DNA of 64,000 bases from contig JAJTEK010000027.1 in the NCBI GenBank assembly GCA_021299695.1, positions 1 to 64,000 on the forward strand, in the 5' to 3' direction. The position numbers and the translations under genes were made by a program. Below the pieces are notes generated by a model. It made no database searches. It was not told the origin of the DNA and was given only the letters and a program-made list of their open reading frames with translations. Shown one piece after another: positions 1-64,000 of this stretch (the stretch's first letter is position 1; every line of letters begins with the position of its first letter). The stretch comes from Pirellula sp. (lineage in GTDB: Bacteria; Planctomycetota; Planctomycetia; Pirellulales; Pirellulaceae).

Positions 1-81
1 CTTCGAGGCAAGTCACTTGAGGAACTCCAGCAGCGTGCCCAATTCCTCCAGGAAATGATTCGCAACCGCCCCTCGTCATAG
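1..81 (+). CDS. C-terminal end of a probable Rpn-family / PD-(D/E)XK nuclease family transposase-like protein (truncated by window edge)
   Basis: Open frame 1 from base 1: LRGKSLEELQQRAQFLQEMIRNRPSS*; resembles the tail of the full-length protein at 2812-3717 and has the same position immediately 5' of an RHS fragment. Confidence 0.5.
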   Translation, partial: LRGKSLEELQQRAQFLQEMIRNRPSS

Positions 82-96
82 CCCGACGGTTCAATC

Positions 97-810
97 ATGA
101 ATAGTCGTACCCACCTCGTCGACTTGAGTTACACCTGGGATGCCAACAAGAACAAGACCTCCGAGTCGATCACCGGCGTGATGAGCGGCTATGGATTTAC
201 TTCCCGGGGAACCACCTACGACTTTGAGGATCGTCTGACGGGCTATGCCCGCGCCAGCGGAACGTTCAACCAGTCCTGGAATCTGACCAGTGTTGGAGAC
301 TGGACAAGCGTGACGACCAACGGCATCGCACAGAACCGAACCCATGGTCCAACGCACGAGCTGCTCACGGCCGGTGGATCGAGCGTCGTGACGGATGTCA
401 GAGGAAACATGACATCGATTCCAGCCACGCTACGTCCTGCTGGAGCCACGACAGCTCTGCTCATGAGCTGGGATTTCGATAACAAGCTTGCATCGGCAGA
501 CATCGACGCCAACGGGACGGCGGACGTGAGTTTCCAATACGATGCCCTAGGACGTCGCGTCGCTAGAACAGGCACTGGTGGATCTTTTGTGTTTGTGCAG
601 ATGGACCAGCAGACAATCGCAGACTACCCAGTCGGCGGTGCTGCGAGTACTCCAACGTATCGCTATGTCTATGCGAGCTACATCGAGGAACCGGTCGTCC
701 GCAAAACCGACGGTACCGGCGGAACGTTGGTGTACTTCCATCGCAACCATCAATACTCCGTCACCGCTGTAACGACATCGGGATGCGACGCTGGGACTGC
801 ATCACTTTAG
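97..810 (+). pseudogene. RHS/YD-repeat core fragment, 5'-truncated, frameshifted by an internal deletion relative to the paralogue at 3740-5176
   Basis: YTWDANKNKTSESITGVMSGYGF... and FQYDALGRRVARTGTGG...TYRYVYASYIEEPVVRK match the second copy; terminates early after TTSGCDAGTASL where ~124 nt present in copy 2 (about 4427-4550) are missing. Confidence 0.7.
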
Positions 811-820
811 GGCGCGATGG

Positions 821-1561
821 ATGAGCCCGAATGCGGGGAGATTCTTGGGGAGGGATCCGACTGGGTATGAAGGAAGTCCAAATTCTCTGTATGAATACGT
901 GCGAGCTCGTGCTCTTATATCCATGGATCCGAAGGGTTTATATCAGATAGCAGATTGCGTTCCTGATGATTACGATGAGCCTCCCGATCAGCCATGGCAG
1001 GGTTCTTGCAATATCAAGGTAAGATGTTTCGGTTTTCCAATCAATTCTCCCTTTTCGGCATTTTGCGGTAATAAAGGGATGCATTGTGGGCTGATCCTGG
1101 ATGATGGTGCAGGCCGCGTTGTAAGCCTCGATGGATCAGGAGGTTGCGAGAACAACTTTGATTGGCAGGAACCTGCTTATCAACCCCCCGGACAATTTAC
1201 TGGCCCTGTTGGGCAATACCCGACCACTGTTTGTGAATGCTTGCGGCAAAAAACCAAGACATGGAACAGCATAAAAATCCCAAGAAGTACGACTGGTTGC
1301 AATAGCAACACGTCACTGCGATGTCTCGCTGGGGCGTGTGGGCTCTCCGGCTCCATCAGCAATGGAATGCCTGGTAATGGCTGTACGCCATTTCGTTATG
1401 ATTCCTGTAAGGAATATAATTGCACTCTGTGGTCAGATCCGGTGGTATGTTTTGGTAAGTCAAAGCGGGTATGCTTTGAGCACGAAGACTTCTGTACATT
1501 TTATTGGCGACATGCTAACAATGGTACTGTTCCTACTGAACCGAAGGCGAACGAGTTTTGA
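821..1561 (+). CDS. RHS tip: end of RHS-associated core (GRFLGRDPTGYEGSPNSLYEYVRARALISMDPKGL) plus Cys-rich C-terminal putative toxin domain; out of frame with the upstream core
   Basis: Core end motif followed by unique domain with HCGLILDDG and CKEYNCTLW motifs; separate frame from 97-810. Confidence 0.55.
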   Translation: MSPNAGRFLGRDPTGYEGSPNSLYEYVRARALISMDPKGLYQIADCVPDDYDEPPDQPWQGSCNIKVRCFGFPINSPFSAFCGNKGMHCGLILDDGAGRVVSLDGSGGCENNFDWQEPAYQPPGQFTGPVGQYPTTVCECLRQKTKTWNSIKIPRSTTGCNSNTSLRCLAGACGLSGSISNGMPGNGCTPFRYDSCKEYNCTLWSDPVVCFGKSKRVCFEHEDFCTFYWRHANNGTVPTEPKANEF

Positions 1562-1598
1562 TTCAGTGCTGTGAGGCGAACCCTAAGAATCCGAAATA

Positions 1599-2093
1599 TT
1601 GCTTGAAATTCAGATTGTAAAGAGCGGCCCATTGAAACTTCCTCGCTTTTCAGTGCGAACGTTATTGATTTTCACCATAATATGTGCAGTAGCTTCGCTG
1701 GCAATTGTGCGAGGCCGGTACATGGTTGGTTTAAAGGAACGCTGGAGAGCTATTGGGGGTTGGCTTCCCAAGGACGTTTTTGAGGAATTTCTGCCACCCC
1801 TTGGTTGGCCAGAGGTGCGTCTCAGTAATCCGCACGGTAACTATACGACCAGTCATATTCGAGATTTATTGGAAGAGATGACAACCTATGGTGGAGCAAC
1901 GCGCGTAGTGATTCGACGACGATATGTCGAGAAAATAGATGGTCCCGAAACGAGTACCGACGACAAATTGATCGAGATACTCTCGAGGGTGCAAGCACGG
2001 GAGGTCGCCTTAGTTGGGTGGAACGAAAAAGATGAAGTTGTCGGTCGTCTACCAACTCAAATAAAAAAATATTCGTTCTATATTAAGGAATAG
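1599..2093 (+). CDS. Small protein with N-terminal TM segment, possible cognate immunity protein
   Basis: RFSVRTLLIFTIICAVASLAIV hydrophobic segment; immediately downstream of the RHS tip; TTG start assumed. Confidence 0.45.
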   Translation: MLEIQIVKSGPLKLPRFSVRTLLIFTIICAVASLAIVRGRYMVGLKERWRAIGGWLPKDVFEEFLPPLGWPEVRLSNPHGNYTTSHIRDLLEEMTTYGGATRVVIRRRYVEKIDGPETSTDDKLIEILSRVQAREVALVGWNEKDEVVGRLPTQIKKYSFYIKE

Positions 2094-2101
2094 CATTGTA
2101 A

Positions 2102-2237
2102 CCGTTCACCTAAAGACTAACGCTCCATGAGTCAACGACAGTCCGCCAGAGCGGTGAGGGACCATGGGCCTGGCCGGAGGAGGGTCGGTTGACAGCGAGT
2201 AGCAATGGAGTGCATCAAGCGTCAGAGGGACGCGATG
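2102..2237. repeat. 136-bp foldback repeat, copy A
   Basis: CCGTTCACCTAAAGACTAACGCTCCATgAGTCAACGACAGTCCGCCAGAGCGGTGAGGGACCATGG...GTCGGTTGACAGCGAGTAGCAATGGAGTGCATCA; near-identical to 5519-5654. Confidence 0.85.
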
Positions 2238-2595
2238 TGGTGGGCGTCAGAATCGAAGTGCTCGCGATTTTGCAGTTTCGCAACTTTCCCCAATGTTTTC
2301 CCTTAGATGATTTTGCTCTGCGCACGATTCTAAAGACCGCTTTGAACATCGCGATGCACCGAAGTTGTGACGTTTTTGAGTGATCGAAGCGAGCGTTTTT
2401 CTGCTTCGCAAGCGATTTTTTCGCACTGGGCGCGGAGCTTCTCCTATCGCGATTTATCCTAAAACCGCCAATGCACACGCTCAGATTCGAAGAGAAAAGA
2501 CCAAGCCGTAAAAAGCTCACCAATAGCTTTCCGTTTGGAAGAAAGCTTGATTCTCTATACCTGGTATCAATCACTAGCCTCCATTTTCCACCCTG

Positions 2596-2740
2596 GCTGT
2601 TTCCCTTTGCGTCCTTTGCGCCTTTGCGGTGAGATCCAAGATACCCGGGCAGCAACGAGGGAACGCCAAAAGAGGGGCTCGCGCCAAGGCACCAAGCTCA
2701 CAAAGGATCGTACCAAACGAGGAAAGGTTTGTGGTATTAT
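2596..2740. repeat. Foldback CTTTGCGTCCTTTGCGCCTTTGCGGTGAGA-type dispersed repeat, copy 1
   Basis: Arms CCCTTTGCGTCCTTTGCGCCTTTGCGGTGAGA ... CTCGCGCCAAGGCACCAAGC..ACAAAGG; similar to 7909-8045. Confidence 0.6.
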
Positions 2741-2811
2741 TGGTCTTGCTCCGAAGATCGGAGCGATGTGTTCGCGGAAAACATCTCTTGGCTAAGAAGG
2801 GAGATTGCCAG

Positions 2812-3717
2812 ATGCAGCCGATTGGTATCCGTCCTACCAACGATTTCGCATTCAAAAAAACGTTTGGGTCTCCCGAGAACAAGGTGGCTTTGATCAGCTT
2901 GCTCAACGCGATCCTCACGCTACCGGTTCCAATCGTCGATGTGACGATCGAGAACCCGTACAACTTGCAGGATTTCCAAAACGACAAACTGTCGATCCTG
3001 GACATTCGTGCCGTCGACCAGCGGGGTGCGATCTACGATGTCGAGATGCAGTTGTCGACGCATTCAGGGCTTGTCAAGCGGATCGTTTTCTACGGGTGTG
3101 AAGTCTATGCAGGTCAACTCAAAGCCGGGGACGATTATTCCAAACTTAAGCCGGTCTATTCGATCTGCCTGCTGGAGGGTCAACTTTGGGACGATTCTCC
3201 TAAGGTGCATCATGCGTTTCGGCTGGTGGATCAGGATTCGGGGCGTTTGCTCGGGGAAACTTTAGAAATTCACACGCTCGAGCTTGGGTGGTATAATCTC
3301 CAGGAGAGCGAGCTTGAGACCGCTAGCCTGCTGGACCGTTGGCTGTATTGGTTGTTGCACGCCCACCAGTACGATGCACAGACGCTTGGGAGTTTGTTCT
3401 CCCAGCCAGAGTTCCAGAAGGCGACCGACTCGATTGACCGGATTGCCAAGAAGACCGAGGACAAAGCCATGTACGATACACGTGAAAAAGCCATCCGCGA
3501 CCAGCAATGGATCCTGAACGCCGCTCGCCGCGAAGGCCGCGAGGAAGGCGAGATCAAAGGCCGTGAGGAAGGCGAACTTTTCGGCAAGATACGCATGTTG
3601 CAAAATTTACTGAGTCTACCTCAGTCGACCGACCAGGAGCTGCACCCCAGATCGAGGACCGAACTTGAGACGTTAGCAACTGAACTACAGGCTCAGCTGC
3701 GGAAGCGGATGACGTAG
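2812..3717 (+). CDS. Rpn family recombination-promoting nuclease / PD-(D/E)XK nuclease family transposase
   Basis: MQPIGIRPTNDFAFKKTFGSPENKVALISLLNAIL...LDIRAVDQRGAIYDVEMQ (D...ExQ nuclease core)...YARQLKxGDDYSKLKPVYSICLL-like block and C-terminal EGREEGEIKGREEGE repeats; ATG at 2812 preferred over the longer ORF from 2629. Confidence 0.85.
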   Translation: MQPIGIRPTNDFAFKKTFGSPENKVALISLLNAILTLPVPIVDVTIENPYNLQDFQNDKLSILDIRAVDQRGAIYDVEMQLSTHSGLVKRIVFYGCEVYAGQLKAGDDYSKLKPVYSICLLEGQLWDDSPKVHHAFRLVDQDSGRLLGETLEIHTLELGWYNLQESELETASLLDRWLYWLLHAHQYDAQTLGSLFSQPEFQKATDSIDRIAKKTEDKAMYDTREKAIRDQQWILNAARREGREEGEIKGREEGELFGKIRMLQNLLSLPQSTDQELHPRSRTELETLATELQAQLRKRMT

Positions 3718-3739
3718 TTTCTATAGGAATCCGGTCCAC

Positions 3740-5176
3740 ATGGCGACCTTCTGCGACATGACCTACACCTGGGACGCGAACAAGAACAAGACTTCCGAGT
3801 CGATCACGGGAGTCATGAGCGGCTACGGGTTCACATCCGCCGGGACAACCTACGACAACGAAGATCGCCTTACGGGTTTCTCGCGCGCTGCGACCAGCGG
3901 CCCTGCGTTACTCTCTCAGTCCTGGAGCTTGACCGCCGTCGGGGACTGGACCAGTGTCACGACGAACGGCACCGCACAAAGCCGCGCGCACGGCCCAACG
4001 CACGAACTCCTGACCGCCGGTGGCCAAAACGTGGCGACCGACGTCAAAGGAAACATCACCACCCTCCCGGTCAACCTCCGTCCCGCCGGTGCCACCACCG
4101 CGATGAATCTCACCTGGGATTCGGACAACAAGCTTCGGTCAGCGGACATCGATGCCAACGGGACGGCGGACGTGACTTTCCAATACGATGCGCTCGGACG
4201 CCGAGTCGCGCGATCCGGGACGGGTGGCTCGGTGGTCTATGTGCAGATGGAACAGCAAACGATCGCGGACTATCCAGTCGGCGGCGCAGCAACGACTCCA
4301 ACCTTCCGATACGTCTACGCAAGCTACATCGACGAACCGGTCGTCCGCAAAGGCGCAACCAGCACCAGCACCGCACATTTCTATCACCGCAACCATCAAT
4401 ACTCCGTCACCGCGATCACCACCTCCACAGGCACCATTGCCGAGCGTTACGCCTACTCGGCCTATGGTCAACCGACGATCCTCGATGCTTCGGCTTCGGT
4501 GCTCAGCTCCTCGGCGATCAACAATCGCTACACGTATACTGGCCGTGAGTGGGACGCAACGCTGGGTTTGCATCACTTCAGGGCGAGGTGGATGAGCGGG
4601 TTAACGGGAAGGTTCCTTTCAACAGATCCTGTAAAGTACCTGGGTAGTGAATGGAATCTTTTTGCATATTGTGAGAACAAAAGTCTTAATCGAAGCGACC
4701 CGTATGGTTTGTGCTCTCGTTGGCCCCTATGCGGTGGAAAGCCCCTTGATAGACGCTTTAACTGTTGTGAAAATGATCAACTCGTGCCTCTAGTCTCGTT
4801 GTGGCGATGTGTACAAAACAAGTACCTTGGCCTCGGAAGGTGTTGGGACTATACAGTTGGATGGGTTGCATGTCCATTCGGTCTCAGGGCTCGACACTCC
4901 TATGTCTGCTGTGATGGCTCTAACAAGAACTGTTTTGATGCAGACAACATGCGCCCCCGGGCAATGTGGCCAAGCTGCCGTGGCCCCTATTGGCAGCCCT
5001 ATGATCCAGCCAAAATCGACACAGCATGGATACACTTTGACGGCACATGCACGGAATGGAAAGTGTGTCCTGCTGAAAAAGAAAGCTATTGCAAACCAGC
5101 AGTCATTCAGTTTTCGTTGTTTGGCCCGAATTGTCACCATAATGCAGGCAATTGGGGAGGAACTTGGAATTGGTAG
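3740..5176 (+). CDS. RHS repeat core fragment (5'-truncated) with Cys-rich C-terminal putative toxin domain
   Basis: YTWDANKNKT...RYAYSAYGQPTILDASASVLSSSAINNRYTYTGREWDATLGLHHFRARWMSGLTGRFLSTDPVKYLGSEWNLFAYCENKSLNRSDPYGL (RHS-associated core end) followed by CSRWPLCGG...ARHSYVCCDG...FGPNCHHNAGN. Confidence 0.8.
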   Translation: MATFCDMTYTWDANKNKTSESITGVMSGYGFTSAGTTYDNEDRLTGFSRAATSGPALLSQSWSLTAVGDWTSVTTNGTAQSRAHGPTHELLTAGGQNVATDVKGNITTLPVNLRPAGATTAMNLTWDSDNKLRSADIDANGTADVTFQYDALGRRVARSGTGGSVVYVQMEQQTIADYPVGGAATTPTFRYVYASYIDEPVVRKGATSTSTAHFYHRNHQYSVTAITTSTGTIAERYAYSAYGQPTILDASASVLSSSAINNRYTYTGREWDATLGLHHFRARWMSGLTGRFLSTDPVKYLGSEWNLFAYCENKSLNRSDPYGLCSRWPLCGGKPLDRRFNCCENDQLVPLVSLWRCVQNKYLGLGRCWDYTVGWVACPFGLRARHSYVCCDGSNKNCFDADNMRPRAMWPSCRGPYWQPYDPAKIDTAWIHFDGTCTEWKVCPAEKESYCKPAVIQFSLFGPNCHHNAGNWGGTWNW

Positions 5177-5505
5177 ATGACGAGCGATTCGCCATATTAT
5201 CAAAGTCAGGCTTTATTCAGCTTCTTGATAAACTCAGTACAACAGCACGTATGTTCGTACTCATGACGGCGCTTGCAATTAGTGGGATTTCCTTGGAACG
5301 GTTGCTGTCAAGCGAGACAAACGTCGAGAAGTTTATCTGGCTTATAGGCTCACTTGTTTGTTGGATGACTGTTCTCGCACTTCTATTACATGGGTGGAAC
5401 AGAGCAGGGGTGGTGGAGCGGAAGATCCTTGCTGTATTAACCATTATTGTGATTGCTCCAAATCTTCTAACTCTCTTCGTTATTTGCGTCTTATGCTTCT
5501 TGTAA
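5152..5505 (+). CDS. Small multi-TM protein, putative immunity protein
   Basis: Overlaps the toxin stop; hydrophobic stretches MFVLMTALAISGISL, FIWLIGSLVCWMTVLALLL, ILAVLTIIVIAPNLLTLFVICVLCFL; start codon uncertain. Confidence 0.5.
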   Translation: MGRNLELVDDERFAILSKSGFIQLLDKLSTTARMFVLMTALAISGISLERLLSSETNVEKFIWLIGSLVCWMTVLALLLHGWNRAGVVERKILAVLTIIVIAPNLLTLFVICVLCFL

Positions 5506-5518
5506 TTGCAAACGTTTT

Positions 5519-5654
5519 CCGTTCACCTAAAGACTAACGCTCCATCAGTCAACGACAGTCCGCCAGAGCGGTGAGGGACCATGGTCCTGGCCCAAGGCGT
5601 GTCGGTTGACAGCGAGTAGCAATGGAGTGCATCAGGCGTCAGAGGGACGCGATG
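5519..5654. repeat. 136-bp foldback repeat, copy B
   Basis: Same length and sequence layout as copy A (2102-2237). Confidence 0.85.
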
Positions 5655-6125
5655 CGTTGAGTGTCAGACCCGAGAAAAACTCGGGTCTCCCGGTGAAAGA
5701 GTTTGCACCGTGCACTGCGGATCCTTTACAATGCAATGCATGGTAGCCTCATCGGTTCCGAGCAAATTATCGCTCTGTGCAGATCGCGCGCATGCTCGCG
5801 CGGGAGATTCGCACGCATCGAGTGGCATCGATGTTGCGTGCCCCACGACTCAAAACGTCCTTGCCATCGCTTCGCCCCACGAATTGCAAGGGGATTCTTG
5901 GCCGTCATCTTCGACTGGCACTAGTTCCTCCTGTTGCATCCAGAAATTGGGAGATCGATTTCGATCGATGCCCCGCTTCCAGAATGCTTGCGAGTGGATC
6001 TGGAGACGGCCTGAGAGAGCGGCGACTTAAATTATCGGTTCTTCCGTAGCCGTACAGGACGTTAAAGAGGCAATGTACCCAGTACGCCTTCGGCTGACTG
6101 CTAAACGATATAGGCTTGGCAGCCT

Positions 6126-6827
6126 CTATGCCTTGCTGTTGCGCCGTGCGCGGTAAGCCATACCTGAAGCACCGAGTCCAAAGATCAACACTGAGCTCGG
6201 CTCGGGTACACCTGATTGCCAGACTCCCCCTGAGCCGTTTCCGAAACGCCCGGTCAAAACAAGATTGCCGGCGCTGGTGGTAAAAGAAGATGTAGTCGGT
6301 TCGTCGAAGAAGAAAGAATCACCACCGACATAAGATCCGAGATTGGTCAGGCTGTCATAAAGCCCGTCTGTCCCACCGCGACTTCCTCCCGCAAGAAGCC
6401 CTGCACCGTAATTCAAATTGGTTCCCAAATCCCAATGGAGAATACCTGCACCTTGGAACGGACCACTTGGTTCATTCACGAAATCCGCCGACACAACAAC
6501 GTATTTAAATCCTAAGTTGGTGGTCAAGGTTGCCGAGTAAACCGATGAGTTATCGAAAATCTCAAGGGTCACCGGATCTGTGTTGGGAAGAACTCGGGTG
6601 GGTAAGGCAAACGAACTGTTGCTAGTAAACGATTGAATGACGCTGTTATCTGCTGTGGTGCTGACCCTCCAAGTCGCATTCGTGAAGCTGTTTGAACCCA
6701 AGGTACCAGAGATCAATGAGTTCGGTCCTCCGGTGATCGAGAAGCTGATAACACTCGCCATGGCATGGCCCGAAACAAAAAGCACGAGCACCAGAACCAG
6801 GAACGTTTTCAAGTACGAAGATCGCAT
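6126..6827 (-). CDS. PEP-CTERM sorting domain-containing protein
   Basis: Signal peptide MRSSYLKTFLVLVLVLFVSGHAMAS; C-terminal GVPEPSSVLIFGLGASGMAYRARRNSKA. Confidence 0.85.
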   Translation of the reverse strand: MRSSYLKTFLVLVLVLFVSGHAMASVISFSITGGPNSLISGTLGSNSFTNATWRVSTTADNSVIQSFTSNSSFALPTRVLPNTDPVTLEIFDNSSVYSATLTTNLGFKYVVVSADFVNEPSGPFQGAGILHWDLGTNLNYGAGLLAGGSRGGTDGLYDSLTNLGSYVGGDSFFFDEPTTSSFTTSAGNLVLTGRFGNGSGGVWQSGVPEPSSVLIFGLGASGMAYRARRNSKA

Positions 6828-7193
6828 GATATCTCTCAGACTGTTAGGACAACGGTATTCAATCAAGCCTTTAAAATACCAAATTTTGATCTCGGTGCAA
6901 CTAGATAGCTCCTCATCATCACAGGTGCCCGTGGAGCCGACCACCGGACTCGTCCGGTGGAGGCGTAACTTCCAGCTACTTTCGTGACACGGGTGCAAAG
7001 AACGATAGAATGGCAAAACAAGTTTCTGAAATCGAAAATCCTATGGCCCAAGTGGAATCGCAGTCGGAGTCGCTCGAAACCACTTGGATTGATCAGCGGG
7101 GTATCATTCGAACCGATGCGGGCGTGCCCGCAGGATGGTGGGGTCTGGATGCCCCCGTCTGAGCACAGATCAAAAAGTAACTCGGACCAAACA

Positions 7194-7738
7194 ATGCGAT
7201 CAATCCCATTATTTCACGTTGCTTTGCTATTGGTTGTTTCTTGGTTCGCGGCGGACTTGGCCGATGACTTGCGACCTCAGCGACTGCAATCGACTCTATC
7301 AAATGTTCAGCCGATGACGGGAATCGTTTTGTGGACAACCAACGAGGCTGCTGCAACCGCGCCGATCCAATTGGAGTATGCGTACCTGAAATATAGTCAG
7401 ATCGTACAGGAGAGCGGTGAGTACGACTGGGAGCCCGTTGAGCGTCTTCTCGATGAGGTTGCAAGTCGAAAACACCAAGCGATCCTCGATTGGCGTTTGT
7501 GCAAGCCGGATTTGGGCTGTGGGCCGAATATCATATCTACGATGGCCCAATGAAACTTGGTCTGACTTTTCCAGACAAAGACTTCCAACTTGTATCTATA
7601 AAGCAACTGGCTTCCAATTTTCGGGAAACGCCCTGGATGATTTCAATTGACGCCGCAGGAGAGCATACCCCCTTTGCAAAAGACACCATGCTTTCAGAGG
7701 TGCAGTTCGGACTCTTCGACAACTCGTTCACCGAAAGA
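7194..7738 (+). pseudogene. DUF4832-like (glycosidase-like) gene remnant, frameshifted and 3'-truncated
   Basis: VQPMTGIVLWTTNEAAATAPIQLEYAYLKYSQIVQESGEYDWEPVERLLDEVASRKHQAILDW in frame 3, then AFVQAGFGLWAEYHIYDGPMKLGLTFPDKDFQ...WMISIDAAGEHTPFA...FGLFDNSF in frame 2; joined at ~7486, ends in a foldback repeat. Confidence 0.6.
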
Positions 7739-7857
7739 CTAACGCTCCATCAGTCAACGACAGTTCGCCAGAGCGGTGAAGTCAGGCGGGAGGCTTGATG
7801 CGTGAGGCTGGAGGAAGAAGAACCCAGCGACAAGAATTGAGTGCGTCAGGCGTCCTA
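7726..7857. repeat. Foldback repeat, copy C (diverged in its 3' half)
   Basis: GTTCACCGAAAGACTAACGCTCCATCAGTCAACGACAGTTCGCCAGAGCGGTGA matches A/B; 3' half shares GAGTGCGTCAGGCGTC. Confidence 0.75.
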
Positions 7858-7908
7858 GGAACGCTCTTGGAGTCAATCACGCGTTTCGAGTTGCTCGCAT
7901 GGCTATCT

Positions 7909-8045
7909 CCCTTTGCGTCCTTGGCGCCTTTGCGGTGAGACTCAGGTTTTCGGTGAGCCTCAGCAACCCGGGCAGCTACCAGGTCCGCCAAAAGAGGGTT
8001 TCTCGCCAAGCCGCCAAGCCCGCAAAGGCCAAGCTCACAGTGGAT
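7909..8045. repeat. Foldback CTTTGCGTCC..GCCTTTGCGGTGAGA-type dispersed repeat, copy 2
   Basis: CCCTTTGCGTCCTTGGCGCCTTTGCGGTGAGA ... TTCTCGCCAAGCCGCCAAGCCCGCAAAGG. Confidence 0.65.
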
Positions 8046-8186
8046 CGGGAATAACAAATCGCCTGGAAATACACTTGCTGGAGTTGCCCAAGTACGCTCC
8101 TTTGGACGATAATCCACCGATTGCAGATCCGCGCGATCCGTCATCGGAAAGAAAAACAGTAGTCCCCCTTGGAAAAAGTTTGCAAC

Positions 8187-11100
8187 ATGCATCGAATCCC
8201 TAAGGCTTGCCTTTTGAATCGTCTGCTCTCCGTGGGGATGTCCGTGGTCGCCACAGGAGCCGTCAGCAGTTGTCTTTGGGCCGAGGAACTCGATCAGAGG
8301 GCCGCCGAACCGAAGTCACCGCCAGAGTGGTACGGGCAGACGATTCGGTCCTCGGCTTGGCGATCTCCAGCGGACGAACAAGCAGGCTTCCATGTCCCCG
8401 AGGGGTTTGCAGTCGAGTTGGTTGCAAGTGAACCGCAAATAGCCAAGCCCATGAACATGGCTTTTGATGCGCGGGGTCGTTTGTGGCTGACCCAAAGCGT
8501 GCTCTATCCGTTTCCTGCGAAAGCCGATACGCCCAGCTCCGATACGCCCAGTTCCGAAGCGACCAGTTCCGATGCAATTGTGGTCCTTGAGGACAAAGAC
8601 TCCAACGGCACGATGGAAACCAAGACCGTGTTTGCCGATGGTTTGAACATACCGATTGGACTATTGCCTTACCAAGACGGCGTGATCGCCTTTTCGATCC
8701 CCAATCTCTACCATTTGAGGGATACCGATGGCGATGGGGTCTGCGACGAGCGCAAGGTGATCCTTGGACCATTCGACACGACGCGCGATACGCACGGGAT
8801 GGTCAATGCGCTCCGCGATGGGCAGGACGGCTGGATCTACGCTTGCCATGGCTTCAACAACGTCTCAAAAATCTCGGGGACCGACGGCCATGCGATCGAG
8901 ATGACCAGCGGGAACGTCTTTCGATTCCGGCCCGATGGAAGCCGAGTTGAGTTGTACACCCAGGGACAAGTCAATCCGTTTGGGATGACCAGGGACAAGT
9001 ATGGGTTTTGGTTTTCGGCCGATTGCCATAGCAAACCGATCACACAATTGCTCCGAGGTGGCTGCTATCCGAGTTTCGGTCGCCCGCATGATGGACTCGG
9101 GTTTGTCCCCTCGACGATGGAACATTTGCATGGGAGCACGGCCATTTCCGGGGTCGCTTACGTCGCCGGGACTTCGTTCCCGCAGGCCTTTGAAGGGAAT
9201 TTGCTCAGCGGCAACGTCATGACCTGCAGGATCAATCGCAACGGGCTTGAGTATTTCGGAGCGACGGCCAAGGCCGTCGAGTTGCCCGACCTCTTGACCA
9301 GCGAGGACCCTTGGTTTCGACCTGTCGACCTTCAGTTCGGCCCCGATGGATGTTTGTATGTTGCGGATTTCTACAACAAGGTCATCGGGCATTACGAAGT
9401 CCCGTTGGACCATCCGGATAGGGATCGGACCAGCGGGCGAATCTGGAGGATTCGGTACGTCGCTCAAGATCCGTCCAATGGCCCCAAGCCCCCAGCCCCC
9501 CGAGTCCAAGACGCAATCGGGGCGATTCGACCCTCCGAGCGGACTTACCAAGAGTCCATCGCGATTCTCGCCAAGCCGGTCGCTCAGGCGTCCGATCCGG
9601 ATTCGGCGATCGAGCGGCTCAGAGCCGTCGAGCGACTCGGTCAGATCGGAACCCTTGCCGATGCGGTTAGTCTTTTGGATCGGGTTCGTAGCGTCGATCA
9701 ACGCGATGCGATTCTCAAGCAAGCCCATTGGATCGCCTTGCGAGACATCCTAGGGCGCGAAGCAAAGCAGTCCGACGCATTCCCCGAGGAAGGGTTGATC
9801 GGTACGGAACTTGGCACCGACCGCTACCAACAGCGCATCGAGGACTTGCTCAAGGTCCTTCAAGCCGTCAAGGATCCCAGTGCGGCTCGCTGGTCGTTGG
9901 ATCTGATCGAAATCGCATCAAAGAAGTCAGGGCCAGGGCCCAAGACGGCCTGGCTCAAGGACGCACTGCTTGGTGTCGCAACGGCAGTCGACGAAAGCCA
10001 AATCCCTCGGGTTTTGCAATTGATCGATACGATGCTTGAGGAATCATCGACCAAGGCCGAGCAAATCCTTTTGATTGCCGAGTCGCAAAAACAGCGCAAC
10101 GGTAAGCTATCCCCCATCCTTGTCGAGTTGGGTCAGCAGTCTCTATCGCAAGCAGCAGGGGCATGGTTAACCCAAGCGGCAGCCGAAGATGTTCGACTAA
10201 CCGGATGGACTGCCCTTTCGGCCAAAGGTCGGGATGTACGTCCCTGGCCACTTGAGCAGCGTTCGCTCCAGGCAGAGAGCCACCCCAAGCCCCGAGAGCT
10301 GCCCGAGGGAAAAATACCGTTTTGGAGCAGCCTAGGGCTTACCGAACGCTACCAGGGAACTTGGAGCAGCGGGGTTTTCCTCGCCAAGGAAAGCTTGTCG
10401 TTTTGGGTCGTCGGTCATGATGGGAACCCCAATGAGCCCGAGCGGAAAGAGAATTATGTCCGCGTTTTGGTCGCCGGTTCACAGACGGGTGATTGGAGCG
10501 AGATTTATCGCGTTTATGCCCCTCGCAACGATGCGGCCCGGTATGTCCAAATCGATTTATCGCAGCACAAGGGTCAGTCGGTACGTATCGAGGTCGTCGA
10601 TGGATGCGGACAGGACAGTTATGCGTGGATTGGGATCGCCGATGTTTCTGAGCCAGGTTTAAAACGATCTGTCTTGCGGGACCGCTTCGACTCGATGGTC
10701 CGTTTAGCCAAGTGTTTTGGCTCATCGATCGTCGCTTTGGAACCATCGAGCCGGGCCGACTTCCTCTCCCAATGGCGGCAGCTCATAAAATCCGATCGAC
10801 TCGATTGCTTTTGTAAAGCGAACTTGCAACAATGGGTGCAAGGCCAAGAGCAACCGGTCCTTTCGGAGTTGGTTTCTTTGGTTGTCGAACGGGGTTTGGA
10901 GGATTTGCTGACCAAGCCGTATTTGCTGAACAAGCCGGATTTGCCGAACGGGCTAACGGCAAGCAAAGAGGGCAAGTCCTGGAGTTTCGATTGGGACTGG
11001 AGTACTGGGTCGGAAGAAACGCTTGGTGTTTTGTCGGAAGCTTTCGGAAAGAGGGCCGATGCAGCAACCCAGGAGGAACTGGTTTTGCGATGGTCGCGCC

Positions 11101-11726
11101 ACAGGGGTTCGATTGCGTTGATAGAAAGTTTGATACGGCGTGGGGCGTTGTCGAAAGAAACGCTTCGGGTCTTGCCCGCCTCCTGGTGGGACGCATTATC
11201 GGAGTCCAATGCCAAGCGGTTTTCGGATTTGAAGCCGCAGGGGGAGACCGATACGGCCCGCGCGGTGTTGGTCCAGAACAAGGCCCAGGCGGTCAAGCAG
11301 CTTGCAAGCGATCCGATGGTTGGAAAAAGGGTCTTCCAGGAACGATGCGCCACGTGCCATCAGCTTGGAGGCGTCGGTAAGGTCATCGGACCGCAGCTCG
11401 ATGGAGCGGTGGTGCGGACCGTAGAGAGGTTGTGCGAGGACATCCTGTGGCCCAACCGCAATGTGGACGAGGCGTTTCGAATCACCAATGTATTGATGGA
11501 GGATGGAGAGACAATATCGGGTTTGATACTCGATCGGACCGACAGTTCACTCGAGGTAGTCGACCAGGCAGGCAAATCCCAACGGTTTGCCCGCAGTGAG
11601 ATCGAGCAAGAAAAGATCAGCAAATTGTCCCTCATGCCGGGGAACTTTGAGGAACTCATCAGCGACGCGGAGCTCGCATCCTTGATCGGCTATTTGAAGT
11701 CGCAGCAACCCGAAAAGAAACCTTAG
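8187..11726 (+). CDS. PVC-type haem-binding CxxCH protein / membrane-bound dehydrogenase domain protein
   Basis: GFAVELVASEPQIAKPMNMAFDARGRLWLTQS...GPDGCLYVADFYNKVIGHYEVPLDHPDRDRTSGRIWR; C-terminal CATCH and LEDGETISGLILDRTDSSLEVVDQAG. Confidence 0.85.
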   Translation: MHRIPKACLLNRLLSVGMSVVATGAVSSCLWAEELDQRAAEPKSPPEWYGQTIRSSAWRSPADEQAGFHVPEGFAVELVASEPQIAKPMNMAFDARGRLWLTQSVLYPFPAKADTPSSDTPSSEATSSDAIVVLEDKDSNGTMETKTVFADGLNIPIGLLPYQDGVIAFSIPNLYHLRDTDGDGVCDERKVILGPFDTTRDTHGMVNALRDGQDGWIYACHGFNNVSKISGTDGHAIEMTSGNVFRFRPDGSRVELYTQGQVNPFGMTRDKYGFWFSADCHSKPITQLLRGGCYPSFGRPHDGLGFVPSTMEHLHGSTAISGVAYVAGTSFPQAFEGNLLSGNVMTCRINRNGLEYFGATAKAVELPDLLTSEDPWFRPVDLQFGPDGCLYVADFYNKVIGHYEVPLDHPDRDRTSGRIWRIRYVAQDPSNGPKPPAPRVQDAIGAIRPSERTYQESIAILAKPVAQASDPDSAIERLRAVERLGQIGTLADAVSLLDRVRSVDQRDAILKQAHWIALRDILGREAKQSDAFPEEGLIGTELGTDRYQQRIEDLLKVLQAVKDPSAARWSLDLIEIASKKSGPGPKTAWLKDALLGVATAVDESQIPRVLQLIDTMLEESSTKAEQILLIAESQKQRNGKLSPILVELGQQSLSQAAGAWLTQAAAEDVRLTGWTALSAKGRDVRPWPLEQRSLQAESHPKPRELPEGKIPFWSSLGLTERYQGTWSSGVFLAKESLSFWVVGHDGNPNEPERKENYVRVLVAGSQTGDWSEIYRVYAPRNDAARYVQIDLSQHKGQSVRIEVVDGCGQDSYAWIGIADVSEPGLKRSVLRDRFDSMVRLAKCFGSSIVALEPSSRADFLSQWRQLIKSDRLDCFCKANLQQWVQGQEQPVLSELVSLVVERGLEDLLTKPYLLNKPDLPNGLTASKEGKSWSFDWDWSTGSEETLGVLSEAFGKRADAATQEELVLRWSRHRGSIALIESLIRRGALSKETLRVLPASWWDALSESNAKRFSDLKPQGETDTARAVLVQNKAQAVKQLASDPMVGKRVFQERCATCHQLGGVGKVIGPQLDGAVVRTVERLCEDILWPNRNVDEAFRITNVLMEDGETISGLILDRTDSSLEVVDQAGKSQRFARSEIEQEKISKLSLMPGNFEELISDAELASLIGYLKSQQPEKKP

Positions 11727-11738
11727 TCTCCAGAACCT

Positions 11739-13046
11739 ATGTTCCGGTTCATTCACGCCGCCGACATCCATCTCGACAGTCCACTGCTGGGACTGAGAGC
11801 TTACGACTCTGCCCCCATCGAACGGTTGCGGACCGCTCCGCGTCGAGCGCTAGAGAACTTGGTAGATCTTGCGATTCGGACCAAAGTCGACTTTCTTCTC
11901 ATCGCGGGTGATGTTTTCGACGGGGACTGGAAAGACTACTCGACGGGTCAATTCTTCGTCAAGCAGATGGCCAAGCTGCGCGATTGCCGGATACCGGTTT
12001 ACCTGATCGCAGGCAATCACGATGCGGAGAACAAGATGTCCCGCTCGTTGCCTTACCCGGACAACGTGCATGTATTCGAGTCGAGTCATGCGACCACACG
12101 GCGGATCGAATCGATTCAGGTCGCAATCCACGGCCAGAGTTTTGCAACGCAAGCTGTCACTGAAGATCTTTCGATGAATTACCCCGCACAGGTTCCCGGA
12201 TGGTTCAACATCGGGCTTTTGCATACCAGTTGCACGGGTCGCGAAGGGCATGAAAATTATGCTCCCTGCACCCTCGAGGGGCTCGGGACTCGCAATTACG
12301 ATTACTGGGCCTTAGGGCATATCCACAAACGCGAGGTCCTGAGCCAAAAGCCCTGGGTGGTCTTTCCTGGAAACATCCAAGGCCGGCACGCCAAGGAGAC
12401 CGGGCCCAAAGGGTGCTATGTCGTAAGCGTCTCGGACCAGCAAGCGATCGAGGCAACCTTTGAACCCCTCGATGTGCTCCGCTGGGAGACCATCGCCTTG
12501 GATGTCGGACCGATCGGCGATTTGGGCGAACTGCCGAACTTGTTCAAAACCTCCTTGCAAGAGACCATCGATCTTTGCGAGGATCGGTTGCTTGCCCTTC
12601 GCATCGAGCTTCAGGGCCAAAGCCCCCTTCATCGTAAATTTCGAGTCGAACGCGAGCATATCCTCCAAAGCTGCCAATCGGTCGCGACAGGCTTATCGAT
12701 CGATGGGGTATGGATCGAAAAAGTCCTGTGCAATACGCGCATGCCCAATGAGAGCGACCAGCAGTCTGACGCCTCACAAGACGCGATACGAGCCATTATG
12801 GGGGTCTTTCAAGACGCCAAAACCAATCCCGATTTCTATAAGCAGCTTCAGTTCGACATGAGCACAGTACGGAGTAAAATCCCCTCGGAGCTGCGAACCG
12901 CCGAACTCGATGGGTACCTCGAGGGATCGTCGGTCCTGCTCGAGCAGGCTCAGGAGCGTTTGCTCGACTTGCTAGGAAGCGAATTTTCGCAAAGCGACTC
13001 TCCGAGAGCCGAGTCCTTGAAAAGCGGTTTGGGGGAAACGCGATGA
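11739..13046 (+). CDS. Metallophosphoesterase, DNA repair exonuclease (SbcD/YhaO-like)
   Basis: FIHAADIHLDSPL, DFLLIAGDVFDGDW, YLIAGNHDAENKM, WALGHIHKREV. Confidence 0.85.
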   Translation: MFRFIHAADIHLDSPLLGLRAYDSAPIERLRTAPRRALENLVDLAIRTKVDFLLIAGDVFDGDWKDYSTGQFFVKQMAKLRDCRIPVYLIAGNHDAENKMSRSLPYPDNVHVFESSHATTRRIESIQVAIHGQSFATQAVTEDLSMNYPAQVPGWFNIGLLHTSCTGREGHENYAPCTLEGLGTRNYDYWALGHIHKREVLSQKPWVVFPGNIQGRHAKETGPKGCYVVSVSDQQAIEATFEPLDVLRWETIALDVGPIGDLGELPNLFKTSLQETIDLCEDRLLALRIELQGQSPLHRKFRVEREHILQSCQSVATGLSIDGVWIEKVLCNTRMPNESDQQSDASQDAIRAIMGVFQDAKTNPDFYKQLQFDMSTVRSKIPSELRTAELDGYLEGSSVLLEQAQERLLDLLGSEFSQSDSPRAESLKSGLGETR

Positions 13047-16000
13047 GGCTACAGCGTTTGGACCTGATGGCATTCGGCCATTTCACCAACTACAGCATCG
13101 ACCTGAGCGCCGGTCGCTATGGGCTCCACATCATTTATGGGCCGAACGAAGCGGGCAAGAGCACCTCGCTGCGGGGCCTGACGGCATTGCTTTTCGGATT
13201 CCCGACCAGGACAGATGACAATTTCAAGCATGCCAACAAGGACCTGCGAGTCGGAGCGATCTTGGAGAATCGCGACGGCAAGGTACTCAGGTGCGTACGT
13301 CGCAAAGCTAGAACCGCGACGCTCCTGCATGCCGAAAGCTCCCAGGAAGTCTCTGATTCGCATTGGGCCGAGTTTTTCCCGAAGATCCAGGAGGATCATT
13401 TCCTGCGAATGTTCGGACTGACCCATGAGTCACTCCGCAAGGGTGGAGAGGACTTGGTCCGCGGCGGTGGAGATTCAGGCCAAGCCCTCTTTTCGAGCGC
13501 CTCGGGGATCGCCAATTTGCAACAGAAACATCAGTCGCTAGAAGATCGCATCGAAGAGCTCTACGGTAAAGCCGGTAGGAAAGGGCGATTGTTTGACAAG
13601 CTCAAGCAGTACAAAGCGCTGCGAGACGACGAGAAAAAAGTAGCCATGTCGATGGATCAGTGGCGGAGGCTCGAGAATCAGCTCAAGGAGTCCAAGGACC
13701 AGCTCGAGGAGTACAGGACCCAAAGCGATGCGGTGCAAAGGCAGTTGCTCGAAGCGCAGAGAATCCAACGTTCGATCCCGACGGTCGCCAAATATCTCGA
13801 ACGCCTTCGAGCCATCTCGACGCTTGGAGCCGCCGCGAAACTGCCTCGTGATTTTGAAGAGCGCGTGCAAAAAGTGCTCGGAGCAAAAGCTGAAAAACAA
13901 GTCGCCTCTGAGGAGATCGCCAACCAATTGCGAAGCATCGAATCGGAACTTGCAAAGATCCCCGAGAGTATCTGGGATGACGAGCAAGAGGCTAAGGTCC
14001 GAAGTTTGCTCTCCGAGCTAGGAATCTACCTGCAAGCCCTCGAGGAGCTTCCCAAGTTGAAGATCCAGAGTGAGCAATTAGCGCGACGAGCCGAACAGAA
14101 ATGGGACGAGATCGGCAAACTCGATACGCTTCGCGATAAGCTGGAAAAGCAAAAGATTCCGCTTTCGCACAAGAAGTGGATCGGGACTTTGGCCAAGCAG
14201 TACGAAGCCTTAGAAAAGCAAGTCTCCGACCGGAAACTCAGGCTATCGAAACTTAAGAAACGGCTCGACGAGGACCAGAACTCCGAGTTGCTCCCGCTCA
14301 GCGATGAGTCGTTGAAGATGCTCGAGCAAAGGATCCATCAATACAGGCCCTTGGCAGGTCAATCCGATCCCTTGGCCGCGTTGCTCATGGAAAGCCAACG
14401 AGGACAAGATCGCTTAGAGAAAGGAATTCAAAGATGGAGAATTCCCTGTCAAACAGCCGAAGAGTTGGTCCGATTTCCCGTCGCAAGTCTCCCATCGATC
14501 GAGCGATGGGAAAAGGAGCTCGACAAGCGGCAGGAGGCTCTGGAAAAAGCCAGATCGGAACTTAGCTCGCAGGATCGCAAGAGGTCGGCCAAGCAGCGCG
14601 AATGGGACCGCGAAACCAAGAAAATTCGCGTTCCCACCAGGCAGGAATGGGAAGCCAGCAAGCAGGCACGCGACGGGCTCTTTGGAATGCTCCTCGAGCA
14701 CCGCTCCGGTTCGACCGAGCGGTGGAACGAACTGTCGGAGGCTTACGCAGCCAGCGTGCAATCAGCTGATGCGATGGCCGCCGAACTGCTGGATCAAGCC
14801 GAGTTGGTCGCACAGCGCGAGCAGTTGCAAGAGGCGATCCTTGAGCTCGAAGCCCAAGTGGCCGAGTGGTCCCTTGCATGCCAAGAACGCGAAAGCGAGT
14901 TGACGGTTGGCCAGCAAGCTTGGCAAGCCTTTCTTTCCGAGCATCGGATCGCAGTGGAAACTCCCACCGAAGCATCGGAATGGAGTCAGGCAGTCAGTTC
15001 CCTGCAGCGAGAGGCGCAGGATTTGCTCGACAAGAGGATTCGCATCGAGCAGATGGAAACGGCGATCCAACAGGCGATTTCGGTTTTGAATAAGTCTTTG
15101 GCCGCATGCGGATTTGCAGCCGAACCTTGCGACGGACTCGACCGGGCCTTGACCCGGGCCGAGTTGGTTTTGAACAAAGCCAATGAGGCTCGTGGGAAAG
15201 CCGAGGCCATCGAGGGTCAGCGCCAGTTGAATTTGCAGGAGTACCGGGATCAGACCAGCGAAATCCAGGGGCTTGAGGATCAGTTCAAGGAGCTCAAAAC
15301 CCAGTGGTTTGACGCATTGGCAGACATCGCTTTGCCCGACGATGCCACTCCGGTCGAAGTCCAAACGATCCTCGACCAAGTCACCGAATTGCAGCAGACG
15401 ACCGACGAAATCGAAGCGACCCGAACCCGCTTGCGCGAGAATCAAGAGCGAATCGATCGCTACGAATCAGCCCTAAGACCCCTGCTCGATTGGTTGGCCG
15501 GCGCGAGTCCTGAATCGGCAGATGCAATCTCCGCACTGACTACGACGGAGTCCAAAGTCCGGTGGCTTGAACGCCAGAGCAAGCTTTCCAGCCAAGAAAA
15601 AGAAAAACGGGTGACACTCGAGACGCTGAAAAAAACGGCGCAAGAGCAGTTGGATCAAGTTTCCGGCGGGATTCGTCTTTTGGATCGTGAACTCGAGCAG
15701 ATGCAAGAGATCGCAGAGGCTCAAAACCAGGAGCAACTACGGGAGTTGGCTCGCAATTCGCGAGAGTACCACTTGCTCGATGTAGACCGAAAAGAACTTC
15801 AAGAGAGGCTTTTTGCCGAATGCAACAGTCGCGATATCGACCAATTTGTTCAGCGGGTCGAACAAGCCGATGCAGATCAAATCACCATTGATATCAAGCA
15901 CCTGAGCGAAGAGATCCGCAGGATCGATCAAGCTCGCGAGGAAGCGATTCGAGCCACCAGCGCGTTGCAACGAGACTACGATCAATTAGATACAAGCGGC

Positions 16001-16567
16001 AGAGCAGCGATGCTTGCCACGCAGGCGAGTGGCGTGGGACTTGAGATCGAGGAAGCTGTCCAAGAGTTGGCGACCTTGCGGCTCGCCTCGGCAGCCTTGA
16101 CCGCTGGCATCGAACGCTACCGATCTGCCAACGAGGACCCGATCCTGAAGTTAGCTAGCGAATCCTTTCGCCAAATGACGCTAGGCCGATTCCGTGGAAT
16201 CGAGATATCGCTTGACGATGCGGGCAAGCACCTATTGGTCGGAAGAAGAGCGGAGGATGGTCCTGGATCCGAGGTCCTCGTCGAACAGATGAGTGATGGA
16301 ACGCGGGACCAGTTGTATCTGGCTCTGAGGCTCGCGAGCCTCGAGCAATGGAGCAAGGTGCACGAGCCACTGCCGTTGGTCGTGGATGATATTTTGGTCC
16401 ATTTCGACGACCAACGGTCGGTCGAAACGCTCAAGCAACTCGTGCGAATATCGTCCCAATCCCAGGTGATTTTCTTTACCCACCACCAGCACTTGTTGGA
16501 TTTAGCCCGAGAGACCCTGCCGATCGATCAGGTATTCTTTCACGAGTTGGCTAATGCAAGCGGTTGA
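13043..16567 (+). CDS. AAA family ATPase, SbcC/YhaN-like SMC-type protein
   Basis: Walker A IIYGPNEAGKSTSLRG, long coiled coil, C-terminal DGTRDQLYLALRLASLE and PLVVDDILVHFDDQR; overlaps the upstream gene by 4 nt. Confidence 0.85.
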   Translation: MRLQRLDLMAFGHFTNYSIDLSAGRYGLHIIYGPNEAGKSTSLRGLTALLFGFPTRTDDNFKHANKDLRVGAILENRDGKVLRCVRRKARTATLLHAESSQEVSDSHWAEFFPKIQEDHFLRMFGLTHESLRKGGEDLVRGGGDSGQALFSSASGIANLQQKHQSLEDRIEELYGKAGRKGRLFDKLKQYKALRDDEKKVAMSMDQWRRLENQLKESKDQLEEYRTQSDAVQRQLLEAQRIQRSIPTVAKYLERLRAISTLGAAAKLPRDFEERVQKVLGAKAEKQVASEEIANQLRSIESELAKIPESIWDDEQEAKVRSLLSELGIYLQALEELPKLKIQSEQLARRAEQKWDEIGKLDTLRDKLEKQKIPLSHKKWIGTLAKQYEALEKQVSDRKLRLSKLKKRLDEDQNSELLPLSDESLKMLEQRIHQYRPLAGQSDPLAALLMESQRGQDRLEKGIQRWRIPCQTAEELVRFPVASLPSIERWEKELDKRQEALEKARSELSSQDRKRSAKQREWDRETKKIRVPTRQEWEASKQARDGLFGMLLEHRSGSTERWNELSEAYAASVQSADAMAAELLDQAELVAQREQLQEAILELEAQVAEWSLACQERESELTVGQQAWQAFLSEHRIAVETPTEASEWSQAVSSLQREAQDLLDKRIRIEQMETAIQQAISVLNKSLAACGFAAEPCDGLDRALTRAELVLNKANEARGKAEAIEGQRQLNLQEYRDQTSEIQGLEDQFKELKTQWFDALADIALPDDATPVEVQTILDQVTELQQTTDEIEATRTRLRENQERIDRYESALRPLLDWLAGASPESADAISALTTTESKVRWLERQSKLSSQEKEKRVTLETLKKTAQEQLDQVSGGIRLLDRELEQMQEIAEAQNQEQLRELARNSREYHLLDVDRKELQERLFAECNSRDIDQFVQRVEQADADQITIDIKHLSEEIRRIDQAREEAIRATSALQRDYDQLDTSGRAAMLATQASGVGLEIEEAVQELATLRLASAALTAGIERYRSANEDPILKLASESFRQMTLGRFRGIEISLDDAGKHLLVGRRAEDGPGSEVLVEQMSDGTRDQLYLALRLASLEQWSKVHEPLPLVVDDILVHFDDQRSVETLKQLVRISSQSQVIFFTHHQHLLDLARETLPIDQVFFHELANASG

Positions 16568-16673
16568 ATCACCGGTGAGCCAATGCGTCATGAAAGATCG
16601 AAGCGAAGAGTCAGGCTATCTAATCGTCTGTCGGGTTTAGTGGAAATATTTGGGCGAGACAAAGTTAGCAGTT

Positions 16674-16740
16674 TTCGGTCTGATCATCAGACCGAACAAA
16701 ACAGCCGAACAGCCGTAAGACGCCGACGCTTGCGCGTCGG
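16674..16740. terminator. Two adjacent hairpins between convergent genes, possible bidirectional terminator
   Basis: TTCGGTCTGAT-C-ATCAGACCGAA (16674-16696) and CCGACGC-TTGC-GCGTCGG (16723-16740); no strong U-tract. Confidence 0.4.
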
Positions 16741-16743
16741 GAC

Positions 16744-17283
16744 TTACTTCCCTTCCGAGACGCTCGAGCAGTCGCTTTTGAGATCCAAATCCAACGAACT
16801 GGTCGCTCCGGTGATTTGGATGAAATAAGCCGACTTGCGCGAGTAGCACTCGGGTACCTTCGGTCCTGCGGAGGATTGCTCTGCCGTGGGGGCGGCTCGG
16901 TCGGGGTCATCCTGCTCGCCCTCGGATGCACCCTGGGAGTCCGTTGTTGACGATTCCGACTTCTGTTTAGGAAGGACACGCAAGAGTTTGCGTCCGGGGA
17001 TGATCCCAGCAGTTCGGCTGTCGAACATCAAGGAAAATCGTCCCGAGTCGTTGGTTGTCCCGTAGGAGTAGATCGAGGTTTCAGGATTCTCAAAACGTAC
17101 TTCAACATTCGACAGAGGTGCGCCGTCGAGTTTGAGAGTACCAGAGACCTTGACCAATCCCAGCGATGCGTAGTTTGGACTGCTCGTCGGTGAGCACCCG
17201 AGGATGGCCATGAGCAGCGCATAGAGCAAGCCGAGGTTGATGAGTGATTTTTTAGTCTTCAAAGTCAAAAGTCTCCGCTCCAT
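16744..17283 (-). CDS. Hypothetical lipoprotein with carboxypeptidase regulatory-like domain
   Basis: Lipobox LLMAILGCSPTSS; VKVSGTLKLDGAPLSNVEVRFENPE..GTTNDSGRFSL. Confidence 0.6.
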   Translation of the reverse strand: MERRLLTLKTKKSLINLGLLYALLMAILGCSPTSSPNYASLGLVKVSGTLKLDGAPLSNVEVRFENPETSIYSYGTTNDSGRFSLMFDSRTAGIIPGRKLLRVLPKQKSESSTTDSQGASEGEQDDPDRAAPTAEQSSAGPKVPECYSRKSAYFIQITGATSSLDLDLKSDCSSVSEGK

Positions 17284-18193
17284 TTCGGGAACCCACAGCG
17301 CGAATGATCTTGATATCGGTGCTGTCCGATACATAGGTGACAGAACCGTCGGCTTTGCCGAACATCGTTCCGCCAGCGTGGAAGCTACCAAAAGCGACCT
17401 CCATCAAATGTCCCTGGGTGGAGGGATCGATGACCGCAATGTTAGGTTGGACGAGCATGCTACCTGCAGCTTCGGTGAATTCGGTACCTCCAGTTCCTCC
17501 ATCGCAACGGCATGGATCTGCTTGAGGGCTGCCAAAGGCCCACCAATCCATTCCTTGACCGTCTTTGACGAATTCAGGATCGGTACGAGATTCACCGAAG
17601 AGGACCGTCCGGGACAATCCATCGGTGAAATCTCTAAGTTTGATCCGGCTGCACCCGAACATCGCACCGTCGAGGTTCAGCTCTTCGAAGGATTGGGTGT
17701 TGGGCAGCGGGCGGGTCGATGCGTCATCGGAGCTGACACGGCTCCCGCCGTTGGCTCGGTAGCTGATGGGGACGCGGTTAGCGATGCCGTTGTAATTCGC
17801 AGGAGCGAGGTTTGGGCATGAGGGGCACTGTAACATGGAGATTGGAGTTTGGCATGCCCGGTAATTGGGGCTTGCAACATTATCCCAATTCCCGACCCCA
17901 GACTCCGCAAAAATAAGCGTGCTGTAGAGGCTCGCTTGCTCGATCTGTGGCAGGATCGCTGCGCTCCAGAGCGTGCCGTGGTTATTCCAACCCGGAGGGA
18001 GCACCTTGAAGGAGCTTTCGTAATTCAGGGTCGCCAACGAGAGTTGTCGCATGTTGTTCGAGCAGCTCATCCGGCGAGCAGCCTCACGGGCTTGCTGCAC
18101 AGCAGGCAGGAGCAATCCGACGAGAACTCCGATGATAGCGATGACCACAAGCAGTTCCACAAGAGTAAAACCCTTACGACTTCGAAAACGCAT
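17252..18193 (-). CDS. DUF1559 domain-containing protein (prepilin-type N-terminus)
   Basis: [45 protein letters not shown]-x-G-G-x-x-F-G-x-A-D-G-S C-terminal motif. Confidence 0.95.
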   Translation of the reverse strand: MRFRSRKGFTLVELLVVIAIIGVLVGLLLPAVQQAREAARRMSCSNNMRQLSLATLNYESSFKVLPPGWNNHGTLWSAAILPQIEQASLYSTLIFAESGVGNWDNVASPNYRACQTPISMLQCPSCPNLAPANYNGIANRVPISYRANGGSRVSSDDASTRPLPNTQSFEELNLDGAMFGCSRIKLRDFTDGLSRTVLFGESRTDPEFVKDGQGMDWWAFGSPQADPCRCDGGTGGTEFTEAAGSMLVQPNIAVIDPSTQGHLMEVAFGSFHAGGTMFGKADGSVTYVSDSTDIKIIRAVGSRNGAETFDFED

Positions 18194-18376
18194 CCTTTAG
18201 ACCTTCGGTTCAGAGAATTGAATGAAGTGGGACGACCACTTCGATGTCAAGTTGCGAAGTATAGAATCACAGTGGATTTCTTGGTCGTACAGAACGATGA
18301 AGGAACCGAGAGGATTCGATGAAGATACTTCGGTTCGTGGTGTCTTACGATCTTTGCTTGGCACCGTCGCAAAGTC

Positions 18377-18401
18377 ATTATTGGCATTTTTTGCCAATTA
18401 T
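18377..18401. promoter_or_regulatory. Inverted repeat upstream of parDE, candidate autoregulatory operator
   Basis: ATTATTGGCA-TTTTT-TGCCAATTAT (one mismatch) ~55 nt before the ParD ATG. Confidence 0.45.
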
Positions 18402-18455
18402 GCTATCATGGCCATGGGTTGATCGATTCATCGCAAGCCTTTGGGAACGCCAAAA

Positions 18456-18755
18456 ATGACCACAAAGAACATTAGTTTGACGGAACACTACTCAGAGTTG
18501 GTTGATACCCTTGTCGCTTCCGGCAGGTACAAGAATGCCAGCGAAGTGGTGCGTGAGGGCTTGCGTTTGCTCGAACAGCGAACCACCGAAGATGAGCGTC
18601 GACTTGAACTGCTTCAGCAATTAGCCGCTGAGGGATTTCGACAGCTCGATCAAGGTGAGGGAGTTGGTCTTAAGACCAGTAGTCAGGTTGCTGATCGTAT
18701 TTCCAAGTTGGGCCGCCAGGCGGCAAAGCTCGCTAAAAATGGAAGGAGTGGTTGA
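18456..18755 (+). CDS. parD: Type II antitoxin, ParD/CC2985 family
   Basis: MTTKNISLTEHYSELVDTLVASGRYKNASEVVREGLRLLEQR ribbon-helix-helix signature. Confidence 0.85.
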   Translation: MTTKNISLTEHYSELVDTLVASGRYKNASEVVREGLRLLEQRTTEDERRLELLQQLAAEGFRQLDQGEGVGLKTSSQVADRISKLGRQAAKLAKNGRSG

Positions 18756-18760
18756 TCCCA

Positions 18761-19126
18761 ATGCAGCGTGTTGTACTAGCACCGGCTGCGGAAGAGGACA
18801 TTGTCGAGATCTTAGCCTGGAGCCACGAGCATTTTGGCGAGCCAGCAAGATTGCGCTACGAAGCCTTGTTGACCCAGGCGATCGTCGACATCGCCGATAA
18901 TCCAGAAAGAGCGGGAAGTAAGTCTCGCGAGGAACTAGCGGACGGCGCTCGCACGTATCATCTTTGGCATAGTCGTCAGCGTACCGAAAAGAAGGTTGGT
19001 ACAGTCGCGAAACCCAGGCACTTCTTATTGTTTCGAGTTAGTTCTAATCGCGAAATTGAAATCGGCCGTGTCTTGCACGACAGCATGGATCTTGCGTCAA
19101 ATTTGCCGGATGAGTATTTGGCATAG
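18761..19126 (+). CDS. parE: Type II toxin, RelE/ParE family
   Basis: QRVVLAPAAEEDIVEILAWSHEHFGEPARLRYEALLTQAIVDIADNPERAGSKSREELADGARTYHLWHSR; adjoins parD. Confidence 0.85.
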   Translation: MQRVVLAPAAEEDIVEILAWSHEHFGEPARLRYEALLTQAIVDIADNPERAGSKSREELADGARTYHLWHSRQRTEKKVGTVAKPRHFLLFRVSSNREIEIGRVLHDSMDLASNLPDEYLA

Positions 19127-21832
19127 CTAAGCGTAGAGGCGGTATGCAAACCATGCGATCGCCAAGAGCCCGAGAAGCGTCGTGAGGATCGAACCGATGG
19201 ACCAAGAATTCGACGGACCAGTGGCTCTATCGGAGCCCAAGCTATCGGCTCCCAAGGGCCCTTGGGAGAGATTCCAACGATCGACCACCAGCATCGGAGC
19301 TTGCTGGTAGCCTGTGTCTTGGGTCACCGCAGAGACTTGGGGGGTCCGAAACCTCCAAATCCGATAGGCATACCCAGAGACATCCACGCGGATTTTTGTC
19401 GTCCAAGCGATCGAAGAAGCCGAATCCAGGTCGGTTGTTTCTTGCGATAAATCGCTAGACGAGATCAGCGTTGTAGGATCGGACAGAAGCCATGCTGGGA
19501 GCTTGGTCGCAACCAACGTGATCGGAAATTCACGCTCATAAGCGATCGGTTCGTAATCCTTGCCGTACTTGACCTCGATTCGACTCGGACCGATATCGGC
19601 TAGGCCATCGAGTTGGTAGTAGTGGTTGCTGCCCAACCAAGCTTGGCTCTGAGCATTGCGCACATCGACACGCTGAATACGTCGAATCTGGACGCGGGCA
19701 TCGATGCGTTCGGCGACGGATCGCTGTTGCTCTCGAACAAGCGACTTGGTGGATTTCATCGACTCGGTACGTCGAATCCACTCCATGACGCTGTAGGCTC
19801 GAGCTTCGGTTTCTTGCGACTGGGTCTCATTGGATGCGGCCAATAGCGTGTAAAACGGGCGTGTGTCTTTGCTGGTGAGCGACTGACCGTGCAAAAGCTC
19901 GATCGCATCGCAGGAGGCCAAGTCCCAATGCGATCGCAACAGTGCCGTCCATCCTGGGCTGAGTTTCGGTTGTAACCCTATTGCCAGTTGGTCTGTGCTC
20001 TGCCCCGTCGCGCTTCGATGGGATTGCCATGCCACTCGTGAGGCGATCACCACTTGGGGAAGGCTTCTGTTCCCTGCCTCGGAATGGTTTTCCTGTACCT
20101 GGGAGATCAGCCCGAGGCCTTGAACACAGATCGGTTGATTCAGCTCGCTTGCAGAGAGCCACAACGCTGGCACATCCTTGGCGATGACCTGAAGATTCGG
20201 TGCGAGTTTCAGGGCGTAGACCTCTTTCCAGCCGAGGCCAGGCATCAGGTTCGGATCGATCCGAAGTGTTCGAGCTTCGATCACCTGGCCGTGCCAAGCC
20301 CCCAGGAGCCCTTGGCCTTGGAACTCCTCGGGATTCGGAGCGACTGAAAGCAACGCGGAGTTTTCGCCCGAGACGACCGTGTCGATTTCGTTTTGAAATT
20401 TCAGGACCGTAGCCAGCGAGGCCAATACGGAGAGATTCCTCGCGAGCGAATCGACATCGTTGCTTTCATCTTTGGTTTTATCGTTGGATTTGGAGGAGCC
20501 AAACGGGATTTTTCCAAGATGCCCCGAGAGGGCTCGTTCCACTAAATCCAGAGGTATTTGTCGATCGACCGGGGGGGTCCAAGGCATCGGATTTCGGAGT
20601 CGAGCGAGTTCTTTTGAGATCATCAAGGACTGCCCGTTGTTGGCCAAGGATGAACCTTGGAGTTCGGGAGCAACGTCGAGAAGCAGTCCAGTAGCGATCA
20701 GGACCGGCGCGATTTCGCCCCCGCGATTGGAAGCATAGGCTCTGCGTTTGGCGATTAGGCCAGCGACTTGCAGCGAGTCTCCGACTTGAAGCTCCCTTGC
20801 GGCTGCGACCCCCTCAGGGACATACACATTGATCGGCTGGTCGCTGAGGTCTTCGGGCTTGAGCCAAAAGACCGTATAGTTCAGCTTGCGTCCGTCAGCC
20901 AGTTCCATGCTGCTCGGTTGGTCGATCCGTCCGATGGTTCCTCGGGTGCGAAAGCATCGACCTCGCAGGGTATCGGTCTGCGAGAGCAATTGAGGGATAG
21001 CGATGGTGGGAACAGCGTCGATTCGGATCGACGGGTCGAGTTGGCGAAAAAGATCCGAAGCGCGAACCAGGAGTCTTGCCAGAGCCAGCCGCTCGGTGGT
21101 TTTCCAGGGGGTATTGTCCGAGAGGTCCGACATCAAGGCGCGATCAAAAGCCAGTTGCAAGCTGCGTTGGAATCCTGCGAGGGATTCGGGGCCTGGGGCC
21201 ATGGGTTCCAGTTGAGTCCAACGCTCAAGCCTCTCGAGTAACGCGTTGAGCATCGCATGATCCGCTGTGGTCGAGTCGCTCAGATCGATCCAACGCTGGA
21301 TCGATCGTTGGGCATCGCTCGACCAGAGTTTCAGGCTGGCTTGCCGATCACTAGCCGTCGGGACGGGGGATTGAGGTGCTTTTTGGTCGATGATGCCAAA
21401 GAGCCGCTCGGCAAGTGTTGCTTTGACTTCGTCGGGCAGGTTCTTGAGCAGCACTTCGAGAACTTGGGATTGGCGCTCGACGTCGGGGTCTGGCGATGAG
21501 AGACCTAGGCCTTCGACGACTCCAGAGAGCCCATCGGACACCTGACTCGAAGGTATTTCGGGTGGGCTTTCGAGGGCTCTCCCCGATGAAGTAACCAACG
21601 AGTTGCTGGGCATCTCGGCGTTGTTTTGGGTTGCGTGGTTCTGGGTTGCGTCGTTTTGGCTTGTTGGAGGTAAAAGTCCGACTGCGCCTGCGACCTTGCC
21701 GACTTTCTTCGGGTCGGAGACTTGCTGGATCATGATCAGGACCAGGACAAGCAGCACGATGAGTGAAATCAGGCGTCTTGGCCCTGCGTTGTTTTGGAGG
21801 GCCGACTGATGGATTCGGCGTTGGCCATCCAT
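19127..21832 (-). CDS. Hypothetical membrane protein (~900 aa)
   Basis: Long ORF, N-terminal TM (LISLIVLLVLVLIMIQQV) and C-terminal TM (SIGSILTTLLGLLAIAWFAYRLYA); start uncertain (21832 or 21865). Confidence 0.7.
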   Translation of the reverse strand: MDGQRRIHQSALQNNAGPRRLISLIVLLVLVLIMIQQVSDPKKVGKVAGAVGLLPPTSQNDATQNHATQNNAEMPSNSLVTSSGRALESPPEIPSSQVSDGLSGVVEGLGLSSPDPDVERQSQVLEVLLKNLPDEVKATLAERLFGIIDQKAPQSPVPTASDRQASLKLWSSDAQRSIQRWIDLSDSTTADHAMLNALLERLERWTQLEPMAPGPESLAGFQRSLQLAFDRALMSDLSDNTPWKTTERLALARLLVRASDLFRQLDPSIRIDAVPTIAIPQLLSQTDTLRGRCFRTRGTIGRIDQPSSMELADGRKLNYTVFWLKPEDLSDQPINVYVPEGVAAARELQVGDSLQVAGLIAKRRAYASNRGGEIAPVLIATGLLLDVAPELQGSSLANNGQSLMISKELARLRNPMPWTPPVDRQIPLDLVERALSGHLGKIPFGSSKSNDKTKDESNDVDSLARNLSVLASLATVLKFQNEIDTVVSGENSALLSVAPNPEEFQGQGLLGAWHGQVIEARTLRIDPNLMPGLGWKEVYALKLAPNLQVIAKDVPALWLSASELNQPICVQGLGLISQVQENHSEAGNRSLPQVVIASRVAWQSHRSATGQSTDQLAIGLQPKLSPGWTALLRSHWDLASCDAIELLHGQSLTSKDTRPFYTLLAASNETQSQETEARAYSVMEWIRRTESMKSTKSLVREQQRSVAERIDARVQIRRIQRVDVRNAQSQAWLGSNHYYQLDGLADIGPSRIEVKYGKDYEPIAYEREFPITLVATKLPAWLLSDPTTLISSSDLSQETTDLDSASSIAWTTKIRVDVSGYAYRIWRFRTPQVSAVTQDTGYQQAPMLVVDRWNLSQGPLGADSLGSDRATGPSNSWSIGSILTTLLGLLAIAWFAYRLYA

Positions 21833-21988
21833 GGAGTACCATCTTTCGCGGCGTTTGGGAGACATGCGTGGGGATCCGAGGAGTCTGGAAGGAGTTTTCT
21901 TCGGGGTTGTTCTATCCAGTCTGAAGACCGTTATAATGCGTTCGACGACTTTTCCTCATTGTACCCGCGTTTGTCAAACGAGCGATCT

Positions 21989-24900
21989 ATGCTTCCAAGT
22001 TGCAATCGGCAGCCTACTGGAGTCGGAACATCTCCTGATTACGAGGTGGTTCGAAACCATCGCGGGAATCGAAAACGAATAAGGTTTTTGGCGTTATTGC
22101 TCGGCAGTGTCGGTTTATTGCCGTATTTGCCTACCGTTCCTAGGGCTTGGGCTGAGGAGCCTGCGGCGAAGTTTCTCCAGGGGCTCAAAGACGCCGGTTA
22201 TTATGACGAGGCGTTGAAGTATCTGGAGATCAGTTCCGCGAGAAATCGGCTTCCAGAGTCGATGAAGGGAGACATCGGCTTGGAGAAGGTGATGCTTTTG
22301 CAGCTTTCGCTCGCCGAGGTTCGCACATCGAAGGACCTCGACGAGAAGCTCGGCCAAGTCGAACTGGGCTTCAAAGAGTTCCTGACCAATTCTCCGGAGC
22401 ACCCTCGTCGAGGCGAGACGTTGCTTAAGCTTGCTGACTTGTACCTGAACCGAGGTACGAAATACTTAGACGATAGCAAGGAGGCAGTTAGCAAGCCGGA
22501 GACTGAAGCCAAAGCCAAGGAGCTTCGCGAAAAAGCTAGGCCTTCGTTCCAACAAGCCTTCGACACTTTCTCCACGACGCTAGAGACCTTGCGACCCACG
22601 CTCGAGCAGTTGCAGGGGGCCAACGTCAAGCCCAGCGAGACCGAGCGATTAGCCTTGAGAGAAAAGTTGCAAAAGGAGTATCGCCAAGCGCAGATTCTTC
22701 AGGCGATCACTTCCAAGTTGATCGCAGAGACGTTCGAACCGAACACACCCGAGTGGAAGCAGCGGCTCGAGGAGGCCGACAAGAAGCTCTACGACGTGGC
22801 CGAGAAGAGCACCGGCGCAAAGTACGCCGGCTCAAAGTACTTGAGTTTGCTAAACCGTGGCAAAGTCCAAGCCTTGCTCGGTCAAATCGATGGCGCACGC
22901 GAGACGTTCAAGCGTGTTGCGGAGAATGATGAAGTCGGGATTTTCCGAACCTGGAGGATCCAGGCCATCGCAGAGATGGTCCGTTTGGACAGCACACCGG
23001 CCTCGGGCAAGTACGAAGCGGCCGTCATGGCAGGCGAGGAGCAACTCAAGCAGGCCGACTTTCGCGAGCGTGAGAAGCCCGAGTGGCAAGAGTTGGCCTT
23101 AGCGGTCGCCGAGGCTCGTATCGCTTGGACCAAAGCTCTCGATCCGAAAGCCGATGACGGCAAGATTCGCAACATCCGACGCGAGGCACGCGAGACTTTT
23201 CAAACCCTTGCCAAAAAGAACAGCCCTGTGGCCAACAGGGCCCGCGATTACCTGAAGGATCTTGGGATCGAGGCCAAAGCCAACGACGACACCAAACTAC
23301 CAGAGGTCAAGAACTTCACCGAAGCGATGAAAGCAGCCCGCTCGAGGCTCGATCGCGCCGAGGAAGGGGAAGGCACGATCAAACTGCTCGAAAAGCAACT
23401 TGCAGGAGCTCCGGAGTCCGAGCGCAAAGCGATTGAAGATCAAGTCCGATTGGTCGAGTCGGACTCGAAGCGCGATCGCGAGCAAGCCATCGAGTTAAAC
23501 GACATGGCCTTGCGATTGTACCGAGACGACGATTCACGCGAGGACTTGGCGCAGATACGATTTCTGCAAGCCTACTTGCACCTGCGTCTCCAAAACTATT
23601 GGGAAAGCTTGGCGATTTCCGAGGTTCTACTCAGGACCGGCAAGGGGACCGAAACGGCTCAAAAGGCCGGTTCGTTTGCCTTGATGTCACTCGGCCAGAT
23701 CATCGAAAGTTCGCCGGCCGAGAGCCAAGCCGCATTGATCTCGAGTTTGGAACGCCTCGCGAACGATCTGAATGAATCAGCCCCTGGCTCCTCGGAGGGG
23801 GAACAGGCCGTCGACATCCTCGTGAGCCTTGCACTTCGCGAGAAGCAGTACGACAAGGCCGAGGAATATCTTAAGAGCAAGAGGACCGCAGGGGGTGACA
23901 AAGCGTTCTTGCTCGGACGGATCTTGTGGGCCGAATACCGCAAGGCGATCTATGCGCATCGTCAGGCCAAGACCGAGCCCACCGCGGCCGATGAAGCGCT
24001 GCGTCAACGAGCCGAAAAACTTCTTTCGGACGCTTGGAACAACCTATCCCTAGAGAGCAGTGCAACCGGAGTGCTCGAAGGAAGCAATGACTTAGTCGGA
24101 TTGTACCTTCAATCGGGCCGGCTCGAAGAGGCGATGAAGGTTCTCAACGAGCCGGGCAAAGGTGCGATCGCCGTGATGAAGGGATCGCCCGATGCGCCCC
24201 TCTCGGCCCAACTCGATACCTACCGATTGAATCTCCAAGCCATGGTGCAATCTGCTGGCCAAGGCCGATCGGACTTAAGCGCCGAGCAGATCGATGAAGC
24301 GATCCAAACGATGAAGGGGTTATGCGACAAAGCGGGGGACACGACGATGCTGCCCAAGTCGCTGCAGAATCTCGCCGCCGAGCTGCAAAACCAGATGGAA
24401 GCCAACAAAAATCCCGAGCAGCAGGCCAAGCTTGCCAGTTGCTTCAAGATCCTGATCGATCAGTTGACCGGCGTGAGCAGCGATCCTGCGGTGATCGAAT
24501 CGGCAGGAGCGGCCATGATCGTTTTAGCCACCAATTTAGAGAAGGTCCCTGCACTCGCCGCACGCGCACCGGAGATGATGGCAACGGCCGAGAAGGCCTA
24601 CACCAAACTCTCGACTCTATCCCCTCAAGAGCTCGAAAAAATCAAACGCAAACCTGAAGAGATTATGCTCAAGCTCGGGCTTGCCAAGCGAGGGGCCAAG
24701 AAGTTCGACGAGGCCAATAAGCTGTTCATCGAGGCCCTTCAGAAGAACCAAAGCAACATCACCGTGCAGATCGAGGCGGCTAGAAACCTACAGCTATCCT
24801 CCGGTGGCAAGGACATCGAGAAGCTCAAATCGGCCATGCTCGGAGCCGAGACCTTGCCCAACAAAAAGAAGTTGATTTGGGGCTGGGGTCAAATCGCTCA

Positions 24901-25195
24901 GGTCACAGCCCGATACCCGAACTTCCAAAAGGAGTTTTTTGAAGCTAGGCTCAATATCGCCCGTTGCCGAGGGCTCATCGGCGATGCCAGCTCGGGAGCA
25001 GAAAAGCAAAAGCTCTACGAGGCAGCCATCGCCGATATCTCGCAAACCTATTCCCGATTCCCCGAATTGGGCACTCCCGAGACTCGCAACGAATTCGATC
25101 GCTTGCTCCGGGAGATGCAGCAAAAAGCCAGCAAGCCAGCCACAGGTTTGGCCGGTCTGCCCAAGCCTCAATCCGAGCCGACGCCCGAGAAGTAA
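21989..25195 (+). CDS. TPR-like secreted/periplasmic repeat protein
   Basis: Signal-like FLALLLGSVGLLPYLPTVPRAWA; alpha-helical repeats (FLQGLKDAGYYDEALKYLEI...); upstream of ExbBD genes; start uncertain. Confidence 0.65.
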   Translation: MLPSCNRQPTGVGTSPDYEVVRNHRGNRKRIRFLALLLGSVGLLPYLPTVPRAWAEEPAAKFLQGLKDAGYYDEALKYLEISSARNRLPESMKGDIGLEKVMLLQLSLAEVRTSKDLDEKLGQVELGFKEFLTNSPEHPRRGETLLKLADLYLNRGTKYLDDSKEAVSKPETEAKAKELREKARPSFQQAFDTFSTTLETLRPTLEQLQGANVKPSETERLALREKLQKEYRQAQILQAITSKLIAETFEPNTPEWKQRLEEADKKLYDVAEKSTGAKYAGSKYLSLLNRGKVQALLGQIDGARETFKRVAENDEVGIFRTWRIQAIAEMVRLDSTPASGKYEAAVMAGEEQLKQADFREREKPEWQELALAVAEARIAWTKALDPKADDGKIRNIRREARETFQTLAKKNSPVANRARDYLKDLGIEAKANDDTKLPEVKNFTEAMKAARSRLDRAEEGEGTIKLLEKQLAGAPESERKAIEDQVRLVESDSKRDREQAIELNDMALRLYRDDDSREDLAQIRFLQAYLHLRLQNYWESLAISEVLLRTGKGTETAQKAGSFALMSLGQIIESSPAESQAALISSLERLANDLNESAPGSSEGEQAVDILVSLALREKQYDKAEEYLKSKRTAGGDKAFLLGRILWAEYRKAIYAHRQAKTEPTAADEALRQRAEKLLSDAWNNLSLESSATGVLEGSNDLVGLYLQSGRLEEAMKVLNEPGKGAIAVMKGSPDAPLSAQLDTYRLNLQAMVQSAGQGRSDLSAEQIDEAIQTMKGLCDKAGDTTMLPKSLQNLAAELQNQMEANKNPEQQAKLASCFKILIDQLTGVSSDPAVIESAGAAMIVLATNLEKVPALAARAPEMMATAEKAYTKLSTLSPQELEKIKRKPEEIMLKLGLAKRGAKKFDEANKLFIEALQKNQSNITVQIEAARNLQLSSGGKDIEKLKSAMLGAETLPNKKKLIWGWGQIAQVTARYPNFQKEFFEARLNIARCRGLIGDASSGAEKQKLYEAAIADISQTYSRFPELGTPETRNEFDRLLREMQQKASKPATGLAGLPKPQSEPTPEK

Positions 25196-25305
25196 AGCCG
25201 AGAAATAAAGCCGAGAAATAAACCCGAGATCCTTCTGATCCGACTGACCCGAATTCGACACCCCACCCTATTCGATTACCCCCTTATCCGATAGCAAAGT
25301 CCTTT

Positions 25306-26370
25306 ATGATGATTCATCGATCCTACCGTTTGCTCGCAAGTCGATTTTTTACGCTCGTTGGGCTTGTGTTTTTGTCCATCGGTTTCAGGCCGTTAGAGGC
25401 CCAAGAACGCGACCGAGTATTTCCAGTCAAGGGAGCGGCCGTAACCGGCAAGATCGTCGAGAAAAGTCGCGATCGGGTCGTCATCGAGGTGCGGGGCAAC
25501 AACCAGAATTTCCCTTCCAACGAGGTCCTAAGAGTCCTCTACGAGGGGGAGCCACCGACCCTCTCGCGGACCAAGGACTTGGTCGCTCAGGGGCAGCTCG
25601 AGCAGGCCGTAGAGGAGTTCAAGAAGATCGATGCAGCTTCGTTGCCCTCGGAAGACATGAAGCAGGACTACCAATTCCTGCGGGGGTACATCGCAGGAAC
25701 GTTAGCCATCAAAGGCAAAGGGGATCCTAAAAACGCCCTGGGATTGATGACCAACTGGGTCAAAGACAACGCGCAGTCTTACCTGTTTTATCCCGCAGCC
25801 GAGTTGATGGGCGATTTGGCCGTGGCCGCAGGAACTCCCGACCAAGCAGCCAAGTACTACGGTGGCTTAGCGGCCGCACCGTTTCCGGAGCTCAAAACCA
25901 AGGGGAGTTTTTTGCAAGGCAAGGCGCTGATGGCTTCGAAACAGAACTCAGATGCCAAGTCCAAGTTCCAAGCGGTCCTTGAGGCCAAGCTGTCGGATGT
26001 CGTATCGCTGAAATACCAGAAGATGGCCAAGATCGGGATCATTCAGTGCGACGCTTTGGAAGGCAAAGCGACCGAGGCGATCGGTGAACTCGAGAAGATG
26101 GTCGACGAAGGGGATTCGACCGACGGAGAGCTCTTCGCGGAGCTTTACAACACACTCGGTTCGATGCTCTCTGCGGCCGGTCGCAACGAGGAGGCCGTTT
26201 TGTCCTATCTCAAGACCGATTTGCTCTATGGAGCACAAAGCGAGCCGCATGCAGAGGCCTTGTACCGCCTAGCCCAGTTATGGACCAAGATGGGCTCGGC
26301 CCAGCGTGCAGCCGACGCGAAGCAAAAGCTCGAAAAACTCTATCCGACATCGGCTTGGGTTCGCAAGTAA
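25306..26370 (+). CDS. TPR-containing secreted protein
   Basis: Signal peptide and repeats such as AGRNEEAVLSYLKTDLLYGAQSEPHAEALYRLAQLW. Confidence 0.7.
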   Translation: MMIHRSYRLLASRFFTLVGLVFLSIGFRPLEAQERDRVFPVKGAAVTGKIVEKSRDRVVIEVRGNNQNFPSNEVLRVLYEGEPPTLSRTKDLVAQGQLEQAVEEFKKIDAASLPSEDMKQDYQFLRGYIAGTLAIKGKGDPKNALGLMTNWVKDNAQSYLFYPAAELMGDLAVAAGTPDQAAKYYGGLAAAPFPELKTKGSFLQGKALMASKQNSDAKSKFQAVLEAKLSDVVSLKYQKMAKIGIIQCDALEGKATEAIGELEKMVDEGDSTDGELFAELYNTLGSMLSAAGRNEEAVLSYLKTDLLYGAQSEPHAEALYRLAQLWTKMGSAQRAADAKQKLEKLYPTSAWVRK

Positions 26371-26570
26371 TGCCCTGCCATACTGGCCTAGTCGAAAAAC
26401 GGATTGGTTTCTTGACAAGCTAGCCCCCTTGGGCCGCAGAGTTGGCTAGAATTATCGTAAACCAGTTTCCATGGGGTCCGTTGCAAAACGGTAACCCCAG
26501 CAAGCCGGTTGTCCTGCACGAGATCGACGCATTCCACGCACATCACCCTTCTCATCCTACCGGAGTCACC

Positions 26571-27338
26571 ATGCCGTCTTGTTCCCGCACTTGGTCCGCC
26601 CAACTGCTCATCCGTTTTTCTAGGATCCTCGCTGTTGCCTTTGCGATCGTCTACACGGCAGGTGTTTCGTTGGCTCAAGAAGCAGCCGCCGCTGCGCCCC
26701 AGGCTGCCGCAGGCGAGAACATGCTGGTGAAAACCTGGAAGGCCTTGGGCAATCTCTACGCGGTGGTTTTTCTACTCATGTCGGTGATTTTGGTGGCCTT
26801 GGTGGTCCGAGCGATTTTGGCGGTGCAAAAGGCCAATTTCGTACCTGAAGATTTGGTCCAAGGCATCGAAGCGAGTTTGGCCGAGAACAATCCACAGGCT
26901 GCTGCCGAGTTGGTCAAAGCCGACGAAAGCTTTCTCGGGAATCTGCTCAATGCTGGGCTTGGCCAATTGACCAAGGGCAAAGAGGCCGTTCTCGAAGCGA
27001 TGCAGGTCGCGGGGGACGCCGAGACGATGAAAGTCGAACATATGCTTAGCTACATCGCATTGATCGGAAACATCGCACCTATGGTTGGTTTGCTCGGGAC
27101 CGTCCAAGGGATGGTCAGCTCCTTCGGCGCAATCGCGACCAGTCCCCAGACACCTAAACCCAGTGTGTTGGCAGTCGGTATCGAGCAGGCCCTTTACACA
27201 ACACTCGTCGGCTTGTATCTGGCGATCCCTGCAATCGTCATCTACAACATTCTTCGAAACCTAGTCCAACGGCAGATCCAGCATGCCGGGGCCAAGAGCG
27301 AAGAGTTGATTGAAAAATTCCAAGCTGCGGCGAAGTAA
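26571..27338 (+). CDS. MotA/TolQ/ExbB proton channel family protein
   Basis: VEHMLSYIALIGNIAPMVGLLGTVQGMVSSFGAIA...VGIEQALYTTLVGLYLAIPAIVIYN. Confidence 0.9.
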   Translation: MPSCSRTWSAQLLIRFSRILAVAFAIVYTAGVSLAQEAAAAAPQAAAGENMLVKTWKALGNLYAVVFLLMSVILVALVVRAILAVQKANFVPEDLVQGIEASLAENNPQAAAELVKADESFLGNLLNAGLGQLTKGKEAVLEAMQVAGDAETMKVEHMLSYIALIGNIAPMVGLLGTVQGMVSSFGAIATSPQTPKPSVLAVGIEQALYTTLVGLYLAIPAIVIYNILRNLVQRQIQHAGAKSEELIEKFQAAAK

Positions 27339-27352
27339 TTTCGGATCGAATT

Positions 27353-27796
27353 ATGGCACTCAAATCAAAGTTCGGTGCGAAGGTAGCCGAAGGGGACATG
27401 ACGTCGATGATCGACATGGTTTTCCAGTTGATCATCTTCTTCATGGTACTGATCAATTTTTCCCAAGACGACCAGAATCAAGCGATCAAGTTACCGACGA
27501 GTGAGTTGGCCAAGCCAGCCGAGACTCCGCTTGAAAACCCCATCGTTTTGAACTTGGCCTTCAATGGCAATATCTATCTCGGGGCCGAGACCGCGACGAT
27601 CGCTGGTCTTCGTCCACTTTTGGAATTGGAAGCCAATGTGCTCAAGTCCAACGGGAAAAGTGCGAAAGACGCCAACGTGATCATCCGAGCCGACGGCAAC
27701 ACCGCAGGTGGAATGGTGCAGGAATTGATCAAGAAGTGTCAGGAGTCTGGCTACGAGAAGTTTGCGTTGAGAGCCAAAGAGGAGATCGGTCAGTAG
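27353..27796 (+). CDS. ExbD/TolR family biopolymer transporter
   Basis: DMTSMIDMVFQLIIFFMVLINFS...VIIRADGNTAGGMVQELIKKCQESGYEKFALRAKEE. Confidence 0.9.
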   Translation: MALKSKFGAKVAEGDMTSMIDMVFQLIIFFMVLINFSQDDQNQAIKLPTSELAKPAETPLENPIVLNLAFNGNIYLGAETATIAGLRPLLELEANVLKSNGKSAKDANVIIRADGNTAGGMVQELIKKCQESGYEKFALRAKEEIGQ

Positions 27797-27800
27797 TGCC

Positions 27801-28280
27801 ATGAAATTCAAATCCCGAAGCGACGAAAAGGTCGAGATGCAACTGACTTCGATGATCGACATCATCTTCTTGTTGCTGATCTTCTTTGTGATGACGTTCA
27901 AGATCGCAGCCCAGGAGGGGGACTTCAACATCCGCATGCCGATCGGGGGTGGTGCAGGTGCCGCCGATACGACGAACTTACCGATCAAGTTGCGGTTGCG
28001 ATCGAACACCGACGGGGAGTTGGTCGATATCGTCGTGGATGACACCCGATCGTTTGGGAACGACTTTGGAAAGCTCCGAGCGTTCATCTTACAACAGACC
28101 GGAGGCGACGCTCCACCGAGCCCAGAACAGGGCCCGGAGGTGGAGATCGATTTGGATTACAACCTGCGTTACTCGCATGTGATTACAGCGATCTCGACAA
28201 TCACGGGTCAGAGGCAAGGTGATCAGATCCAGCGTTTGGTCGAGAGGATCAAGTTCGCTCCACCTCGCAAACCTCAGTAG
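27801..28280 (+). CDS. ExbD/TolR family biopolymer transporter
   Basis: VEMQLTSMIDIIFLLLIFFVMTFKIA. Confidence 0.9.
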   Translation: MKFKSRSDEKVEMQLTSMIDIIFLLLIFFVMTFKIAAQEGDFNIRMPIGGGAGAADTTNLPIKLRLRSNTDGELVDIVVDDTRSFGNDFGKLRAFILQQTGGDAPPSPEQGPEVEIDLDYNLRYSHVITAISTITGQRQGDQIQRLVERIKFAPPRKPQ

Positions 28281-28301
28281 AGAAAGCCTCCACCGTCTGG
28301 C

Positions 28302-28374
28302 GACAGGTGGCTACCGGCTTCCCGTAGCCATCCGCTGCCAAGCGGTGGACGACGCTATGAGAAAACCTCCTTTG
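28302..28374 (+). repeat. Palindromic dispersed repeat copy 1 (left flank of the CHAT module)
   Basis: GACAGGTGGCTACCGGCTTCCCGTAGCCATCCGCTGCCAAGCGGTGGACGACGCTATGAGAAAACCTCCTTTG; near-identical to 34007-34078. Confidence 0.85.
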
Positions 28375-28415
28375 AATTCCTGAGAAATTGAGGGGGCTTG
28401 TTCTTAAAAGCAGAT

Positions 28416-29798
28416 TCAGTGCTGCCGAATATCGATCGCGAAGTGATCACCAAACGCGCGAGGAATTCGACGCTCCCTTGCTGGCCTTCCTGTCTCGATC
28501 GCTTCTCGGATATCGTCGATGATCGGCCCCGATTCAGCGAAGTAACCATGACCCATCTCCAGCAAGCCGAAACCGCCCACTTCGATCGTTTCGATCCCCT
28601 CGACGATCGTGATGGGTGGTACGTATCCGACGCGATCGTGTCGGTGTTTCCATTGCGATAGAAAGACAGCTTGGTCGTCGGGAGAGACCAGCAACGTTCG
28701 TTGCTCGGATTCGTGCGGGTATCTGTTTACTGTGTCCTTGAACGTGCGGACATCTTCGTCAGGAGCACAGAAGAAGACCTGCCCGAGCCGTAGGGATGGT
28801 CGACGATCGGCGGCAAGTCGCTCCAGTGCCCTTAGGAAGCCACGATTCCCCATGCTGTGGACGAACAGATGGATGCGATTGGCTCCGGAGTGCTCAGACA
28901 GTTCGTGTAGGAATTGGGCGATGTGTGGCACGCTCGCGCCAATGGTGGCCTCGTCCGCTGCATAAGCGGTCGCAGCGCCATGCGAGGGCCGGGGCCAACT
29001 GTAGAACGCCATTTCGCCAGGGACCTTCAGGTCGTACCCGATCTGAGCCGCCCGAACAGCAGCCTCCTCAAAACTGACGTTGAACCCGTGAATCAACACG
29101 AAGAGGTTACGTTGATCGGCGTCCCACCAATTTTCAAGCTTGCGGGCCAGCCCTGCCCAGAACACCTCGCGCGGGAGGGCGTGCATGCCGTGGACCTTGA
29201 GCGAGTCGCTGGCTTCCAAGCGGATCCAACGACGCCACCAGGGGGTGCCTATGGATCCCGGTTTATGGCTTTTCGGAATGAACACATTGCAGACTCCGTA
29301 AGTGAGATCGTCGGCGGATTGTTCTGAGTCGAACCGCACAACGAGGTCGTCGGATTCCACGGGCTTGCGATTCGTCGCAAACCAAACTCGCACGAGTCGG
29401 CCGTCAGGATCGACCCAGATTTTGCCCTCATCACCCTTTTGAACGACTGCCGACTCGGCACCCCGTTGAGCTTCACTCCAAAGGAAGTGATAGAGGGTCT
29501 CACAGAGCTTTTCGAACTCGTCGTCCGCCAGCAGATCGCGCAACAGCAGGAACCCGTCGGCCGCTTGGAATTCTTCCTGGCTGGAAATCGTGTCGGTAGC
29601 GATTTCGGCCAGCAGAGGCTGCAGGTCGATCAGGAGCGGATCGATCAGGAGCTGATCGGGAACCAACGCCATGTCGGCATCAAGGCGAACCATGCATTGG
29701 GCGGAACCTGCCTCGTACAGCGCGGAGGTGCCGAACCACTGCGCGTTCAGGCGACTGGATTCCCGAGTGAGTTGGATTTGGAGGTGATAGGGTTTCAT
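28416..29798 (-). CDS. Alpha/beta hydrolase (DUF900-like) of the CHAT module
   Basis: VRVWFATNRKP, YGVCNVFIPKSHKPGSIG, LFVLIHGFNVSFEEAAVRAAQIGYD, FYSWPRP, IHLFVHSMGNRGFLRAL. Confidence 0.8.
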   Translation of the reverse strand: MKPYHLQIQLTRESSRLNAQWFGTSALYEAGSAQCMVRLDADMALVPDQLLIDPLLIDLQPLLAEIATDTISSQEEFQAADGFLLLRDLLADDEFEKLCETLYHFLWSEAQRGAESAVVQKGDEGKIWVDPDGRLVRVWFATNRKPVESDDLVVRFDSEQSADDLTYGVCNVFIPKSHKPGSIGTPWWRRWIRLEASDSLKVHGMHALPREVFWAGLARKLENWWDADQRNLFVLIHGFNVSFEEAAVRAAQIGYDLKVPGEMAFYSWPRPSHGAATAYAADEATIGASVPHIAQFLHELSEHSGANRIHLFVHSMGNRGFLRALERLAADRRPSLRLGQVFFCAPDEDVRTFKDTVNRYPHESEQRTLLVSPDDQAVFLSQWKHRHDRVGYVPPITIVEGIETIEVGGFGLLEMGHGYFAESGPIIDDIREAIETGRPARERRIPRAFGDHFAIDIRQH

Positions 29799-29849
29799 AG
29801 GCTCACAGGGCCGACGGCCCATCCGTTTGTCAGCGAACATCTCCTCGCG

Positions 29850-32800
29850 TCATGTCGAAGAGTCTTCGTCCTCCGCCGACAGCAGGGCCGACAGGGTGGT
29901 CGGATCGGCAATCGCGCGGAGGATGGTTTCGATGATCATCGATGAGATTGGACCAGCGTTTTCGCAGAGGCGTTGTTCGTCACGCTCGCCAGCTAGGATG
30001 CTCTCGATCGCGTCAGCACAGGCGAGCCACTCGCCGCCAACCTTTCGCATCGCGCTAACATGGGCGGCAACAAAGTCACGGAATTCGTCCTGGCCACCAC
30101 AAACCGCCCCGACGGCGGCGATCACCGCGGTAAATCGCTTCAACTCGTGCGACGTGCCGGCGAAGTTGCGTTTGGCTGTGCGAGCCAAACGGAGGTATTC
30201 AGCGGCTAGCTCCGGTTGCGACTGCTGAGTTGCAATTTCGGCCAGGATGTTGTACATGGACCAGATCTCTGCGGCACTGGGATCTAGGGTCTTCTTGATG
30301 GCCAGGGCTTCCTCAGCGAGTTGACGGGCCTCGTCCAGACGTCCTGTCTGCCCTTGCAGGAGATTGGCGAGGTTGCCGAGGCACTTTGAGAGACTAGCCG
30401 TGTCACCGAGGGATCGGAAGCAGTCGATCGCCTTGCGAAACCAACTCTCCGCCGCCTCATGCTTGCCGGTCAAATGGTTCAGAATTGCCAGTTGGTTCCA
30501 GGTTCCTGCGGCTCCGGCCAAATTGCCAGCTTGTTCTTCTAATCTAGCCGATTCCCGATAATGATGTTCGGCTTGCTCCCACTGCTGTGCTTCCTGAAAT
30601 GCCACGCCAAGCTGGTGGTGGGCGACGGCTTCCATGGCGGGTTCCCCTAGAGACTGGAACAACGTGAGGGCTTCCTGGTACCGCCGCACGGCGTCGGCCA
30701 AATCGCCTTCCAACATCGCCAGCGTGCCGAGTTGCCCGAGGCTGACACCTTGCCGCCGCGGGTCGTTCAGTTCCTTGGCGCTCTCCAGCCCCCCTTCATA
30801 TTCCGCGCGGGCTTCGGCGTACTTGCCTTGAGCCGTCAACACATCAGCTAGATCCGTGTGGAGCACACCGAGTTGCCGCTGGACCGAATCGCTCTGCTCG
30901 AGTTGCTCCGCCACCGCGATCCCTTGCCGATACGTCGCCTCTGCTAGGTCGGGTCGACCACCGGCCCCGTAGCAGAGGCCAAGACTACTGAGCGTCAGGG
31001 CGAGGTTGTAGCTGGGCTGATCGCCGAGCGTTTCGAGAATGCCCCTGAAGACCGCGGTGGCTTCTCCAACGCGGCCGGCCTTCAGCAGTTGTTCGCCGCG
31101 GTTCAACTTCGCCAAAAACCATGCCTGCGAACCGGCCTGGAAATCGACTCGCTCGGCGCGGTCGGACAACCGCGCAGCTTCGCGGGTCAGGCCGAAGTAG
31201 CGAAGGAACCGGTTGACGGAGTCTACAAAATCGACCGCGTCGGCATCGCCGGCGTCCAGTGCACAATCGACGGCCTGCAGCAGATTGGGCAATTCGCGGC
31301 GGGCGATATCCCGGACCTGATGCGGGTTCTTGAAGTCTTCGTGGTAGAGGTAGTTCGCCAGCGCGTAGTACCGCTGGCGGTGGGCGGTGGTCAGGGCTTG
31401 ACGCTCGTCGGCCTCCAAGCCCGCCCAAAGGATAGGGGCAAGCGTCGGATGGAAGCGGAGGAAAGGGGGGCCGACGCCCGGAATGCTCTCGGCTTCGATC
31501 AGGGCCGCGGATTCCAACTGCCGACGCAGGCCGGGCCAGATCGTGGCGTAAGCTTCCCGCTTGCGATTCTCGGATTCGGCAGGCCGGAGGCTTGCTTCAA
31601 TCTCCATGATGGCTAGCAGATCGTCTTCAATAGCTCCGCCTTGGAACACACCCAGGCGGCGGACAGCGTGGCGTTCCGGTTCGCTCAGGCGTTCCAGCGA
31701 GAGTTGCAATGAGGCGACGAGGCTCGGAGGCGTCCCGTCCACGGCTATCGCGGAGGTGGCCGCTTGGCTCAGAAGATGTTCTAGACGCTCGCCGAGTTGC
31801 TTGGCGGTGCGGGTTTTGAGCTGCTGGGCCAGCACGCAGATCGAGAGGGGGTGGAACTGGACGCGATCGAACAACGCGATCAGCTCCTCGCGCCGAGGGG
31901 GCGGGACACTGGCCACCGGCGGCAGCTTGTTCAATTCGCCAAACCAGCCGATGGCATCGTCGGGGTTGGCCGCCGAGCCCAGACCCTTGAGGGGGATCTG
32001 TCGATGTTTGCGCGTCCCTTCGATACGGTAGTCGGGATGGCCGAATTCCGGCTGGCGACTGGTCAATAAGATTCGCGAGTCGCCCGCACTGGACCACGCG
32101 ACTGCTGCCGTCAACAGGTCGTTCAGCGCATCTGCCGCGACCGTTTCCAAATTGTCCAGGATGATGAGCGTCGGTATGTTGTCGTTTTGGAGTGCCTCGG
32201 TGGCTGCCTTCGCATCGAGCAGCGACCGGTCGAGCACGGTGCTGATGGTGCTGACGGCCACTGCGACTGCGTCGTGGCCTTGTGCTTTCGAATAGTCGAC
32301 AAAAACCGCACGCTGGAACCGGCCCGTGCGCAGGAGCCACCTCCCGGCCTCCTGGGCCAATTCGGTCTTGCCCTGTCCGCCGAATCCGGTGAGCGAGATC
32401 CGCCGTGTTTCTTGGTCGGCGAACCAGCATTCGATATCCCACAGCTCGCGGCGTCGCCCAAAGAACCCGGCTTCGTGCGGCGGCCTCAGATTGTGTTTTG
32501 CGGTGGAGTCGGCTTTCGGTTTGCCAGTAGGTGGTTCAGCAGGCTTGACGGCTACCCCACTTGTCAGAAGCGGCGAATCGGTGCCGCCGTGGAATAGGGC
32601 CGGAATGAACCAGTCGTCTAGCTCCAGCTTTTGACGCTGTTTGCCGCGCTGCACGTCGAACTTCTCTGGATTGTTGGCCAGATAGGTTCGGGCGTCATCG
32701 AGCGCCGTGGCGATGCCCCGGCTACGGGCTAGGCTCTCGTAGAACTTGCCGAACAGAATCCTGGTCGTGGGGACCAGCACCGCGTGGGTCATCGCCAGGA

Positions 32801-33806
32801 TGGCGGGAATGCCGGTGGTGGTGAGCCGTCCGGCCACACTGGCCATCGGATCGCCCTGGGCATCCAACGTGGCTGTTTGACAAGCGGACAGGACCACCAG
32901 TGCGACCTTGGACCGGTACAGGTTCTCGGCGAGGTCCTCGGCAGGGATCAAATGGGTGAGGCCATCATCCTTCTCGAAGACCAGAAAACCGACCCCGACG
33001 GGCTTCCCAGCGGCTGCTTGGCTGCGGACTTGGCGTTCCCGTTGAATTTCACTTTGGAGCGACTTGCCGAACAGGTCTGGTTTCCTCTTGATGTCCTCTT
33101 CGGACACCTGCCGAAAAACGCCATGTCCGTCGAAGTGAAGGATATCGACCGACGGCTTGGTCTCGTCGTCGAGTCGTGCGACGAGCGCATTGAGGGTGGC
33201 TGGCCGGAGGAATTCCCAAGTCACACGACCCGGCGCGTGTTGCTCCAAGGCGTCGATCACCGCCTGGGGATCCGCCCGTGGATCGATGAATCCCGCATCG
33301 CTCGGGCGACTGACGACGAACAGCAGGTGCAAGTGGTCTTTCGCCTCCACAGCAAAAGGTGCCCGCCCTTTGGTGGCTCCGGTGATTTTTCGCCGAATAC
33401 TAATATGCGGCTTTTCCCTGAACAAAAAGTGCCCCTTTGGGTCGTGCAGGAGTTCCCAAGGCAATGCCAGGATCCCCGCGTCCTGGGAACTGATCGTGAG
33501 CACTCGGTTAGCAGAAGGTTTATTTCGAAAATCGAGGTAGGGCTCGTAGGCTTCTGTTTTTCCGAACACAGCGTTGAAGAGCGCTTTCCCGATTTCGGGT
33601 AAGCGGGCTTTGATGCGTTTGGCTTCGGCATCGTCCGGATCGGCAAGCGACTGAGCGCCGTACGTTTCGACGTACCATTTGATTTCGGTCCGATCCTTGT
33701 CGCTGACCGGATTGACGAAGGCCATTTGGCCCGAATCGTTGCCCTCGAACGAGACGTTAACCTCGGTACTGCTCGTAAATTGGATTGCGAGTTCCGTCCG
33801 GTTCAT
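29850..33806 (-). CDS. CHAT-domain / NB-ARC-type NTPase / TPR protein (STAND architecture)
   Basis: CHAT: ALPWELLHDPKGHFLF, VDILHFDGHGVF, ALVVLSACQTA; NTPase: ISLTGFGGQGKTELAQEAGRWLL and TLIILDNLETV; C-terminal TPRs (GDLADAVRRYQEALTLFQSLGEPAMEAVAHHQLGVAFQEAQQWEQAEHHYRES). Confidence 0.9.
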   Translation of the reverse strand: MNRTELAIQFTSSTEVNVSFEGNDSGQMAFVNPVSDKDRTEIKWYVETYGAQSLADPDDAEAKRIKARLPEIGKALFNAVFGKTEAYEPYLDFRNKPSANRVLTISSQDAGILALPWELLHDPKGHFLFREKPHISIRRKITGATKGRAPFAVEAKDHLHLLFVVSRPSDAGFIDPRADPQAVIDALEQHAPGRVTWEFLRPATLNALVARLDDETKPSVDILHFDGHGVFRQVSEEDIKRKPDLFGKSLQSEIQRERQVRSQAAAGKPVGVGFLVFEKDDGLTHLIPAEDLAENLYRSKVALVVLSACQTATLDAQGDPMASVAGRLTTTGIPAILAMTHAVLVPTTRILFGKFYESLARSRGIATALDDARTYLANNPEKFDVQRGKQRQKLELDDWFIPALFHGGTDSPLLTSGVAVKPAEPPTGKPKADSTAKHNLRPPHEAGFFGRRRELWDIECWFADQETRRISLTGFGGQGKTELAQEAGRWLLRTGRFQRAVFVDYSKAQGHDAVAVAVSTISTVLDRSLLDAKAATEALQNDNIPTLIILDNLETVAADALNDLLTAAVAWSSAGDSRILLTSRQPEFGHPDYRIEGTRKHRQIPLKGLGSAANPDDAIGWFGELNKLPPVASVPPPRREELIALFDRVQFHPLSICVLAQQLKTRTAKQLGERLEHLLSQAATSAIAVDGTPPSLVASLQLSLERLSEPERHAVRRLGVFQGGAIEDDLLAIMEIEASLRPAESENRKREAYATIWPGLRRQLESAALIEAESIPGVGPPFLRFHPTLAPILWAGLEADERQALTTAHRQRYYALANYLYHEDFKNPHQVRDIARRELPNLLQAVDCALDAGDADAVDFVDSVNRFLRYFGLTREAARLSDRAERVDFQAGSQAWFLAKLNRGEQLLKAGRVGEATAVFRGILETLGDQPSYNLALTLSSLGLCYGAGGRPDLAEATYRQGIAVAEQLEQSDSVQRQLGVLHTDLADVLTAQGKYAEARAEYEGGLESAKELNDPRRQGVSLGQLGTLAMLEGDLADAVRRYQEALTLFQSLGEPAMEAVAHHQLGVAFQEAQQWEQAEHHYRESARLEEQAGNLAGAAGTWNQLAILNHLTGKHEAAESWFRKAIDCFRSLGDTASLSKCLGNLANLLQGQTGRLDEARQLAEEALAIKKTLDPSAAEIWSMYNILAEIATQQSQPELAAEYLRLARTAKRNFAGTSHELKRFTAVIAAVGAVCGGQDEFRDFVAAHVSAMRKVGGEWLACADAIESILAGERDEQRLCENAGPISSMIIETILRAIADPTTLSALLSAEDEDSST

Positions 33807-34006
33807 GTTGATTCACTCCCACAATACAGGCTCGCTCGCCAGCTCCAAGCAATCAAAAGAGGTAAAGAGGTAAAGAGGTAATATACTCGGTTAAGAGATG
33901 GGTTTTCAACGTTGCCCATCGCTTTTTCTCTCAACTCTGGGTGCGATGCAACTGAGTTGCGTGCCGATTTAGCATCGCAAATGACTCAACCGCTTCTCCC
34001 GCCACG

Positions 34007-34078
34007 GACAGGTGGCTACCGGCTACCCGTAGCCATCCGGTGCCAAGCGGTGGACGGCGCTAGGGAAAACCTCCTTTG
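34007..34078 (+). repeat. Palindromic dispersed repeat copy 2 (right flank of the CHAT module)
   Basis: GACAGGTGGCTACCGGCTACCCGTAGCCATCCGGTGCCAAGCGGTGGACGGCGCTAGGGAAAACCTCCTTTG. Confidence 0.85.
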
Positions 34079-34106
34079 CTACCCGATCGTCAGGTTTGGG
34101 GGCCGA

Positions 34107-34129
34107 CCAACCAACCAACCAACCAACCA
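34107..34129. repeat. (CCAA)5 simple tetranucleotide repeat
   Basis: gaCCAACCAACCAACCAACCAACCAg. Confidence 0.9.
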
Positions 34130-34156
34130 GCCGTACAGCCAGAGTGGTCATGGGTA

Positions 34157-34345
34157 AGATCAAAACGTAAACTCGCTGCCACACAAAAGAACGATGTGAT
34201 CAAGAAGCGTTACATCAAGTTGTTGGCATCCGGTATGCCCAAAAAGCTTGCTCTTGTCGCATGCATGCGCAAGCTACTGACAATCCTCAACGATATGGTC
34301 AGACACGAAACGAAATGGGGAGAAAAGAAAAAGAGCGTTGCAGGC
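34157..34345 (+). pseudogene. IS110-family transposase C-terminal remnant
   Basis: RSKRKLAATQKNDVIKKRYIKLLASGMPKKLALVACMRKLLTILNDMVRHETKW matches the conserved IS110 (Transposase_20) C-terminus; no upstream catalytic domain present. Confidence 0.75.
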
Positions 34346-34698
34346 TCAGTTGTTTCCAACCGGCCTGCACCCGCTTACGTGCTCGATAAGAGTTGACTTA
34401 TCGGCGACTGAATTATCCCTAGCAGAGTTGTGTCCCCACAGAGCTCCGTTGCGTTTCATCCCGCGGTGCTGATTGTAGTGCTGCGCTGGTACGCAAGCAA
34501 TAAGTTGATTTTTCGGCGTCATGCCTCGAAAAATCCCGGGGGTTTGGGGGCAGAGCCCCCAAGGAGTATGGGATCGAATTCGAAAACTTTCAGATTTTCG
34601 AATCGGCTCTCTTGCCTTTCCCCTAGACGGTCGCTCATCCCCCCGCCCCTTAACTCCCCCGGCCAAAGCCCCGGTGGAGAAGGGGAGCCAAGCGTTGC

Positions 34699-36099
34699 TT
34701 ATCGATCTGGACGAGCGCCGAAGGCCTCGATTTTCGTCGGGGTTCCGCCAACGTTCAGTTTGGCTAGAATCTCCATGCCGTAGATCGAGACGACCCAGAT
34801 CTCTGAGTCGCCTGGCATCGAGATGCAAGCGGTCCGTCGGTCCGCTAGCAGAGCGATACCGTGCATTCCCGAGTGGTTTGAGATCTTGCTGGCTCCGATC
34901 GCTAGCTGCTTGTAAATTCGAGCGTCGTCGAACCGTCCATCTCCGTTGGGATCGAGCTCGATCGACGTGAGCTTTTCTTCGTTGTTCGATCCACGGCGAT
35001 GGTGGACGACCCAAGCATAGTGTTTATCGTTGGCGGCCTGGAAAGCGACCGGGGTGCTTAGCGCAAGGCCTTCGGTCGCATCGAGAGCCAACGATGCGAG
35101 CTTCATGTCTTTGCTGCGGGCATCGAGCATACCGATTTTGGAGTTTGCACCAGTGCCGTAAGCGAATAGGACATAGTGAAGATGGTTTTCGAACGCGCCG
35201 GTTCGATAAGGCTTTCCGGATTCAGGATCCTTGCCCAGGTCGATATGCTCGACGGTCGGTTCGGTACCTGGCTTCCAGTTGCCCGCATCGACCCAATCGA
35301 CGCCATCGCTTGGGGCAAAGAAGATTCGTTTGGCATTGGTCGTCGCGCCGTGAAGCCCACCGCTTTTGACTTTGAAGGATGCTATAGATTCGGCATTTTT
35401 CGCAGCGATCGAGACGATATCGACACGGCCTGCATTTTCGCCTTCGCGGTCCGGCCAAGTCGCAAAGCAATAGCGGTCTTCGAAGGCCGCCAGAGTGATA
35501 TGCGAACCTCCACCGGAATGAAATTTCGCAGTGTAAGCGCTCGGCGGGTTGGTCTTAGGCGCATCGGCCGAGCAAGCTCCCAAGATGGTGAAGCCTTGTT
35601 TGGCATCGTTGGCCAGGAAGACTTGGTTTCCAATCCGATAGACGTGGGCTGGGTTGCCTTGGTCGGCATCGAGCTGCAGACCGGCGATGCTCGGAGCGGC
35701 CCCGTAATGGGCATGGAAATGGTCGCCGTGTTCCTCAAGACTCACTCCTGAATCGACTGCGATCCACCCACTTCCGAGCGTTCCTTCTTCATCGTCACGG
35801 ACTCCGACGATCAGAGACTGCCCGAGCCGTTGCATTTGAGAGAACTGCTGGTGCTCTGGGTCGAGGGCAGGTGCATTGGCGATCCCCTGGGGTTTGAGGG
35901 CCCAGTTCGAATCGGTCCGTTCCAAATCGGCCCAACGCATCGATTGGGTTTCATTGTCCTGCCAGAGCAACCGTGCGACCTTGCGCGGAGGTGCTTCTTT
36001 GCTGGCCGATTGCCCAAGGCAATCGTCGAGTGAATTGGCCGTCAAGAGACCGGCCAGAAGTGTCTGAAAGGCAGCTTGGCGAATGTTTCGATGGTTCAT
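34699..36099 (-). CDS. Secreted beta-propeller protein, AztD-like candidate metallochaperone
   Basis: Signal region; VSLEEHGDHFHAHYGAAPSIAGLQLDADQGNPAHVYRIGNQVFLANDAKQGF; SKISNHSGMHGIALLADRRTACISMPGDSEIWVVSIYG. Confidence 0.6.
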   Translation of the reverse strand: MNHRNIRQAAFQTLLAGLLTANSLDDCLGQSASKEAPPRKVARLLWQDNETQSMRWADLERTDSNWALKPQGIANAPALDPEHQQFSQMQRLGQSLIVGVRDDEEGTLGSGWIAVDSGVSLEEHGDHFHAHYGAAPSIAGLQLDADQGNPAHVYRIGNQVFLANDAKQGFTILGACSADAPKTNPPSAYTAKFHSGGGSHITLAAFEDRYCFATWPDREGENAGRVDIVSIAAKNAESIASFKVKSGGLHGATTNAKRIFFAPSDGVDWVDAGNWKPGTEPTVEHIDLGKDPESGKPYRTGAFENHLHYVLFAYGTGANSKIGMLDARSKDMKLASLALDATEGLALSTPVAFQAANDKHYAWVVHHRRGSNNEEKLTSIELDPNGDGRFDDARIYKQLAIGASKISNHSGMHGIALLADRRTACISMPGDSEIWVVSIYGMEILAKLNVGGTPTKIEAFGARPDR

Positions 36100-36130
36100 T
36101 ATGGATTCTCCGAGTGGGTTCAAGCAGGAG

Positions 36131-37168
36131 CTAATCGTCGAGGGACACGCTGATTTCGCCTCCGTTGGCCGAGAAGGCGTTTCGGTAGGCGAGTTCTTGA
36201 ACGTTGTTCGAGATAAAGCGGACCGAACCGTCGGCGTAACCGAGTTGCACCCCGCTGCCGTGCATGGAGCGAGCCGAATAAAAACCCCGTCCATGGAATC
36301 CGATATCGGGGATAGGATTGTTGGGGGTAAGGTATCCGTTGATGGTCGTCGCATGAGGGACCCCTCGGATCCAGCTTTCGCCACGATTCCCTCGGTACGA
36401 GTTGACGATCCCGGGAAACAGGGCCGTGAGGTTCGGGTTGGAGATCAGGCTGCCGTTAAAGAGGAAGCCTTGGCCGGCGCTATTTAGGGTCGTTCCTGCC
36501 CAGTTGCCGATGCGTCGTACGGGTTGTTGCACGGGCATGGTGTTGCTGAGCTGTTTATCCCCAAGGATGGTTTCGGCCAAGATGACGGTATTGCTTGTTC
36601 CATCGACACATTTAGCGAGTTTAGCGAACGCCCCCGTCCAGAACATTCCGTCGGTTTCGAATCGATCATCGTAGGTCAAGTTACGACCGCTGCCGATGCT
36701 GACCATGTAGTTCAGGCCGGCGGAGAAACTGGCGGTATTGTCCGAGAGGGTTGTGGGAAATAGGGGCGACTCGCCATCGCTTGGACATAAGAAGGTTGGG
36801 ATAGGTTGGGAGACCAAGGGTGCCATGGCCGCATCGAACCGGGCGGCAAATGCAGGACCTAGGAGCAGAGGTCTTGCAAAGTCGATCCTCTGAGAGAGGT
36901 TCGCTTGTTCGATATGGGGGAGAATTCGGGCTTGGGCCGAGTAGGTGCTGCTGCCGAGCAGGCCTGGGTAGCGTTTGAAGGCCGACTCGTAGTTCTGGAT
37001 TGCGAGACTGATTTGCTTGACGTTGTTCGAGCAAGACATTCTGCGAGCGGCTTCACGGGCGGCTTGCACGGCCGGCAAGAGCAATCCTACGAGGATACCG
37101 ATGATGGCGATCACGACGAGCAGCTCCACGAGGGTAAATCCGCGACGTGCGCGAGGGTTGCGAGACAT
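36131..37168 (-). CDS. DUF1559 domain-containing protein
   Basis: [50 protein letters not shown]. Confidence 0.95.
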
Positions 37169-37243
37169 TTGCGACTCCTGAATAAGGAACAACTTGAGAA
37201 AGAAACTCAAACCTGTGCTAGAACGCACTCGCAAATACTATCT

Positions 37244-37264
37244 ACTTGCAATCGAATTGCAAGT
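37244..37264. promoter_or_regulatory. Perfect 21-bp palindrome, candidate metalloregulator (Zur-like) box
   Basis: ACTTGCAAT-CGA-ATTGCAAGT, ~80 nt upstream of the DUF1559 ATG (reverse strand). Confidence 0.55.
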
Positions 37265-37367
37265 GATAAAACAGGCTTTTTTCGTGAGCGATTGATTCGC
37301 GCTCGATTCGATGGTCTCGCAAGATTCCTGGGGTCGGGATTTTTTGGATCCATCAGGAGTCAACCCA

Positions 37368-38606
37368 TCAGGAATCAAGCGGGAGCTCATCGGCATTGGG
37401 GTCCGAGGGAGGATCGATCGGGAGGTTGGACTCCCAAGTTTCCCAGACGGCCGGTCCGAGTTCCATTTCCTGGTCGCTCAGTAGGCATTCCTCGAGGCGA
37501 GAGAGGAGCACGACATGGTCCATATCGGTGCCGATAAAGACGAGTTCTTGCCGACGGTCTCCCCATGGTTCCTGCATGCTTTCGCAGATCGAAGCGATAT
37601 CGTCTGGGTCTTCAGGCCATTGATCTTGGTCGACCGATGCAAACCAGTCTCCATCGTGTTCGATTTGGACCGAGACTCCGGCTTGGGACCATCGGAAGGC
37701 TTGATCGTTCCTCGATGCGATCCAGCAGTAGCCTTTGGATCGCAGGACACCTTGGAGGATTCCGTCTTGAAAGTTCAGGGCTTTCATCAAGCGATCGGGG
37801 TGAAACGGACGGCGTTCTTCGAAGGCAAAGGAGGTGATTCCGTATTCATCGGTCTCGGAGACTTCCTCTCCGCGTGCGACGGCGAGCCAATCGGGGTGCC
37901 CTGCTGCCCATTGTTCATCGTAGGTTTTCGAGCCGACGATCTGATCGACCGCGACGCGACCGAGTTGGGTGCGAAGGACTTTTGCGAAGGGATTGAGTTC
38001 TTTGATAAAGGTCTCGATCGCGTCGAGTTCGGAGGGTTCGACCAGGTCGCATTTGTTCAGGAGGATCACGGTAGCGAATTCGATTTGATCGATCAGCAGA
38101 TCGACAATATTGCGTTGGTCTTGGTCATTGATCCCGATGTTTCTTTCTTTCAGATCGTCGAACGACTGGTAATCGTTCCAGAAGTTTAAGGCATCGACGA
38201 CGGTGACCATCGTGTCGATGGTCGCTACCTCCGAGAGTGAGCTTCCTTGTTCGTCGGCGAAGGTGAATGTTTCGGCCACGGGTAAGGGCTCGGAGATACC
38301 TGTCGATTCGATCAACAGGTAATCGAAGCGGTTTTCTTCGGCAAGGCGGCGGACTTCGATCAGGAGATCTTCGCGAAGGGTACAGCAGATGCAACCGTTG
38401 GAGAATTCGACGAGTTGCTCTTCGGTTCTGCTGAGTGTGCCTTGGCCTTGGACGATCGCCGCATCGATGTTGATATGGCTCATGTCATTGACGATGACGG
38501 CGACTTTGAGACCTTCTCGATTGGCCAGAACGTGGTTCAGAACGGTGGTTTTTCCAGCGCCGAGAAATCCAGAGAGCACGGTCGTTGGAAGTTTGTTGCG
38601 AGGCAT
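37368..38606 (-). CDS. G3E-family (CobW/YciC-like) GTP-binding protein, putative zinc chaperone
   Basis: [67 protein letters not shown]. Confidence 0.9.
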
Positions 38607-38695
38607 TCGCGTCCCTTTTTTGTTGGAATCTGCAAGTAAAACAGGTCTTTTCTGAAAAAAGGGAAATTCCCACGAAATTCCCCTCTTCCGATGCC

Positions 38696-38739
38696 GCAAT
38701 CTTATTGCATCGAATCCTTATATGCAATACGATTGTATA
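38696..38739. promoter_or_regulatory. Two palindromes in the divergent promoter region
   Basis: GCAAT-CTT-ATTGC (38696-38708) and TATGCAAT-ACG-ATTGTATA (38721-38739, one mismatch). Confidence 0.5.
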
Positions 38740-38777
38740 AATGATGAGTTTCCTCATTCTACAAAAAGGAGTTTGCA

Positions 38778-39530
38778 ATGAGAATGCATCTTGCCGCATG
38801 GATGGCGGCTATCGTTTTTGGTTTAGGGATGGTTTCGAGTCTCGAGGCTGGGATTTGGGCAAATGGGCACGGTGATATCGATGCCCATTTCCACGACGGG
38901 GCATTGGAGTTAGGCCTGCACTTCCATGACGGTGGTGTCGGTGCCTTCGGGGGCGGGACGCTCCCTGCGGGTCATCATGAGGCCGACGAACATCAGATTT
39001 TCGTGCCCGGAGCGCCGATCACTCTACCTGGAACAGGTTGGGATTTCGCCGGAGCCTCGGGCGATTCGCTTTGGTTTCTTCCGCCGAACAACGACCCAAA
39101 TAAACCCTATTTGGGATGGGGCGCCGAGGAATTACCCACTGTCGATTGGTTCAACCCCACCTTCACGTTGCTCTCGGTCAATGGGCCTACTGACGGGGTT
39201 TTTTCGGTCTGGGCGACAGACTCGTTTGGTGCACGGACCGTCAAGCTATCCTCGGTCGATGGTTTTTCGAAATCATTCTCGCTTCCTGCAGGATCGCACG
39301 AACACTTCACTGTGGGGTTCAACCGAGCAGGAACGTTTGATGTGAGCCTTCGAGTCTCGGCGATGAGAAGATCGGACAATCAAACTTTTTCAGGCGATGG
39401 AACCTTCACGTTCTACGTCGATTCGGTACCTAATGGGGGTGAGGTTCCTGAACCGGGTTCGATGGCGATCTTCTCGGTCTTGGCCATCGGTTCGGGCTAT
39501 CGCATGCTTCGACGTCGCAAGATAAGTTGA
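38778..39530 (+). CDS. His-rich choice-of-anchor-M-like protein with PEP-CTERM signal
   Basis: NGHGDIDAHFHDGALELGLHFHDGGVG...LPAGHHEADEHQIFVPG...LPAGSHEHFTVGFNRAGTFDVSLRVSA; C-term VPEPGSMAIFSVLAIGSGYRMLRRRKIS. Confidence 0.75.
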   Translation: MRMHLAAWMAAIVFGLGMVSSLEAGIWANGHGDIDAHFHDGALELGLHFHDGGVGAFGGGTLPAGHHEADEHQIFVPGAPITLPGTGWDFAGASGDSLWFLPPNNDPNKPYLGWGAEELPTVDWFNPTFTLLSVNGPTDGVFSVWATDSFGARTVKLSSVDGFSKSFSLPAGSHEHFTVGFNRAGTFDVSLRVSAMRRSDNQTFSGDGTFTFYVDSVPNGGEVPEPGSMAIFSVLAIGSGYRMLRRRKIS

Positions 39531-39554
39531 TTGGCCCTGAGCATCGGACGATTT

Positions 39555-39601
39555 AAAAAAGCAGCAGGCCAGCGGACAATCCGCTGGACTGCTGCTTTTT
39601 T
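39555..39601 (+). terminator. Rho-independent terminator
   Basis: AAAAAAGCAGCAGGCCAGCGGACAATCCGCTGGACTGCTGCTTTTTT. Confidence 0.9.
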
Positions 39602-39664
39602 CGCAACAACATTCGGGTGATCCCCGACCCATGGGGCAATCGTCAGGGTTTCCCGGTTTCGCTT

Positions 39665-39681
39665 ATGCAAAAATATTGCAA
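39665..39681. promoter_or_regulatory. Palindrome related to the TTGCAAT-N3-ATTGCAA motif
   Basis: ATGCAAA-AAT-ATTGCAA, ~105 nt upstream of the ATG at 39785. Confidence 0.4.
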
Positions 39682-39784
39682 ATCTTATTTTTTGCAATTG
39701 ATTACAGGCTACTTTTGTAAATACTACGGTTGTGCGTCGATCGAGACTGGTTACGGATTTGCGATTCGCCCGGAGAGAAACTTC

Positions 39785-40942
39785 ATGCCAAGGCCCTTTA
39801 CCCCGGTTTTCCAAAGGAGCTCCCTCGTTTCACAATCCAGAACAAGGCTTGGTTTTACCTTGGTCGAACTTCTGGTCGTCATCGCCATTATCGGGGTTTT
39901 GGTGGGTCTTTTGCTCCCGGCGGTCCAAGCGGCCCGCGAGGCGGCCAGGCGGATGCAGTGCTCGAACAATCTCAAGCAACTTTCACTTGCGATCCACAGC
40001 TACGAATCGGCCTTCAAGACCTTTCCGCTCACAATCACCGGCAGCGGAGTGCCAGGCAACCCGCGCGGAAGCGGACTCTACAGTTGGCTGGCGATGATCC
40101 TACCTCAGGTCGAGCAACTTCCACTCTACCAATCGATCGACTTTGCCGTGCCGATGACCAGCACCGTAGGGACCACGGCTCCAAATTACTTGAGCCTGAA
40201 TATCCAGGCCAACCATCGCAACGCCCAAGCCGCCTCGCAAGTCATCTCCACCTTCATCTGCCCCTCGGATGCTTGGGTCCAGACTCAAGTCGCCGGAACA
40301 GCATCGCCGGCACCGGGAAGCTATGCAGCCAACATCGGATGGGTTCGACAGACAACAGGGATCGCCGGTGAGAGCGGTCCTCTCGGACAGACCAACGGAG
40401 CTATGCCAATCGATAATCCAGCCGATACGAATCGGTTCTGGTACCAGCCCAAAATGAGGTTCCGCGATATCGTCGATGGATCTTCGAACACCGCCCTCTT
40501 GGCCGAACGTGTGATCAATAGCTTGGTGCCCGTCCAAGGACTCTTTGGCGCATCGATGCCACCTGGCCCGCCAAAGGTCATGTCCTTTTGCGGCGGTGGA
40601 GGAACAACCAGAACCCTTCCACAATGGGTCAACTATTGCCAAGGCGTTACATCGCCCGACCCGCTTTACTCGGCGCCGCACGGCAAAGCTTGGATCTCCG
40701 GCTTGACCCTCGCAGGCAATACCTACATGCATGTGATGATGCCAAATCAACGCAATTGCCACGTAACCGGAGGGGAGGCCAGCGGCAACAACATGGTCAC
40801 AGCCTCTAGCCAGCACGGTAGTGGTGTGCATGTGGCTGTGGCCGACGGTCATATCCGCTTCGTGAACCTTTCGATCCAGGATCGAGTCTGGTGGGGATTT
40901 GGCTCGCGCAACGGTGGCGAAACCTTCGTCAACTTCGAGTGA
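39785..40942 (+). CDS. DUF1559 domain-containing protein
   Basis: [62 protein letters not shown]. Confidence 0.95.
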
Positions 40943-40952
40943 ATCCCAGCCC

Positions 40953-41591
40953 TTAGGTTTTTCGCTTGCGCGACGGATAAACCTCTCGGCAAATCCCGCA
41001 CACGGTTCCATCGCATCCTCGGGCCGAGCAATGCTCGCGTCCATAAAAGATGATCTGCAGATGGAGCCTGTTCCAAGCCTCGATCGGGAAGAGCTTTTTC
41101 AAATCATTTTCGGTCTGAACCACATTCTTTCCATTGGTCAGTCCCCAACGCTGCGCCAATCGGTGGATGTGCGTATCGACAGGAAACGCAGGTACGCCGA
41201 AGGCTTGTGCCATAACGACCGATGCCGTTTTATGACCGACCCCTGGCAGCCGCTCCAGAGCTTCGAAGTCTTGAGGGACCTGACCGGCGTACTCTTGAAC
41301 CAGGATCTTCGAGAGCCCTGAAATCGCTTTGGCCTTTTGAGGACTCAGGCCACAGGGGCGTATGATCGCCTGGATCCGATCGACCGGGACTCGGCTCATC
41401 GCTTCAGGAGTATCGGCCAGCTTCCACAAATCCGGGGTGACTCGATTGACCATTTTATCGGTGCACTGAGCGCTCAGAACGACCGCGACGAGGAGCGTAT
41501 AAGGATCGGCATGGTCGAGTGGGATGTCGGTCGTTGGGTAGAGCTCATCGAGTCTTCGGTGGACGATCTGAGCGCGCTGCTTACGGTTCAT
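40953..41591 (-). CDS. nth: Endonuclease III
   Basis: LVAVVLSAQCTDKMVNRVTPDLW, LPGVGHKTASVVMAQAFGVPAFPVDTHIHRLAQRWGL, Fe-S cluster CSARGCDGTVCGIC. Confidence 0.9.
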   Translation of the reverse strand: MNRKQRAQIVHRRLDELYPTTDIPLDHADPYTLLVAVVLSAQCTDKMVNRVTPDLWKLADTPEAMSRVPVDRIQAIIRPCGLSPQKAKAISGLSKILVQEYAGQVPQDFEALERLPGVGHKTASVVMAQAFGVPAFPVDTHIHRLAQRWGLTNGKNVVQTENDLKKLFPIEAWNRLHLQIIFYGREHCSARGCDGTVCGICREVYPSRKRKT

Positions 41592-44500
41592 TGATTCTTT
41601 TTTGGCGTGCTAGCTCTTGCGGGCTGGACATGAGGTACTTGAGCAAACTGGCTTTTTGATCCTCGGTGAGCCCCTCGAAGAGTCCCTCGGGCATGAGCGA
41701 CATTTGGGAGGCGGCGCGTTGGTCGATTTCACTGGCGAAGACCACGATTCTTTCCTGTGCGGTTTGAACCGTCAATTCGCGAGGGGTTTCCGAGACGACC
41801 ACACCGGTAATGACACGTCCATCCTGCATCCGTAGGGCCGTGACACGGTAGTTTTCAGCCACCAAGGCGCTCGGAGCGAGAATGTTTTCGAGCCAGTACC
41901 GGAGGTTCGTGCGCTGTGCTCCGGTGAGTTCCGGTCCAATCTGGCCCCCTTCTCCATAGAGTTTGTGGCAGGTGCCGCACTTGTTGATCCAGACTAGGCG
42001 TCCGAAGTTGATCCCCCCTTTCTGGATCGCTTCTGGAGTCAGGAGAGCTTCCTCCTTTTCGATCAATTCCTGGTGATTCCCTGAAAGCCCCAGCGACTTG
42101 TTGATTTTTCTTGCGCGCTCAAGCAGTTCCCAAGTGCCTGCGGATTGGAATTGCCTCCACGTCGTCGCATCGATGTGCTCTTGGGGGATGGTGTTCTTTT
42201 CGATCGCATTGAGCAGGACTTCCATCGAATCGACTCGGCTTGCAAGGGCCGAGATGATCCCGGCGCGTGCCGGTTGGCTGGCTTGGGTGTAGCGTTCGAC
42301 CAAGGCCTCTGCGCGGGGTTTGCTCAGCGTCCGCCGCATGGCGAATGCAGCAGCGTTTCCTAGATCCGGATCCTCCATGAGTCGCTCGAGCTGGTCGATG
42401 GCTTCTGCGGTATCGATGCTTCCTATCACCTCGACGGCAACCTTGCGCTCCAGGAGTGGAACATCCTTCATCGCAATGACTTGCAGAAGCGGTGCAAGGT
42501 CGTCCGTTCGATCGACGATCGAGTTGACCAGGACGGCCAATCGCACAACAGCAGGGTCTGGATGCTTGCTCGCCAGGGACTTAAGCTGATCCCAGTAGGC
42601 CGGTTTGTCGACCTGCAGGCGGCCTTGGTAAGCCCCCCAAAGAGCCCGAATACAAGCCGCATGCAGCTTGGGATTATCCCTTTGGACTGCGTCTGCAAAA
42701 AAGAATGCAAGGGCATCGCTAGCCAGTGAGCTATCAGGATGCTTTTCGGTGACCATCGAGGCAAGTCGCCTGAGGACCAACTCCTGAACTTTGTGCAAAG
42801 GGCTCGACTGGATCGATTTGACCATCTCCATAGGATTCTCGACGACTTGGTCTTTGATCCCATACCAAAGGACCAGTGAGAACGTGAGATCATCGGCAAG
42901 ATCCTCGCTCATGAGCAATTTCTTCAAGATGGGTTCAAACACATCGGGGAGTTTGGGCAAATGCGAAGCCAGGGTCAGTCGCAAATGGGGATGGGCATAG
43001 GGTCGCGAGTTGGCCAATAAGCAATCGAGAATTTCGAGTTGGATTTCCCGATCCCCAGGGTTGCTCGTAGGTATGGGGCCCGATTTCGACATAGGATCCA
43101 GGAGCAATCGAATGGCCCAACTACGGACCGATTCATGCTGTTTGGTTTTGAGGAGTTGGAGAAGTATTTCGTTGTCGAGCAATTTGCAGGCCTTCAAGGC
43201 CCAGAGGGCTCGAAGCTGTTTGGTCACCTCGAATCGAGCCTCCTGGGAACGGAAGTCCTTGGGTGCATTGATGGCCATATGGACGAGGGGCCCGGGGTCC
43301 TTGACGGGGCTTGCAAGTCCATTCAGGGTATAGTGTTTGAAAAACTGCTGGGTGAACCAGACGTTCGGATGCGAGACGATCGAGACGACGTCTTGGCCCG
43401 TAACGGTCGGTTGCTTTGCGCGGTCGGCTCGGTACAGTCCACTGAGTGTTTTGAGTAAATCGATGTAGGGCACCTGATCTGGATTGTTGTAAGACACTTT
43501 ATAGATTCGGCCGCTGGTACGGTGGACTCCGTCGTCGTCATGGCATTCTCCGATATCGGACCAATCGATCACCATGGCACTTCCGTCGGGGGATTGGCTA
43601 AGGTCCAAACCTCGAAACCAAGGGTCTTGCCAAAAGACCATATCCGGCCCATGGGTTGCCAGAAACCCTGCCCCAGAGGGCTTGATGAAATCGCGATTGA
43701 TCCGACGGCCATGGAGGTTCAGAGCATAGACGTTGCCGTGGTACTCCTTGGGCCACTGGTCAGCTTGGTAGATCATCAAACCGCTGTGGGCATGACCACC
43801 GCCGGCCGCATCGGTTCGACTGCTCGGGGGACCTTTGCGAGTCTCTCGCCAGTCTTCGGCACTTTGGTCCCAATGGACGTGGTCGGCGATTTGCGGGAGG
43901 AGTTCATAGACATAGGGGTCCGAGTCCTCCCCGTACATACGCTGCAGATGAGCGTTGGGGATCGCATGCCAAAGATGACCGATGACGGTGTTGATAAAGA
44001 ATAGGTTTCCGTGATCGTCCCAATCCATTCCCCATGGATTGGTCGTCCCCTCGCAGACCATCTCGACGCGTTGGCTGGCAGGCTCGTAGCGCCAGATACC
44101 ACAGGTCAGTTTGGTTTTCACCGGCGGTATTGCTACTACAGGTCGTATTGTTCCTACGATTCGTGTTGCTGTTGGTGCCAAAGCGCCGGGTGCCAACGTG
44201 CCGGGTGCTAAGGCCCCGGGTGCTAAGGCCCCGGGTGGCAAGGCCCCGGGTGGCAATGGGGGACCTAGGGCGTAGACTTCGCTAGAGCCGAGGATGCCGT
44301 GTCGCCCATAGAGCCATCCGTCGGGTCCGAATCGCAAGCCGTTGGCGAAATTATGCCGGATATCGGCGTTGAAACCCGAGAGGACAACTTGTGGCTCGGA
44401 GTCGGCGACATCGTCTAGGTTTGTGTCTTTTAGGTAAAGCAAATGGGGAGGGGCAAGCGCCCAAACTCCGCGGGTTGAGGAGCCTCCGATTTCGATGCTG

Positions 44501-44901
44501 GTGAGTCCTTTGAGGCCTTCGGCGAAGACCTTGCGCTTTTCAAACACGCCATCGCTGTCGGCATCCTCGAGGATCACGATGCGGTCGGAAAGGGAGGCAT
44601 CGACTTTTTTGGCCGATTCGGCATAGGTATAGTTTTCAGCGATCCAGAGTCGGCCCGAGGGATCCCATGCCATTGCGATCGGTTGTTGGACATTCGGCTC
44701 CGAGGCAGCCGCAGTGATCGAAAAACCTTCTGGCAATCGGACCGTTTCGACAACCTCCTTGGGAGTCATCTTGGGGATGGTCTCCTTTTGGCTGTCGTAA
44801 ATCTCCTGTGCCTCGAGGCTCGGCGCGATTCGAAGGATCAACCCGAGTGCGGACACGAGAATCAGGCAGATCCAAAACGGGGATGTTCGCGTTCGATGCA
44901 T
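41581..44901 (-). CDS. PVC-type haem-binding CxxCH protein / dehydrogenase
   Basis: VRLPEGFSITAAASEPNVQQPIAMAWDPSGRLWIAENYTY; CGTCHKLYGEGGQIGPELTGAQR; LRMQDGRVITGVVVSETPRELTVQTAQ. Confidence 0.85.
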   Translation of the reverse strand: MHRTRTSPFWICLILVSALGLILRIAPSLEAQEIYDSQKETIPKMTPKEVVETVRLPEGFSITAAASEPNVQQPIAMAWDPSGRLWIAENYTYAESAKKVDASLSDRIVILEDADSDGVFEKRKVFAEGLKGLTSIEIGGSSTRGVWALAPPHLLYLKDTNLDDVADSEPQVVLSGFNADIRHNFANGLRFGPDGWLYGRHGILGSSEVYALGPPLPPGALPPGALAPGALAPGTLAPGALAPTATRIVGTIRPVVAIPPVKTKLTCGIWRYEPASQRVEMVCEGTTNPWGMDWDDHGNLFFINTVIGHLWHAIPNAHLQRMYGEDSDPYVYELLPQIADHVHWDQSAEDWRETRKGPPSSRTDAAGGGHAHSGLMIYQADQWPKEYHGNVYALNLHGRRINRDFIKPSGAGFLATHGPDMVFWQDPWFRGLDLSQSPDGSAMVIDWSDIGECHDDDGVHRTSGRIYKVSYNNPDQVPYIDLLKTLSGLYRADRAKQPTVTGQDVVSIVSHPNVWFTQQFFKHYTLNGLASPVKDPGPLVHMAINAPKDFRSQEARFEVTKQLRALWALKACKLLDNEILLQLLKTKQHESVRSWAIRLLLDPMSKSGPIPTSNPGDREIQLEILDCLLANSRPYAHPHLRLTLASHLPKLPDVFEPILKKLLMSEDLADDLTFSLVLWYGIKDQVVENPMEMVKSIQSSPLHKVQELVLRRLASMVTEKHPDSSLASDALAFFFADAVQRDNPKLHAACIRALWGAYQGRLQVDKPAYWDQLKSLASKHPDPAVVRLAVLVNSIVDRTDDLAPLLQVIAMKDVPLLERKVAVEVIGSIDTAEAIDQLERLMEDPDLGNAAAFAMRRTLSKPRAEALVERYTQASQPARAGIISALASRVDSMEVLLNAIEKNTIPQEHIDATTWRQFQSAGTWELLERARKINKSLGLSGNHQELIEKEEALLTPEAIQKGGINFGRLVWINKCGTCHKLYGEGGQIGPELTGAQRTNLRYWLENILAPSALVAENYRVTALRMQDGRVITGVVVSETPRELTVQTAQERIVVFASEIDQRAASQMSLMPEGLFEGLTEDQKASLLKYLMSSPQELARQKRINEP

Positions 44902-45052
44902 CGAAAAAACCTTGTATAGAAAAGAACACTTCCTGATGGTCCAGCAAGAATGCCGATCGGTTAGTGCCGATCGGTTAGTGCCGATTGGTTAATGCCGGGG
45001 GGCGATGGGCTTGGGTTGGGTATTATGCCAAGTTTTCTCGGGGGTGGCTGTG

Positions 45053-45910
45053 CTACTTGTTGGCCGCTTGTCGAGATCCTCGAGTTTTCCAGGCCCAGAA
45101 AACAAGGAGCATGGCGGCTAGGGCTAGGATTCTCCAAGTCCAGTCCGTGGCATTTCCGAGTTGTTCGGCGATGGGTTTGCCGATGTTGGTCGCTACGGTA
45201 TCGACCGTGTTTTCGACGAGTTGCCGGGTTCCGTCAAGAAATGGTTCGGGGTCGGCGACAAACACCGCCAGGGCGGTTCCGGCCGTCAGAGCAAGTTTGT
45301 TTCTCCAGACGAAGTCCATCGCACGATCGCCATAGCGGCCCAGGACCCCGAGCAGGTCCGCGTTTTTAGCGAGGCTCGCTGTCGGAACCTCGTCGGCTAG
45401 CATGGCCAAGCGACGGGCGCTTTGCTCGGTCAGTTCACGCATAGCTCCGACGGCGGGCGAACCGGCCGAAGCGATGAGTTTTTCGGCGACCACACCGTGT
45501 TTGATCAGGACCTCTCCGGCCTCTTGGCCGAATTGGCGAACCATTCCGAGTCGAACGGGGTTTTCCAGTGCTCCGATCGCTTCGTCGCCGTACTTCGAGA
45601 GAAGCCGAGCCGAGATAGCCGCATCGGCTCCGGAACCCTCGAGGATTCGAAGCGCGCGAGGACCACCTTTTTCGATCGCTCGGAGCGCATCGTCACCCGA
45701 TTGCACCAAGACGGCTTGGACCCGTGTGGTCAGTTTCTCGACCCCTTCGTCGGCGACCTCTTTCGAGAAGCGGCGAATGAGTTGCTCGGCTAGTTCCTTG
45801 GCCACCGTGACGGAACCTTGAGCCCATAGGTTGCTCTGGCTCAAGACCAATGCGACTACAAGCATCGGCAGGATCTCTAGAACGTTAAAGCTTCGTCGTT
45901 GACTGGGCAT
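45053..45910 (-). CDS. Hypothetical protein with C-terminal TM helix
   Basis: Uninterrupted ORF, signal-like N-terminus (LEILPMLVVALVLSQSNLWAQG), TM IILALAAMLLVFWAW-like end; in tandem with the upstream ORF. Confidence 0.6.
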   Translation of the reverse strand: MPSQRRSFNVLEILPMLVVALVLSQSNLWAQGSVTVAKELAEQLIRRFSKEVADEGVEKLTTRVQAVLVQSGDDALRAIEKGGPRALRILEGSGADAAISARLLSKYGDEAIGALENPVRLGMVRQFGQEAGEVLIKHGVVAEKLIASAGSPAVGAMRELTEQSARRLAMLADEVPTASLAKNADLLGVLGRYGDRAMDFVWRNKLALTAGTALAVFVADPEPFLDGTRQLVENTVDTVATNIGKPIAEQLGNATDWTWRILALAAMLLVFWAWKTRGSRQAANK

Positions 45911-46997
45911 GCTTGGCCTCGTTGGGTAGGAAGACTCGGAAAATTGCGTCGCGTCGAATTTGATTTCGTTCGGTGATCCATTGGGCGAATCGACCATCGA
46001 GCCCTGAAGCACTCGGTCGACCCGACGTGTCTGGTGGACCCAAGTCCCCTTTGCAGATCAGATCGTGTACAGAGGAAAGCTGCTTGGAGACCTGGTACTG
46101 AAGCTCGACCTCGGGCTCAGACCACCAGTCCCAGATCCGCGTGACGAGCTGATCGACAAGGATCCCGGCAACGAGGCCAATGCCCAGTGTCGCCCAGCCG
46201 CTTGCGGCCCCCGTCGAGAGGATCCCAGCTGAAACCCCCATGCGGATAGCCACCTGAGCCATGACCTCCCCGGCGACCAAGGAGATCAACTGGCTTTCGA
46301 TATTCGAAGAGAGGTCCTGGGAGACAACCTCGGAGGCTTGTGCGATGGCTTGCTGGAATCGAAGTTCCAGCTCACTTGCATCGAGCGATTCGATTTGAGC
46401 AAGCTCCGGGAGCCCTTCGATGTCGGCTCGGATGCTGATGAGCATTTGGCTTTCGATATCGCGGACTTCATTGAGGCGCTCTGCGACGGCTTGCCGAACG
46501 GCCGATTCGAGCTCATCAGAAGAAAAAATATGCTCTTCGAATTGATCCCTCAAGAATCGGTCGTGGCGGTCTTTATCGTTCCAAGGAAGTTTGTCCAGGA
46601 CGAGGTTCCACTTGCTTTGGAATCCAAGGATCGAGTCGGCGAAGGCCGGTACGTTGTCGTAGGCCTTGCTGAAGAGGATCTCGATGGCTGGATAACCCCG
46701 GTCCGCGAGCCCTAGGATTTCGGATTCGGACTTCTTAAGGTGTTTCTCTAGAAGTTCCCGAACAGCCAGCTCCGGAATTCCCCTTGAAGACGTTGCACTC
46801 TGCTTCGACGGGGCCCGCATCGATGGTGGATTGGCTCTGAAGTAGCCCCATACCGCAAGGATCGCGCACAGACTCGCAACGATCCAAATTGGTCGGACTC
46901 GAAGGTGGCTTTTTCGAAGTGAGCTGGAGGAAGAATCCATCGATAACAAGTCCGAGCTGGTCACAACCGCGTGGGTGCCTAGAACTACACGCATCAC
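45885..46997 (-). CDS. Hypothetical membrane protein
   Basis: WIVASLCAILAVWGYFRANP TM; GWATLGIGLVAGILVDQLVTRIWDWWSEP. Confidence 0.6.
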   Translation of the reverse strand: MMRVVLGTHAVVTSSDLLSMDSSSSSLRKSHLRVRPIWIVASLCAILAVWGYFRANPPSMRAPSKQSATSSRGIPELAVRELLEKHLKKSESEILGLADRGYPAIEILFSKAYDNVPAFADSILGFQSKWNLVLDKLPWNDKDRHDRFLRDQFEEHIFSSDELESAVRQAVAERLNEVRDIESQMLISIRADIEGLPELAQIESLDASELELRFQQAIAQASEVVSQDLSSNIESQLISLVAGEVMAQVAIRMGVSAGILSTGAASGWATLGIGLVAGILVDQLVTRIWDWWSEPEVELQYQVSKQLSSVHDLICKGDLGPPDTSGRPSASGLDGRFAQWITERNQIRRDAIFRVFLPNEAKHAQSTTKL

Positions 46998-47138
46998 ACA
47001 TGGAATAATAGGAATTTTACCAAACGAAGTTCCTTAGGATGCCTCAAGATCCACTGAAATTGAGAATCCCAGGGGTGATTGAGCGTCAGAATCGAACCAT
47101 GGGACAGTTGGCGGACCTCAGAATGGGTGGCTCAAGAT

Positions 47139-47867
47139 ATGACCTTTTTTCAAAAACCTCTTGGAGCTACGCTGCTCTTAGGATCGGCTCTCGGGACTCC
47201 TTACCTTCTCTTCGAGACCCAACCCGGGGAGCAGATCCGCCGCGCGGTGGCTTTTGAGGAGCCATCGCCCAGAAATGCACCGCTTGAGAGCCCTACGGTC
47301 GAGAACCTTCAAAATCCAGTACCCCCCCCCTCGGTTCGACTCAGCGGGCGTGATCCACTTACACCGGCCTCCGATTTCCAACCCCCGATCGACCTACGAG
47401 AAGTACTTCGATTCGATATCGATCCGGATTTTGTATATCGACGTTTCTCAAGGGTCTCGACCGTTCTTTCGGACCTGAGCTTAGACGGCCTGCGAGTCCC
47501 GTTGGTAAGCGGGACGCAGGCCTACGATGTGGCCGGCTCTCTGACTTATTATTTCGACATCAACAAAAAGCTGCGACGAATTCAGATGCAAGGGGTAACG
47601 GGAGATGCTCGGGGGCTAATCGAGTTAATGGTGCAGCACTACCGACTCGCCCCTGAACCAAGCCTTGGGGGGCAGTTGTTGACGACTCGTTGGAACAATC
47701 GCGTGACGAGTTTCATGCACGTGGCCCCCGCTCCGGTCGTCACTTCGGCGAGCCCAAATGCGAGGTTTGCCTTTTACTTAGAAATCAATCCCCCAGCAGA
47801 CCGCTATGGGCTGAGCCAAGAAGCCATGCAGATGCTAGTCCAAGCCCAGGCGGCAAAGCGTTGGTAA
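47139..47867 (+). CDS. Conserved planctomycete-type hypothetical protein
   Basis: Uninterrupted ORF with FDIDPDFVYRRFSRVSTVLSDLSLDGLRVPLVSGTQAYDVAGSLTYYFD; ATG 47139 preferred. Confidence 0.6.
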   Translation: MTFFQKPLGATLLLGSALGTPYLLFETQPGEQIRRAVAFEEPSPRNAPLESPTVENLQNPVPPPSVRLSGRDPLTPASDFQPPIDLREVLRFDIDPDFVYRRFSRVSTVLSDLSLDGLRVPLVSGTQAYDVAGSLTYYFDINKKLRRIQMQGVTGDARGLIELMVQHYRLAPEPSLGGQLLTTRWNNRVTSFMHVAPAPVVTSASPNARFAFYLEINPPADRYGLSQEAMQMLVQAQAAKRW

Positions 47868-47871
47868 TCGC

Positions 47872-48525
47872 CTAGCGATAGTAACCGGGCGGATAAGGTG
47901 CACCTTGCGCTTGACCATAGCCATACCCATAGCCTGGGGGGAGCGTGCTGCCGTTTTGGGTGGGAGGAAACACAGGCGGATAAGTCTGCGGCGGATAATT
48001 TTGTGCTGGATAGCTCTGCGGCGGATAATTTTGTGCTGGATAGTTTTGCTGAGGATAATTCTGCGGGGGATAAACTTGCTGAGGGTAGTTTTGTTGTGGG
48101 GGTGGGGCTACCCAGTTGGGTTGTTGCGGAGGTGTCCAACCTGGCGTGGTCTGGTAGGAGGCTTGGTAGCCCGGCAGGCTTTGGATCGGTACGGGAGTTT
48201 GCTGACCATCTCCCGTGAAGGAACCAGGCTTGGTTTTCGGGGGCCAAGAAAAACCCTGCTTGTCCATTTCATCAGCGACCTGCTGAGTCGCATCGCCTAT
48301 TTTGTCTTTATGGAATTGGAGTTGAGGGATCCCGTTTTTCCAGTCGACCGACATGGCGCCGGTTGCCAGAAGCCCAGCCCCAAGGGTCATGATAATGCGC
48401 GAACCTAAAGGGCTCGAGGCGATGGCACGGATGGGAGCCGGTGCAAACATCAGCAACGTCTCAATGATCCGCTGCGAATTAGACTTGTCTGGGACTTTCA
48501 TCGCTCTTCTGGGTTTTGCCATCAT
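47872..48525 (-). CDS. Hypothetical protein with Pro/Gln/Tyr-rich repeats
   Basis: QQNYPQQVYPPQNYPQQNYPAQNYPPQSYPAQNYPPQTYPP low-complexity C-terminus; TM GSRIIMTLGAGLLATGAM. Confidence 0.6.
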   Translation of the reverse strand: MMAKPRRAMKVPDKSNSQRIIETLLMFAPAPIRAIASSPLGSRIIMTLGAGLLATGAMSVDWKNGIPQLQFHKDKIGDATQQVADEMDKQGFSWPPKTKPGSFTGDGQQTPVPIQSLPGYQASYQTTPGWTPPQQPNWVAPPPQQNYPQQVYPPQNYPQQNYPAQNYPPQSYPAQNYPPQTYPPVFPPTQNGSTLPPGYGYGYGQAQGAPYPPGYYR

Positions 48526-48850
48526 GCCTTCAGCTTGTAGGGCAATTCAATCGCTTGGGACAAGATCAATTCAGCCAGCTAGCACCACCCCGAGGGCACC
48601 GGCAAGATCCGTGACCGCGGTCACTGGTGAGATTAGCCCCCTATCTTGGGGAGTAGTTGGGGATATTTCCAGGCCGTTTTCAAAATTCCCAGCAATCTAT
48701 GTTTTCCTTCGGCCGAAACTTCGTATAGAGTTGGAGTGTTGAATCCCAAGAGCAGGCAACGATGCCCCCTAGGAGATTTCGATCTGCAGTCATTCCCTAT
48801 CCGGTTTTTTGTCGGGTTTTTAGACGGGTTTTTCGACTAGGAGAAGATCG

Positions 48851-49075
48851 ATGTCTGCTGACTGGTATTTCATGAAGAAGGGGTTTTTTGGTGGCTCGAA
48901 AACGGTCGGACCAATCGCCGAATCTGTGTTTGTGAAAAAAATACAGAGGGGCGAGATCGTTCCGGAAACGATGGTTTCGAGCACCACCAAGACCCATGGG
49001 CATTGGTTGCACCTGAAGGACATTCGGGGGTCAGACCAATTGCTCAAGAAAAAGTCCCAATCGGGCCCTAGCTAG
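48851..49075 (+). CDS. Small GYF_2-like domain protein
   Basis: ADWYFMKKGFFGGSKTVGPIAESVFVKKIQRGEIVPETMVSSTTKTHGHWLHLKDI. Confidence 0.5.
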   Translation: MSADWYFMKKGFFGGSKTVGPIAESVFVKKIQRGEIVPETMVSSTTKTHGHWLHLKDIRGSDQLLKKKSQSGPS

Positions 49076-49399
49076 CGAGTTGTTAATCCAACCGCGTGGG
49101 GTCCAGAATTGGCCGAATCAAGAGGCGTGGGCTCAACCACGCTTTTTTTCTGCGCCGATCGCAAGCCTCCGGGGATGTTAAAGCTTGCCGGTTAGGTTGC
49201 CCACGACGACACAATGTTGAAACGTCGCTCGAATTCCTCCAAGCACTTTGCAGGGGTCGTACCGATTTTGCCGAATGATACCGATAGTCGGCTACCCTGA
49301 TGGTTCCGTTTTTGGACGTGCGCTCTCGGGGCACCCCTAAGCCGACTTTTTCTTACACAAAACACAGAGTTCGCTTCAGTGGAATCGGTGGTGATATTC

Positions 49400-50146
49400 A
49401 TGGCAAGAGATTCTCTACTCAATCGCAGTGTTTCAACAATGCTTGCTTCGGTATTTGTTGCTCATGCGTCTTTGGCTTTGCTCTTGATCGGTTCAGGCAC
49501 GGGCCTTGCCCAGGTCACTTTGGTCGAACAGAAACCCGTAGAATTGCCGTCCGAGAAGCGTCCGGGCGAGGAGCCGACTTTAGATTCGGTTCCTCCAAGG
49601 CCTGCTGATGTAAAGCTTGACGACGTAAAGCTTGATGAACCTGCGAAAATTGAAGAATCTCCCTCGATCCCCAGGAGCAAAGAGCCTCTTCGCGTAGGGG
49701 CCCTCTCGATTCCAAACACTTCGATCGCAGGGATCGGCACTGGAACGACTCCCGAGGACGCAACCGAGGGCCGTTTGCCTGATCCCATGCCGCTCCCTTA
49801 TGGCCCGGATCGCGAGGCTGGGTGGTCGGTCAAGACCAAGCATTGGGTCGCCCCGGTGTATTGTCACCAACCGACGTATTACGAGGACGTCATGCTCGAA
49901 CATCATGGACACGAGCGCTGCGCTGCGCTGCAACCGGTGTTATCCGGGGCCAGGTTCTACACAGGGATCTTCTTTACTCCTTACCTCGCGACGCTTCGTC
50001 CTCCCTTGCAAGACATTCCCAGCACCGGCCATTACCGACCCGGATCCTGCGCACCTGCAATTCGCCAGCGCGCACCCTATGATCCTACGGCGATGAAGGT
50101 TCAGGCTGCTGCGACAGCCGCCGGGGTGGTCGCACTGCAGCCCTAG
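49400..50146 (+). CDS. Secreted hypothetical protein
   Basis: Signal peptide ASVFVAHASLALLLIGSGTGLAQ; Cys/His-containing C-terminus. Confidence 0.55.
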   Translation: MARDSLLNRSVSTMLASVFVAHASLALLLIGSGTGLAQVTLVEQKPVELPSEKRPGEEPTLDSVPPRPADVKLDDVKLDEPAKIEESPSIPRSKEPLRVGALSIPNTSIAGIGTGTTPEDATEGRLPDPMPLPYGPDREAGWSVKTKHWVAPVYCHQPTYYEDVMLEHHGHERCAALQPVLSGARFYTGIFFTPYLATLRPPLQDIPSTGHYRPGSCAPAIRQRAPYDPTAMKVQAAATAAGVVALQP

Positions 50147-50248
50147 GGTGTCCTAAGTCTGGGCTTTGGGGACTATAGGTTTTGCTAGCGTAAAAAATAC
50201 CGAAATTCATTTGCGCAAATTCGTTGACTCCGTCTTTAAATCCCCACA

Positions 50249-50836
50249 ATGAGTTTTCCCGGCGGTTGGTTCGCTCGGCAAACTCGAGATCTTTGGGGCA
50301 AAGGTATGGATGGGATTGGGGCTCTGTTGCATCGCTACCGGATAGCTCGGCGTTTCGTGCGGAAAAACGCCCAGATACTATTCTGTAAACTCGAGGGCTA
50401 CTGGTGGAATTTTCGCAAGTCCCTTCGGTATTTCCCGCCCAAGCCCCAGGAAACCACGGGAGCCTATGGCGAGCGATTAGCGATCGAGTATCTGCGACGA
50501 TCTGGTTACATGATTCTCGAGCGATCCTATGCCTGCTCGTTGGGTGAGATCGACATCGTCGCTGCTTGGAAAACCTCCATGGTGGTTTTCGTAGAGGTGA
50601 AGACTTGGAGTTGCCAACGGGACAATCAAGGGGGTCCTAGCGACGCTGTCGACGCGATCAAGCAGCGGAAGATTTGTCGGTCGGCATTGCACTATGCCAA
50701 ACGCTATGGATTGCTCGAAACGCAAGGGCGCATGGATGTGATTGAGGTCATTTTAGGATCCGAGCCTTGCCGACCGGTTTTTCGGCACATCGAGGCGGCC
50801 TTCGAGAGTCCCGAAGCTTTTCAGATGCACGCCTAG
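50249..50836 (+). CDS. YraN family (UPF0102) nuclease-like protein
   Basis: [49 protein letters not shown]. Confidence 0.85.
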
Positions 50837-52209
50837 AGCTTGTTTTTCCAGAGTGCGATTTGCTCGGCGACAAACTCCGGACCGCTCGAACCCAACGAGC
50901 GATAGGACTCAACGGCACCTTGGACCCCTAAGCTTTTGCGAAGCGACTTACCGACAAAGTTCGGGTCGACTTTGAGGAAGTCCTGATCGCTCAGTTCGGC
51001 CAGGGTGATGTTTTGTTCTCTGGCCAAGGCGACCAGTGCGCCGACTTTGTGGTGCGCGGTCCTCTGAGGGATTCCCTGGAGCATGATCGCTTCCATCAGC
51101 GCTGTCGCATCGAGGTAGCCTTGATCGAGCCTTTTGGCGATGGCCTCGGTCTGGAGCTTAGAGCCCTGGACAATCGGAACAGCCAGTTCCAAGCACGCGA
51201 TCACGGTATCGAAGGCGTCGAACAGGGGTGGTTTGTCCTCTTGGAGATCGCGGTTGTAGGCTAGGGGTAGGCCTTTGAGCAGAACCAGGAGAGTTTGGAG
51301 ATTGCCGATGACTCGAGCCGACTTGCCACGTGTCAGTTCGAGCGTATCGGGGTTGACTTTCTGGGGCATGATCGAGCTTCCGGTGCAGAAAGCTTGCGGA
51401 AGTTTCAGGAAGCCGAATTCGGTGGTCGACCACAGGATCCATTCCTCGGCCCAACCGCTCAGGTGCGTTGCGATCATACTCAGAACAAACACCGATTCGA
51501 CGGCGAAATCCCGATCGCTACTGATATCGATGCTATTGGCCGCAAGCGTTTCAAAGCCTAGCAACTGGGCCGTCATCTGCCGATCGATCGGCATGCTGGT
51601 ACCAGCGACTGCCGCGCCCCCGAGTGGACAGCAATTGACCCTGCGTCGGCAGTCGGCAAGACGCGATCGATCGCGTTGGAGTTTTTCCATGTAAGCCAGC
51701 CAGTAGTGCGCTGCGAGCACCGGTTGGGCCCTTTGCATGTGGGTGTAGGCCGGCAGGATGACTCCGTGATCCAAATCGCATCGAGAGAGAAACGCTCGCT
51801 GGAGTTGCTCTAAGAGTTCGTCGACATGATCGAGTTGGTCGCGGACCCAGAGCCGTAGGTCGGTTGCGATTTGATCGTTCCGCGATCGCGCCGTGTGAAG
51901 CTTGCGTCCGACGTCTCCGAGCGCATCGATCAAGGCTTGCTCGATGTGCATGTGGATGTCTTCGAGTTCGATGCGAAACGGGAGCTCCTGGCGCTCGATT
52001 CGCTCTTGGATGCTTAGGAGTTCCCTTTCGATTTGGGCGAACTCTGGGTCGGTCAAGATCCCTTGCTTGGCCAGCATCCGCGCATGGGCGATCGATCCGC
52101 GAATGTCGTGTTGATAGAGTCGGTGGTCAAAGGAAATGCTTTCGCTGAAGCGCGCAAGCGATTGATCCATATCACCGGAGAAAACACCGCTACGGGATGG
52201 AGAGCTCAA
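50833..52209 (-). CDS. argH: Argininosuccinate lyase
   Basis: [63 protein letters not shown]. Confidence 0.95.
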
Positions 52210-52285
52210 GGTGTTGACCTTTGGAACATCGGGGAAGTGGTCGGTGGCAGCATGCTCGAGCGTGGGATTCTAGCAGAGCCCGAGT

Positions 52286-53893
52286 TCATTCGATAGAAAG
52301 GATTGTCGCTGGGCCGATCGCACCAGCCCCGTCGACCGCGGCCAAGGCGATGGCTCGGACCTTCTTGCCGGGAGCTTCGGTCCTGGGAGCATCTGTGCCG
52401 GGCTCTTGGTCGGAATCGATGGGTGCACGGTCGCTTTGCGCTCCGTGGATCGAGACTTCCCACCGGTTGTCGATCAAGCGGTAGAGGCACCAGTGGCGAA
52501 CCGACTGGGGATTCGAAGAGCTCCAAGTGACCTGTGGGCTCGCTGCAGGGCTACCCTGATCGGCGGACTTGAGCCCGGTTGGCTTGAGGATCGAAACCAC
52601 AGGGGCAGTGGTTTTCTCGACGTTTAACCAAGGGGTCTGGGGGCTCAGGGCTGGGGATAGATACGTATTGGTCGTGAGTCGATCGGTCAGTCCTTCGCGA
52701 TTCTCCATGATGGCTTTCATGCTGAAATGGATGGTGCCCGAGCTGCCATTCATGGTTCGGGCCAAGAAGACTTGGTCTTCGATCTGCTCGACGGAAAAGG
52801 GGCGATTTTTGTCACCGACACGGCTGGTGAAGATCCCCGGTGCGATGGTTCGGTGTTGGGTATTTTCTGAGACCCACCACTGGAGCAGCGCCGGAAAGCT
52901 TTGCTGTTTGGCGTGGATAGGCCAGTACAACTGGGGCGAGTAGTAGTCGCACCAGCCCTCGTTGAGCCAGAGCTTGGCATCGGCATAGAGTTTTTCGTAT
53001 TGATTGAAGCCTTGGACGCTCTCGGGAAAGCCTGGCTTCCAGATCCCAAAGGGACTGATTCCGAATTTCACGTGCGGCTTGGTCGCTTTGATCTGCTCAT
53101 AGAGACTTCGGATGAACTGATTCATCTGATCGCGACGCCAGTCGTCGCGTGAAAGCTTACCTCCGTTTTTGACGTAGTTATCCCACGCTCGATCGTCGGG
53201 GAAGGGTGCATCGTCGATGGGGTAAGGGTAGAAGTAATCGTCGATATGAATACCGTCGACGTCGTAGCGTTGGACCACATCGAGGAATACTTTTAGGGTG
53301 TGCTCTCGCGATTGAGTTTCCCCCGGATCGAGCCAAAGATAATTGGTTTTGTCGTTGCCGTAAGGCTTGACCAGTTCGGGATGCGTTTTGCTGATATGAG
53401 AATCCGACTCGGTGTATTTCTGCCCGGAGTTTCGCGCGCGGTAGGGGTTGAACCAAGCATGAAGCTCCATCCCGCGTCGGTGGGTTTCTTCAATCCAGAA
53501 CTCGAGCGGATCGTACCAAGGATCTGGCGCTTTACCTTGATGACCCGTCAGATAGTAACTCCAGGGTTCGAGTTGGCTTGCATAGAGCGCATCGCACGAG
53601 GTTCGGACCTGGAGTACGATCGCATTGAGATGCATCTGATGGCACTGATCGAGAATCGCGATGGCCTCGGATTTTTGCTGCTCGACGCTCAGACCCGGAC
53701 GAGTCGGCCAATCGATATTGGCGACCGTAGCGACCCATACCCCTCGGAATTCCCGAGGCACTTCTGGCAGCCTTGGGAGCTCTGGCAAAGTGCCAGACGC
53801 GTCGGTCCCTTGAGCCGAGCCGATGGTGCCCAAAGAGTGCCAAAGCAATGCAGCCTGCAGTAGGACAAAGGGTATCTTTGGAATTCGATACAT
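52286..53893 (-). CDS. Family 10 glycosyl hydrolase-like (GHL10/DUF187-type) secreted protein
   Basis: EFRGVWVATVANIDWPTRPGLSVEQQKSEAIAILDQCHQMHLNAIVLQVR; ELHAWFNPYRAR; GIHIDDYFYPYP; VKFGISPFGIWKP. Confidence 0.9.
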   Translation of the reverse strand: MYRIPKIPFVLLQAALLWHSLGTIGSAQGTDASGTLPELPRLPEVPREFRGVWVATVANIDWPTRPGLSVEQQKSEAIAILDQCHQMHLNAIVLQVRTSCDALYASQLEPWSYYLTGHQGKAPDPWYDPLEFWIEETHRRGMELHAWFNPYRARNSGQKYTESDSHISKTHPELVKPYGNDKTNYLWLDPGETQSREHTLKVFLDVVQRYDVDGIHIDDYFYPYPIDDAPFPDDRAWDNYVKNGGKLSRDDWRRDQMNQFIRSLYEQIKATKPHVKFGISPFGIWKPGFPESVQGFNQYEKLYADAKLWLNEGWCDYYSPQLYWPIHAKQQSFPALLQWWVSENTQHRTIAPGIFTSRVGDKNRPFSVEQIEDQVFLARTMNGSSGTIHFSMKAIMENREGLTDRLTTNTYLSPALSPQTPWLNVEKTTAPVVSILKPTGLKSADQGSPAASPQVTWSSSNPQSVRHWCLYRLIDNRWEVSIHGAQSDRAPIDSDQEPGTDAPRTEAPGKKVRAIALAAVDGAGAIGPATILSIE

Positions 53894-54104
53894 CGACTGT
53901 ATTGACCAAGTGCGAGGAAAAAAAGTTACCATGCCAGTGTCCACCGATCGAGCACTTCGGTCCAAGGCTCTGTTCGTACGTTTTCTCGTGGTCGTACTAG
54001 AACCAATCCAGTATAGCAATTCAAGCCATAGGTCTGCAAGTTCCCGCCAACCGCCTCGATCAACGATCCGCATCGCCGCAGTTGAAACAGCCATCGAGCA
54101 CTAG

Positions 54105-54128
54105 CACGAGCACGAGCACGAGCACGAG
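54105..54128. repeat. (CACGAG)4 simple repeat
   Basis: ctagCACGAGCACGAGCACGAGCACGAGgaattc. Confidence 0.9.
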
Positions 54129-54223
54129 GAATTCTGATCCCATACACGATCGAGAACAAATCCGGGAGATTTGAGGGACTGTGTCTATACAAGAAAAAAC
54201 GGGGAACCAAAGGGCCAATGGGC

Positions 54224-55675
54224 TTAGAGCAAGATCGGGCAAATATCGAACCAGGATCGACCCTGGCGCTCCATCCACTCGGTCGATTCGCTCGGACCCC
54301 ACATTCCCTTTTCGTAGGTGAAGAGTTGTGGCGCAGCGGGGCTTCTCCAAGCCGCGATGATCGGGTCCATGATTCTCCAGGCTTGTTCGACTTCGTCGCT
54401 TCTAGCAAATAACCCCGGATCGCCAAGCATGACATCGAGCAGGAGGCGTTGATAAGCGTCTGGAAGTTCCTTACCGCTGGAATCGAAACGAAAGTCCAGC
54501 TCGCTCAATCGCAATCGCATATCGAGGTCGGGGACTTTGGATTGGAAGTACAACTGAAGGCCTTCGGCGGGCTGGATTTGGATGACCAGTCGGTTGGCCT
54601 CTGGGCGGTAGGATTTCTGCTCGCCAAAGAGCAAGTGGGGTGGCTCACGGAACTGGATCACGATCTGGGTGGTCCGACAACTCATGGCTTTCCCGCTCCG
54701 GAGGTAGAACGGGACACCGCGCCATCGCCAATTGTCGATATAGAATTTAAGTGCAGCGAACGATTCGGTGGGGCTCCCCTTTGGCACCCCCTCTTCATCG
54801 AGGTAACCTTGGTATTGACCACGGATACCGAATTCGGAGAAGTCGCTGCCGTGGTAAGGCCGGACAGCTTGGAGGACCTTGACCTTTTCGTCTCGAACGA
54901 ATTCTCCTGTGTAGCGAACAGGGGCTTCCATAGCCGTGACCATCATGAGTTGGAACAAGTGGTTTTGGAACATGTCCCGAAGGACTCCGGATTTGTCATA
55001 GTATCCGCCCCGACGACCTACTTGGACCTCCTCGGCCACGGTGATCTGGACATGGTCGACGTAGTTTCGATTCCAAATCGGCTCGAAGATCGTGTTTCCG
55101 AAGCGAAGCACGAGAATGTTTTGAACCGTTTCCTTTCCAAGGTAGTGATCGATTCGGTAGATTTGGTCTTCGCGAAAGGTCTTGTGGATCGATTCGTTGA
55201 GGCTTTGAGCCGTAGCAAGGTCGGTACCGAAAGGTTTTTCGATCACCACTCGCCGATGGCCGAGAGAATCGTCATTCAATCCAACTTTGCCAAGCTGGTC
55301 GATCGCCGTGGCGTAAAGCTGGGGCATGGTCGAAAGGTAATAGGTCCGATCCGTAGGTTTGGACTCCTCGATTTGCTCCAAGAAATTCGAGAGTTTATGA
55401 AAGTCTTCCGTCGAGGATATATCTGCCGGTTGGTAGTAGATGCTCTGAACAAACGCCTCCCAACTGGCCGAATCGAAGTCCGCTTTGGAGAACTGCGCGG
55501 TCGATTCTCCCAAAGCAGTCCGCCACTGCTCCGAGGTAAAGTTGCTGCGAGCCACACCTACGATCCGAGAATTTTTTGGCAAACGCCCGCGTTGAAACTG
55601 CCGGTAGAGCGCTGGGATAAGTTTACGGCTGGTCAAGTCACCCGAAGCACCAAAAATGACCATCGTGTGGGACAT
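54224..55675 (-). CDS. zwf: Glucose-6-phosphate 1-dehydrogenase
   Basis: MVIFGASGDLTSRKLIPALYRQF; RVVIEKPFGTD; IYRIDHYLGKETVQN; NRNYVDHVQITVAE. Confidence 0.95.
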   Translation of the reverse strand: MSHTMVIFGASGDLTSRKLIPALYRQFQRGRLPKNSRIVGVARSNFTSEQWRTALGESTAQFSKADFDSASWEAFVQSIYYQPADISSTEDFHKLSNFLEQIEESKPTDRTYYLSTMPQLYATAIDQLGKVGLNDDSLGHRRVVIEKPFGTDLATAQSLNESIHKTFREDQIYRIDHYLGKETVQNILVLRFGNTIFEPIWNRNYVDHVQITVAEEVQVGRRGGYYDKSGVLRDMFQNHLFQLMMVTAMEAPVRYTGEFVRDEKVKVLQAVRPYHGSDFSEFGIRGQYQGYLDEEGVPKGSPTESFAALKFYIDNWRWRGVPFYLRSGKAMSCRTTQIVIQFREPPHLLFGEQKSYRPEANRLVIQIQPAEGLQLYFQSKVPDLDMRLRLSELDFRFDSSGKELPDAYQRLLLDVMLGDPGLFARSDEVEQAWRIMDPIIAAWRSPAAPQLFTYEKGMWGPSESTEWMERQGRSWFDICPILL

Positions 55676-55778
55676 CAAAGCGTTCCTTTTTAGGTAGGAT
55701 AGTGTGTGGTTTGGGCCGTATTGTGCCTCAGGCTTGAGGCGAACACAACGAGCCGCATGTGGAACTTAGGAAAAACGG

Positions 55779-56453
55779 ATGAACGCAACCCAATTTACCC
55801 TATATTTGGTCCGGCACGCTCAATCAGCTAACAACGCCCAACCCGAGTCGCAACGCATTCCAGACCCTCCTTTGACAGACCTTGGGGCACAACAAGCCCA
55901 AGCGTTGGCCTCAGCGATCGACCAATTATCCCCAGACCATCTTTTTTCGAGTCCTTTCCTTCGCACTCTGCAGACGACCGCTCCAGTTGCCCAAGCCTTG
56001 GGGATCACACCGACGATTCGAGCCGACCTCTACGAGCAAGGTGGTTGCTATCGGGGCTATCGCCTCGATGATCGAACTCCCGAGCCAGGCTTATCCCGTT
56101 CGCAGATCGAATCCTTGCACCCGACTTGGCGGATCGATCCGGCAATCGATGAGTCGGGATGGAACAAGCACGAAGCTTACGAGACCCTCGATGAGGCCCG
56201 ATTGCGTGCCCAAAGGGTATCGCAATGGTTGTCCGAACATCCATGGCCAAGCGACTCGCGGATCTTGTTAATCATCCATGCCGATTTCAAAATCAGGCTC
56301 CTCGAATCGTTGCTCTGCAACCTCTCGATCCAGGAACAACTCCCCTCGGTGATCAATACCGCCTGGACGACTCTTCGATACCGAGCCGGGCTCTGGGAGC
56401 TCGACGCCTACAATGCACACCCCCATTTAGAGCCCCGAATGATCACGAGCTGA
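55779..56453 (+). CDS. Histidine phosphatase family protein
   Basis: LYLVRHAQSANNAQPESQRIPDPPLTDLGAQQAQALA; FSSPFLRTLQTTAPVA. Confidence 0.9.
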   Translation: MNATQFTLYLVRHAQSANNAQPESQRIPDPPLTDLGAQQAQALASAIDQLSPDHLFSSPFLRTLQTTAPVAQALGITPTIRADLYEQGGCYRGYRLDDRTPEPGLSRSQIESLHPTWRIDPAIDESGWNKHEAYETLDEARLRAQRVSQWLSEHPWPSDSRILLIIHADFKIRLLESLLCNLSIQEQLPSVINTAWTTLRYRAGLWELDAYNAHPHLEPRMITS

Positions 56454-56475
56454 GGGCTCCTGGGTACCCCGAGCC

Positions 56476-57474
56476 TCAGCCGGCTCGGGTAAAGGATTTG
56501 CGGAGCAGTTCGAGGCTTTTGGGGATCGCAGTTCGACAATCCTCTTTGCCCTCGAATTCCAAAGAAACCCAGCCGCGGTAGTTTGCTTTGCGCATCAGCT
56601 CGCCAACTTTTTGATAGTCCAGATCCAGAGTGTACCATTCGCCACCACCATAATAAGTTTTGGCCTGTAGCAGTACGGTTTTGGGGGCGAGTTTCTCAAG
56701 CTTCTCATAGGGGTTCTCAAGAAAGTTACCTGTGTCGAGGGTGACCTGAAGCCAAGGAGAATCGATCGCATCGACAATTCGCAAAACACCCTCTGGGGTC
56801 AGCCCCAGTCCCCAATGGTTTTCGAGTCCAAGCACCACGCCGCATTTCTCTGCCGTGGGTAAGCAACGCTCCAGCGCGTCGATGACCCAAGGAAATCCAT
56901 CCTCTTCGGTGTATCCTGGCAATGGTGGCTCAATACCACGGTTGGCCATGAGCTCATCAAAGTTCTTGCTTGTCCCCCAACGACCAGTGTTGACCCGCAT
57001 CGTCGGGATTCCCAGGGCATAACAAAGTTCGATCTGACCGATGGTCAATTCGATGTTTTGGCGACGGACCTGTGCATCAGGCGATACAAAGCCTTGGTGG
57101 GTCGACATCCCGTAGAGGGCCAATCCCGATCGGAGAGCTCGGCGTTTGATGTCCTGCAATGCGGCTCGGCTAAGCAACTCGGTCTGCGAAATCTGATAGA
57201 GCAAAATCTCCACTCCATCGAATCCCAACTCTCCGGCAAAATCGATGCACTTACCGACATCCTTGAACTCGTCGTTCTTGAACCGCCAAAGAGAGTAGGT
57301 CGAAAGGCCGATCGGCAGCGTGGTCCGGGCTCCGGCCGATGACTCGACGGGGCTAGCCCATAGACTCCCCGATAATGTCCCCGTGCAGCTTGCTGCCGAT
57401 AGACCTAGAGTTCCCGTGAACATACCCGAAAGCATGCCGTTGAACTGCCGACGTTGCATGGATGTTTCTTTCAT
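56476..57474 (-). CDS. Sugar phosphate isomerase/epimerase (TIM-barrel) with export signal
   Basis: MQRRQFNGMLSGMFTGTLGLSAASCTG; GLSTYSLWRF; VVLGLENHWGLGLTPEGVLRIVDAIDSPWLQVTLDTGNF. Confidence 0.85.
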   Translation of the reverse strand: MKETSMQRRQFNGMLSGMFTGTLGLSAASCTGTLSGSLWASPVESSAGARTTLPIGLSTYSLWRFKNDEFKDVGKCIDFAGELGFDGVEILLYQISQTELLSRAALQDIKRRALRSGLALYGMSTHQGFVSPDAQVRRQNIELTIGQIELCYALGIPTMRVNTGRWGTSKNFDELMANRGIEPPLPGYTEEDGFPWVIDALERCLPTAEKCGVVLGLENHWGLGLTPEGVLRIVDAIDSPWLQVTLDTGNFLENPYEKLEKLAPKTVLLQAKTYYGGGEWYTLDLDYQKVGELMRKANYRGWVSLEFEGKEDCRTAIPKSLELLRKSFTRAG

Positions 57475-58169
57475 GACTTGTTGGTTTCTTGCAGAGCAGA
57501 AGGACTCGAGTGCATCGGATCGGAAGGATCGAAAGGGGCGTCTAGGAAATTGCGCAATAGTGCGATTCCGTTGGATTGGCTTTTCTCTGGATGGAACTGT
57601 GTGGCAAACAGATTGCCGACTTGCACCGCAGCGCAAAAGTCGATCCCATAGGTGCTCGTAAGCCAAACCGAATCGCTCGCTTTGGGTACTGCGTAGTAGC
57701 TGTGAACAAAGTAAAAATACGGCAAAGGCCCGAGCCCCTGAAGCATCGGATCCCACGCGCGCTGCGATGCGACTTGATTCCATCCCATGTGCGGAACCTT
57801 AAGTGGGCCATGCACAAGCGGATCGAAATGGAACTTGATGACTTGACCGGGAATGATTCCAAGCCCCTGATGTTCGCCACCCTCAAAACTCACGTCCAGA
57901 AGTAGTTGCAGTCCTAGACAGATTCCCAGGAAGGGCCGATCGGCTTGGATCCAATCCTGGATAAACGGGACCCAATCGCGGCGTCGAAGCTCATGGATCG
58001 CGTCGCGAAATGCACCTACCCCAGGCAGGACGATGTGGGTCGAAGACTCCAAGTCCCGGTAGTTTTCGCACACCACTGGAATGCCCCCGGCTCGCTCGAT
58101 CCCCTTGGAAACACTTCGAAGGTTCCCCATCTGGTAATCGATGATCCCGACTTGAGGTGGCTGGTTCAT
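57471..58169 (-). CDS. hisH: Imidazole glycerol phosphate synthase subunit HisH
   Basis: VGIIDYQMGNLRSVSKGIERAGG; HIVLPGVGAFRDAI; FLGICLGLQLLLDVSFEGGEHQGLGIIPG. Confidence 0.95.
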   Translation of the reverse strand: MNQPPQVGIIDYQMGNLRSVSKGIERAGGIPVVCENYRDLESSTHIVLPGVGAFRDAIHELRRRDWVPFIQDWIQADRPFLGICLGLQLLLDVSFEGGEHQGLGIIPGQVIKFHFDPLVHGPLKVPHMGWNQVASQRAWDPMLQGLGPLPYFYFVHSYYAVPKASDSVWLTSTYGIDFCAAVQVGNLFATQFHPEKSQSNGIALLRNFLDAPFDPSDPMHSSPSALQETNKS

Positions 58170-58715
58170 CGCGTCAAGGCTTTCCTTTGGCTCGGAGTGC
58201 TACAGGCTCGGCGTGCTACAGACTGGGAATGATGTCATAATTCCCCCTTAGGTTGTACCTTTTATTGGGAAATTTTCCAGCTAAAAGCGATCCGAGCCAA
58301 GCCTCTGCGACCGCGAAAATCTAAGCCGCCGTGAATCGAACCTATCACAAACCAAGGGGATTCACATCCCGAAGACATGGCGAATTTGAGAATCAATTTG
58401 TTCGAACTTGTCTCGATTCGAGACAGTTAGTCTGAAAAATTGGCAGAAACCCCAAAGGGAGTTCGGCAAGCGTGACACTGCGTCGGAAAAAACCGCTTTT
58501 CAAAACGGAAGTTTTTACAACCAAGCCATGAAAAGAAGGCAAGAATCCGCCATGTCCGTTTCATTCTGCTGAAAAAACCGCCTCAAGACTAAAGTTTGGA
58601 TTTTTGGTCCAGCACTTGCATCTACTACTTTTCGTCTCCTAAACGGTCGAATTGGCGAACCAAATCCTTCGCCATGGCGTCGAACGAATAGAGGGAGATC
58701 GTTTGGTTCCAACGC

Positions 58716-60467
58716 ATGGAGCTTGTCCCGTTAAGCCAGCATCGCAAGAACGGTAAGGTTACCGAAACGAGCAATGTTCGCATGGCAGGAAGCGAGAACA
58801 AGATGAATAGCGATTACAAGATTGTTTTGATTCGTGAACTGAGGGATCAGCAGGTTCGTTTTACTCCGAGAAACAAACGGAGCGAGCAAGCCGACCGTGC
58901 TGAAAAACTTTTGACGGAATTGGATCCTTCGAAGGACTACCCGTTCGATTTCTTGTTCTATCGGGTCACGGAGGTTCGTCCCGACGCCCACTCGATGCGA
59001 TTGATCAAAGGGGAGGACGCGGTCCATGACCTTCGTCTCTTCGTCGAAGACATCACCGACTCGATGAATCTGCGTCTCGAAGAAGCTTCCGAACCGGTCC
59101 ACACCGTCGAAGATTTGAGCAAACGATTCAATGTTTCGACCAAGACCATTTCCCGATGGCGAGATCAAGGTTTGGTCTCTCGCCGATTCATCTCCGAGGG
59201 CCGCAAGCGGGTCGGGTTCCTGCACTCTAGCGTCGAACGGTTCGTCCATCAAAACAAACTCCGCGTCGAGCGAGGCGAACGTTTCAGCCAAATGTCCGAT
59301 ACCGAACGCGATGAGATCATTGACAGGGCTCGCCGACTGGCAAGCCAAGGTGACAACCTGACCGAAGTAATCCGTCAGGTTTCCCGCGATGTGCACCGAA
59401 GCGTCGAGACCATTCGATACACCATCAAGAATTTCGACAGGAAATATCCTTCCATGGCTGTTTTCCCCGAACAACGCGATACCCTCTCCGAAGAGGACAA
59501 ACGCGCCCTCTACCAACAGCACCTCCGAGGCCTCTCGACGGTCATGTTGGCCAAACGGTACCGACGTACCCGCAGCAGCATCATCCGAATCCTCAACGAA
59601 CAACGCGCCATGAGAATCCGGGAACTTGCTCTGGATTATGTCGCCAGCCCAGAGTTCGAAAACGACTCGGCAGTCGACGAGATTTTGGCAGATACACCCA
59701 ACTCTGTCTCCCCTTCGCGCAAGTTGCGAGCACCCAGCGGACTGCCTGCCTATCTGGCTTCCCTGTACGAAGTTCCACTCCTGGAACCCCAGCAAGAAGT
59801 CCACTTGTTTCGCAAGATGAACTTTTTGAAGTACAAGGCGACCAAACTGATCGATAAACTCGACCCCAAGGCTCCTTCGGTAGCCCTGATGGATCAGATT
59901 GAAAAGCTTTACGAAGATGCACTGGGCGTGAAAAATAAAGTCGTCCAAGCCAACTTGCGACTGGTCGTTTCGATCGCCAAAAGGCACGTCGGACCTACCG
60001 GGGACCTATTCGGATTGATCAGCGATGGAAACGTCTCGCTCATGCGAGCCGTAGACAAATTCGATTACAACCGAGGGTTCAAGTTCAGCACCTACGCCCA
60101 CTGGGCGATCCGCAAGAACTTTGCCCGCTCGATCCCAGATGAGTTCAAGCACCGCGAACGCTTCCGTACCAGCTCCGAAGAAATCTTCCAGAGCCGAGAA
60201 GACGTTCGCGCCGATCACCTGGCCATCGAAATCGATCAGCAATCCCGTGCCGATCAAATCGGTAAGATCCTCCACTCGCTCGACGAACGGGAACAGCAAA
60301 TCATCGTCCTGCGGTTTGGACTCGGAAAAGGTGCCGAGCCTCGTACCCTCAAAGAGGTCGGCGAGGAACTAGGGGTCACCAAGGAGCGAATCCGCCAACT
60401 GGAACTCCGTGCCTTGGCCAAACTCCGCACCGCAGCGGAACGTGAAAAGATCGATTCGCCTGAGTAA
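58716..60467 (+). CDS. Sigma-70 family RNA polymerase sigma factor with N-terminal MerR-like HTH
   Basis: LSKRFNVSTKTISRWRDQGLVSRRF; region 2 NLRLVVSIAKRHVGPTGDLFGLISDGNVSLMRAVDKFDYNRGFKFSTYAHWAIRK; region 4 LDEREQQIIVLRFGLGKGAEPRTLKEVGEELGVTKERIRQLELRALAKLR. Confidence 0.9.
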   Translation: MELVPLSQHRKNGKVTETSNVRMAGSENKMNSDYKIVLIRELRDQQVRFTPRNKRSEQADRAEKLLTELDPSKDYPFDFLFYRVTEVRPDAHSMRLIKGEDAVHDLRLFVEDITDSMNLRLEEASEPVHTVEDLSKRFNVSTKTISRWRDQGLVSRRFISEGRKRVGFLHSSVERFVHQNKLRVERGERFSQMSDTERDEIIDRARRLASQGDNLTEVIRQVSRDVHRSVETIRYTIKNFDRKYPSMAVFPEQRDTLSEEDKRALYQQHLRGLSTVMLAKRYRRTRSSIIRILNEQRAMRIRELALDYVASPEFENDSAVDEILADTPNSVSPSRKLRAPSGLPAYLASLYEVPLLEPQQEVHLFRKMNFLKYKATKLIDKLDPKAPSVALMDQIEKLYEDALGVKNKVVQANLRLVVSIAKRHVGPTGDLFGLISDGNVSLMRAVDKFDYNRGFKFSTYAHWAIRKNFARSIPDEFKHRERFRTSSEEIFQSREDVRADHLAIEIDQQSRADQIGKILHSLDEREQQIIVLRFGLGKGAEPRTLKEVGEELGVTKERIRQLELRALAKLRTAAEREKIDSPE

Positions 60468-60522
60468 AAGTAGAAGCCCTACCTTAGAAGAATGGATCCA
60501 AAAGGGTACTCAATCAGCATTC

Positions 60523-60556
60523 CACAGGCCCCAAAGCCAACGCTTTGGGGTCTGTG
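60523..60556 (+). terminator. Strong hairpin after the sigma factor gene, probable terminator
   Basis: CACAGGCCCCAAAGC-CAAC-GCTTTGGGGTCTGTG. Confidence 0.6.
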
Positions 60557-60706
60557 TTGAGCCTTTTCTCACGAGTCGATTTTCACACATCAACTCTTTT
60601 TGCAATGTTTTTGTGAAAGCGAAATTGATCTATCTGCGATTTCAAGTACCATTCACTCGCCCGATTCTTTTCCTTGCGAGACCTTTTTTCCAATCACGGG
60701 CCTTCT

Positions 60707-61609
60707 ATGACGGTCGACCGAAACCAATCTTCCAGCCGATGTGGCTTTACCCTAGTCGAACTGCTCGTAGTCATCGCGATCATCGGGGTCCTGGTCGGAT
60801 TGCTCCTGCCGGCCGTCCAAGCAGCCCGAGAAGCCGCTCGACGCGCCTCATGCATGAGTAACCAGCGCCAAATCGGACTGGCTCTGATGAATTACGAAAG
60901 CGCCAACCGACGACTGCCCAGCGGTTGGGTCGATTTCCGACAGACCAAGCTCCCGGGTTGGAGCTGGGCCCATGCCATCTTGCCATTCATGGAATCCAAT
61001 GCGATCTACTCCGCGATCGATCTGCGATCCCCAATCGATGCACCAATCAACCAAGCCGCCTTGATCCAAGTTGTTCCCACCTTCATCTGCCCATCCGATA
61101 TCGGAGGCAATACCTTCGAAATCGGTATGGAATCCGAAGAGGAGGAGGAAGAAGAGCACGAAGGTCATAACGTCGACGAAGGAAACAAACTCTTCCGAAT
61201 CGCGAAATTCAATTACCCTGGCGTTTTTGGAACGCAGGAAATCGAAGAAGTCCCCTACGGCTCGAATGGCACCTTCTTCGGCAACTCACCTATCCGATTC
61301 AAAGACATCATCGACGGCCTGAGCAACACCATGATCGTCGCTGAACGATCCAGTCGACTCGGGGGCTCGGTTTGGCACGGCTGGATCTCCGAAGCCGCCG
61401 AACCCGGCGCTCGGTTCCTCGGAGTTGCCGACCATACCCCAAACAGCAAAATCGGACACTTCGAGGATTTCTCGAGCCAGCACGGACCCGGTATCCATAT
61501 TGTCTTCGCCGACGGTTCCACCCGGCTGATCTCCGATACGATCGATCTGGGGATCTACCAAGCGATCACCACCCGCGCAGGGAGCGAGATCGTCAGCGGC
61601 CTGGAATAA
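60707..61609 (+). CDS. DUF1559 domain-containing protein
   Basis: [63 protein letters not shown]. Confidence 0.95.
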   Translation: MTVDRNQSSSRCGFTLVELLVVIAIIGVLVGLLLPAVQAAREAARRASCMSNQRQIGLALMNYESANRRLPSGWVDFRQTKLPGWSWAHAILPFMESNAIYSAIDLRSPIDAPINQAALIQVVPTFICPSDIGGNTFEIGMESEEEEEEEHEGHNVDEGNKLFRIAKFNYPGVFGTQEIEEVPYGSNGTFFGNSPIRFKDIIDGLSNTMIVAERSSRLGGSVWHGWISEAAEPGARFLGVADHTPNSKIGHFEDFSSQHGPGIHIVFADGSTRLISDTIDLGIYQAITTRAGSEIVSGLE

Positions 61610-61627
61610 TCAACAGCCGATTGAAAA

Positions 61628-61729
61628 GCAAAGCCGCGCAGGCAGAAGAGAAGAATTAAACGCAAAGCCGCGCAGGCAGAAGAGAAGAATTAAACGCAAA
61701 GTCGCGCAGGCAGAAGAGAAGAATTAAAC
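61628..61729. repeat. Three tandem 34-bp repeats
   Basis: GCAAAG(C/T)CGCGCAGGCAGAAGAGAAGAATTAAAC x3, then GCAAAGTCGCAAAGGCGCAAAGACGCAAGG. Confidence 0.95.
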
Positions 61730-61869
61730 GCAAAGTCGCAAAGGCGCAAAGACGCAAGGAAGAAAAAAGAGAACGGCAAGGGACATTTTGGGGATCGAGT
61801 CCAGAGCCGGACGTAATCTTCAATCAATGACCGTCAGTACCCTTAGAGTTCTTGCACCTTACTCTTCCC

Positions 61870-62025
61870 CTCTCCTGCCTTTCCCTCTCCTGCCTTCCCT
61901 TTGCGACTTTGCGTCTTTGCGACTTTGCGTTTATTTCTTCTCCTGCCTTCCCTTTGCGACTTTGCGGCTTTGCGTCTTTGCGTTTATTTCTTCTCCTCCT
62001 TTGCGTTTATTTCCTCTTCTTCGCG
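61870..62025. repeat. Inverted arm of related repeat units (CTTTGCGACTTTGCG...TTTATTTCTTCTCCTGCC)
   Basis: Repeated TCTCCTGCCTTCCCTTTGCGACTTTGCG(T/G)CTTTGCG...TTTATTTCTTC, reverse-complement-like to 61628-61775. Confidence 0.85.
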
Positions 62026-62035
62026 ATTTAATCTT

Positions 62036-63604
62036 TCACTCAATCGCCTCTTGGAGCCTTTGGACCATCTGCTCGGCGATCTTGGGATGGGAATCGACCA
62101 AGTTGGTTGTCTCACCCGGGTCTGCATCCAAATCGAACAATTGGTACTTCGGCAACTTCGTCGGCGTTAGCCTTAGTTCCAGGTTGCTTGCCCGTCCAGA
62201 ATCCGATCGAATCAGCTTCCATCGCCCCTCGCGGTAGCCGAAACTGCCCGATTGTCCGTTATCCTGCACCACCAAGTGGCTCCGTCCCTTGGCAGAGGGA
62301 TCCAGGAGTAACGTGCTCAGATCGACACTGTCACCGCAAGCGTTTTCGGGAACCACCGCACCGGCAAGGGCAGCGAGGGTTCGAGGGTAATCGACCGTAC
62401 AGATCACTTCGTCGCTGACGCGCGGGGCGATTTTGGCAGGCCAACGTGCGATCATCGGAGTCCGGACTCCACCTTCAAAGACGTTGTATTTACCCCCTTT
62501 GAAAGGTCCATTTGGGTCATGGGCCCCGAGCGCCTCGATCGCGCGGTCCTCGTAACCGTCGTCGAGAACTGGACCATTATCACTGCACAACAACACCAAC
62601 GTGTTTTCGTCGAGATTGCATTCCTTGAGCGTCTTGATCAATTCCCCCAAAGACCAATCCAATTCGACGATCGCATCTCCACGAGGACCGTGGGAAGTAG
62701 CGCCGGCGAATCGTTCGTGAACGATACGAGGGACATGGATCGCATGCGAACAGAAGTACAGAAAGAACGGACTTTCGCGATGATCTCGAATCCACTGATT
62801 CGCTTCTCGAACCCAGTGGTCCGAGAGATCCTCATCGCGAAATCGAGCTTGATGGCCCCCTGTATAGAATCCGATACGACTGACACCGTTATGGATCGTC
62901 GCGTTGTGTCCGTGCGACCAGTTCATTTTCAGTTGGTCCCGATGAGTGATTCCCGTGGGGTGATCCTCGCTGGGCTTGGTATCACCGACCCAGAGTGGAT
63001 CTGCGAGATCGAGACCCAGGACCCGATCGTCATCGACAAAGACTTGGGGAACCCGGTCGTTGGTCGTAGGCATGAGCAAGCAGTGATCGAATCCAAAGTC
63101 CAATGGACCTGGCCGCAAGGTACCGTTCCAATCAGGACCTTTTGGGCCCCCGAGCCCAAGGTGCCATTTGCCGATGACTGCCGTCTTGTAGCCGGCGGAT
63201 TTGAGCAAGCTAGCCACGGTCGTGGTTCCGGCCGGAATGATTGAGGGGCTGTTCGGGGGAGCCACACCGGTCCCCTTTTGTCGAAAGGCATAGCGACCCG
63301 TGAGCAGCGAGTAACGCGTTGGCGTGCAGGTCGAAGCCGAGCAATAGCCACTGGTAAATCGGATTCCCTCCGAGGCGAGTCGATCGATGTTGGGGGTTGG
63401 AATCGACTTGGCACCGTAGCTTCCAACGTCCCCATAGCCAAGATCATCGGCAAGGAACACGATGACATTGGGTCGAGGGGGATTCTCAAGCGACTTGGCC
63501 CGAGTCGGTTCCTCGCTGAGCGTCCGATCCGTCGATAGGCAAATCGTCAGGATTGCCACGAGTACGTGTACGAAAAAGTCTCGCTCGATTGGCTCAGTTC
63601 GCAT
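62036..63604 (-). CDS. Sulfatase (arylsulfatase family)
   Basis: PNVIVFLADDLGYGDVGSYGAKSIPTPNIDRLASEGIRFTSGYCSASTCTPTRYSLLTGRYAFR (C-T-P-T-R sulfatase signature). Confidence 0.95.
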   Translation of the reverse strand: MRTEPIERDFFVHVLVAILTICLSTDRTLSEEPTRAKSLENPPRPNVIVFLADDLGYGDVGSYGAKSIPTPNIDRLASEGIRFTSGYCSASTCTPTRYSLLTGRYAFRQKGTGVAPPNSPSIIPAGTTTVASLLKSAGYKTAVIGKWHLGLGGPKGPDWNGTLRPGPLDFGFDHCLLMPTTNDRVPQVFVDDDRVLGLDLADPLWVGDTKPSEDHPTGITHRDQLKMNWSHGHNATIHNGVSRIGFYTGGHQARFRDEDLSDHWVREANQWIRDHRESPFFLYFCSHAIHVPRIVHERFAGATSHGPRGDAIVELDWSLGELIKTLKECNLDENTLVLLCSDNGPVLDDGYEDRAIEALGAHDPNGPFKGGKYNVFEGGVRTPMIARWPAKIAPRVSDEVICTVDYPRTLAALAGAVVPENACGDSVDLSTLLLDPSAKGRSHLVVQDNGQSGSFGYREGRWKLIRSDSGRASNLELRLTPTKLPKYQLFDLDADPGETTNLVDSHPKIAEQMVQRLQEAIE

Positions 63605-63745
63605 AGAAATTCTCCAGCTCCTTGGCTGTGTGTCGCTGATAGGATCTCAGAAAGAGGACTGTTGATTCTCCCCCCCCCTTGCCCGACGAATCTAGCTTGT
63701 ATGATACACCGAGGCTCCGGTTACGGGTCAATAGACCGTGGAGGC

Positions 63746-63795
63746 TTTACTCGCGCCGCCGTCCACCGCTTGGCAGCGGATGGCTACGAGTCGCA
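63746..63795 (-). repeat. Third, inverted partial copy of the CHAT-flanking palindromic repeat
   Basis: GCCGTCCACCGCTTGGCAGCGGATGGCTACGAG = reverse complement of CTCGTAGCCATCCGCTGCCAAGCGGTGGACGGC. Confidence 0.7.
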
Positions 63796-64000
63796 GCGGA
63801 TGGTTCGTGGTAACCTGTGAGCCTAACCAACTTGGCCGTTTGGTACCGGCCAGGATCAGCCCAAGCCGACTGCGAATGCCACCGCGTATGCCTTGCAGTG
63901 GGAAATCGACACCTCAACTTTGGTAATCCCAAGCTCCTTGGCGATTTCCAACGCTCGGTTCCATAAAATCACCGAGGGTGCCCCAGAAGGCAAATTCACC

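What the first reader, a model, noticed from the sequence alone, without database searches (positions are those of the whole stretch)
1..5654. Tandem 'Rpn nuclease + orphan RHS tip + putative immunity + foldback repeat' cassettes
The same order occurs twice in tandem: a PD-(D/E)XK/Rpn-type protein (tail at 1-81; full gene 2812-3717), an RHS core fragment starting at the same point in the repeat ((L/M)(S/T)YTWDANKNKTSESITGVMSGYGF), a unique Cys-rich C-terminus, a small TM-containing ORF, and a 136-bp foldback repeat. Neither RHS fragment has the long N-terminal YD-repeat part. Established: RHS loci diversify by swapping C-terminal tips through homologous core sequence, and E. coli Rpn proteins promote RecA-independent recombination. 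Inference: this is a reservoir of silent RHS tips in which an Rpn nuclease, directly coupled to each tip, could drive tip exchange. I am not aware of that coupling as a described system.
Basis: partly seen in the sequence, partly recalled or inferred. Interest (0 to 1): 0.8.

Follow-up and report, generated by a model that had tools for sequence, protein, structure and literature searches.

The report
Rpn nuclease–led orphan RHS tip cassettes
In a family of planctomycete bacteria, genes for a DNA-cutting protein (Rpn) are repeatedly found directly in front of, and probably read together with, cut-off ends of RHS toxin-type genes carrying interchangeable tips; this is a recurrent pairing not found described in the papers searched, but what the nuclease does there is not yet shown.

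Summary
The layout is real. Window 1-5673 holds two [Rpn – RHS core fragment – variable tip – small ORF – ~150-bp repeat] units. Unit 1 is cut by the contig edge and its RHS frame is broken; unit 2 is intact. The coupling is not one segmental duplication. Of 32 Rpn genes in near-complete genomes of other genera, 10 have an RHS core fragment starting within 600 bp 3' on the same strand; no other 600-bp bin has more than 3, and none is on the opposite strand. Two further samples agree. About a dozen junctions differ in Rpn type or RHS breakpoint, and an Rpn tree needs at least 11 changes. Tips have moved between Rpn chassis and are replaced on near-identical Rpn-core copies. Two points count against a 'silent reservoir'. 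RHS fragments tend to have an in-frame ATG just behind the Rpn stop (6/12 junctions within 22 nt; 0/24 in other frames). Eight genomes with these cassettes, this one included, show no full-length RHS gene with this core. I read them as Rpn-led, probably co-translated orphan RHS-CT cassettes whose tips swap through shared core. Rpn's role in exchange is unproven.

The parts
1..81 (+). 3' end of an RpnB-type gene (tail ..QEMIRNRPSS*), cut off by the contig edge
   Evidence: (85% nt match to C189 over 1-194); tail classes; (window = C129:1-64000)
97..943 (+). unit 1 RHS core fragment; ATG at 97 is 15 nt behind the Rpn stop; broken by an internal deletion and frameshift near 780
920..1561 (+). tip 1 (Cys-rich; no clear homologue in 241 family genomes)
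1599..2093 (+). small ORF with N-terminal hydrophobic stretch behind tip 1
   Evidence: no family match
2812..3717 (+). RpnA-type PD-(D/E)XK nuclease gene, intact, strongly conserved (dN/dS 0.04-0.13)
3740..5176 (+). unit 2 RHS-CT ORF (478 aa): short leader, RHS core to ~4714, tip 2 from ~4700; ATG 22 nt behind the Rpn stop
   Evidence: tip 2 92% identical in G177:C150
5152..5505 (+). small membrane-type ORF overlapping the RHS stop; immunity role not supported by selection (dN/dS 1.2)
5519..5673 (+). intergenic repeat copy 2
5664..5942 (+). remnant of the alternative, Rpn-free leader that elsewhere (C51, G177:C183, G170:C209) fronts RHS tips starting at NHQYSV
7725..7779 (+). left half of a third repeat copy
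8000..8137 (+). RpnB remnant: third, decayed unit

Best explanation
The units are Rpn-led orphan RHS-CT cassettes. An Rpn nuclease gene is followed within a few to ~200 nt, on the same strand, by the 3' part of an RHS gene (a variable length of core plus a tip), then in this genus a small ORF and a repeat. Shown: the order and strand are recurrent across several genera; RHS breakpoints and Rpn types vary, so such junctions formed many times; tips are exchanged between chassis, with identity breaks inside the core and at the tip start. Inferred: the RHS fragment is translated from the start codon just behind the Rpn stop, as the second gene of an Rpn operon, so the cassette works by itself and is not merely a silent tip store. 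Also inferred: new cassettes form by illegitimate joining of RHS 3' ends to the 3' flank of Rpn genes, possibly helped by Rpn's own DNA cleavage (as RpnA promotes RecA-independent recombination in E. coli), and tips are then swapped by ordinary recombination in the shared core.
For: Position- and strand-specific enrichment: 10 of 32 Rpn genes in near-complete genomes, 14 of 78 across GTDB, 19 of 85 hits in the genus, none on the opposite strand. Curated models confirm the 3' ORFs as Rhs_assc_core (8 of 9 over cutoff). RHS breakpoints lie at about -330, -54, 1, 5, 10, 41, 90, 175, 190-210 and 280 relative to the query. The RHS label needs 13 changes on the Rpn tree, at least 11 forced. In the RHS frame an ATG lies within 22 nt of the Rpn stop in 6/12 junctions against 0/24 in other frames. 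dN/dS of core behind Rpn is 0.11-0.19 and of Rpn 0.04-0.13. No full-length N-terminal RHS with this core in G000, G177, G162, G207 or G189, and only weak other-family hits in G123, G201 and G010. Tip 2 + ORF is 88-98% nt identical in G177:C150 on another junction class, while core stretches fall to 74-77%. Four dispersed ACE_PLA12 copies share Rpn and core and diverge at the tip.
Against: No expression data. Many units are decayed (unit 1, C189, C36, G189, G177:C159). The leader between Rpn and RHS in ACE_PLA12 is not clearly constrained (pN/pS 0.5-1.0), and the small ORF is not constrained. Core constraint could be a memory of full-length genes or of gene conversion with them. L223, L196 and L207 lack a usable start near the Rpn stop. 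Most Rpn genes are not next to RHS, and many orphan tips have other leaders. Nothing shows that Rpn acts on RHS DNA.
Confidence: 0.57

Rival explanations
1. One reading: a store of silent RHS tips, with each Rpn nuclease acting to drive replacement of the tip of a full-length RHS gene.
For: Rpn is coupled to tips. Full-length RHS followed by Rpn and an orphan tip exists in G195:C118 and G117:C4. Tips are exchanged. E. coli Rpn proteins raise RecA-independent recombination (PMC5350276).
Against: No full-length RHS of this core found in eight genomes that carry cassettes. In-frame starts behind Rpn. Junctions that keep only ~30 core residues. Equally prolific tip arrays without Rpn. RpnA has little or no sequence specificity (PMC5350276).
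Confidence: 0.13
2. Hitchhiking: Rpn genes and RHS fragments both collect in hypervariable islands; a few chance junctions were multiplied by tandem and dispersed duplication, with no functional link.
For: Some junctions are clearly copied (A1 in several genomes; four ACE_PLA12 copies). Many copies are decaying. Rpn genes are known to move with other elements (PMC10327210).
Against: Strict order and strand in every sample, no opposite-strand neighbour within 1.8 kb. About a dozen different junctions, and at least 11 changes on the Rpn tree. In-frame starts concentrated in the RHS frame.
Confidence: 0.19
3. Rpn plus RHS-CT is one defence or addiction module: an anti-phage Rpn toxin operon that has recruited interchangeable toxin tips as a second payload.
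For: Rpn proteins are toxin/intragenic-antitoxin systems with anti-phage activity (PMC10327210). Both genes are under purifying selection. The start codon sits behind the Rpn stop.
Against: No tip has a recognised toxin domain and the tip 2 model was uninformative. The putative immunity ORF is not constrained. PADLOC has no matching system.
Confidence: 0.11

Closest known systems
Orphan rhs-CT/rhsI modules of Enterobacteriaceae (Salmonella LT2 rhs orphan; PMC3967940)
   Same: 3' fragment of an rhs gene with part of the core and a different tip; tips exchange through homologous core
   Different: There the orphan sits behind a full-length rhs gene and usually lacks translation initiation signals; here it sits directly behind an Rpn gene, usually with an in-frame start, often in genomes without a matching full-length rhs
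Rpn (recombination-promoting nuclease, COG5464 / PF04754 / PF12784), E. coli RpnA-E (PMC5350276, PMC10327210)
   Same: PDDEXK_2 family with invariant D..ExQ residues, variable C-tails, multiple copies per genome, movement between loci
   Different: No RHS is mentioned in either paper; here Rpn is the 5' partner of RHS tips
Standalone toxin cassettes of polymorphic toxin systems (PMC3482391)
   Same: Toxin-type C-terminal modules kept apart from the full-length protein and recombined
   Different: No Rpn-type gene is described there as their partner in the passages read

Membership tests
Rpn / PDDEXK_2 nuclease family | match above curated cutoffs | tested here: met
   PF12784 194.7 bits (cutoff 27.4); TIGR01784 135.2 bits (cutoff 52.1)
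Rpn / PDDEXK_2 nuclease family | conserved acidic + ExQ active-site residues | tested here: met
   D64, E78 and Q80 invariant in nine diverse Rpn proteins; E. coli RpnA Q84 is a residue mutated in PMC5350276
Rpn / PDDEXK_2 nuclease family | DNA endonuclease and recombination activity | not testable with these tools
   needs purified protein and mating assays
Orphan RHS-CT/immunity module | RHS core domain without N-terminal region, plus variable tip | tested here: met
   TIGR03696 60.1 bits (cutoff 32.5); tips unrelated between units and copies
Orphan RHS-CT/immunity module | cognate immunity gene directly downstream | tested here: inconclusive
   ORF 5152-5505 is kept with tip 2 in G177 but dN/dS is 1.2
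Orphan RHS-CT/immunity module | displaced from a full-length RHS gene of the same core in the same genome | tested here: not met
   no N-terminal match in G000; also none in G177, G162, G207, G189; draft assemblies
Orphan RHS-CT/immunity module (enterobacterial form) | no translation initiation signal | tested here: not met
   ATG at window 3740 and 97; 6/12 junction classes with ATG within 22 nt of the Rpn stop
Insertion sequence / transposon | terminal inverted repeats around the unit | tested here: not met
   no inverted repeat of 25 nt or more in window 1-12000; shorter repeats and target-site duplications not tested
Structured RNA or foldback element (the repeat) | conserved pairing with compensatory change | tested here: not met
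   0 of 20 predicted pairs with a compensatory change; no Rfam match

The most novel reading that the evidence does not exclude
Rpn and an RHS C-terminal toxin tip form a standing two-gene system in Pirellulaceae and relatives, in which the nuclease both captures RHS 3' ends at its own 3' flank and is co-expressed with them, making a self-contained, reloadable toxin cassette independent of any full-length RHS gene.
Probability: 0.25. Interest if true: 0.85.

Novelty: new variant of a known kind. Interest (0 to 1): 0.62.

Why it matters
It would tie a widespread nuclease family of debated purpose to the spread of polymorphic toxin tips. It gives a concrete, testable gene pair, present in a named strain (Stieleria tagensis TO1_6, L217), for two open questions: what Rpn proteins do in their native setting, and whether orphan RHS tips are really silent. 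If confirmed, orphan tips would not need a full-length RHS gene to matter.

Tried and rejected
Single segmental duplication: rejected (other contigs, other genomes, different Rpn types and breakpoints). Simple insertion of Rpn into an intact RHS gene: rejected as a general account, since no N-terminal half of the same RHS was found directly upstream of Rpn in the loci inspected. Sequence-targeted homing at one site: not favoured because breakpoints vary widely and E. coli RpnA is not sequence specific. The repeat as an integron attC or structured element: no conserved integrase-type end boxes seen by eye, no covariation, no Rfam hit. Tip function: no Pfam, NCBIfam, PHROG or meaningful PDB match; AlphaFold2 of tip 2 with three sequences gave pLDDT 31, so no fold search was made. 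Leader constraint in ACE_PLA12 as proof of translation: tested, not found. Literature searches for Rpn with RHS: none found.
Full report
OBSERVATION. The window is the first 64 kb of contig C129 of a 5.49-Mb, 229-contig genome. Its left end is a contig edge inside a repeated Rpn gene. Two units lie in tandem. Unit 1: Rpn tail (1-81), RHS fragment (97-943, broken by a deletion and frameshift near 780), tip 1 (to 1561), small ORF (1599-2093), repeat (2102-2256). Unit 2: Rpn (2812-3717), RHS fragment with tip 2 (3740-5176), overlapping small ORF (5152-5505), repeat (5519-5673). Pfam and NCBIfam confirm the Rpn and RHS assignments. A third, decayed unit follows (repeat half at 7725-7779, Rpn remnant at 8000-8137). 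The repeat folds only marginally better than shuffles (z -2.26) and shows no compensatory changes among 17 copies.

SAME GENOME. The pattern recurs on other contigs: C18 (Rpn with one stop, then an RHS fragment), C189 (Rpn tail, then a broken RHS fragment), C36 (Rpn, then only the start of an RHS fragment), and C51 and C142, which end in the start of an Rpn gene. Most of these contigs break inside Rpn or RHS core, so the true arrays are longer. A search with the 1596-residue N-terminal part of a full-length homologue (G074:C128, 2114 aa) finds only a different RHS gene (C155, 33% identity). A full-length gene with this core is therefore absent or not assembled.

RELATED GENOMES. In 27 genomes of the genus I compared 85 Rpn hits with the RHS hits. 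Nineteen have RHS directly 3' on the same strand (domain-end gap mostly 150-570 bp, one at 1172 bp), five have RHS 5' on the same strand, and none has RHS on the other strand. A GTDB-wide scan for relatives of the Rpn alignment gave 79 loci. Among 78 Rpn genes with a complete 3' end, 16 RHS hits (14 genes) fall in the first 600 bp 3' on the same strand; every other 600-bp bin has at most three, and nothing lies on the opposite strand within 1.8 kb. That sample leans towards Rpn genes like the window's own, so I added a third: all PF12784 hits in 16 near-complete family genomes. Eight genomes have them; 10 of 32 Rpn genes have RHS starting within 600 bp 3' on the same strand, no other bin exceeds three, and none is on the opposite strand. 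Those 16 genomes were chosen partly because RHS loci had been seen in many of them, so this sample is blind to Rpn position but not to RHS presence.

JUNCTIONS. After the Rpn stop, RHS homology begins at very different core positions: about -330 (G195:C144), -54 (G195:C118), 1 (window unit 1, C189, G177:C200), 5 (window unit 2 and seven others in G123, G177, G074, G209 and G189), ~10 (UBA6172), 41 (ACE_PLA12, four copies), 90 (C18, G177, G123, G207, G201), 175 (G074, G010), 190-210 (G179, Stieleria tagensis, HKST-UBA42, MAG-47) and 280 (G183, G138, G155). Nuclease domains and C-tails of Rpn are shuffled: RpnA- and RpnB-type domains occur with the same tail and junction. On an Rpn tree of 63 proteins the RHS label needs 13 changes, at least 11 forced by well-supported branches, and is no more clustered than shuffled labels. 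So the coupling arose, or was lost and regained, many times. One locus (G123:C38, L157) shows the Rpn flank joined straight to the repeat with no RHS between.

START CODONS. For twelve junction classes I looked for ATG behind the Rpn stop in all three frames. In the RHS frame it lies within 22 nt in six and within 50 nt in ten; in the other two frames the counts are 0 of 24 and 5 of 24. In unit 2 the ATG at 3740 is 22 nt behind the stop, with an AGGAA upstream conserved in most class-A1 copies. Three classes have no usable start near the stop (L196, L207, L223). This differs from Salmonella, where orphan fragments usually lack initiation signals (PMC3967940).

SELECTION. Pairwise dN/dS is 0.04-0.13 for Rpn and 0.11-0.19 for the RHS core behind Rpn, including window against G177, neither of which shows a full-length RHS of this core. 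Tip 2 gives 0.36 and the small ORF 1.2, so an immunity function for that ORF is not supported by this test. The leader codons in ACE_PLA12 are not clearly constrained. Constraint on the core could also be inherited from, or shared by gene conversion with, full-length genes.

TIP EXCHANGE. Tip 2 occurs in only two other genomes of 241: 92% identical in G177:C150 and 37% in G209. In G177 it sits behind another Rpn tail and junction class; tip and ORF are 88-98% identical in DNA while neighbouring core stretches fall to 74-77% and the repeat to 64-82%. In ACE_PLA12, four copies at separate chromosomal sites share Rpn and core at about 87-90% and lose all similarity where the tip begins; their cores are mosaics. 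Tip 1 has no clear homologue.

ALTERNATIVE LEADERS. A second class of orphan tips starts at (N/Q)QYSV, behind a lineage-specific conserved leader and mostly without Rpn (C51, G177:C183, G170:C209; six copies in G105; about ten in G179; several in G205). Rpn is thus one of at least two 5' chassis for orphan tips and is not needed for tip arrays as such.

INTERPRETATION. 'Silent reservoir' fits poorly with the start codons, the constraint, the missing full-length genes and the minimal-core junctions. I favour Rpn-led, probably co-translated RHS-CT cassettes whose tips move by recombination in the core. That Rpn itself helps to make the junctions is plausible from E. coli work (RecA-independent recombination, nuclease with little sequence specificity; PMC5350276) but untested here. 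Rpn as a defence toxin with intragenic antitoxin (PMC10327210) leaves room for a joint defence role.

LIMITS. Many of the genomes are draft metagenome assemblies; no expression data; no tip has a recognised domain; one structure prediction failed. A literature search found no paper linking Rpn and RHS, but the library holds open-licence papers only.

Noticed in passing
L030 (G000:C51) 1-4700: A Y2-type (IS91-like) transposase ORF, a primase-like ORF and a tyrosine-recombinase ORF lie directly upstream of the leader that fronts an RHS tip; this may be a mobile element carrying the tip (assignments by eye).
   Followed up: no
window 5664-5942: The Rpn-free RHS-tip leader directly overlaps the end of the repeat but has no tip behind it here; it starts with a short perfect hairpin (GACCCGAG..CTCGGGTC).
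   Followed up: partly
G105:C1:2627729-2645456 (L088, L089): Three RHS tips spaced exactly 8654 bp apart in a single-contig genome of the genus: a recent tandem repeat of a tip unit.
   Followed up: no
L157 (G123:C38) around 3620: Rpn flank joined directly to the repeat (..GGAATCCAG|TTCACCTAAAG..) with no RHS between: looks like a cassette-free state.
   Followed up: partly
L127, L130, L093, L133 Rpn C-tails: Rpn nuclease domains and C-terminal tails are shuffled independently; the tail travels with the 3' junction.
   Followed up: partly
L191:5944-7596 (ACE_PLA12): A tip behind Rpn contains HELLH, a metallopeptidase-like motif; no family model matched.
   Followed up: no
window 61624-62020: Dense direct and inverted repeats; another repeat family at 18005, 36975, 39851 and 60743.
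   Followed up: no
L036 and L038 (G000:C132, C43): A second RHS family in this genome: two contigs share ~95% core DNA and carry different tips.
   Followed up: no
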